This document shows, piece after piece, positions 1-35,277 of a stretch of 35,277 nucleotides of DNA. The stretch is taken from the NCBI GenBank assembly GCA_013360395.1, contig JABWBQ010000031.1, positions 1 through 35,277 on the forward strand, written 5' to 3'. Position 1 is the stretch's first letter. Every line of letters begins with the position of its first letter. Origin of the DNA: Flavobacteriales bacterium. GTDB lineage: Bacteria > Bacteroidota > Bacteroidia > Flavobacteriales_F > PHOS-HE28. A program made the position numbers and the translations under genes. The notes under the pieces were generated by a model. It made no database searches. It worked only from the letters and a program-made list of their open reading frames with translations, and was not told the DNA's origin.

Positions 1-993
1 CGCGGCCCGCACCCGGCAGGCGCCAGCGTGCGCAACGCCGGCTTCGCCTGCTTCGGCAGCCCCAGCGAGCTGCTGGCCGACCTGGAGGCCGAGGGTCCCG
101 ACGCCGCCCTGGATCGCGTGGCCGAACGGTGGCAGGGGCTGCTGGAGCTGCGGAAGGAACTGGGGGACGCGGCCATCGGCTTCGAGCCCACAGGCGGCCA
201 CGAGGTGTACGCCGCGGACGATCCACTGTACACGCGGGTGGCCCAAGGGTTCGACCGGCTCAACGCACTGCTCGGTCCCATCACCGGGTCCCACACCTAC
301 CGCTGGATGCCGGACGGCGCCGACCGCTTCGGCCTGGCCCCCGGCACGCGCGTGGCCCGCACCGACCTGGAAGGGGCCGTGGACAGCGGACGGCTGGTGC
401 AGGCCCTGCTGCGGCTGGCGAGCGACCACGGTGTGGAGTTCCGCTGGGACCTCCCTGTGGAGCGGCTGGAACCCACGGCCCACGGCGTGGACCTCGTGCC
501 GGCCCACGGCCCCGCCCTGCGCGCCCGCCAGGTGCTGGTGGCCACCAACGGCTACGCCCGCCAGCTGTTGCCCGAGGTCGATGTGCGACCCGCGCGCGGC
601 CAGGTGCTGCTCACCACGCCCCTCCCCGGCCTGCGCTTGCGCGGCACCTTCCACGCCCAGGAGGGCTACTACTACTTCCGCGACCTCGATGGTGCCGTGT
701 TGCTGGGGGGAGCGCGCCACTTGGACAAGGCCGGCGAGACCACGTGGGACAACGGCACCACCGCACCCCTGCAAGCGGCGCTGGAGGACTTCCTGCACCA
801 GCACATCCTGCCCGGCCAGCGCCCGGCCATCGCCCACCGGTGGAGCGGGGTGATGGGCTTCCGCGCGCAGGGCAAAACGCCCTTGGTGGCCCCCGTGCGA
901 CCCGGCGTGGTGGCCGCCGTGGGCCTCAGTGGCATGGGCGTGGCCATCGGCATCCGCGTGGCCCGGCGGGCGGTGGGGCTGTTGGAGGGGTAG
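1..993 (+). CDS. FAD-dependent oxidoreductase, DAO family (5' partial)
   Basis: The reading frame is open from base 1, so the gene starts before the window; the visible 330 codons end at TAG 991-993. The segment GASVRNAGF near the left edge matches the conserved stretch that follows the FAD-binding Rossmann motif in the D-amino-acid-oxidase/glycine-oxidase (DAO) superfamily. The C-terminus, with GLSGMGVAIG, is the second flavin-contacting region of the same fold. The GxGxxG dinucleotide motif itself must lie upstream. Members oxidise amines or amino acids with FAD and release H2O2 or pass electrons on. The substrate cannot be told from sequence. About 200 nt without a gene follow before the tRNA terminator. 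Confidence 0.8.
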   Translation, partial: RGPHPAGASVRNAGFACFGSPSELLADLEAEGPDAALDRVAERWQGLLELRKELGDAAIGFEPTGGHEVYAADDPLYTRVAQGFDRLNALLGPITGSHTYRWMPDGADRFGLAPGTRVARTDLEGAVDSGRLVQALLRLASDHGVEFRWDLPVERLEPTAHGVDLVPAHGPALRARQVLVATNGYARQLLPEVDVRPARGQVLLTTPLPGLRLRGTFHAQEGYYYFRDLDGAVLLGGARHLDKAGETTWDNGTTAPLQAALEDFLHQHILPGQRPAIAHRWSGVMGFRAQGKTPLVAPVRPGVVAAVGLSGMGVAIGIRVARRAVGLLEG

Positions 994-1191
994 CGGCGCG
1001 TCGGTGTGGGCGGCGGGTCGTGGGCGGTAGTGCAGCACCGGGACGGGCCGGAGGCCTTGGCAGCCCCCCACATGGCACCCACGGCCTCCCCACGGGCCGG
1101 GCCGAGCGAGCGCATCCGGAGCACGCGGGAGGAATGCAGCGTGCAGGATCGACGCATCGGGTATCGCGGCATTGTTCTCCTTGGAAAGCAG

Positions 1192-1219
1192 AAGGCCCCC
1201 AGCTTTCGCTGGAGGCCTT
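1192..1219 (-). terminator. Rho-independent-type hairpin downstream of tRNA-Thr
   Basis: On the minus strand a 12-bp stem (one C-A mismatch) closes a GAAA tetraloop and is followed by a pyrimidine-rich stretch (CTGCTTTCC). It lies about 10 nt past the 3' end of the minus-strand tRNA, so it most likely ends that transcript. Confidence 0.7.
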
Positions 1220-1228
1220 GCGCTTCCT

Positions 1229-1303
1229 TGGAGCCTCCTGTCAGATTTGAACTGACGACCTGCTCATTACGAATGAGCTGCTCTACCGCTGAGCTAAGGA
1301 GGC
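1229..1303 (-). tRNA. tRNA-Thr(CGU)
   Basis: The minus strand folds as a full cloverleaf. It has a 7-bp acceptor stem (GCCTCCT with AGGAGGC), a D arm GCTC/GAGC, an anticodon stem GCTCA/TGAGC around the loop TTCGTAA, and a T arm GTCAG/CTGAC with loop TTCAAAT. The anticodon is CGT, which reads the Thr codon ACG. The 3' CCA is encoded (1229-1231) after a U discriminator. A -7 box lies upstream at 1337-1344 and a hairpin terminator downstream, so it is a single-gene unit. The specificity is read from the anticodon only. Confidence 0.95.
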
Positions 1304-1336
1304 CGGTCCCGGCCGGCCGTTCCGCCGGCGGGGCTG

Positions 1337-1344
1337 CAAATGTA
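1337..1344 (-). promoter_or_regulatory. -7 box TACATTTG for tRNA-Thr
   Basis: Perfect match to the Bacteroidota sigma-A -7 consensus TAnnTTTG on the minus strand, 33 nt upstream of the tRNA 5' end. No clear TTG -33 element is seen. Confidence 0.6.
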
Positions 1345-1469
1345 GAGGTTGGCGCTTCACCACGGGAACGGCGGCCTGGCCGGAGGTCCAAAGACGACCC
1401 ACCGCGTGTGCGGGCCGGAGCGACGGACCTGTACGCGGCGGGATGTTGGGCACGGCGCGTGGTGCCGCC

Positions 1470-1477
1470 TATCTTGG
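1470..1477 (+). promoter_or_regulatory. -7 box TATCTTGG before the GNAT gene
   Basis: One mismatch to TAnnTTTG, with a TTG 21 nt upstream (1446-1448) fitting the -33 element. Only 5 nt separate the box from the ATG at 1483, so the predicted transcript is leaderless or nearly so. This supports 1483 as the start. Confidence 0.55.
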
Positions 1478-1482
1478 CCGCG

Positions 1483-2340
1483 ATGAGCGCCCCCTACGAG
1501 CTGCGCCCGCTGGACCTTTCGGATGCGGGGCTGGCGGCGGTGACGGACCTGTTGCGGCTGGTGTTCCCGGGGGCGGCGCACTTCACGCCCGCGGTGCTGC
1601 GCTGGCAGTACGTGGACAACCCGGACGGGCCGGCCGTGGGCTTCAACGCCTGGAGCGGCGGCACCTTGGCGGCGCACTATGTGACGATCCCCATGCGGGC
1701 GGTGGTGGACGGTGCCGTGGAAGCCGGGTTGCTGTCGTTGAACACGGCCACACATCCGGAGCACCAGGGCAAGGGCCTGTTCACCCGGCTGGCCGAGGCC
1801 ACCTATGCCGCCGGGGCGGCGCAGGGCAAGGGCTTCGTGGTGGGCGTGGCCAACGCCAACAGCACGCCGGGGTTCACGCGCAAGCTGTCCTTTCAGCTGG
1901 TGACACCGCTGGAGGCAAGGCTTGGCCTGGGGCCACTGCCATGGCACGGCGAAGCGCCCCTCCCCCGCTTCGCACCGGTGCACGATGCGGCCAAGCTCGG
2001 CTGGCGGCTGGCGCATCCGGCTTACGGTTACAGCCGGGCGGACCAGCGCGGACACACGCTGCTGCTGAGCGCGCGCCGGATGAAGGGCTTCCGCTTCGTC
2101 CTGGGCGTGGAACCCGGCGACGCCCCGCTGGCCGCGCTGCGCCGGTCCCCGGCACCGCTGCTCAAAGCCTTCATCGGGCTGGACCCCGCGATGCGCTGGG
2201 GCGGATCCCTGTACGGGAACCTGCCCATGCGCCTGCGCCCGGCACCGCTCAACTTCATCTTCCGCGACCTGAGCGGCCGCGGCCGGACCCTCGAACCGCA
2301 CCAGGTGCGGTTCCACGCCGCCGACTTCGACGTGCTGTAG
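1483..2340 (+). CDS. GNAT family N-acetyltransferase
   Basis: This 285-aa protein has a GNAT domain in its N-terminal half. The acetyl-CoA pyrophosphate loop (motif A) reads HPEHQGKGLFTRL, matching the Q/RxxGxG/A pattern. The next stretch (GVANANSTPGFTRKLSF) fits the strand-helix that closes the fold. The C-terminal half is unassigned. The frame is open far upstream, across the tRNA, but the ATG at 1483 follows a -7 box by 5 nt and gives a normal family start, so I chose it. Members move an acetyl group from acetyl-CoA to an amine on a small molecule or protein; the acceptor here is unknown. Confidence 0.8.
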   Translation: MSAPYELRPLDLSDAGLAAVTDLLRLVFPGAAHFTPAVLRWQYVDNPDGPAVGFNAWSGGTLAAHYVTIPMRAVVDGAVEAGLLSLNTATHPEHQGKGLFTRLAEATYAAGAAQGKGFVVGVANANSTPGFTRKLSFQLVTPLEARLGLGPLPWHGEAPLPRFAPVHDAAKLGWRLAHPAYGYSRADQRGHTLLLSARRMKGFRFVLGVEPGDAPLAALRRSPAPLLKAFIGLDPAMRWGGSLYGNLPMRLRPAPLNFIFRDLSGRGRTLEPHQVRFHAADFDVL

Positions 2341-2514
2341 GGTGGTGCCCCGGATCCGGTTCACTGAGGATCCGCCCCTATCTCGTCCTCATGCAAGGCG
2401 GAACGTGTGCAGCGTAGCAGGTGCTACGGCGAAATGTTCCAACGCGGCAGGAAGTCCCTGCTCGGTCGGTGAGTAAGAAACGGTTCCTGCACGGGCGGAC
2501 CCGGGCGGCGAAGA

Positions 2515-2573
2515 AGTGAGGAAGTGAAGAAGTGAAAATGGTGGTGGCTCCCTCGCTTCTTCATTTCCTCACT
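2515..2573. repeat. Intergenic 21-bp hairpin built of AGTGA-like units
   Basis: The left arm 2515-2535 (repeated purine units AGTGAGGA, AGTGAAGA, AGTGA) pairs along all 21 positions with the right arm 2553-2573. Nineteen pairs are Watson-Crick and two are G-U. The loop is 17 nt. It is the only structure I see in the 328-nt gap 2341-2668 between two convergent genes. A second hairpin of the same style lies at 19725-19776. The role is unknown; it could act as a terminator-like element or be a dispersed repeat. Confidence 0.6.
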
Positions 2574-2668
2574 ACCGCGTGGACCAGACCGCTTCTTTGT
2601 TGCCGCCTCCGTAGGATGGTCGGGGAAGGTGAAGAATATGGAGGACAGCACACCCGGGCCTTCCCCGC

Positions 2669-3316
2669 TCAGAAGCGCACGTTGAAGCCCAGCTCGAACT
2701 GCACGCCGCCCGTGGTGAGCTTGGCCTCGTAGCCCCAGGCCCCGAAGTCGATGTCCTGCCCGTTGGCCTCGAAGCTGTTCAAGGGCAGCCAGTGGCGCAC
2801 GTACTTCACGTCGAAGTACAGGCCGAACACCTGCTTGGCATAGAAGCCCAGGCCGGTGCCGAAGGCGAAGTGCGGTCCGCCGTACCGCGCCACGCCCACC
2901 TGCCCGAACTGGTAGCGGTCCTCGATGCGCAGCATGCTGTAGCCGCCCTGCATGAAGAGCCGGAGGTTGAAATAGTCCGTGTTCACCGGGTAGAAACGCG
3001 GCTCGATGCCGATGACCCCGGTGCGGTTGCTGCGCGTGCCGGCGGTGTCCACGTAACCGCCGAACTCGCCGTACACGCCGATGCTCAGGGGCTTCACCAC
3101 GCCCACGTGCACCTTGAGCGGGAAGCCGTAGGACACCGCACCGTCGCGGTCCGTGTTGGCATAGAGCGGCGAGGTCTCCTCATACTTCGTGGCGTGCAGG
3201 CCCAGGTCGGCGCCCAGGCTGAGGTGCACGGTGCCCGGCGCGTTGCATTGCGCGGCCACGTGGCCGGTGGCGAGGGAGAATAACACGAACAGGGGGAGAA
3301 GGGCGGCGGTTCTCAT
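2669..3316 (-). CDS. Outer-membrane beta-barrel family protein
   Basis: The 215-aa product begins with a signal peptide (MRTAALLPLFVLFSLATG... ending near VAAQ). The rest consists of alternating amphipathic strands rich in Gly and aromatic residues, for example HFAFGTGLGFYAK and FGLYFDVKYVRHW. It ends in F-N-V-R-F, a C-terminal Phe preceded by alternating hydrophobics as in OmpA/OmpW-like barrels. Location is probably the outer membrane; function is unknown. The ATG at 3316 was chosen because it starts the signal peptide and lies 4 nt after a -7-like box (3321-3328); the longer upstream frame has no such support. Confidence 0.7.
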   Translation of the reverse strand: MRTAALLPLFVLFSLATGHVAAQCNAPGTVHLSLGADLGLHATKYEETSPLYANTDRDGAVSYGFPLKVHVGVVKPLSIGVYGEFGGYVDTAGTRSNRTGVIGIEPRFYPVNTDYFNLRLFMQGGYSMLRIEDRYQFGQVGVARYGGPHFAFGTGLGFYAKQVFGLYFDVKYVRHWLPLNSFEANGQDIDFGAWGYEAKLTTGGVQFELGFNVRF

Positions 3317-3320
3317 GCTG

Positions 3321-3328
3321 CGAAGGTG
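3321..3328 (-). promoter_or_regulatory. -7-like box CACCTTCG
   Basis: Two mismatches to TAnnTTTG, but placed 4 nt before the ATG at 3316, the same position as stronger boxes elsewhere in this window. Confidence 0.4.
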
Positions 3329-3467
3329 CGGCACCGGGCGTTCTCCGCCACCGGGTGGCGCGTCGTTCGGCCCACAGCCTGCGGTGAAGAGCCCACTGCC
3401 GGGACCGGCCCCCGGCACGACCACGCCCGCCTGCGGGGTACGGGCCCACGAAAAAAGCACGGCCGAC

Positions 3468-3500
3468 TTGCGCGGACGGTGGCTGTCGCACATACATTTG
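3468..3500 (+). promoter_or_regulatory. Promoter of the 65-aa gene (TTG-N22-TACATTTG)
   Basis: A perfect -7 box TACATTTG at 3493-3500 has a TTG 22 nt upstream (3468-3470), close to the Bacteroidota -33/-7 spacing. It lies 30 nt before the ATG at 3531. Confidence 0.65.
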
Positions 3501-3530
3501 ACCCCCTTGCCCAGCAAGGCCATCCCAGGC

Positions 3531-3728
3531 ATGCGCCCCGAACCCAAGAACCCGCGGACCGAGGAGGAGGGCACCGAAGCGTCGGTGCCCCAGGAAGCGA
3601 AGGCAGCGGAAGCGCGCCGGTTCGACTTCTGCCCGCACAAGGACCTGAACTTGCCCACCTCGTACGAGGAAGTGTTGAAGCGTTTCCGGCGTCTTCAGGG
3701 CGACCGGGCGTGGGAGGTGATGAACTGA
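3531..3728 (+). CDS. Small hypothetical protein (65 aa)
   Basis: This short gene is a complete transcription unit: a promoter at 3468-3500, ATG at 3531, TGA at 3726-3728 and a strong terminator at 3751-3783. The protein has an acidic, low-complexity N-terminal half (about residues 1-28). A conserved-looking C-terminal half follows, with FDFCPHKDLNLPTSYEEVL and then a basic helix (KRFRRL). It has a single Cys and no signal peptide or membrane segment. I do not recognise a family. The flanking promoter and terminator are the main reason to believe it is expressed. Confidence 0.6.
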   Translation: MRPEPKNPRTEEEGTEASVPQEAKAAEARRFDFCPHKDLNLPTSYEEVLKRFRRLQGDRAWEVMN

Positions 3729-3750
3729 GGGCACACGCATCGGCATCGTC

Positions 3751-3783
3751 GCGCCCTGCCATCCGGCGGGGCGCATTTTTTTT
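3751..3783 (+). terminator. Rho-independent terminator after the 65-aa gene
   Basis: The 10-bp stem GCGCCCTGCC/GGCGGGGCGC (one G-U pair) has loop ATCC. An A and then eight T (3776-3783) follow directly. This is the clearest intrinsic terminator in the window. Confidence 0.85.
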
Positions 3784-3798
3784 CCACGGCGGTGGTGT

Positions 3799-3806
3799 TA
3801 CCTTCC
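3799..3806 (+). promoter_or_regulatory. -7-like box TACCTTCC before the EF-G paralog
   Basis: Two mismatches to TAnnTTTG. The T-tract of the preceding terminator, about 20 nt upstream, could serve as the -33 region. The predicted leader to the ATG at 3844 is about 30 nt. Confidence 0.35.
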
Positions 3807-3843
3807 ATGCGCGCTTTCGCGTCCGACCAAAACCCATTCCGCC

Positions 3844-5973
3844 ATGACCGTCTACGATGCCAAACACATCAAGAACATCGCCCTCCTGGGCAGCCATGGA
3901 AGCGGCAAGACGACCCTTGCCGAGACCATGCTGTTCGAGGCGGGCCTGATCAAACGCCGGGGACGTGTGGAGGACCGCAACACGGTGAGCGACCACACCG
4001 ACCTGGAGCACGAGCGCGGCAGCTCGGTCTTCGCCACCTGCCTGCACACCGAGTGGCGCGACTACAAGATCAACATCATCGACACGCCCGGCCTGGACGA
4101 CCTGGTGGGCGAGACCATCCCCGCGCTGCGCGTGGCGGACACGTGCGTGCTGCTGCTCAACGGCCACCACGGCGTGGAGGTGGGCACCGACCTCGTATGG
4201 GAACAGATGCAGCGCTACGACCGCCCCGTGATCCTGGCGGTGAACCAGTTGGACCACCCCAACGCCGACTTCGAGGGCACGGTGGCGCAGGCGCGCGAGC
4301 ACTTCGGCCCGGCGGTGACGGTGATGCAATATCCCCTGGAGCAGGGCGAGGGCTTCCACCGCATCATCGACCTGCTGAAGATGACCATGTACGTGTTCAA
4401 GGACGGGGGCGGCAAGCCCGAGAAGCAGCCCATCCCCGAAAGCGAGAAGGCCCGCGCGGAGGCGCTGCACAAGGAGCTCGTGGAGAAGGCCGCCGAGAAC
4501 GACGAGACCTTGATGGAGCACTACTTCGACAAGGGGGAGCTGGACGAGGACGAGATGCGCCAGGGCCTGAAGCAGGGCATGATGAAGCGCACCTGCTACC
4601 CCGTGTTCTGCCTGAGCGCCCTGCGCAACATGGGCAGCGGGCGGCTGATGGGTTTCATCGACAACGTGGCGCCCAGCGCGGTGGAAATGCCACCGGCCCC
4701 GTTGGAGGGCGAGGGCGGCCTGCCCTGCCGTGCCGATGGGCCGCCGGTGCTCTTCACCTTCAAGAGCGTGCTGGAGCCGCGCACGGGCTGGATCACCTTC
4801 TTCAAGGTGATGAGCGGCGAGGTGAAGGCCGGCACCGAGCTGGTGAACGACAACACCGGGGCCAGTGAGCGCATCGGCCAGCTGTTCATCGTGGACGGCC
4901 GGGAGCGCAAACCGGTGGACGGGCTGGCGGCCGGCGACATCGGGGCCACCTTGAAGCTCAAGGACACCGGCACGGCGCACACGCTGCACGCCCCGGGGCA
5001 GACCGTGAAGCTGGCACCCATCGCCTTCCCCGGCCCGCGCCTGCGGGTGACGGTGAAGGCCCGCGACGCCAAGCAGGAGGAGAAGCTGCACGCGGCCCTG
5101 CTGGAGATCCAGCGCGAGGACCCCACCGTGGAGCTGGCCTATCTGCGCGAGAGCGCCCAACAGGTGCTGGGCGTGCAGGGCGAGCTGCACCTCAACCTGG
5201 TGAAATGGAAGCTGGAGCACAACTACAAGGTGGAGCCCGAGTTCGGCTCGCCCAAGGTGCCCTACCGCGAGACCATCCGGCGGCCGGCCGAGGCCATGTA
5301 CCGGCACAAGAAACAGACCGGCGGCGCCGGCCAGTTCGCCGAGGTGCACCTGCGCATCGAGCCCTGGCAGGAGGGCATGGCCGAACCCACCGGCGTGAGC
5401 GTGCGCCACAAGGAGGTGCATCCCCTGCCCACCGGCGGCAGCCTGGTGTTCTACAACTGCATCGTGGGCGGGGTCATCGACACCAAGTTCATGCCCAGCA
5501 TCCTCAAGGGGGTGATGGAGAAGATGGAGAAGGGCCCGTTGACCGGCAGTCCGGCGCGGGATGTGCGCGTGCTGGTGACCGACGGCAAGATGCACGCGGT
5601 GGACAGCAACGACATCAGCTTCAAGATCGCCGGGCTGCAGGCCTTCCGGGAGGCGTTCACCAAGGCCGACCCCCAGCTGATGGAGCCGGTGCATGAGGTG
5701 GAGGTGCGCATGCCCGAGGACCTGATGGGCGATGTGATGACCGACCTGCAGGGACGGCGCTCGGTGATCATGGGCGTGGAGGGGCAGGGCCGTTTCCAGG
5801 TGGTGCGGGCCCTGGTGCCGCTGGCCGAACTGGACCGGTACAGCACCACGTTGCGCAGCCTCACACAGGGGCGCGGCACGCACACCGAGCGCTTCCACGC
5901 CTACCAGCCGGTGCCGCACGAACTGCAGGCCCGGCTCGTGGGAGCGCACCGCGACGAGGCCGTGGAGGCCTGA
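3844..5973 (+). CDS. Elongation factor G paralog (EF-G2 type), altered GTPase motifs
   Basis: The 709-aa length and domain order match EF-G: G domain (about 1-270), domain II, domain III, domain IV and the C-terminal fold. The P-loop GSHGSGKT is intact (16-23). The switch I motif, normally RGITI, is RGSSV (58-62). The G3 motif, normally DTPGH, is DTPGL (80-84), so the catalytic histidine is missing. The G4 motif NKxD reads NQLD (134-137). Canonical EF-G moves tRNAs and mRNA on the ribosome at the cost of GTP. A Bacteroides EF-G2 paralog has been reported to work without GTP hydrolysis, and this protein has the changes expected of that type. It stands alone, away from rpsL/rpsG, which also argues against the housekeeping fusA. 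Confidence 0.85.
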   Translation: MTVYDAKHIKNIALLGSHGSGKTTLAETMLFEAGLIKRRGRVEDRNTVSDHTDLEHERGSSVFATCLHTEWRDYKINIIDTPGLDDLVGETIPALRVADTCVLLLNGHHGVEVGTDLVWEQMQRYDRPVILAVNQLDHPNADFEGTVAQAREHFGPAVTVMQYPLEQGEGFHRIIDLLKMTMYVFKDGGGKPEKQPIPESEKARAEALHKELVEKAAENDETLMEHYFDKGELDEDEMRQGLKQGMMKRTCYPVFCLSALRNMGSGRLMGFIDNVAPSAVEMPPAPLEGEGGLPCRADGPPVLFTFKSVLEPRTGWITFFKVMSGEVKAGTELVNDNTGASERIGQLFIVDGRERKPVDGLAAGDIGATLKLKDTGTAHTLHAPGQTVKLAPIAFPGPRLRVTVKARDAKQEEKLHAALLEIQREDPTVELAYLRESAQQVLGVQGELHLNLVKWKLEHNYKVEPEFGSPKVPYRETIRRPAEAMYRHKKQTGGAGQFAEVHLRIEPWQEGMAEPTGVSVRHKEVHPLPTGGSLVFYNCIVGGVIDTKFMPSILKGVMEKMEKGPLTGSPARDVRVLVTDGKMHAVDSNDISFKIAGLQAFREAFTKADPQLMEPVHEVEVRMPEDLMGDVMTDLQGRRSVIMGVEGQGRFQVVRALVPLAELDRYSTTLRSLTQGRGTHTERFHAYQPVPHELQARLVGAHRDEAVEA

Positions 5974-5994
5974 GCGGCGCAGGGACGCACGGAC

Positions 5995-6025
5995 GCGGCG
6001 CCCGGGCACGGTGCCCGGGCGCCGC
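5995..6025. repeat. 31-nt near-perfect palindrome, possible terminator stem
   Basis: Left arm 5995-6009 and right arm 6011-6025 are exact 15-nt reverse complements around a single G. It lies 22 nt after the stop of the EF-G paralog. There is no T-tract, so it is either a non-canonical terminator or an mRNA-stabilising 3' stem; a dimeric operator is also possible because the next gene's -7-like box is at 6064. Confidence 0.6.
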
Positions 6026-6063
6026 GCATGTCCGGGGTCAGCGCGGGTGCGGACGGTGCTGCG

Positions 6064-6071
6064 TACCATTG
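6064..6071 (+). promoter_or_regulatory. -7 box TACCATTG before the halogenase-like gene
   Basis: One mismatch to TAnnTTTG, exactly 5 nt before the ATG at 6077. It predicts a leaderless mRNA and supports this start over the longer open frame beginning at 6011. Confidence 0.5.
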
Positions 6072-6076
6072 CGGCC

Positions 6077-7351
6077 ATGGAGAACGTGGATGTGATCGTG
6101 ATCGGCGCCGGCCCGAGCGGTTGCGTGGCCGCCGCCCACCTCGCCCGGCAGGGCCGGCGGGTGCTGGTGCTGGAGAAACAGGTGTTCCCGCGTTTCGTGA
6201 TCGGCGAGAGCCTGCTGCCGCGCAGCATGGAGCACTGGGAGGAGACCGGCCTGCTGCCCGCGCTGATGGCCCAGGACTATGCGCCCAAGCTCGGCGCCCG
6301 CTTCGTCCGCGGCACCGACGAACTGATCGACCTGCAGTTCGACGACAACTACACCACGGGCTGGACGCGCACCTGGCAGGCCCCGCGCGCGCACTTCGAC
6401 AAGACCGCCGCCGACGCCACCGCCGCGCAGGGCGTGGACATCCGCTACGGCATCGCCGTGGAACAAGTGGACCTCTCGGCCGCCGACCGCGTGCGCGTGA
6501 CGGCCCGGCACCAGGACGGCACCCTGGAGGCCGAAGGCCGGTTCCTGATCGACAGCAGCGGCTACGGCGGCACGCTGGTGAAGCTGTTGAACCTGCCCGA
6601 CGAACGCAGCCCGGTGCCGCGCCGCGCGGTGTTCACCCACGTGCGCGAGCGCGACCGCGACGCCTGGCCCGAGCCCATGCAGATCACTTTCGAGGTGATG
6701 GCCGTGGACCTGTGGTTCTGGGTGATCCCCTTCAGCGACGGCACCACCTCCCTGGGCTTCGTGGGCCATCCGCGCCACTTCGACCCCTTCGATGCGGGTA
6801 GGCCGTTGAAGGAGGCCTGGCGGATCATGGTGGAGCGTTCGGCCCGGTTCAGCGACCGCTTCGCCGACCAGGAGCCGCTCTGGGAGCCGCACGTGCTGAA
6901 TGACTACACCCACCGCGCCGGGCAGCTGTACGGCCGCAACCACGTGCTCACGGGCAACTGCACCGGCTTCCTCGACCCCGTGTTCAGCAGCGGGGTGATG
7001 CTGGCCACCGAGAGCGGGCTGCTGGCCGCCAAGCTCACCGACCGCGTGCTCCGCGGCGAGGCCGTGGACTGGGAGCGCAGTTACAGCGACCACATCCGCT
7101 GGGGCGCCTCGGTCTTCCGCAGCTACATCGATGCCTGGTACAACGGCGACCTGCAGACCATCTTCTTCAACCCCGTGGTGGAGCCGGGCATCCGCAAGCA
7201 GATCATCTCCGTGCTGGCCGGCTACGTCTGGGACCGGAAGAACCCGTTCGTGGCGCGGCACGACCGGATCCTGGGGCAGCTTGCCGGCATGTTGCGGGCA
7301 CAGCGCACCGGCGGCACCGTGACCGAGAACGAGCTGCTGGCGCGCGGGTGA
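6077..7351 (+). CDS. FAD-dependent halogenase/reductase-like oxidoreductase
   Basis: This 424-aa flavoprotein has the dinucleotide motif GAGPSG (10-15) and the GESLLPRS segment (43-50) typical of flavin-dependent halogenases and geranylgeranyl-reductase-like enzymes. A GNCTGFLDPVFSSGV segment forms the second FAD-contact region. It carries WFWVIP at 213-218, which fits the WxWxIP signature of flavin-dependent halogenases. A lysine in PKLGARF (K71) sits where the catalytic Lys of pyrrole/phenol-type halogenases is expected; that assignment is my inference. Halogenation of a phenolic or aryl substrate is therefore possible, but a monooxygenase or polyene reductase role cannot be excluded. It is monocistronic and converges with the M1 peptidase gene, 7 nt stop to stop. 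Confidence 0.75.
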   Translation: MENVDVIVIGAGPSGCVAAAHLARQGRRVLVLEKQVFPRFVIGESLLPRSMEHWEETGLLPALMAQDYAPKLGARFVRGTDELIDLQFDDNYTTGWTRTWQAPRAHFDKTAADATAAQGVDIRYGIAVEQVDLSAADRVRVTARHQDGTLEAEGRFLIDSSGYGGTLVKLLNLPDERSPVPRRAVFTHVRERDRDAWPEPMQITFEVMAVDLWFWVIPFSDGTTSLGFVGHPRHFDPFDAGRPLKEAWRIMVERSARFSDRFADQEPLWEPHVLNDYTHRAGQLYGRNHVLTGNCTGFLDPVFSSGVMLATESGLLAAKLTDRVLRGEAVDWERSYSDHIRWGASVFRSYIDAWYNGDLQTIFFNPVVEPGIRKQIISVLAGYVWDRKNPFVARHDRILGQLAGMLRAQRTGGTVTENELLARG

Positions 7352-7358
7352 CCGACCC

Positions 7359-9233
7359 TCAGCGTTGGCGCTTCCGCTTTCCTTCCTCCGGCGGCACCGG
7401 CGGTGGCGCCCAGCCATCGTTGGTGGCGTCCATGTCGGCCATGCGCCCGGCGGTGAGCAGTTGTACGCCCGCCAACCGGTCGAAGGGCACGGCCACCGGA
7501 ACGCGGAACACCTGCTCGGGCCACGGCCAGGGCTCGGCCACGGTGAAGGGATAAGCCTCCGACCCGGCGGGCTTGGCGCCGCGCATCAGGCTGAGCGGCA
7601 CGTGCACATGGGTCGCCCGCCCGTCGCGGTCCGTCACGCGCAGGTCCACGGGAGAGAGCATCTCCCCCACCCGCCGCAGGACCACCACGGTGTGGTCGCC
7701 CTCGGGCGCCACGCTGTCCACGGCCAGGTCGAGCTCCCGCGTGGTGTTCAGCCACTGGTCGAAGTACCAGTCCAGTTCCACCCCGCTCACCTGCTCCATG
7801 CTGCGCTCCACATCCACCGGGCGCGGATGGCGGAAGCGGCAGCGGTCGTAGAGCCGGCGGAGCCCCTGGTCCACGGTGCGTTCCCCGATCACCGACCCCA
7901 GTTGGTGCAGCACCATCTCACCCTTGCTGTAGGCGGTGATGCCGTAGGCCCGGTTGGTGCGGAAGTGGTCGGCATGCACGGTCATGGGCTCGTTCTCCGG
8001 CAGCTGTTGCAGCATGCGGTAGGCTTCGTAGGCCCCGGCGTGCGGGTCCTTGTCGCCGCCGAACAGGTGCTGCATCACCTTGGAGCCCGCATACTCGGTG
8101 AAGCCCTCGTCCATCCAAGGGTGGTGACCCTCGTCGCTGGCGAGTACGCCGTAGTACCAGCTGTGCACGCTCTCGTGCACACTGACGCCCACCAGGCTGC
8201 CCAGGGACCGTTTGCCGGTGATGAGCGTGAGCATGGGGTACTCCATGCCGCCATCGCCGCCCTGCACGAAGCTGTACACGGGCCAGGGGTAGGGTCCGTA
8301 CCGTTCGCTCATGAACTGGAAGCTGCGCACCATGTAGGCCGGCAACTGTTCCCACACGGGGCGCAGGGCCGGATCGTCCTGGAAGAAGCAGCGCAGCAGG
8401 GGGCCGCCGGGCACCTGGGCGGTGCGCTGCACGTAGTCGGGGTCGGCGGCCCAGGCCACGTCGTGCACGCTGTCGGCGCGGAACACCCAGGTATTGCGGG
8501 CGCTGCGCCCGGCGCGCAGGGGGTCCGGTGCGGCATAGCCGTGGCCGATGGCCTCCGGGTCCTGCAGCACGCCGGTGGCGGCCACGGTGTAGGCGCTGTC
8601 GATGGTGATGCGCAGCACGTGGTCGCCCCATTCGCCGTAGAACTCGCGCGCCACGTACGGGCCCGCGTGCCAGCCGCGGTCGTCGTAGGCCGCCACCTTG
8701 GGGTACCACTGGGTCATGCTGTAGGCGATGCCTTCGGCGTTGTCGCGCCCCGAACGGCGGATCTGCACCGGCACCTGGCCGGTGAACGCCAGTTCGATGG
8801 TGGTGCGGGAGCCCGGGAGGATGGGCGCCGCCGGCACCAGCCGCATGGCGGTCCCCAGGTGTTCCAAGGTCACGGCGCGGCCGTCCTGGCTGCCCGAGGT
8901 GCAACGCAGCTCCCCCTGTTCATGGGGAGCCAGCGCCGCGATGCGCGCGCCCACCCGTGGGTCGGGGTCGGCGATGCTGCGTGAACGGAGGTCCATCTCG
9001 CTTCCCGGCCTGAAGGCGTTGAAGTACAGATGGAACCAGAGCTCGTCAAGGGTGTCCGGGCTTTGGTTGTGGTACACCAGCCGCTCGGTCCCGGTGAAAC
9101 GATGCGTGCGCACGTCCAGGTCCACGCTCAGATCCACCTCGATCCATTGCTGCCAGCGGCCGCATTGCGCGTGCCCCATCATGGCCGCGGTCAGGGCCAG
9201 GGCCAGCCCGGCGGAACGTCCGTACTTGTTCAT
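7359..9233 (-). CDS. Secreted M1 family zinc metallopeptidase
   Basis: The 624-aa protein has an N-terminal signal peptide ending near GHAQ. The M1 N-terminal beta domain occupies roughly 30-250 and the catalytic domain follows. The zinc site is HESVH (353-357), followed 18 residues later by the third ligand E376 in WMDEGFTEY, a classic HExxH-x18-E gluzincin. GGMEYPM stands where the exopeptidase GAMEN motif is found in aminopeptidases; the variant is common in Bacteroidota periplasmic members. It probably cleaves peptides in the periplasm or outside the cell. The start is supported by a -7 box 7 nt upstream. The C-terminus ends in a Pro/Lys/Arg-rich tail. Confidence 0.88.
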   Translation of the reverse strand: MNKYGRSAGLALALTAAMMGHAQCGRWQQWIEVDLSVDLDVRTHRFTGTERLVYHNQSPDTLDELWFHLYFNAFRPGSEMDLRSRSIADPDPRVGARIAALAPHEQGELRCTSGSQDGRAVTLEHLGTAMRLVPAAPILPGSRTTIELAFTGQVPVQIRRSGRDNAEGIAYSMTQWYPKVAAYDDRGWHAGPYVAREFYGEWGDHVLRITIDSAYTVAATGVLQDPEAIGHGYAAPDPLRAGRSARNTWVFRADSVHDVAWAADPDYVQRTAQVPGGPLLRCFFQDDPALRPVWEQLPAYMVRSFQFMSERYGPYPWPVYSFVQGGDGGMEYPMLTLITGKRSLGSLVGVSVHESVHSWYYGVLASDEGHHPWMDEGFTEYAGSKVMQHLFGGDKDPHAGAYEAYRMLQQLPENEPMTVHADHFRTNRAYGITAYSKGEMVLHQLGSVIGERTVDQGLRRLYDRCRFRHPRPVDVERSMEQVSGVELDWYFDQWLNTTRELDLAVDSVAPEGDHTVVVLRRVGEMLSPVDLRVTDRDGRATHVHVPLSLMRGAKPAGSEAYPFTVAEPWPWPEQVFRVPVAVPFDRLAGVQLLTAGRMADMDATNDGWAPPPVPPEEGKRKRQR

Positions 9234-9240
9234 GGGGCGC

Positions 9241-9248
9241 CAAAGATG
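9241..9248 (-). promoter_or_regulatory. -7 box CATCTTTG before the M1 peptidase
   Basis: One mismatch to TAnnTTTG (first base), 7 nt before the ATG at 9233 on the minus strand. Confidence 0.5.
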
Positions 9249-9301
9249 GCGCCGTTGGCCGGGCGGCGTACCCCGCGGCGGGGTGCCGGCCGCACGTCCG
9301 G

Positions 9302-9793
9302 TCAGGAAAGCAACCGTTGGCGCAGCGCGAACTCCAGTTGCCGGTTGGTCTCGATCAGCTGTTGCGTGTAGCGCTCCCGCTCCCGATCGGCCTTCACTTC
9401 GGCATGTGCCGCCACCACCAGGGCTTCCAGCCGGGCCGGGTCCCAGGGCTTGGCGATGTAGTTGGTGACGCCGCCCAGGTTCACCGCGTCGATCACGGCC
9501 TGGATATCGGCATAGGCCGTCACCAGCATGCGTTTCACCTGCGGGAAGCGTTCACGCACCAGGCCGAGCAACTGGCTGCCGGTGGTGCCCGGCATGCGCT
9601 GGTCGGCGATGATCACGTCCACCGGCCGGTTGCTCAGGAATTGCCAGGCCTCCTCGAAGCCGCTGGCGGTGAGCACCTCGAAGCTGCGGCGGAAGGTGGC
9701 ATGGAACGCCTGACGGTTCGCGGCGTCATCGTCCACGAACAACACAACGGGCCGGTCGGGGTCGACGCCCAGGTTGAACACGCGGGTTGCCAT
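9302..9793 (-). CDS. Single-domain response regulator (REC plus C-terminal coil)
   Basis: The 163-aa protein is a receiver domain with the acidic pocket DDD (21-23), phospho-acceptor D64 in ADQRMPG and the conserved Lys in AKPWDP. A charged helix of about 35 residues follows. There is no DNA-binding output. It is closely similar to the receiver domain of the hybrid protein at 15228: both have DQRMP, ADIQAVIDAVN and KPWDP. The two are likely paralogs served by the same or related kinases. It is divergent from the ThiF-nitroreductase gene. Start: ATG 9793; a second ATG at 9865 would add 24 residues without domain support. Confidence 0.85.
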   Translation of the reverse strand: MATRVFNLGVDPDRPVVLFVDDDAANRQAFHATFRRSFEVLTASGFEEAWQFLSNRPVDVIIADQRMPGTTGSQLLGLVRERFPQVKRMLVTAYADIQAVIDAVNLGGVTNYIAKPWDPARLEALVVAAHAEVKADRERERYTQQLIETNRQLEFALRQRLLS

Positions 9794-9888
9794 TGCGGAT
9801 CGTTGCGGACCTGGGATGGTCCGGCGCACCCCGTTACGGCACGATGCGTCAGCAGGTTTCGACATCAGTAAAAAATCTTGTTCATAAA

Positions 9889-9918
9889 TTGTTAATAACT
9901 CATCCTTGATTAGCTTTG
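9889..9918 (+). promoter_or_regulatory. Promoter TTG-N19-TAGCTTTG for the ThiF-nitroreductase locus
   Basis: Best promoter in the window: TTG at 9889-9891, 19-nt spacer and a perfect -7 box at 9911-9918, inside an AT-rich patch of otherwise GC-rich DNA. The predicted leader to ATG 9971 is about 45 nt. It probably drives 9971-13050 and perhaps the kinases beyond. Confidence 0.75.
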
Positions 9919-9970
9919 GCCCTGCGGGGGAGCTTGGACACCTCCATCCGCCACTCTTCGGACAAGGACC

Positions 9971-12286
9971 ATGGACAAGGAACTCCGCGCATTGCTGCGC
10001 GAAGCCGGTACGGATACGGCCGGCCATACCCCCCGGATCTTCCGGATGGCGGTGGACGGCGACCGGGCCGAACTGGGCCGGTTGTTCGCGGGCGGGCTGG
10101 TGCACCAGGTGCACGACCGCCTGCAGGACCAGTTGCGCGAGTTGGTGAAAATGGAAGCTCCGGCGCGGCAATTCACCGCGGCGGAACTGGAGCGCGCCGC
10201 CCAGGAACGGTTGCAGGGCACTCCGGCCGAGGCCTACGGCGTGTGGGTCTTCCACCCGTGGAGCGGCCGGCTGGTGCACCTGCTGGACGAAGCGGAGTTC
10301 GCCCGGGTGCGCACGGACCGTAACCGCAACAAGATCACCACCGAGGAACAGCAGCTGCTGGCCACCAAGAAAGTGGGGGTGATCGGCCTGAGCGTGGGCC
10401 GCAGCGTGGCCATGGCGCTGGCCCTGGAGCGTTCCTTCGGCGAGATCCGCCTGGCCGACCACGACCGCCTGGACCTGAGCAACCTGAACCGGATCAAGGC
10501 CGGGGCGCACGAGCTGGGGCTCAACAAATGCGTCGCCACGGCGCGGGAGATCGCCGAGATCGACCCCTTCCTCAAGGTGGTCTGCTTCCCCGAGGGGATC
10601 GACCGCGGGAACATCGACGCGTTCCTCACCGAGGGTGGCAAGCTGGACATCCTGGTGGAGGAATGCGACAGTGTGGACATCAAGATCCTGGCCCGCCAGC
10701 ACGCCAAGGCGCATCGGATCCCGGTGGTGATGGACACCAGCGACCGGGGCATGCTGGACGTGGAGCGGTTCGACCTGGAGCCGGACCGCCCCCTGTTGCA
10801 CGGCTTGATCGACCATCTGGACCTGGCCGCGGCGGCCACCGCGCGGACCAACGAAGAGAAGCTGCCCTTCCTGGCCCCGATGGCGGGCATGGACGCTCTG
10901 AGCCCCCGCATGAAGGCCAGCTTGGTGGAAGTGGGGCAAAGCATCCTCACCTGGCCCCAGCTGGCCACCGGCGTACAGCTGGGCGGAGCCTTGGTGGGTG
11001 ATGTGCATCGCCGGATCGTCCTCGGGGAGATGAACGGCTCCGGCCGGTGGTACGTCGACCTGGAGGAGCTGGTGACCGGAACGACCGGGGTCGTGATGGA
11101 TGGGCGGACCGCGCCCGACGACCACGCCGACGCGTCGGATCCCGCGGAGGAGGAGTCGTACCGCACGCATGCGCCGCTCGCCGTCACCGCAGCCGCCGCG
11201 CGCATCCCGGACGCGCTCGCCCTGCGCATGGCCGAGGCCGCCAGGCTGGCCCCTTCCGCGGACAACATGCAACCCTGGAAGGTGCGGCACAAGGATGGCC
11301 ACCTCCTGCTGCATCACGACCGGGCCAGGTCGCGCTCGGCGCTCGACAGCGAGAGCATGATCCCGCACATCAGCCTGGGCATGTGCCTGGAGAACATGCT
11401 GCTGGCTTCGGCCGGGGCCGGCACGGTGATGGAACCGGCGCTCTTCCCCGCCTCCGACGACCCCTCGCTCATCGCGGTCCTGTACCCGGCCGGGGGCCGC
11501 GGCCCGTCGGCGCTGGACGGCGCCCTGGCGGCACAGATCGCAGCGCGCCACACGGACCGGACCCACGGCAACGGCGGTCCGCTGCGACCCGGGGACCCGG
11601 ATGCCCTGCAGGCTGCGGTGGCGGCCATCCCGGGCGCCGCGCTGCACCTGACCGTGGACAGGTCGGAGATCGACCGGATCGCGGACCTATGCGGCAAGGC
11701 CGACCGGCTGCGGATCATGAACGAGCACGGGCACGCGGAGTTCTTCACCAAGCAGCTTCGGTGGAGCCATGAGGAGGCGGTGCGGTCCGGCGATGGCCTG
11801 GACATCGAGACCCTCGAGCTCACGGCCACCGAGCGGGTGGGCCTGCGCATGGCCTCCTCCAGCCTGGCGATGCGCACCATCCGTCGTGTTTCGGGCGGCA
11901 AGGCCTTGGAGAAGCTCACCGCGAACGCCGTCCGGAGCGCCTCGGCCGTGGCCCTGCTCACCATGCCGAGGATCGACGACGTGCACTGCCTCGAGGGAGG
12001 GCGGGCCGCACAAAGGCTGTGGCTCAAGGCCACGGAACTGGGCCTGGCGGTGCATCCGCTGTCGGCCCCGATCTTCCTGGCCCGGCCCGCACGCCGTCCA
12101 CAGGACCCCTCGCTCACCGCCCCGGAACGGGCCGAAGCGCTCGCCCTCTATACCGAACTGACCGAGGTGTTCCGGCTTCGGGCAGGCGAACCTGTGTTCA
12201 TGGTACGGCTCTCCCGAACGGCCGGCCCGTCGACCAGGTCCGTACGGCGCCCGCTGAACGCGGTGTACACCACGAACGACCACTGA
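9971..12286 (+). CDS. ThiF/E1-like adenylyltransferase-nitroreductase fusion (Rv1355c family type)
   Basis: The protein is 771 aa. Residues about 1-125 are an unassigned N-terminal region. A ThiF/MoeB/E1-like Rossmann domain covers about 130-360, with nucleotide motif GVIGLSVGRS (136-145) and the E1 signature DHDRLDLSNLNR. I see no CxxC zinc motif. From about 410 to 745 there is a nitroreductase-like FMN domain with the flavin-binding segment APSADNMQPW (427-436). The same two-domain order is known from mycobacterial Rv1355c. E1-like domains adenylate a carboxylate; nitroreductase domains do FMN-dependent redox, including dehydrogenation of modified peptides. The natural substrate is unknown. 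It is followed after 5 nt by the acyltransferase-like gene, so they are probably co-transcribed and act together. Confidence 0.8.
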   Translation: MDKELRALLREAGTDTAGHTPRIFRMAVDGDRAELGRLFAGGLVHQVHDRLQDQLRELVKMEAPARQFTAAELERAAQERLQGTPAEAYGVWVFHPWSGRLVHLLDEAEFARVRTDRNRNKITTEEQQLLATKKVGVIGLSVGRSVAMALALERSFGEIRLADHDRLDLSNLNRIKAGAHELGLNKCVATAREIAEIDPFLKVVCFPEGIDRGNIDAFLTEGGKLDILVEECDSVDIKILARQHAKAHRIPVVMDTSDRGMLDVERFDLEPDRPLLHGLIDHLDLAAAATARTNEEKLPFLAPMAGMDALSPRMKASLVEVGQSILTWPQLATGVQLGGALVGDVHRRIVLGEMNGSGRWYVDLEELVTGTTGVVMDGRTAPDDHADASDPAEEESYRTHAPLAVTAAAARIPDALALRMAEAARLAPSADNMQPWKVRHKDGHLLLHHDRARSRSALDSESMIPHISLGMCLENMLLASAGAGTVMEPALFPASDDPSLIAVLYPAGGRGPSALDGALAAQIAARHTDRTHGNGGPLRPGDPDALQAAVAAIPGAALHLTVDRSEIDRIADLCGKADRLRIMNEHGHAEFFTKQLRWSHEEAVRSGDGLDIETLELTATERVGLRMASSSLAMRTIRRVSGGKALEKLTANAVRSASAVALLTMPRIDDVHCLEGGRAAQRLWLKATELGLAVHPLSAPIFLARPARRPQDPSLTAPERAEALALYTELTEVFRLRAGEPVFMVRLSRTAGPSTRSVRRPLNAVYTTNDH

Positions 12287-12291
12287 AACCC

Positions 12292-13050
12292 ATGACCATG
12301 ACCTCCATTGAACTGCATGCCTTCCGCGCGCCGGAGCGCCCCGACCTCTGCGGCGAGTTCCTGCATGAACATCGGCAGGTGCTGGCGGACTACGGGATCT
12401 CCAAGGTCTCGTCGAACACGAACGAGTGGACCACCGATCCGGACTGCATCGTGATCGTGGCCCTGCATAACGAGCTCGGCATGGTGGGCGGGATCCGCCT
12501 GCAACGCTCGCGCGAAGGGCAGCTCCTGCCCATGGAGCGGTCCCTGCTCGAGAAGGCCCCGGCGATCACCGGGGAGATCGCCGCCCTGCGGCCCTACGGT
12601 GTGGGCGAGGTGTGCGGGCTCTGGAACGCCAACCGCTTCGGCGGGTACGGGGTGCCGGTGCTCCTCAGCCATGCGGTCACCGCGGTGAGCCTGCCGGCCG
12701 GCATGAAGCGCATGGTGTGCCTGGTCGCGCATTACACCGAACGGCACCCGCGCACCAACGGCTTCATCCGCCTGGCCTCGGTCGGCGAGGGCGGTTGTTT
12801 CCCCCACTACCCCATCGATTCCCATACGGCCATCGCCATGGTCAATCCGGACACCACCTTGTTGCCGAACGCCAATGCGATGCACCGACAGGTCCTGTTC
12901 AGCCTGCGGTTGCGCCCGACCCAGGTGCGGCAGGAGGCGCCTGCGGGCAAGCCGCTGGAGGTCCATTACAACCTCTGCCTGTCCAACACCCATGTGAGCA
13001 TGGAGACCTATTCCGCGATCCAGACGGAACGGTTGCGGTACTCGGCGTAG
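12292..13050 (+). CDS. Putative GNAT-fold acyltransferase, LuxI/FeeM-like
   Basis: The 252-aa protein starts 5 nt after the ThiF-nitroreductase stop (ATG 12292, or ATG 12298 two codons later). It has a strand IVIVALHNELGMVGGIRLQ, then GEVCGLWNANRF, then a helix and a strand MVCLVAHYTERH. This resembles the layout of autoinducer synthases and N-acyl amino acid synthases (FeeM), in which a VGxxRL strand is followed by an E-x-x-R/G-L segment. The match is by pattern only and is weak. If right, it would transfer an acyl group to a product of the fusion enzyme. The alternative is a family-specific protein of unknown activity that always accompanies such fusions. Confidence 0.5.
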   Translation: MTMTSIELHAFRAPERPDLCGEFLHEHRQVLADYGISKVSSNTNEWTTDPDCIVIVALHNELGMVGGIRLQRSREGQLLPMERSLLEKAPAITGEIAALRPYGVGEVCGLWNANRFGGYGVPVLLSHAVTAVSLPAGMKRMVCLVAHYTERHPRTNGFIRLASVGEGGCFPHYPIDSHTAIAMVNPDTTLLPNANAMHRQVLFSLRLRPTQVRQEAPAGKPLEVHYNLCLSNTHVSMETYSAIQTERLRYSA

Positions 13051-13095
13051 GGAAGGCACGGAACAACGGCCGCAGGTCCTGCGTAGAAGCGCGGG

Positions 13096-15231
13096 ATGCG
13101 CGCGGTGCTCACCATTCTGGCCCTGATCGGGCTGGCCGTTCCCCGGCTGGCGTCGCAGGAGCTCGTGGACTATCGGGGCGAGGCTTACACCGGCTGGCTG
13201 GGCCGGAAGGTCGGCGTCTTTGTGGACAGCACCGCGGGCATGGATGTCCGCGAAGTGTTGTCGCGCGGGCATTTCGTCCCGTCGGACCGGGAGGTTCCCA
13301 ACCTCGGGGTCTCCGCCGCGGCCACCTGGTTCCGGCTCCGCATCGTCAACAACGGGACCGTCGCCGACCCCGTCCTGCTGATCCAGTATCCCGAGATCGA
13401 GGAGGTCGATGTGTATGCATTGGCGGGTGATTCCGTCATCGACCTCGCCCACGTCGGTCAGCGCAGGCCGCAGGACCTGCGGAGCCAGAGCTCTCCGCTG
13501 TACGGGTTCCACATCCCGCTCCCGGTGGGGCGCAGCGCCGACCTCGTGATCCGCCTGCGCAGCCTCAAGCAGCTCCAGGCCCCCATCGCATTCTGTGATC
13601 CCACCTACTTCCACGCCTACTCCACCTACAGGACCTTCTGGGTCGGGGCCTTCATCGGCATCATGGCCGTGATGGGCCTGTACAACCTGTTCGTGTTCTT
13701 CTCCATCAAGGACCGGAGCTATCTGCTCTACGTGGTGTACATCGGTCTGGTCTGCGCCACCCAGCTCAGCTTCCTCGGGGTCCTGGGGTTCACGCTGCTT
13801 CCGGTCAGCAATTGGCTGGCGGCCAACTCATCGCTGGTGCTGACCTGCGCCACGGCGATCGTGGCCGGTGAGTTCATGGGGCACTTCCTGCGCGTTCGCG
13901 AGCACGTGGCGGGGTATGCGAAGGTCCGTGCCGCGGCCATCGTCCTGCTGCTGGGCTGTGTCGCCCTGGTGGTGGCCGGCTTCCGCATCACCGGATACAA
14001 CATCGCACAGATCGGTGTGGGGGCCTACGCGGTCTACCAGTTCTTCATCGCCATCACCCTGCTGGGCAAGCAATCCCGAGCGGCCTCTTATTTCCTGCTG
14101 GCCTGGAGCATGTTCCTCATCGGGGTCATCGTCTTCGTGCTCAAGGACAAGGATGTACTGCCCTACAACGCCTTCTCGAACTACACCATGCCCGTCGGCT
14201 CGGTGGCCGAGGTGCTCCTGCTCTCCTTCGGTCTCGCCGACCGCATCAACATCCTACGGCGCGAGAAAGTGCGCAGCCAGGCCGAGGCGCTGGCCATGGC
14301 CCAGGAGAACGAGCGCATCATCCGTGAGCAGAACGCGATGCTCGAGTCGAAGGTGCAGGAGCGCACCCGGGAGCTGCAGGCCAGCAACGACCACCTGAAG
14401 CGGACCCAGAGCCAGCTGGTGAACGCCGAGAAGATGGCGTCCCTGGGCCAGCTCACCGCCGGCATCGCGCACGAGATCAACAACCCGGTGAACTTCATCG
14501 CGAGCAACATCCCGCCGTTGCGCCGTGACCTGGCGGACGTGCTGGAGGTGCTCCAGGGTTACCGTTCGCTCGACCGCGACGAGGTCCGGCCCGCGGTGTC
14601 CGCGCTGCGTGCCCGGGAGGCCGAGCTGGACCTGGACGGGTCCATCGCCGAGCTGGGCGACATCGTGCGCAGCATCGAGGAGGGCGCCGAGCGGACGGCC
14701 GAGATCGTGCGGGGCCTGCGCAACTTCAGCCGGCTCGACGAGGACGACCTCAAGCTGGCCGATCTGAACGAGGGGCTCCGCAGCACGCTCACGGTGCTCA
14801 CCAACCAGCTGCGCGAGACGGCCGATCTGCGGCTCGAGTTCGGCGAACTGCCGGCCGTGGAGTGCCACCCCGGCAAGCTGAACCAGGTGTTCATGAACAT
14901 CCTGAACAACGCTGTGCAAGCCATCGCCTCCTGCAAGGACCGCCGCCGGGGCACCATCACCGTGCGCACGGCACGGATCGACGACCGGGTGCACATCGCC
15001 ATCGCCGACGACGGGCCCGGCATGACCGAAGCCGTGCTGGCCAAGGTTTTCGACCCCTTCTTCACCACCAAGGACGTGGGCGAAGGCACGGGGCTGGGGC
15101 TTTCGATCGCATACAGCATCGTGGAGAAGCACGGCGGCCGCATCACCGTGGAGAGCCTGCCCGGTGCCGGCACCACCTTCCACATCACCCTGCCCCTGCG
15201 GCAGGAAGCCCGAGGACGACAACGCGCATGA
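13096..15231 (+). CDS. 7TMR-DISM sensor histidine kinase
   Basis: The protein is 711 aa. A signal peptide (to about residue 22) precedes an extracytoplasmic beta-sandwich domain of the 7TMR-DISMED2 type (about 25-165). A run of seven hydrophobic helices spans about 175-390. A coiled coil (QENERIIREQNAMLESKVQERT) leads to the kinase core. The phospho-acceptor is H459 in AGIAHEINNP. The ATPase domain has the N box NQVFMNILNNAVQAI, G1 DDGPGM and G2 GTGLGLSIAYSIVEKHGG. It is a membrane kinase whose outer domain should bind a small ligand. It overlaps the next gene by 4 nt (ATGA), so kinase and hybrid regulator are translationally coupled. No good -7 box precedes it, which fits readthrough from 9971. 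Confidence 0.9.
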   Translation: MRAVLTILALIGLAVPRLASQELVDYRGEAYTGWLGRKVGVFVDSTAGMDVREVLSRGHFVPSDREVPNLGVSAAATWFRLRIVNNGTVADPVLLIQYPEIEEVDVYALAGDSVIDLAHVGQRRPQDLRSQSSPLYGFHIPLPVGRSADLVIRLRSLKQLQAPIAFCDPTYFHAYSTYRTFWVGAFIGIMAVMGLYNLFVFFSIKDRSYLLYVVYIGLVCATQLSFLGVLGFTLLPVSNWLAANSSLVLTCATAIVAGEFMGHFLRVREHVAGYAKVRAAAIVLLLGCVALVVAGFRITGYNIAQIGVGAYAVYQFFIAITLLGKQSRAASYFLLAWSMFLIGVIVFVLKDKDVLPYNAFSNYTMPVGSVAEVLLLSFGLADRINILRREKVRSQAEALAMAQENERIIREQNAMLESKVQERTRELQASNDHLKRTQSQLVNAEKMASLGQLTAGIAHEINNPVNFIASNIPPLRRDLADVLEVLQGYRSLDRDEVRPAVSALRAREAELDLDGSIAELGDIVRSIEEGAERTAEIVRGLRNFSRLDEDDLKLADLNEGLRSTLTVLTNQLRETADLRLEFGELPAVECHPGKLNQVFMNILNNAVQAIASCKDRRRGTITVRTARIDDRVHIAIADDGPGMTEAVLAKVFDPFFTTKDVGEGTGLGLSIAYSIVEKHGGRITVESLPGAGTTFHITLPLRQEARGRQRA

Positions 15232-16769
15232 ACGCCATGACCAAGGAACGCATCAAGGTCCTGTACCTGGACGACGAGGAGGGCAACCTGGTGGCCTTCC
15301 GGGCCAACTTCCGCCGCGACCTGGAGGTGTACACCGCCTCCACCGCCGAGCAGGCGTTGGGGCTCCTCAAGGAGCACAACATCCCGGTGGTGATCAGCGA
15401 CCAGCGCATGCCGCAGGTGAGCGGCGTGGACTTCCTGGCCCAGGTGCGGCAGCGCCATCCGGACAGCATCCGCATGCTGCTCACCGGGTATGCCGACATC
15501 CAGGCGGTGATCGATGCGGTGAACAAGGGGCGGATCCACGCCTACGTCACCAAGCCGTGGGACCCCTCCGACCTGCTGCTGCGGATCCAGCAGGCCCACG
15601 AGGTGCACCGGCTGCGCGCCGACCGCGAGCGACTGCTGCGGCGGTACGAACAGGTCTTCATCACCTCCGGCGACCCCATCGTGATCCTGGACGGGACGGG
15701 CCGCATCCACGAGGCCAACCCCTGTGCCCAGCGGCTGGTGGGGATGGACCGCGAGACCCTGCTGGCCAAGGACTTCAAGGAGCTCCTGGTGGACCCCGGC
15801 GCCCTGCGCCCTGCCCTGAGCGGGCGGCGGCACGGGCGTTCCTTCAACAACGTGGACCTCACGCTGCGCCATGCCAACGGCGGCCTGATCGACGGCCTGC
15901 TGACGGTGAGCTACCTGGGGCGCACCGACGACGGGCACCGCAGCTTCCAGGTGATCCTCAAGGACATCACCGACCGGCGGGCCGAGGAACAGCGCCTGGT
16001 GAAGCTGAACAACGCGCTGGACCGCCGCGTGGCGGTGCGCACCCGCCAGTTGCTGGAGGCCCTGGAGGACCTGGGCGCCTTTTCCTACACGGTGGCGCAC
16101 GACCTGCGGAGCCCCTTGAAGAACGTGCTCGCCCTGAGCCAATTGCTGCACGAGCACCAGGCCCCGGACGACAGCGAGGGGCGGGAGCTGAGCGAGCGCA
16201 TCCAAAAGGGTGCAGGCCGCATGCTCGACCTGGTGAACGACCTGTTGCGATTCTCCCAGACCAACAACCGCGACCTGCAGCGCTCGGATGTCCCGGTGCG
16301 CGAGCTGGTGCAGGAGGTCATGGACGAGCTGGCGCTGTCGCCCGCACCCCACCGGCCCCAGCTGGTGAACGCCGTGCCCCCGGGCAGCGTGCTCCACGCC
16401 GATGGTGCGATGCTCAAGGTGGCCCTCGTGAACCTGCTGTCCAACGCCGTGAAATTCACCCGGCCCGTGGAGGCGCCCCGCATCGAGGTGCTCCTGGAGC
16501 AGGATGGCGGTGGCGATGTGCTGCGGGTGCGCGACAACGGCGTGGGTTTCGACAGCACGGGCACCAAGGCCGTCTTCGGCGCCTTCAAGCGCATGCATCG
16601 GTCGGACCAGTTCGAGGGCAGCGGCATCGGGCTGGCCATCGTGCAGCGGATCGTGAACAAGCACGGCGGGGAGGCCTGGGCCGAGAGCGCCGTGGGCCGG
16701 GGCACCACCATCAACCTGCGCCTGGGCGCCGCCTCGGCCGAGCACACCGCCCTGCCGTTCGCCTCCTGA
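15228..16769 (+). CDS. Hybrid REC-PAS-histidine kinase
   Basis: The protein is 513 aa. An N-terminal receiver domain (about 8-125) carries D58 in SDQRMP and Lys in TKPWDP. A PAS domain (about 138-255) follows, with the typical ITDRRAEEQ exit. A HisKA domain has H291 in VAHDLRSPLKN. A HATPase domain shows VNLLSNAVKF, DNGVGF and GSGIGLAIVQRIVNKHGG. It is soluble, with no membrane segment. The ATGA overlap with the 7TMR-DISM kinase suggests that kinase phosphorylates this receiver, which then gates the second kinase. The single-domain regulator at 9302-9793 is a plausible further target. Confidence 0.9.
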   Translation: MNAMTKERIKVLYLDDEEGNLVAFRANFRRDLEVYTASTAEQALGLLKEHNIPVVISDQRMPQVSGVDFLAQVRQRHPDSIRMLLTGYADIQAVIDAVNKGRIHAYVTKPWDPSDLLLRIQQAHEVHRLRADRERLLRRYEQVFITSGDPIVILDGTGRIHEANPCAQRLVGMDRETLLAKDFKELLVDPGALRPALSGRRHGRSFNNVDLTLRHANGGLIDGLLTVSYLGRTDDGHRSFQVILKDITDRRAEEQRLVKLNNALDRRVAVRTRQLLEALEDLGAFSYTVAHDLRSPLKNVLALSQLLHEHQAPDDSEGRELSERIQKGAGRMLDLVNDLLRFSQTNNRDLQRSDVPVRELVQEVMDELALSPAPHRPQLVNAVPPGSVLHADGAMLKVALVNLLSNAVKFTRPVEAPRIEVLLEQDGGGDVLRVRDNGVGFDSTGTKAVFGAFKRMHRSDQFEGSGIGLAIVQRIVNKHGGEAWAESAVGRGTTINLRLGAASAEHTALPFAS

Positions 16770-16864
16770 ACACGGTACGTAACCCTGCACGGCATCGCTC
16801 CGTAGGAAGAACACCTTCAACGACCACGACCGGGACCAACGACCACCGCGATACGCCCATTCCC

Positions 16865-17386
16865 ATGAAGAAGTCGATCCTCCTCCCCCTGCTCGTGCTG
16901 ATCACCCTGCCCGCCGTCCATGCCCAGAAGCGCAAGCTCGTGGACCGGCGCGAACAGGCCGAAGGCTGGTATGTGCCCGTGCGCGGCGAAGTGCTCGCCG
17001 ATGGCAAGCCGGTGCGCGACTATCAGGTGGAGCTCTGGAAAGGCGATGAACGGGTGGGCCAGGTGGCCGTGGACAAGAAAGGCGGCTTCAACCTGGACCT
17101 CGACATCGACCAGAGCTTCCTGGTGCGTGTGACCAAGGAGGGCTTTGAGGACAAGCTGGTGTTGATCGAGACCGCCCTGCCGCCCGATCTGGTCACCTAC
17201 CCCGACTACATCTGCTACGTGAACCTCATCCCCCGCGGCAAGACGGCCGGGATCGATCCCTTCTACGCCGATTTCCCCAGCGCGATCGTCCGCTGGAACA
17301 GCGAAATGGGCGGCTTCTACCACAGCGAGCGCTACCTGGAGCACATCCAGACCAAGCTGGCGGGCCACGCGCAGGCGTCGTTCTGA
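16865..17386 (+). CDS. Secreted protein with carboxypeptidase-regulatory-like fold
   Basis: The 173-aa product begins with a clear signal peptide (MKKSILLPLLVLITLPAVHA) and is exported. Residues about 38-100 read like a CarboxypepD_reg/transthyretin-like domain (VRGEVLADGKPVRDYQVELW, then KGGFNLDLDIDQSFLVRVTKEGF). This all-beta fold is common in Bacteroidota surface and periplasmic proteins. The C-terminal part is family-specific. It lies 95 nt after the hybrid kinase and ends in a strong terminator. A link to the signalling locus is only positional. Confidence 0.65.
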   Translation: MKKSILLPLLVLITLPAVHAQKRKLVDRREQAEGWYVPVRGEVLADGKPVRDYQVELWKGDERVGQVAVDKKGGFNLDLDIDQSFLVRVTKEGFEDKLVLIETALPPDLVTYPDYICYVNLIPRGKTAGIDPFYADFPSAIVRWNSEMGGFYHSERYLEHIQTKLAGHAQASF

Positions 17387-17439
17387 ACCAAGCTCTCCAT
17401 CACACCGGGGCCGGCCGCGACCGCCCGGCGTGAACGCAC

Positions 17440-17464
17440 AAGGCGGGCCGTGGGCCCGCCTTTT
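17440..17464 (+). terminator. Rho-independent terminator between convergent genes
   Basis: The 8-bp perfect GC stem GGCGGGCC/GGCCCGCC (17442-17449 and 17453-17460) with loop GTG is extended by two A-T pairs and followed by TTTT. It ends the 16865 gene and may also serve the convergent paaE. Confidence 0.85.
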
Positions 17465-17482
17465 CGCGTCCGGTGCGGTGGT

Positions 17483-18565
17483 TCAGTGCTGGTCGTAGTC
17501 GATCAGCACCCTTGCGCTGCGCGGATGGGACTGACAGGTGAGCACGTAGCCCTGCGCCACCTCTTCATCGGTGAGCGCGTAGTTCATGTCCATCTCCACC
17601 CGGCCCTCCACCACCCGCGCCTTGCAGGTGCAGCACACGGCTCCCTTGCAGGCGTAAGGCACGTCCAGCCCCGCCTCGATGGCCGCGTCCAGCACGGGGT
17701 CGCCCTTGGCCGACAAGCGCAGCACATGCTCCCTGCCGTCGAGCCGCACCACCACCTCCGCCTCGCCGGTGAGATCCCCGCCACCGGGGCTCGGAGCCTC
17801 CCGCTTGGCCTCGCTGGTCACCGGACTGGTGAACAGCTCGATGTGAATGCGTTCCTTGCCGACGCCGAGCTTCCCCAGCGCCTCGCTGACGTTCACCATC
17901 ATGGGCTCGGGGCCGCAGATGAAGTACTCGGTGTCGGCATCGTCGCGCACGAACCGCGCGGCCAGGGCCGAGGCCTTCTCCACGGTGATCAACCCGTTGA
18001 AGAGCATGTCCTCATCCTTGCCGAAGGTGAGGATGTGGTGCACGGCGAGACGCCCGCCGTGCCTGGCCTGCAGTTCCTCCAGCTTGTTGCGGAAGATGAT
18101 CCGGTCCGCATCGGTGTTGCCGTAGAACAGGGTGAGGCGGCTGTCGGGCTCGGCCCGCAGCACCGTCTTGATGATGCTCAGGATCGGCGTGATGCCGCTG
18201 CCGCCGGCGAAGCACACGTAGTGCTTGCGGTGCGCGGCGTTCATCCGCGTGTGGAAGTTGCCCATCGGGGTCATCACCTCCAGGGTCATGCCCGGCCGCA
18301 GCTTCTCCACCAGCATGGTGCTGACACGCCCGCCCTCCACACGTTTCACGGCGATGCGCAGCTCCCCGGGGTCCAGCGGGCTGCTGCAGATGCTGTAGCT
18401 CCGGCGCAGCTCCTGCCCGTCCACGAACACCTTCAGCGTGACATACTGACCTTGGATGAAGGTGAAGTCGGTCCGCAGTTCGGCGGGGATCACGAAGCCG
18501 ACGACGATGCTGTCCACCGTTTCGCGATGCACGCTCGCAACGGTAAGGGTGTGGAAACGGGCCAT
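17483..18565 (-). CDS. paaE: Phenylacetyl-CoA epoxidase reductase subunit PaaE
   Basis: This 360-aa reductase has a FAD-binding domain with RRSYSICS, an NAD(P)-binding domain with AGGSGITP and CGPEPMM, and a C-terminal plant-type [2Fe-2S] ferredoxin domain. The iron-sulfur ligands are C306, C311, C314 and C344 (CKGAVCCTC and then LTC). It passes electrons from NADPH to the di-iron PaaA subunit of the phenylacetyl-CoA 1,2-epoxidase. Here it is divergent from paaABC instead of being the last gene of the operon. ATG 18565 fits the family start; a longer frame upstream has no domain content. Confidence 0.9.
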   Translation of the reverse strand: MARFHTLTVASVHRETVDSIVVGFVIPAELRTDFTFIQGQYVTLKVFVDGQELRRSYSICSSPLDPGELRIAVKRVEGGRVSTMLVEKLRPGMTLEVMTPMGNFHTRMNAAHRKHYVCFAGGSGITPILSIIKTVLRAEPDSRLTLFYGNTDADRIIFRNKLEELQARHGGRLAVHHILTFGKDEDMLFNGLITVEKASALAARFVRDDADTEYFICGPEPMMVNVSEALGKLGVGKERIHIELFTSPVTSEAKREAPSPGGGDLTGEAEVVVRLDGREHVLRLSAKGDPVLDAAIEAGLDVPYACKGAVCCTCKARVVEGRVEMDMNYALTDEEVAQGYVLTCQSHPRSARVLIDYDQH

Positions 18566-18622
18566 ACGGGCGATGCTCAAACGGTGATGGCCGATGCCGG
18601 ATCGGGACCGTGCCAAGGGCGG

Positions 18623-18630
18623 CAAAAATA
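18623..18630 (-). promoter_or_regulatory. -7 box TATTTTTG upstream of paaE
   Basis: Perfect TAnnTTTG match on the minus strand, about 57 nt before the paaE ATG, in the divergent paaE/paaA intergenic region. A -33 TTG is not evident. Confidence 0.5.
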
Positions 18631-18747
18631 GCCGCCTCCGGCGACCAGGCCATGCCCGCGGCCGACGACCATACCGTACGACGGCACCCGGTGCCTGTCG
18701 CGGCCCGGCCGGTTGACCGATGTCATGCACGGAGGCGGCCGCCTGCC

Positions 18748-18755
18748 TACTTTAG
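18748..18755 (+). promoter_or_regulatory. -7-like box TACTTTAG upstream of paaA
   Basis: One mismatch to TAnnTTTG, 23 nt before the paaA ATG. Faces the paaE promoter, so both could share a regulator; I see no obvious operator repeat. Confidence 0.4.
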
Positions 18756-18778
18756 CCAACCGATATCCCGGATGCAAG

Positions 18779-19720
18779 ATGGAAGTGACCGACCTCGAGG
18801 CGCGTTTCCAAGCCAAGGTGGACGCCGAACAGAAGATCGAGCCCAAGGACTGGATGCCCGAGAAGTACCGCAAGACGCTCATCCGCCAGATCAGCCAGCA
18901 CGCGCACAGCGAAGTGGTGGGCATGCTGCCCGAGGGCAACTGGATCACGCGTGCCCCGAACCTGCGCCGCAAGGCCATCCTGCTGGCCAAGGTGCAGGAC
19001 GAGGCGGGCCATGGGCTCTATCTCTACAGTGCCTGTGAAACGCTGGGCGTGTCGCGTGAGCAGACCATCGACGACCTGCTGTGCGGCAAGGCCAAGTACA
19101 GCAGCATCTTCAACTACCCCACCCTCACCTGGGCCGACATCGGCGCCATCGGCTGGTTGGTGGACGGCGCGGCGATCATGAACCAGGTGATGCTCTGCCG
19201 CACCAGCTACGGCCCGTACGCCCGCGCCATGGTGCGCATCTGCAAGGAGGAAAGCTTCCACCAGCGGCAGGGCTACGAGATCATGGCCGTGCTCGCCCGC
19301 GGTACGGCGGAGCAGCGTGAAATGGCGCAGGACGCGCTGAACCGCTGGTGGTGGCCCAGCCTGATGATGTTCGGCCCCACTGACGCCAACAGCCCGCACA
19401 GCGCCGAGAGCATGAAGTGGAAGATCAAGCGCCAGAGCAACGACGAACTGCGCCAGACCTTCATCGACCGCACTGTGCAGCAGGCCGAAGTGATCGGTCT
19501 TTCCATCCCCGACCCAGCCCTGAAATGGAACGAGGCCACGCAGCACTACGACTGGGGTGCGATCGACTGGACCGAGTTCAACGATGTTGTGGCCGGCAAC
19601 GGTCCCTGCAACAAGGAGCGCCTCGCAGCGCGCAACAAGGCCCACGACGAGGGTGCCTGGGTGCGTGAAGCAGCATTGGCCTACGCGAACAAGAAGGCGA
19701 AGAAGAAACAAGCAGCATGA
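18779..19720 (+). CDS. paaA: Phenylacetyl-CoA epoxidase catalytic subunit PaaA
   Basis: The 313-aa protein has two ExxH di-iron motifs: [10 protein letters not shown] in the first half and [11 protein letters not shown] in the second, with the usual PaaA spacing. PaaA inserts one oxygen atom into phenylacetyl-CoA, giving the ring 1,2-epoxide, as part of PaaABCE. The start at 18779 ([10 protein letters not shown]) matches the normal PaaA length; the frame extends to 18713 only through a TTG. It is followed by a strong intergenic hairpin and then paaB. Confidence 0.95.
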
Positions 19721-19724
19721 AACC

Positions 19725-19776
19725 GAGTGGCGAGTAGCGAGTCTGCTTCCGCAGTGCTACTCGCTACTCGTCACTC
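19725..19776. repeat. 18-bp hairpin of GAGT-type units between paaA and paaB
   Basis: The left arm 19725-19742 (GAGTGGCGAGTAGCGAGT) pairs along its whole length with the right arm 19759-19776: 17 Watson-Crick pairs and one G-U. The loop itself contains CTGC/GCAG. A further partial copy of the unit follows (19781-19798). It sits just after the paaA stop inside an operon, where it could set the paaA to paaBC ratio. It is related in style to the hairpin at 2515-2573. Confidence 0.65.
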
Positions 19777-19806
19777 ACAACTCGCCACTCTCCACTCACC
19801 GGACCC

Positions 19807-20100
19807 ATGAGCGATAATAAGAACAACTGGCCTCTGTGGGAGGTCTTCATCCAGAGCAAGCGCGGCCTGGACCACAAACACGTGGGCAGCCTCCACGCGG
19901 CCGATGCGCAAATGGCCATTGAGAACGCGCGGGATGTGTACACCCGGCGTCAGGAAGGCCAGAGCATCTGGGTGGTGCCCGCCGCCGCCATCAGCGCCAG
20001 CCAGCCGGAGGATGCCGCCATGCTCTTCGACCCGGCGGACGACAAGACCTACCGCCACCCCACCTTCTACACCATGCCCGAGGGGGCGAAGTACATCTGA
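19807..20100 (+). CDS. paaB: Phenylacetyl-CoA epoxidase subunit PaaB
   Basis: This 97-aa protein has the usual size and signature of PaaB: WPLWEVFIQSKRGLDHKHVGSL near the N-terminus (shown only in part here as WEVFIQ and HKHVGSLHA), NARDVYTRR in the middle and the terminal PEGAKYI. PaaB is a small subunit that links the two catalytic PaaAC heterodimers of the epoxidase. It is separated from paaC by only 3 nt, so they are co-translated. Confidence 0.93.
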   Translation: MSDNKNNWPLWEVFIQSKRGLDHKHVGSLHAADAQMAIENARDVYTRRQEGQSIWVVPAAAISASQPEDAAMLFDPADDKTYRHPTFYTMPEGAKYI

Positions 20101-20103
20101 TCG

Positions 20104-20874
20104 ATGGCCGGAACCATGAGCCAGCAGGAAGCCCTGTTCACCTACACGCTTCGCCTTGCGGACGATCTGCTGATCCTGAGCCACCGCCTGAGCGAGTGGT
20201 GCGGGCACGGTCCCATCCTCGAGGAGGACATCGCGCTCACCAACCGGGCGCTGGACCACATCGGCGAGGCGCGCAACCTGCTCACCTACGCCGGTCAGGT
20301 GGAGGGGAAGGGTCGCGACGAGGATGCCCTGGCCTACCTGCGCAATGAACGGCAGTTCGTGAACACCAAATTGGTGGAGCAGCCCAACGGCGACTACGCC
20401 CACACCATCGTGCGCAGCTTCCTCTTCGATGCCTACCATCTGCCCTTGGCCGAGGCGCTCACCAGGAGCACCGACGCACAGCTGGCGGCCATCGCGGGCA
20501 AGGCCGTGAAAGAGGCGCAATACCACGTGAAGCACAGCAGCGATTGGATGATCCGCTTCGGGGACGGTACGGAAGAGAGCCACCGGCGCGCCCAGGAAGC
20601 CTTGGACAACCTGTGGACCTTCACCGGCGACCTGTTCGTACAGGACGAGGTGCACATGCAGCTCGTGAAAGCCGGCATCGCGCCGGACCTCACCGCCCTC
20701 AAGGCCGCCTTCGACAAGACCGTGGATGCCGTGCTGAAGGAGGCCACGTTGCAGCGCCCGGCCGATGGCTTCATGGCCACTGGTGGGCGCCAGGGCAGGC
20801 ACAGCGAGCACCTGGGCTACATCCTGGCCGACATGCAATACCTGCAGCGCGCCTACCCTGGGGCGCAGTGGTAG
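20104..20874 (+). CDS. paaC: Phenylacetyl-CoA epoxidase structural subunit PaaC
   Basis: The 256-aa protein is the ferritin-like partner of PaaA. Recognisable segments are DLLILSHRLSEWCGHGP, ALDHIGEARNLL, VKEAQYHVKHSSDWMIRFGDGTEES and the C-terminal GRQGRHSEHLGYILADMQYLQRA. It supports PaaA structurally and lacks a full di-iron site of its own. ATG 20104 follows paaB by 3 nt; ATG 20116 is an alternative. In related bacteria paaD follows directly; here about 5.4 kb of foreign DNA intervenes. Confidence 0.93.
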   Translation: MAGTMSQQEALFTYTLRLADDLLILSHRLSEWCGHGPILEEDIALTNRALDHIGEARNLLTYAGQVEGKGRDEDALAYLRNERQFVNTKLVEQPNGDYAHTIVRSFLFDAYHLPLAEALTRSTDAQLAAIAGKAVKEAQYHVKHSSDWMIRFGDGTEESHRRAQEALDNLWTFTGDLFVQDEVHMQLVKAGIAPDLTALKAAFDKTVDAVLKEATLQRPADGFMATGGRQGRHSEHLGYILADMQYLQRAYPGAQW

Positions 20875-20986
20875 CGAATACTCTCTTGCGCCCACCCTCC
20901 CTGCGTGGACGCGTACCTCAGTTCGGCGAGCAGGCGGGCCGGTAAGGAGACGGAGATGGCCGCCGACCCTAACTTGCAACGGCCAC

Positions 20987-22180
20987 ATGGACGGAAAAAC
21001 AGGCAATGCGAAGAGCGGAGTGCGGTTGGGGCACGTGTCCCACAACGGCCAACCCTGCATCGGCCTGCATTTCCCGTACGACAAGGTTCTGATTGCCGCC
21101 GCCAAGGATGCCGGGGCGCGCTGGAGCGCCAGCCTGCGCTGCTGGTACACGCCCAACTCGCCCGAGCGCCTGCGCGCCATTTTCGCCGCATTCAAAGGAA
21201 TAGCGTGGGTGGACAGCAGCCCGCTCTTCACGCCCAAGAAAATGCCCCTGTCGTCCGGCGGACCGCCGCCTGTACAGCCCGGCAACGCGCACGCCGCATC
21301 CAAGCCAACCGCGCAACCGCCTCCGCCGCTGGGCGCAACGCAACAAGCCGCCTTGGACGCCATGCGCCGCAAGCTGGAGATCGGCCGTTACAGTCCGCGC
21401 AGCATCCCGGTGTACCTCGGTGCCACCAAGCAGCTCTTTCGGCACTTCCCGAACAAGCATCCGAACGACATCCGCACGGAGGACATCGAGACCTTCCAAC
21501 ACCACCTCGCCTCGGTGCGCAAGGTGAGCAACAGCACCCTGAACCAGGCGGTGAACGCCATCCGGTACTACTACATGAACGTGCTGGGCGATGAGCGGCG
21601 GGTCACCTTCATCGAGCGGCCAAGGAAGGAGACCAAGCTTCCGCTGGTACTGAGCAAGAGCGAAGTGGCCGCTGTATTGAAGGCACCGACCAACCTGAAG
21701 CATCGATCCTTGCTCGCGCTCGCATATTCAGGCGGGCTGCGCGTCAGCGAGCTTGTTGCCTTGAGGCCGGAGGACCTGCTCTTTGACCGGGGGCTGATCA
21801 GGATCCGTGGAGCCAAGGGCAACAAGGATCGAACGACCCTGCTCGGGCGCAGCACCGCCGAACTCCTGAAACGCTATGTGGAGCACACCCAGACCCGGGA
21901 ACTCCTCTTCGAAGGGCAAGGAGGCGGGCCCTACAGCGCCCGAAGCGCTCAGAAGGTCCTTCAGACCGCTTTGGAGAAGGCCGGGGTCCGAAAGCCAGCC
22001 ACCATGCACACCTTGCGCCACAGCTTCGCTACCCACTTGTTGGAACAAGGTACTGACCTGCGCTATATTCAAACCCTGCTGGGGCACTCGAGCAGCAAGA
22101 CCACGGAGATCTACACCCATGTCAGCACACGCTACCTGCAGGGCATTGTGAACCCAATTGATAACTTGGACGCGCCTTGA
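20987..22180 (+). CDS. Tyrosine recombinase with extra N-terminal domain
   Basis: The 397-aa protein has the full tyrosine-recombinase set: R252 in SGGLRVSEL, K277 in GAKGNKDR, H341-x-x-R344 in HTLRHSFATHLL, H367 in LGHSSSKTTE and nucleophile Y376. A SAM-like core-binding domain precedes it (about 118-215). The first 80 residues are unusual: a compact segment with FPYDKVLIAAAKDAGARW and LRCWYTPNSPERL, then a Pro-rich linker. Between R252 and the HxxR box I see no insertion like the integron-integrase patch, so it is Xer-like and not a standard IntI. It lies at the left end of the island and probably moves it or its cassettes. ATG 20987 follows TAACTTGC, a weak -7 box. Confidence 0.88.
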   Translation: MDGKTGNAKSGVRLGHVSHNGQPCIGLHFPYDKVLIAAAKDAGARWSASLRCWYTPNSPERLRAIFAAFKGIAWVDSSPLFTPKKMPLSSGGPPPVQPGNAHAASKPTAQPPPPLGATQQAALDAMRRKLEIGRYSPRSIPVYLGATKQLFRHFPNKHPNDIRTEDIETFQHHLASVRKVSNSTLNQAVNAIRYYYMNVLGDERRVTFIERPRKETKLPLVLSKSEVAAVLKAPTNLKHRSLLALAYSGGLRVSELVALRPEDLLFDRGLIRIRGAKGNKDRTTLLGRSTAELLKRYVEHTQTRELLFEGQGGGPYSARSAQKVLQTALEKAGVRKPATMHTLRHSFATHLLEQGTDLRYIQTLLGHSSSKTTEIYTHVSTRYLQGIVNPIDNLDAP

Positions 22181-22224
22181 CAAGATCTCCGTCAAAACGT
22201 TCGCAAAACCTCCCCCAATTGTCC

Positions 22225-22305
22225 GTTAGCCCGAAGATCCACCCAGCCGCTACTTCTGGCGATATGCGAAGATCTTCGTATACCCAACGTTATGGGTCAG
22301 CGGCG
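22225..22305 (+). other. Recombinase-proximal junction region (attI-like candidate)
   Basis: About 45-125 nt past the recombinase stop. Contains GTTAGC at 22225-22230, an inverted pair CGAAGATC/GATCTTCG (22232-22239 and 22271-22278), and the junction ACCCAAC (22282-22288) directly joined to GTTATGGG. ACCCAAC fits RYYYAAC exactly. It is placed where an integron would have its attachment site. It is part of the 308-nt gene-free stretch 22181-22488. Confidence 0.4.
22289..22305 (+). repeat. Inverted repeat copy 1L (GTTATGGGTCAGCGGCG)
   Basis: Seventeen nt that recur on the minus strand at 25177-25193 with one difference (A to G). Together with the block at 22345-22362 it brackets the BRO and restriction-modification genes. 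Confidence 0.7.
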
Positions 22306-22344
22306 AATACGCCCAACACAAAGCCCTCGCACTGAAAAATACAA

Positions 22345-22362
22345 CAGAACCCGGCCCGGCTG
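22345..22362 (+). repeat. Inverted repeat copy 2L (CAGAACCCGGCCCGGCTG)
   Basis: Eighteen nt found exactly as reverse complement at 25093-25110. The order relative to block 1 is the same on both sides when read toward the segment interior, with different spacing (39 versus 66 nt between blocks). Confidence 0.75.
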
Positions 22363-22375
22363 AGAACCCAGAAAA

Positions 22376-22469
22376 GGGCGGCAGCCAATGCCGCCCAAGA
22401 ACTTCGGAGGACTGAAAAAGTGAACCGGCTCCGCCGGAAAGGACTTAAAGAGGCGGCTGAAGGCCGCTT
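22376..22469 (+). promoter_or_regulatory. Three consecutive small hairpins in the BRO-gene leader
   Basis: Stems at 22376-22396 (8 bp, loop GCCAA), 22425-22437 (5 bp, loop TCC) and 22451-22469 (7 bp with one G-U, loop TGAAG) sit in a row just before the A-rich start region of the BRO gene. They could control its translation or stability; this is inferred from structure alone. Confidence 0.4.
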
Positions 22470-22488
22470 GAAAAAAGAAGAACAGAAA

Positions 22489-23265
22489 ATGCAGCTACAA
22501 GTATTCAAGTACCAAGAGGACGCCGACCACTTCTCGGAGGTTCGGACGGTAGAGATAGAAGGAGATGTGTGGTTTGTGGCAAAAGATGTCGCCACCCTGC
22601 TCGGATACTCAAACCCCGCCAAGGCAATAGCAGACCACTGCCGAGAGAAGGGGGTAACGAAACGTTACCCCCTTGTAACTTCCGGTGGTACTCAGGAGGT
22701 TACGCTGATCAACGAGGCCAATATGTACCGCCTAATTTCCAGATCAAAGCTCCCTTCGGCGGAGCGGTTCGAGGCGTGGCTATTCGAGGAGGTTGTCCCG
22801 TCCATAAGGAAGAAGGGGTACTACGGGCAAATCGACCGCACCGCGCTACCGAACTTCATAACCCGGTACAAGGACAATTATCACAAGCTCGACAAGAACT
22901 ACTTCTCGGTCATAAGCGAAATGTTCGCAAGGATGTACTTGGAGCTTGAGAAGGTTGGGTACGCAATCCCTGACAAAGGAGCGCACGGAAAGTCTATGAT
23001 GCCAGACATTAGCGTTGGGCGAGGGTTCGCTAAGTTCCTTCGTGAAAATGAGTCCGAATACTTTAACACCCACCGTACTTACACGCACAGCTTCCCCGAC
23101 GGTCGCGAGGTAGAGGCGAACATGTATCACATCGACGCACTACCAATTTTCATTCGCTACCTACATGAGCGATGGATACCCGAGAGCGCTACAAACTACT
23201 TCAAGAAAACAGACCCGCTCGCGCTCGACTATCTTCCAAAGCTGATAGGGCCGTCAGGCTCCTGA
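22489..23265 (+). CDS. BRO-N domain protein (phage antirepressor-like)
   Basis: The 258-aa protein has an N-terminal BRO-N domain (about 1-115). It shows VWFVAKDVATLLGYSNPAKAI, then GGTQEVTLINEANMYRLISRS, then AERFEAWLFEEVVPSIRKKG, the standard Bro-N signature. The C-terminal half is not a recognised antirepressor module. Bro-N proteins bind DNA and in phages act as antirepressors; orphan copies are frequent in islands. Codon use and base composition are clearly more AT-rich than in the flanking chromosome. ATG 22489 follows an A-rich stretch; the frame is open to 22420 but that part overlaps the leader hairpins. Confidence 0.82.
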   Translation: MQLQVFKYQEDADHFSEVRTVEIEGDVWFVAKDVATLLGYSNPAKAIADHCREKGVTKRYPLVTSGGTQEVTLINEANMYRLISRSKLPSAERFEAWLFEEVVPSIRKKGYYGQIDRTALPNFITRYKDNYHKLDKNYFSVISEMFARMYLELEKVGYAIPDKGAHGKSMMPDISVGRGFAKFLRENESEYFNTHRTYTHSFPDGREVEANMYHIDALPIFIRYLHERWIPESATNYFKKTDPLALDYLPKLIGPSGS

Positions 23266-23317
23266 CGTATAGGCTTCAGAAGCCTGTCTAATCGTAGTTC
23301 TTACGCCAGCGTTGGCG
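23262..23317 (+). repeat. Cassette-junction candidate after the BRO gene
   Basis: CTGACGTA (23262-23269) pairs 7 of 8 with TACGCCAG (23302-23309), enclosing the perfect stem AGGCTTC/GAAGCCT (23271-23285). It ends in the near-palindrome CGCCAGCGTTGGCG (23304-23317), which contains a GTTRRR junction. The shape is attC-like but no upstream RYYYAAC box is visible, so this is weaker than the site at 25184. Confidence 0.35.
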
Positions 23318-23400
23318 GTTGCGCCACCACTTCCTGGACACGAGCCACCAAAGACCCTTGAGAAGGTCGAGGAGCATTCGGTGGCGTGGGTGCATATAGC

Positions 23401-24162
23401 TCATTCTGCCTCGATTGGCTCCCGCTCCTCGGCTGCGAACAACTCTTGTTGAGTGATGCTTGTTTCAATCCTCTTCTTCGCCGCCTCGAAGTAGTTCTGT
23501 TCAAGCTCAATCCCAACGAACTCACGGCCCATACCAAGTGCAGCAACACCCGTAGAACCGACCCCCATGAAAGGGTCGAACACTCGTTGTCCGGGCACTG
23601 TGGCAAGCTCAAGCAGACGCCGGAGCACCTTCAACGGCTTCTGTGTTGGGTGCATAGGATCCTTCAACCTTTCGCGGCCCATGCAGATCGGGGTCTCGAT
23701 GAAGTTGTGCATCTCGCTTTGCTTGCCGAAGTTCCAGGTGTGGCCCTTGTTCCAGCAACAGACGATAAGTTCACAGCTATTCAAGAATCCTGCCTTTCTG
23801 AGTTTCGGTGCTGGGTTGGTCTTGTGCCACACCATGAATTGAAAGGTGTCGAACACCGGATCGAACGCCTCGTGCCATTTGCCCAGCAGGTTATAGGAAG
23901 TGAACGCAAAGATGTTCCCGGTGGGTTTCAGGATGCGTTGGAACTCCGGTAGCCAGAACGCTGGGTCGAAGTCCAGTTGATCCCACTCGGCAAGGTCGTT
24001 GTTGAAGTCCTTCCGCCAGTCCATCTTGATGTTCCCGGTGGAGTACTTGCCCAAATTGTATGGGGGGTCCGTAAGGATCATATCAATGCTGGCATCCGGG
24101 ATGCTCTTTATCAGCTCGCGGCTATCCCCTTGCTGGAGATCGAAGTATGGTGTCTCGGTCAT
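23401..24162 (-). CDS. DNA methyltransferase, D12/N6-N4 beta-class type
   Basis: The 253-aa protein has catalytic motif IV as DPPYNLG (32-38) and the S-adenosylmethionine-binding motif I as FDPFMGVGSTG (195-205). That order (IV before I) defines the beta class, which includes M.HinfI and CcrM-like enzymes. The DPPY form fits adenine-N6, or less likely cytosine-N4, methylation. HPTQKPLKVLRRLLELA is the usual stretch before motif I. The gene overlaps the upstream endonuclease gene by 4 nt (ATGA), so the two form a tightly coupled type II restriction-modification pair. The target sequence cannot be predicted from sequence alone. Confidence 0.9.
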   Translation of the reverse strand: MTETPYFDLQQGDSRELIKSIPDASIDMILTDPPYNLGKYSTGNIKMDWRKDFNNDLAEWDQLDFDPAFWLPEFQRILKPTGNIFAFTSYNLLGKWHEAFDPVFDTFQFMVWHKTNPAPKLRKAGFLNSCELIVCCWNKGHTWNFGKQSEMHNFIETPICMGRERLKDPMHPTQKPLKVLRRLLELATVPGQRVFDPFMGVGSTGVAALGMGREFVGIELEQNYFEAAKKRIETSITQQELFAAEEREPIEAE

Positions 24163-24992
24163 TTCAGGTATGCGTTCTTGATGCGCCCGAGGGCGTCCTT
24201 GATTTTGTCAGCGTTCTTGCGGTACTCGTCAATGACAATCTCGTAACCGTTGGGGCGCTTGCACATGAAGTTCCAGAAGTCCGCTCCGATCAGGAGTTCA
24301 TCCTTGCCAAAGAACTGGAGTACTCGGGTTTGGTTCCAGTCCTTGCCCTCGCCGAATCGGTTGTATGCGGTGGCAAAATGCACCGTGATAACAGCGTCTT
24401 CGGGCAGGCCATTGGACAGGATTGCGTACTGTTCGAGGATGGCCTCTTTCTCTGATCGCGCTTTCTTGTTGTCAAGGTCGCCGCCGATCTTGAGTTCAAT
24501 CAGGTGATGGGTTCCGGTCTGCTTGTCGTGCAAGTAGTAGTCTGTGGCCTTCCTCTTGTTGATGATGTCGTTCTTGTCCGGCTTGGCTCGGAGCGGGAGA
24601 TAGTCTTCCACGGTTGGCTTCCTGACATTCCTCGTATAAGCCTCAAGAATGTCTGAGATGTGGTTAACCTGTTGCTTGGTGATGCCACCCTCGACCTTCT
24701 GAGTGATGTCATAGAAGAGCGTCCCGATGTTAATGGCCATACTTTCCAGCATGTTGCCAAGCGAGCTGTCAAGCGACCGAGCGAGTGCTGAGTAGTACTG
24801 TACTTCAGGGCCAAGCGCGGCGACGAACACGTTATGGATCTTCATGTTCAACACACCGCTCGAATCATTCACTTCCTTCAGGTGTCGATCACTGAAGCCT
24901 GTTGCATAGCTTTCGACATGGCTGCGCACAATGGCTCGTATGCTGTCCTCGGCGGACACGGTATCGTTCGTCATATCGGCAAAGAGGTTCAT
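24159..24992 (-). CDS. Type II restriction endonuclease, PD-(D/E)xK, TdeIII-like
   Basis: The 277-aa protein has a nuclease core with D151 and E166-L-K168 (TDYYLHDK, then HLIELKIGG), the PD-(D/E)xK arrangement. The C-terminal stretch ELLIGADFWNF resembles the end of TdeIII-family endonucleases; that family name is tentative. The coupling with a beta-class methyltransferase makes the restriction role likely. ATG 24992 is 6 nt after a -7 box TACCTTCG (24999-25006), which decides it over the longer frame to 25052. Endonuclease first, methyltransferase second in a coupled operon is unusual for safe establishment; an internal promoter for the methyltransferase would be expected. Confidence 0.75.
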   Translation of the reverse strand: MNLFADMTNDTVSAEDSIRAIVRSHVESYATGFSDRHLKEVNDSSGVLNMKIHNVFVAALGPEVQYYSALARSLDSSLGNMLESMAINIGTLFYDITQKVEGGITKQQVNHISDILEAYTRNVRKPTVEDYLPLRAKPDKNDIINKRKATDYYLHDKQTGTHHLIELKIGGDLDNKKARSEKEAILEQYAILSNGLPEDAVITVHFATAYNRFGEGKDWNQTRVLQFFGKDELLIGADFWNFMCKRPNGYEIVIDEYRKNADKIKDALGRIKNAYLK

Positions 24993-24998
24993 TCGTGC

Positions 24999-25006
24999 CG
25001 AAGGTA
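24999..25006 (-). promoter_or_regulatory. -7 box TACCTTCG before the restriction gene
   Basis: One mismatch to TAnnTTTG, 6 nt before ATG 24992 on the minus strand. It shows that the island uses the host-type promoter. Confidence 0.55.
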
Positions 25007-25092
25007 GGCCCCATGATCGGAACGAAACGAACAACCCAACGCCTGTGCGCAATGGTGCCCACTGCGCCTAACCTTCAAAGCCCCAATGCAAA

Positions 25093-25110
25093 CAGCCGGG
25101 CCGGGTTCTG
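25093..25110 (-). repeat. Inverted repeat copy 2R
   Basis: Exact reverse complement of 22345-22362 (18 of 18). Confidence 0.75.
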
Positions 25111-25176
25111 AGTCCCGCTTGTCCACTGACAGCAAGCCACTACCTTGCAGCAATGGGCGGGACCAAATGCGGAAGA

Positions 25177-25193
25177 CGCCGCCGACCCATAAC
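25177..25193 (-). repeat. Inverted repeat copy 1R
   Basis: Reverse complement of 22289-22305 with 16 of 17 identical. Confidence 0.7.
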
Positions 25194-25273
25194 AGCACCT
25201 TGCCGCAACGCCTCCCAACGCACCAAAGAGCCAACGCACAAGAGGCGCTGCGGCAAGCTGCAAACCGTTAGCG
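25184..25273 (+). repeat. attC-like recombination site
   Basis: It is laid out like an integron attC. CCATAAC (ending 25193) serves as R'', then comes a 5-nt spacer, then L'' CTTGCCGCAACGCC (25199-25212), a 31-nt variable loop, L' GGCGCTGCGGCAAG (25244-25257), a spacer, and R' GTTAGCG (25267-25273). L'' and L' pair at 13 of 14 positions. R'' departs from RYYYAAC at two bases and R' from GTTRRRY. The total length, about 90 nt, is within the known attC range. The cassette it would close is 23311-25266, carrying the restriction-modification pair in reverse. Confidence 0.5.
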
Positions 25274-25307
25274 GCCATTCCGCCAGAGCGCGGAACGGCG
25301 GCTAACG
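25266..25307. repeat. Imperfect inverted repeat CGTTAGC...GCTAACG
   Basis: Arms 25266-25281 and 25292-25307 match at 14 of 16 positions around a 10-nt loop. The left arm contains the R' half of the attC-like site. This may mark a second, degenerate junction in opposite orientation. Confidence 0.6.
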
Positions 25308-25393
25308 CCGAATGACCACTCGGGCAAGGTGTAAGCGTACTCCCGGAGGTCTCCTCATCTGCGCGGCACAGCGGTAGAGGTCACCCTGCACCG

Positions 25394-25401
25394 TAGCTTT
25401 G
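25394..25401 (+). promoter_or_regulatory. -7 box TAGCTTTG before the broken MNT gene
   Basis: Perfect TAnnTTTG match, 7 nt before ATG 25409. No TTG at -33. Confidence 0.55.
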
Positions 25402-25408
25402 GGACATC

Positions 25409-25726
25409 ATGACCGCCCCTGACATCCTTCAGGAGATCAAGCGCCGTGTGGCCTCTGTGGAGCCCAACGCGGAGGTGCTGCTGTACGGTTCGTATGCCCG
25501 TGGCGAGCAGGGTCCGGAGTCGGACATCGATCTGCTTATCCTGCTGCCCGAGGGCGACCGCGTGGGCTACGATGAGGGCCTGCGGATCAAATCATCGCTG
25601 TACCGCTTGGAGTGGAGCACGGGACGGATCATCAGCCCGCTGGTATAAACGCGGAAGGAGTGGATGGAGCGACATAAGGGAACGCCCTTTTTCTACAACG
25701 TGCAGCGTGAGGCGGTGGCGCGATGA
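25409..25726 (+). pseudogene. MNT-type nucleotidyltransferase (antitoxin), nonsense mutation
   Basis: The first 79 codons encode a minimal nucleotidyltransferase with GSYARGEQGPESDIDLL, where D39 and D41 are the metal-binding pair. Codon 80 is TAA (25646-25648). The same frame continues afterwards with TRKEWMERHKGTPFFYNVQREAVAR, exactly the normal C-terminus of this family, to TGA at 25724-25726. A single TAT-to-TAA change explains the break. MNT proteins act as antitoxins by adding AMP to HEPN toxins. The intact gene would have overlapped the HEPN gene by ATGA. A truncated 79-aa product could still be made. Confidence 0.8.
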
Positions 25727-25845
25727 AGTCCGAGGAGCGTGACGAACTGGTGCGGTACCGCATGCGGTGCGCGCATGAAGCATTGGCCGAGGCTGTGGCG
25801 CTGATCGAAAGGGAGCTTTGGCGTGGCTATGTGAAAAGGTTGTAG
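25723..25845 (+). pseudogene. HEPN-domain toxin remnant
   Basis: The 40-codon remnant starts with MKSEERDELVRYRMRCAHEAL and ALIERELW, the first helices of a HEPN protein of the MNT-partnered type. After ELW the normal VAVNRLYYA segment is present only in scrambled form (GTGGCT, then GTGAA, then GGTTGTA) with small insertions, and the frame ends at TAG 25843-25845. The RNase motif RxxxxH and about two thirds of the protein are missing. The toxin is dead, which fits the relaxed selection seen in its antitoxin. Confidence 0.7.
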
Positions 25846-25848
25846 ATC

Positions 25849-25941
25849 ATGCCCACCCAAGCCCACATGCTCTCCCTCCTCCAGCACGTGAAAATTGAAG
25901 AGAAACCATCGGAACCATTCGTGGTCCCGTACGTTTCCTGA
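25849..25941 (+). pseudogene. Possible paaD 5' fragment (30 codons)
   Basis: The short frame MPTQAHMLSLLQHVK... aligns with the start of PaaD at 26328 (MTDLSHLLSLLHRVK). Over 42 nt, 30 positions are identical, including an unbroken 14-nt run CTCTCCCTCCTCCA. After HVK the similarity stops. It may be a leftover of a second or original paaD copy cut when the island arrived. The match is short, so chance cannot be excluded. Confidence 0.35.
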
Positions 25942-25996
25942 GAGCGTACTGTGGGGGAAGCCGTAATTTTATGCCTCCGACAAGCATCTGCACATA

Positions 25997-26230
25997 ATGG
26001 GCAAGCTTACCGAGAAGCGTATTGAACTGGCACGGCGCGTACTGGACACCGTGGACGCCCGCAAGCTCGCCATGGTGGAAGAAGCCTTGGACGGTGGGGC
26101 CGTGCAGGACTTCACCCCGGCGCAGCTTCGGGGGTTCAAGGCCATCCGCGACCGGATCCGGAGCGGTGCCGTGCCCACCTATTCGTTGCAGGACGTGAAA
26201 CGCAGGGCGAAGAAGCACCTGTCCGCGTGA
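25997..26230 (+). CDS. Small antitoxin-like protein (77 aa)
   Basis: The protein is charged and helical, with the C-terminal segment PTYSLQDVKRRAKKHLSA. This looks like Bacteroidota addiction-module antitoxins whose C-terminal half reads Y-T/S-x-E/Q-x-V/I-K. No DNA-binding motif is certain. The stop overlaps a GTG that opens a frame beginning MSVRIVFGAR, the kind of start ParE/RelE toxins have, but that frame soon fails. So this is probably an orphaned antitoxin at the island's right end. ATG 25997 follows a weak box TAATTTTA at 25964. Confidence 0.55.
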   Translation: MGKLTEKRIELARRVLDTVDARKLAMVEEALDGGAVQDFTPAQLRGFKAIRDRIRSGAVPTYSLQDVKRRAKKHLSA

Positions 26231-26331
26231 GTGTGCGTATCGTCTTCGGTGCCCGACCGATGGAAGTGTGCGAGTCCCCGATCACCGAGCCCAACGCCTC
26301 GATCCCGTCCAATTCGATGGGAATGCCATGA
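26227..26331 (+). pseudogene. Truncated ParE/RelE-like toxin start
   Basis: GTG 26227 overlaps the antitoxin stop (GTGA) and opens a 34-codon frame starting MSVRIVFGAR. Only these first ten residues look like a toxin; the rest (ESPITEPNASIPSNS) does not. The frame ends over the paaD start codon. The simplest reading is that the island/chromosome junction cuts the toxin gene near 26255. Confidence 0.35.
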
Positions 26332-26813
26332 CCGACCTGTCGCACCTCCTCTCCCTCCTCCACCGCGTGAAGGACCCGGAGATCCCGGCCATCAGCGTGG
26401 TGGAGCTGGGCGTGGTACGTGGCGTGGACGTGGATGCGGACGGTAAGGCGATCGTGACCATCACCCCCACCTACACCGGCTGCCCCGCCATGGACGTGAT
26501 GGCCGCCGACATCAAGAAGGAACTGTTGGAGGGCGGGGTGCCTTCCGTGGAGGTAAAGCTGAGCCTCTCCCCCGCCTGGACCACCGACTGGATCACCGAA
26601 GAGGGCAGGCGCAAGCTGAAGGAGTACGGCATCGCCCCGCCGGAGAAGACCGCCGACATCCGTGCGTTGAAGGGCGAACAGCCGGTGGTGCCCTGTCCGC
26701 AATGCGGCTCCACGAACACCGTGATGCTCTCGGCCTTCGGCAGCACGGCCTGCAAGGCGCTGTGGAAGTGCAACGCCTGCCTGGAGCCCTTCGATCAGTT
26801 CAAGTGCCTGTGA
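26328..26813 (+). CDS. paaD: Phenylacetate pathway Fe-S assembly protein PaaD
   Basis: This 161-aa protein has an N-terminal MIP18/DUF59 domain (VKDPEIPAISVVELGVVR, then TPTYTGCPAMDVM with the conserved Cys). Its C-terminal zinc ribbon is CPQCGS, then WKCNACLEPF. PaaD is thought to help mature the iron centres of the PaaABCE complex. It starts at ATG 26328, directly on the right edge of the island, and its usual neighbour paaC is about 5.4 kb upstream. How it is now transcribed is unclear; no strong -7 box precedes it. Confidence 0.92.
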   Translation: MTDLSHLLSLLHRVKDPEIPAISVVELGVVRGVDVDADGKAIVTITPTYTGCPAMDVMAADIKKELLEGGVPSVEVKLSLSPAWTTDWITEEGRRKLKEYGIAPPEKTADIRALKGEQPVVPCPQCGSTNTVMLSAFGSTACKALWKCNACLEPFDQFKCL

Positions 26814-26872
26814 CCGACCCATCGCGGTTCCACGCCGTGTGTTCGTTCGATCGTCCGTTGCATTGATAAACT

Positions 26873-26880
26873 GAACTTTA
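26873..26880 (+). promoter_or_regulatory. -7-like box GAACTTTA before paaG
   Basis: Two mismatches to TAnnTTTG, but placed 4 nt before ATG 26885 as in other genes here. Confidence 0.3.
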
Positions 26881-26884
26881 CCAC

Positions 26885-27664
26885 ATGTCCTACACCAAGA
26901 TCCACTACACCGTCGCCGAGGGCGTCGCCGCCATCACGTTGAACCGTCCGGACAAGCTGAACAGTTTCGACCGGGAGATGGCGCTGCAGACCATCGATGC
27001 GCTGGACAAGGCCAAGGACGATGCGACCGTGCGGGCCGTGCTGCTCACCGGTGAAGGACGGGCCTTCTGTGCCGGGCAGGACCTGGCGGAGGCCATCGCA
27101 CCGGGCACCAAGATCGAGGAGATCATCAGCGTGCAGTACAACCCCCTCGTACGTCGCCTGCGAGCCCTGCCCAAGCCGGTGGTGTGCGCGGTGAACGGGG
27201 TGGCCGCCGGTGCGGGCGCCAACATCGCCTATGCCTGCGACCTGACGCTGGCGGCCGAGAGCGCGAACTTCATCCAGAGCTTCATCAACATCGGCCTGAT
27301 CCCCGACAGCGGGGGCACCTTCACCCTGCCACGCCTGGTGGGCATGCAGCGCGCCTTCGGGCAGATGATCCTGGCGCCCAAGGTGAGCGCCAGGGAGGCC
27401 GAGGCCCTGGGCATGATCTGGCGGTGCGTGCCTGACGCCGAGCTGATGAACGAGACCACGGCCCTGGCGAAGAAACTCGCCGTGATGCCCACCAAGGCCA
27501 TCGCCCTCACCAAGGAGGCCCTGAACCGGTCGCAGAACACCAGCCTTGACACCCAGCTGGACCACGAGAACGAGCTGCAGAGCCTCGCCGGCCGCAGCCA
27601 CGACTACAACGAGGGTGTGAAGGCCTTCCTGGAGAAACGCAAGCCGGTGTACAAGGGAGCGTGA
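26885..27664 (+). CDS. paaG: Epoxy-dihydrophenylacetyl-CoA isomerase PaaG
   Basis: The 259-aa crotonase-fold enzyme is close to E. coli PaaG along its length. It shares FCAGQDL, YNPLVRRL, LPKPVVCAVNGVAAGAGA, GLIPDSGGT with the catalytic Asp, GMIW and AGRSHDYNEGVKAFL. PaaG isomerises the ring epoxide made by PaaABCE to the oxepin and later shifts a double bond in the degradation steps. It lies 71 nt after paaD on the same strand. This keeps the paaD-paaG end of the pathway together on the right side of the island. Confidence 0.9.
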   Translation: MSYTKIHYTVAEGVAAITLNRPDKLNSFDREMALQTIDALDKAKDDATVRAVLLTGEGRAFCAGQDLAEAIAPGTKIEEIISVQYNPLVRRLRALPKPVVCAVNGVAAGAGANIAYACDLTLAAESANFIQSFINIGLIPDSGGTFTLPRLVGMQRAFGQMILAPKVSAREAEALGMIWRCVPDAELMNETTALAKKLAVMPTKAIALTKEALNRSQNTSLDTQLDHENELQSLAGRSHDYNEGVKAFLEKRKPVYKGA

Positions 27665-27702
27665 GGGCCGGGCCGGCGATCCCCCGGGAAGGGTGAAGGC
27701 AG

Positions 27703-28473
27703 CTACCGCCTGGCCGCCTCGGCCTTGAAGCGGTTGATGGCCTGCACGGCGAACTCGGACAGGATGAGGCGTCCGCTGGTGGCGGCCCTTTCGTCCAGCA
27801 GCCGGTCCCAGTCCTCGGTGCCGCGCCACAGGGTGCGCTTCAGTTCGCGCATGGCCTCCGGGCTGTAGGCGGCCAGTTCCTGTGCGTGGGCCTCCACGGC
27901 GCGGTCCAGTTCCTCCGGAGCATCGAACACCGCGTTGTACAGGCCGTGCTGGAGGCACCACGGTGCGTCGCGCCAGGCGGCGGGCGTGAAGCTCATGAGC
28001 CCGAAGGTGCCGGCGCCCACCTTGCGTTCCACGGCCGGTCCCACCACGAAGGGCCCGATGCCGATCGCCAGTTCGCTGAGGCGCGCGCTGGCCGAGCTGT
28101 GCGCGTAGCTCACGTCGCAGGCCGCGGCGAGCCCCACCCCGCCGCCCACGGCCCGGCCATGCACCCGGCCGATGACCAGGCAAGGCGCCTTGCGGATGGC
28201 GTTGATCACACGGCCGAAGCCGCTGAAGAAGGCCAGGCCCTTCTCCGCCGAGTCGATGGTGAGCAGCTCGTCGAAGCTGGCCCCCGCGCAGAACGCCTTC
28301 TCGCCGTCGCTGCGCAGCACGATGACGCGCACGGACGGATCGCCCCCCATGCGGCCGATGGTGGAGGCCAGGTCCTGCAACACCCGGCCCGGCAGGCTGT
28401 TGCTCTTGGGGTGGTGGAAGGTGACGGTGGCGATGCCGGCCGCCACGTGGTGCTTCACATAACCGTCGTTCAT
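27703..28473 (-). CDS. Enoyl-CoA hydratase/isomerase family protein
   Basis: The 256-aa crotonase-fold protein has the oxyanion-hole segments KAFCAGASFDE and HGRAVGGGVGLAAACD. In the active-site region the usual PGGGG-like loop is GPFVVGPAVERKVG and no clear second catalytic Glu is seen, so it is not a textbook enoyl-CoA hydratase. It could be the PaaF-like hydratase of the pathway or a related isomerase. It converges on paaG with 38 nt between the stops. ATG 28473 gives the standard N-terminus. Confidence 0.75.
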   Translation of the reverse strand: MNDGYVKHHVAAGIATVTFHHPKSNSLPGRVLQDLASTIGRMGGDPSVRVIVLRSDGEKAFCAGASFDELLTIDSAEKGLAFFSGFGRVINAIRKAPCLVIGRVHGRAVGGGVGLAAACDVSYAHSSASARLSELAIGIGPFVVGPAVERKVGAGTFGLMSFTPAAWRDAPWCLQHGLYNAVFDAPEELDRAVEAHAQELAAYSPEAMRELKRTLWRGTEDWDRLLDERAATSGRLILSEFAVQAINRFKAEAARR

Positions 28474-28493
28474 GGGTGCGTTGCGATGGGGTG

Positions 28494-28501
28494 CGAAGTT
28501 C
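28494..28501 (-). promoter_or_regulatory. -7-like box GAACTTCG upstream of the crotonase gene
   Basis: Two mismatches to TAnnTTTG, 20 nt before ATG 28473 on the minus strand. Confidence 0.3.
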
Positions 28502-28568
28502 GGCAGGCGGCGGCAACCTGCGCCCGTTCCCTGCCGTAAGAAGGACCGGCCCGGTCACGCCGGGCGTT

Positions 28569-30041
28569 GTGCCATTGGACCTGCGTCGCCCGTCCACCAC
28601 GCGCACCGTGCTGCTGGTGCTGTTCGCCACCCTTTTCGCCGTGGGGGCGGCCTTGGTGGCATGGTCCCACACCGCCACGCGCCGCACGCTGCGCCATGAG
28701 GCGGTGGCCCGGCTGGGCGGCATCGCCGGCACCCTGTCCACGGCCATCGACGGCAGCCGGGTGACGCGCCTGCTGGAGAAGTACGACTCGCGCGGCATGC
28801 TGGTCCACAGCGCCCAGGACCCGTGGTACTACGTGCTCCACGAGAACCTGCGGAAGGCCGCCGAGGCCAACCGCCTGTCGATGCCCTTGCGGCTCGTGGC
28901 CCACGACGCGCGCAAGCAGGCCTTGCAGGTGGTGGTGACCAGTGCTGCCGCGCCGGCCCTGCGCGAGCCGTACGAGGGGCCCTCGGGGAGCGCCATCATC
29001 GAGGCCATCGCCGCGGGGCGGATCGACCCCGGCCGGGCCATCGCCGCCGACCGGGTGCTGGCCTTTTGCGCCGTCCGCAACGGTCGGGGCCGCGTGGTCG
29101 CCGTACTGGTGGCCGAGATGCCCACGGCGGAACTCGACGCGCTGGCCCTGGGCCGGTTGCAGCGAAACGCGGGCCTGCTGGTCCTGGCGCTGGTGGTGAT
29201 CGGCGGATTCCTCGTCCGTTCGGTGGGCACCCTGGTGCGCCGGGAGGAGCTGGCCCGCAGCGCCCTGCAAGAACGCCACGACGGGGTGACCGACAGCATC
29301 GCCTACGCCGGCAAGATCCAGGCGGCCCTGGTCCCGCGGCCCGAGCGCTATGGCGAGGTCTTCGCCGAGCATTTCGTGCTGAACCGGCCCAAGGACGTGG
29401 TGAGCGGCGACTTCCATTGGATGCACCGCATCGGCGACCAGGTGTGCCTGGTGGCCCAGGCCGACTGCACCGGGCATGGCCTGCCCGGGGCCATGATGGC
29501 CGCCATCGGCTGTTCCCTGCTCAACGAGCTGGCGACCCAGCACCCGGACATGGACCCGGCGGAACTGCTGGCCCTGCTCAACCGCCGCATGATCCAGGCC
29601 CTGGACCAGCGCGGGGGTGTGGCCGGCGCCGGGGACGGCATGGACATCGCCCTGTGCCGCGTGGACCGGGCGCAGCGCGAGATCCTTTTCGCCGGTGCCT
29701 TCCGCCCCCTGTACTGGGTGCACGACGGCCAGCTCACCGTCATCAACGGCGACCGGCGTCCGATCGGTGGCAACCAGCACGATGCCGAGCGCCGCTTCAC
29801 GGTGCACCGCCTGGCCTACCATGCCGGCGACCGCATCTACCTGTTCAGCGATGGGTACGTGGACCAGTTCGGCGGGCCGGAGGGGCGCAAGTTCCTGGCC
29901 TCGCGGCTGCACGCCATGCTCGAGGAGCATCAGCACCTGCCGCTGGCCCTGCAGGCCGAGGTGCTGGAGCGGGCCTTCGATGCGTGGAAGGGCGTGCGCG
30001 AACAGGTGGACGACGTGTGCGTGCTCGGGCTGGCCGTGTGA
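28569..30041 (+). CDS. Membrane-bound SpoIIE/PP2C-type serine phosphatase
   Basis: With the GTG start at 28569 the protein is 490 aa. A first membrane helix (about 9-33) and a second (AGLLVLALVVIGGFLV) enclose an extracytoplasmic sensor region of about 165 residues. The C-terminal SpoIIE/PPM domain has the metal-binding set SGDFHW, ADCTGHGLPGAMM, FSDGYVDQFGG and DDVCVL. Such proteins dephosphorylate anti-sigma-factor antagonists or other phosphoserine proteins in response to an outside signal. No partner (STAS protein or anti-sigma kinase) is seen nearby. The frame is open to GTG 28476, overlapping the divergent crotonase promoter, so the start is uncertain. Confidence 0.82.
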   Translation: MPLDLRRPSTTRTVLLVLFATLFAVGAALVAWSHTATRRTLRHEAVARLGGIAGTLSTAIDGSRVTRLLEKYDSRGMLVHSAQDPWYYVLHENLRKAAEANRLSMPLRLVAHDARKQALQVVVTSAAAPALREPYEGPSGSAIIEAIAAGRIDPGRAIAADRVLAFCAVRNGRGRVVAVLVAEMPTAELDALALGRLQRNAGLLVLALVVIGGFLVRSVGTLVRREELARSALQERHDGVTDSIAYAGKIQAALVPRPERYGEVFAEHFVLNRPKDVVSGDFHWMHRIGDQVCLVAQADCTGHGLPGAMMAAIGCSLLNELATQHPDMDPAELLALLNRRMIQALDQRGGVAGAGDGMDIALCRVDRAQREILFAGAFRPLYWVHDGQLTVINGDRRPIGGNQHDAERRFTVHRLAYHAGDRIYLFSDGYVDQFGGPEGRKFLASRLHAMLEEHQHLPLALQAEVLERAFDAWKGVREQVDDVCVLGLAV

Positions 30042-30070
30042 AGCGGCCCGATCGTTCCGAAAGGGCCCTC

Positions 30071-30078
30071 TATCTTTG
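30071..30078 (+). promoter_or_regulatory. -7 box TATCTTTG before the DUF349 gene
   Basis: Perfect TAnnTTTG match 38 nt before ATG 30117. Probably drives the DUF349-thioesterase-lipoprotein operon. Confidence 0.6.
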
Positions 30079-30116
30079 GTCGGCGCCGCCCATGAGCGGA
30101 ACGTCCCTGTTGACCC

Positions 30117-31859
30117 ATGACCACGAAAGCGGAGCTGATCGGCCGGATGGAGGCCTTGCTCCAGAACGAAGACCTGGAGCACACCGCCGAGCTGGTGGAT
30201 GCCGTGAAGGAGAGTTATGAGGCGCTGGTGGCCGAAGCGCAGCACGCGGCCACGGTGGCCGCCGGCGAGCCCCATGCCGATGGCGCGGAAGCCCCACCGC
30301 CGGCACCGATCGAATCGGCCCCCCTGGGCGATGAGGAGGACAAGCGTTTCAAGCAGCTGGTGGACGCCTTCCGCACCAAGGTGAACGATGTGCGCCGCCG
30401 CAAGGCCAAGGAGGAGGCGGACAACCTGGCCGCCAAGCTGGCGGTGATGGAGGAGCTCAAGGCGTTGATCAGCCAGGAGGAGAACATCGGCAATGCGTTC
30501 CAGCGCTTCAAGGAGCTCCAGGACAAGTGGAAGGCCATCGGCGCGGTGCCCCAGCAGGCCTACCGGGACCTGCAGCGCGATTACGCCCACCTGCTGGACG
30601 ACTTCTTCTACCACATCCGGATCTACAAGGAGCTGCGGGACCACGACCTGCGGAAGAACACCGCCCTCAAGCAGGCGCTGATCGCCGACATGGAAGCCGT
30701 GCAGCGGGTGGACAGCGTGCGGGAGGCCGAGGTGCTGGTGAAAGAGTATCAGGAGAAGTGGCACCACATCGGGCCGGTGGTGAAGGAGGAGCGGGAGGCC
30801 GTTCGCGACCGCTTCTGGAACGCCACCCGCGTGGTTTACGAGCGCATCCACGAGCACTACAAGGCGCGCCGCACGGAGCATGAGGCCAATCTGGCCGCCA
30901 AGCAGGCGCTTGTGGACAAGGTGCAGGAGCTGACCCGGCAGGCCGCCGAGGTGGCCGCCAAGGACTGGAAGGCGCTGACCGACCAGGTGCTGGAAGCCCA
31001 GAACGCGTGGAAGTCCATCGGCTTCGCCACCAAGAAGGACAACGAGCGCATCTGGAAGGAGTTCCGCAACATGTGCAACGCCTTCTTCGACCGGAAGAAG
31101 CAGTACTTCGAAGCGCTGAAGGACCAGTTCAAGGGCGCCCGGGACCGCAAGCAGGCCCTGTTGGACCAGGCGCTGGCGCTGAAGGACAGCACCGATTGGC
31201 GGCAGACGGCGGACAAGCTCAAGGCCCTGCAGCAGCAGTGGAAGGAGACGGGCACCGCGGGGCCGCGCGACGAGCAGAAGCTGTGGAACCGGTTCCGCGA
31301 GGCCTGCGACGGCTTCTTCTCGGCCCGCAAGGCCCATTACGACAAGCTCGATGGCGAACAGGCCGAACACCTCAAGGCGCGGGAGGCCCTGCTGGCCGAG
31401 CTGGAGGGGTATGCCACCACCGGGGACCGGAACGCGGACATCGACGCGCTGAAGGCCTTCAGCAAGCGCTGGCTGGAATGCGGCCGTGTGTCGCCCAAGC
31501 ATTTCGACGCCCTCCAGGACCGCTACCGGGCCGCGCTGGACAGGCACTACACCCAGCTGAAGCTGGAGGGCGAGGAGCGGCGCCGGGCGCAGTTCCAGGA
31601 CCACGTGGACAGCCTGAAGAGCGCCCCCGACGGTCGCGACCGGATCGAACGGGAGAGCCGCTTCGTGAAGCGCAAGATCGAGGAGATGGAGAACGAGCTG
31701 CGCCAGTTCGAGAACAAGATGGGCATGTTCAACTTCAAGAGCGCCAGCGGCGAGGCCATGCGCAAGGAGCTCGAGAAGCAGGCCGAACGCACCCGCCGCG
31801 ACGTGGAACGCCTGCGCGAACAGCACAAGCAGCTGGTGAAGGAGCTGCGGCAGGCGTGA
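30117..31859 (+). CDS. DUF349 repeat protein
   Basis: The 580-aa cytoplasmic protein is highly charged and helical, built of five DUF349 repeats. Their cores read KWKAIGAV, KWHHIGPV, AWKSIGFA, QWKETGTA and RWLECGRV, each followed by a helix with a conserved W/L-x-R/E-F-R pattern. The C-terminus (LEKQAERTRRDVERLREQ) is a coiled coil. Long DUF349 proteins are typical of Bacteroidota and Actinobacteria; the molecular role is not established. It overlaps the following thioesterase gene by 4 nt (GTGA), so the two are translationally coupled. Confidence 0.85.
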   Translation: MTTKAELIGRMEALLQNEDLEHTAELVDAVKESYEALVAEAQHAATVAAGEPHADGAEAPPPAPIESAPLGDEEDKRFKQLVDAFRTKVNDVRRRKAKEEADNLAAKLAVMEELKALISQEENIGNAFQRFKELQDKWKAIGAVPQQAYRDLQRDYAHLLDDFFYHIRIYKELRDHDLRKNTALKQALIADMEAVQRVDSVREAEVLVKEYQEKWHHIGPVVKEEREAVRDRFWNATRVVYERIHEHYKARRTEHEANLAAKQALVDKVQELTRQAAEVAAKDWKALTDQVLEAQNAWKSIGFATKKDNERIWKEFRNMCNAFFDRKKQYFEALKDQFKGARDRKQALLDQALALKDSTDWRQTADKLKALQQQWKETGTAGPRDEQKLWNRFREACDGFFSARKAHYDKLDGEQAEHLKAREALLAELEGYATTGDRNADIDALKAFSKRWLECGRVSPKHFDALQDRYRAALDRHYTQLKLEGEERRRAQFQDHVDSLKSAPDGRDRIERESRFVKRKIEEMENELRQFENKMGMFNFKSASGEAMRKELEKQAERTRRDVERLREQHKQLVKELRQA

Positions 31860-32275
31860 GCACGGAAGGCCCCGCCCTGCCCGTCGGCCTGGACATCGCC
31901 GTGGCGTGGGGCGAGCAGGACCTCTTCGGCCATGTGAACAACGTGGTCTTCTTCCGCTGGATGGAGAACGTGCGCATGCACTTCCTGGAGCGCGTGGGCC
32001 TGCTCCACCCCCGGGGCGAACAGGCCGTCAGCGTCATCCTGGCCAGCACCACCTGCCACTTCAAGCGGCCCGTGCACTGGCCCGCCACGCTGCACATCCG
32101 CACCGGCGCGGTGCACGTGGGCAACACCAGCTTCACCCTCGCCTACCGCCTCACGGACCATGAAGGCGCCCTGGTGGCCGAGGGGACCAGCGTGCAGGTG
32201 GTGTACGACTACGACGTGGGTCGCAAGGTCCCCATCCCCGCATCGGTGCGTGCGGCCATCGCGACGCTGGCATGA
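31856..32275 (+). CDS. Acyl-CoA thioesterase, hotdog fold (4HBT/YbgC-like)
   Basis: The 139-aa protein starts with GTG 31856 overlapping the DUF349 stop. The hotdog helix carries the signature DLFGHVNNVVFFRWMENVR, in which the Asp and the HVNN turn form the active site of 4-hydroxybenzoyl-CoA-thioesterase-like enzymes. It hydrolyses an acyl-CoA; chain specificity is unknown. It overlaps the next lipoprotein gene by ATGA, so three genes form one compact operon. Confidence 0.85.
   Translation: MSTEGPALPVGLDIAVAWGEQDLFGHVNNVVFFRWMENVRMHFLERVGLLHPRGEQAVSVILASTTCHFKRPVHWPATLHIRTGAVHVGNTSFTLAYRLTDHEGALVAEGTSVQVVYDYDVGRKVPIPASVRAAIATLA

Positions 32276-35277: not shown

Follow-up and report, generated by a model that had tools for sequence, protein, structure and literature searches.

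Described systems closest to the locus

N-acyl oxazolones are products of a pathway with known enzymology. TrzS (Rv1355c) cyclises and desaturates the N-acyl-tryptophan made by TrzA (Rv1356c). Both OxzAB, of Pseudoalteromonas rubra, and TyzACB catalyse equivalent chemistry on tyrosine or phenylalanine (PMC12856293, PMC10404671). A 2025 paper on tryptazolones describes the physiological role of N-acyl oxazolones as a major unresolved question (PMC12856293). The locus that we describe shares with these systems a predicted FeeM/LuxI-fold N-acyltransferase adjoining a ThiF-FMN oxidase fusion, membership of NCBIfam family NF005901, and an invariant RW motif at the probable equivalent of TrzS R540. 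Unlike them, it is a Bacteroidota operon with a 7TMR-DISM kinase, a hybrid kinase and a receiver.

The arrangement also recalls known signalling loci. The Phc system of Ralstonia (phcB-phcS-phcR-phcQ) consists of a signal synthase, a sensor kinase, a receiver-kinase protein with no DNA-binding domain, and a lone receiver. Moreover, Ralstonia strains split into signal types according to PhcB and PhcS sequence (PMC8578825). The likeness is one of architecture only, although a methyltransferase is used in some Bacteroidota loci too. By contrast with Phc, the synthase here is an acyltransferase plus a ThiF/oxidase enzyme, the signal would be of another class, and the receptor is of the 7TMR-DISM type. 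At agr pherotype loci, signal genes vary jointly with the sensor half of the receptor. Similarly, in the comQXPA pherotypes of Gram-positive bacteria, signal genes and receptor sensor half are variable and are swapped as one, whereas kinase half and downstream regulator stay conserved (PMC4408185). Signals of the comQXPA and agr type are modified peptides, whereas the product here is inferred to be a small acyl-amino-acid compound, and the receptor fold is different. Finally, LuxI/LuxR systems have the same acyltransferase fold (LasI, BjaI and RpaI; Z scores of 15-16). However, our locus has a membrane histidine kinase in place of a LuxR-type receptor, and its best fold match is FeeM.

The enzymes and their predicted receptor

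The window, meaning the whole stretch of 35,277 nucleotides analysed, comprises bases 1-35277 of contig C3, within a 3.68 Mb genome of 139 contigs. In public records, its genus relatives are uncultured MAGs labelled Flavobacteriales or Bacteroidetes. An earlier note had proposed a set of five genes, and open reading frames with Pfam and NCBIfam matches locate every one as described. On the minus strand, a lone receiver of 163 aa with no output domain (9302-9793, ATG at 9793; PF00072, 1.6e-20) is divergent from the synthase operon, and this position is kept in the genus. It had been called a receiver paralog facing away. This is correct, because it lies on the minus strand and, over 142 aa, shares 48% identity with the hybrid-kinase receiver. 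On the plus strand, 5' of the synthase, there is a promoter-like site, TTG-N19-TAGCTTTG (9889-9918). Most genus loci have similar sites, read by eye from their intergenic sequences. It is a putative instance of the Bacteroidota-type -33/-7 promoter pattern.

The first gene of the operon (9971-12286, plus strand) encodes the ThiF-nitroreductase fusion that had been claimed. The 771-aa protein matches Pfam ThiF (1.2e-17; 10316-10732) and Nitroreductase (2.8e-7), and scores 748.8 bits against NF005901, the 'Rv1355c family', for which the cut-off is 476. The FMN-dependent desaturase half lies at about 11180-12085. Identity to the two actinobacterial plasmid homologues compared is 34-35%. Among 17 Bacteroidota homologues, residues R174, K186 and D233 of the ThiF half, and R597-W598 of the oxidase half, are invariant. 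In M. smegmatis TrzS, R540 is the tested oxidase arginine, and D217 is one of the ThiF-type ATP-binding residues. Position R597 aligns with R542 of the Mycolicibacterium plasmid homologue, no more than two residues from the published R540 number. Note that R540 was located via plasmid homologues, from Rhodococcus and Mycolicibacterium, and the equivalent of D217 was not placed exactly. Judged by sequence, the fusion is an oxazolone synthetase of the TrzS/OxzB type; that it produces an oxazolone is inferred. As a separate observation, a GGDEF gene occurs near the TrzS homologue on a Rhodococcus qingshengii plasmid (L217, 3696-7944), and c-di-GMP genes are reported at the M. tuberculosis trzAS genes. 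Therefore, signalling neighbours occur in both phyla.

For the 252-aa product of the second gene (12292-13050, plus strand), searches of Pfam and NCBIfam, phmmer, and a profile comparison with the PDB gave nothing firm, and only the predicted fold was informative. The AlphaFold2 model, from 60 sequences, has a pLDDT of 92.2. Its top Foldseek match is FeeM (2g0b; E 6.8e-8). With VIA, Z scores were 17.0 for FeeM, 16.1 for LasI and 16.0 for RpaI, with BjaI also near (the LuxI group is at about 15-16). The protein thus has the GNAT fold whose absence, according to the earlier note, would have counted against its proposal; FeeM is the best PDB match, followed by CoA-dependent LuxI enzymes. The cut-off of Pfam FeeM family PF21926 is not met (the protein has no match, and one of 34 relatives matches at E 0.1). 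Hence, we regard it as a fold-level relative of FeeM, outside the Pfam family. Because the GNAT fold is common, this placement rests jointly on match rank, adjacency and the known pathway. TyzA has likewise been reported as nearest to FeeM and BjaI (PMC10404671). The description 'autoinducer-synthase-like' survives as a statement about fold but not as an AHL synthase label. An AHL synthase proper is ruled out, since FeeM is the best match and the locus has no LuxR; an N-acyl-amino-acid synthase of the OxzA/TrzA type is a better description. Together, the fusion and the 252-aa protein match the known N-acyl-oxazolone pathway, the product itself being inferred. Loci L096 and L193, identical in sequence, have a tandem pair of acyltransferase genes between synthetase and kinase.

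The third gene (13096-15231, plus strand) encodes a 7TMR-DISM histidine kinase, as proposed, which is the predicted receptor. It contains 7TMR-DISMED2 (1.4e-20; about 13204-13593), 7TMR-DISM_7TM (7.5e-40; about 13633-14244) and HisKA with HATPase_c (about 14443-15201), all above Pfam cut-offs. A model of the sensor half (13096-14295) has a pLDDT of 92, and its DISMED2 domain matches the periplasmic domain of RetS. The predicted 7TM bundle has weak Foldseek similarity to human Wntless (E 4.9e-5), the carrier of acylated Wnt. This resemblance, between a model and a known protein, is suggestive only, and the text of the eLife lipocone paper makes no link between Wntless and 7TMR-DISM. The stop codon of the 7TM kinase gene overlaps, in an ATGA, the start of the coupled hybrid kinase gene (15228-16769, plus strand), which encodes a receiver-PAS-HisKA-HATPase protein. 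Neither the hybrid kinase nor the lone receiver has a DNA-binding domain, so both would need partners encoded elsewhere. The operon contains no exporter and no DNA-binding output gene. Just downstream (17483-19720) are divergent oxidoreductase and PaaA-like (phenylacetyl-CoA epoxidase) genes, named by eye only, whose place is conserved across the genus.

The gene block is well conserved. Of 45 genus genomes, 43 match NF005901; no other genus of the same order is in the set. The full order, from minus-strand receiver through synthetase, acyltransferase and 7TM kinase to hybrid kinase, is found intact in 33 of the 40 genus loci fetched. Hence, the arrangement is not due to chance. Six of the seven incomplete loci are cut by contig ends, and the other (L069) has no receiver in the 1.7 kb upstream. 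In G013, a genus genome without the synthetase, the kinase is missing too. For other families of the class, acyltransferase and 7TM kinase adjoin the ThiF gene in 36 of 40 loci. Among the best 80 of at least 568 relatives in public genomes, the acyltransferase is present in 79 and the 7TM kinase in 74. Of the six loci without the kinase, five are cut short by contig ends, and only Pedobacter Leaf216 (L195) truly lacks it. Across 390 genomes of the class, 63 have both kinase and ThiF, 8 the kinase only, 6 ThiF only and 313 neither (odds ratio of about 410). Note that this count relied on a whole-kinase profile search, with matches of at least 700 bits, and that several ThiF-only cases are contig-truncated. 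Failure of the fusion and kinases to be conserved together would have refuted the earlier proposal; these counts, and the neighbours kept in public loci, run the other way. The locus also meets a criterion for quorum sensing, namely conserved linkage of synthase and receptor.

The enzyme that accompanies the acyltransferase and 7TM kinase can be exchanged. The FMN half is absent, leaving ThiF alone, in about 9 genus genomes and in 14 of the 40 fetched loci outside the genus. A search for a separate desaturase in ThiF-only genomes, by family only, mostly returned a single match; in G020, there is an oxidase-half match on another contig. In six of the eight kinase-only genomes, and in the truncated G144 locus, a SAM-dependent methyltransferase (~260 aa, Methyltransf_25/31) lies between acyltransferase and kinase. 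This enzyme replaces ThiF in seven loci (L223, L224, L225, L227, L228, L229 and L231), where acyltransferase and sensor kinase stay. Two more (L226 and L236) have acyltransferase and kinase with neither ThiF enzyme nor methyltransferase. Hence, the constant core is acyltransferase plus 7TM kinase. Plausibly, though this is an inference, the interchangeable enzyme caps the carboxylate by cyclisation or methylation. In genome G250, the synthetase is alone at L114, and acyltransferase and 7TM kinase are without ThiF at L236; the system may be split or orphaned.

Joint divergence of the enzymes and the sensor half

We compared the window with its close relatives L045, L049 and L051. Identity is high for EF-G (94%), the M1 peptidase (82%), the receiver (90-91%), the hybrid kinase (78-89%) and the kinase half of the receptor (82%). 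Conversely, it falls to 39-40% for the oxidase half of the synthetase, 48% for the acyltransferase, 31-32% for DISMED2 and 44-45% for the 7TM domain. Nucleotide homology with L045 is lost at 11083 and regained at 14092, and the change point in the window's kinase protein is at aa 374. We place the polymorphic unit, comprising oxidase half, acyltransferase and kinase sensor half, at 11083-14217 (plus strand). Locus L035 is of the window's type, because identity is 81-91% over oxidase half, acyltransferase, DISMED2 and 7TM domain. Between the EF-G and M1 peptidase genes there is also a tryptophan-halogenase/FAD-monooxygenase-like gene (6011-7351). This gene is confined to the window's clade (L045, L046, L049, L051 and L065), with any cassette type.

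The same pattern is found between genomes that are nearly identical. The source genomes of L047 and L062 are 99-100% identical in two other regions sampled. At the locus, flanks are 93-99.8% and kinase halves 100% identical, yet identity is only 34% for the acyltransferase, 26% for DISMED2 and 47% for the 7TM domain. The L062 cassette is instead of the L045/L049/L051 type (acyltransferase 85%, DISMED2 74%, 7TM 91%, oxidase pieces 72-85%). Pedobacter type strains behave similarly. Between P. steynii DSM 19110 and P. caeni DSM 16990, the hybrid kinase is 98% and the kinase half 86% identical, compared with 41% for the acyltransferase, 20% for DISMED2 and 42% for the 7TM domain; homology is lost where the 7TM domain ends. 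P. polysacchareus is of the P. caeni type. Chimerism of MAGs is ruled out as a general cause of the swap, because these isolates, each with the locus on one long contig, show the same break. Note that the G001 allele itself, at L062, has an oxidase half interrupted at two places (8028-8611), and is either a pseudogene or affected by sequencing errors.

Between close relatives, nitroreductase half, acyltransferase and sensor half co-diverge to 20-50% identity, while kinase half and flanks remain at about 80-100%. On sequence evidence, the locus behaves like a pherotype locus, with synthesis genes and sensor half exchanged jointly; type-specific activation is inferred. Such joint diversification and swapping is what a cognate signal and receptor pair predicts. 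Co-variation and swapping of this kind are also known from bacteriocin loci and from polymorphic toxin/immunity loci. Hence, the locus could instead serve antagonism, by making a narrow-spectrum antibiotic, with the sensor detecting self product or competitors and switching immunity on. Related N-acyl tyrosines, from Stieleria, are reported to be antimicrobial (PMC12856293). Nevertheless, no immunity or transport gene was recognised within the conserved block and the variable partner is a sensor kinase. We consider antagonism very unlikely, and note that it would still include sensing of the product.

Statistical tests support joint divergence of enzymes and sensor half. In partial Mantel tests within the genus, controlling for the kinase domains, correlations were 0.65 for acyltransferase and DISMED2, 0.50 for acyltransferase and 7TM, 0.51 for oxidase and 7TM, and 0.47 for ThiF and DISMED2, with p-values at the permutation floor. 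Controls for the acyltransferase gave -0.11 with the receiver, -0.01 with the coil, -0.23 with PAS and 0.02 with M1; the CTD gene was within -0.23 to 0.02. Outside the genus, values were 0.39 for acyltransferase and DISMED2, 0.61 for oxidase and DISMED2, and 0.04 for DISMED2 and receiver, but 0.29 for acyltransferase and lone receiver. Since p-values from such tests are optimistic for related sequences, the contrasts carry more weight. Separately built acyltransferase and sensor trees both place L062 with L045, L049 and L051. In AU tests, these trees reject two groups that are fully supported in the kinase tree (L047 with L062, and a clade of the window, L035 and L045/L049/L051). Likewise, the kinase data reject the cassette groups. 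These tests are only confirmatory, because the groups were named after identities had been seen.

The enzyme genes adjoin the sensor half, so that a single recombination tract could move both without any functional matching. Part of the co-variation could come from physical linkage and nothing else, and matching of sensor to product lacks experimental support. A stronger version holds that these genes are merely fast-evolving neighbours, whose co-variation is nothing but linkage in recombination tracts. The nitroreductase half, acyltransferase and sensor are contiguous, and the divergent tract of Pedobacter also includes ThiF and the lone receiver. However, pairs from different families have their downstream break repeatedly in or near TM7, and the kinase half of that polypeptide is conserved. 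In every one of the ten divergent pairs, the change point in the kinase lies within residues 323-374, and for seven pairs the range narrows to 366-374, i.e. in or near TM7; the pairs are not all independent but come from different families. Moreover, old alleles would not persist in near-identical genomes through drift alone. We therefore give the stronger version very little credence. Matching is not strict, because in one sub-clade the acyltransferase is 75-85% identical while the sensor falls to 36-52%.

We also asked how well each tree fits presence or absence of the oxidase half. Three changes are needed on the sensor tree (none of 1000 shuffles needed as few), four on the acyltransferase tree (2 of 1000) and seven on the kinase tree (415 of 1000). 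Hence, within a single protein, the chemistry is tracked by the sensor half but not by the kinase half. This bears on another explanation, in which the locus makes a membrane lipid or a stress metabolite, and the two kinases merely regulate its synthesis by monitoring envelope or redox state rather than the product. Actinobacterial Tyz/Trz lipids are linked to stress, and oxazolones largely stay in cells (PMC12856293, PMC10404671). Indeed, tryptazolones of Mycobacterium and Rhodococcus are mostly cell-associated, which counts against signalling (PMC12856293). Regulators also commonly adjoin biosynthetic operons. Yet a sensor of general stress would not be expected to diversify along with the enzymes that determine the product, or to track presence of the oxidase half, and the kinase persists where a methyltransferase replaces ThiF. 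We think a lipid or stress role unlikely, without dismissing it.

A putative signalling operon and its implications

We consider it likely that the locus is a chemical-signalling, quorum-sensing-like operon with polymorphic specificity. Enzyme families, operon conservation, co-variation and swapping support this, as far as sequences and structural models can; product, export, ligand binding, direction of phosphotransfer and output are inferred. The idea in the earlier note, that enzymes for a small acylated product sit beside a ligand-binding receptor, gains support in turn, having passed both of its refutation checks, and the sensor half co-diversifies with the enzymes. The most likely function is synthesis of an N-acyl amino acid with a capped carboxyl group, in this case an oxazolone, and its sensing by the cognate 7TM kinase, although ligand and product are both inferred. 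Against this, there are no ligand-binding, metabolite or expression data. Furthermore, oxazolones hydrolyse easily, which would be awkward for a long-range signal (PMC12856293).

Briefly, the proposed mechanism is as follows. The FeeM/LuxI-fold enzyme would N-acylate an amino acid, using acyl-CoA or acyl-ACP. The ThiF half would activate the carboxylate with ATP and close the ring, giving an oxazolone that the FMN half may then desaturate. The lipophilic product would leave the cell by diffusion, or through an unlinked exporter, and be detected by the neighbouring histidine kinase through its DISMED2-7TM part. This kinase would phosphorylate the receiver of the hybrid kinase, the divergent lone receiver, or both, which may act via partners encoded elsewhere. 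Enzymes that determine chemistry, and the sensor half of the receptor, would be inherited and swapped as one unit, giving rise to pherotypes.

The enzymology of the pathway is already known; the Bacteroidota operon, its receptor and the pherotype structure appear to be new, since the open-access literature (subscription papers were outside our scope) yielded no earlier report of any of these, only papers on the enzymes. With rather less assurance than for signalling as such, we also lean towards a broader proposal. Namely, that this is a Bacteroidota communication system absent from the papers searched, in which a LuxI/FeeM-fold N-acyl-amino-acid synthase and a carboxyl-capping enzyme (a methyltransferase, or ThiF either alone or with an oxidase) make a private pheromone read by their cognate 7TMR-DISM kinase. 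Its pherotypes would be many and recombining, and oxazolones would be its signals.

The locus suggests a purpose for oxazolones, since the pathway is linked with a dedicated receptor across many genera of Bacteroidota, and this includes type strains of Pedobacter that are in culture. Because of that link, the signal hypothesis is directly testable. If true, Bacteroidota would have an acyl-type quorum-sensing system, and one subfamily of the 7TMR-DISM receptors, which are largely orphans, would gain a suggested ligand class. It would also provide a naturally recombining set of pherotypes outside the peptide systems, where such sets are best known.
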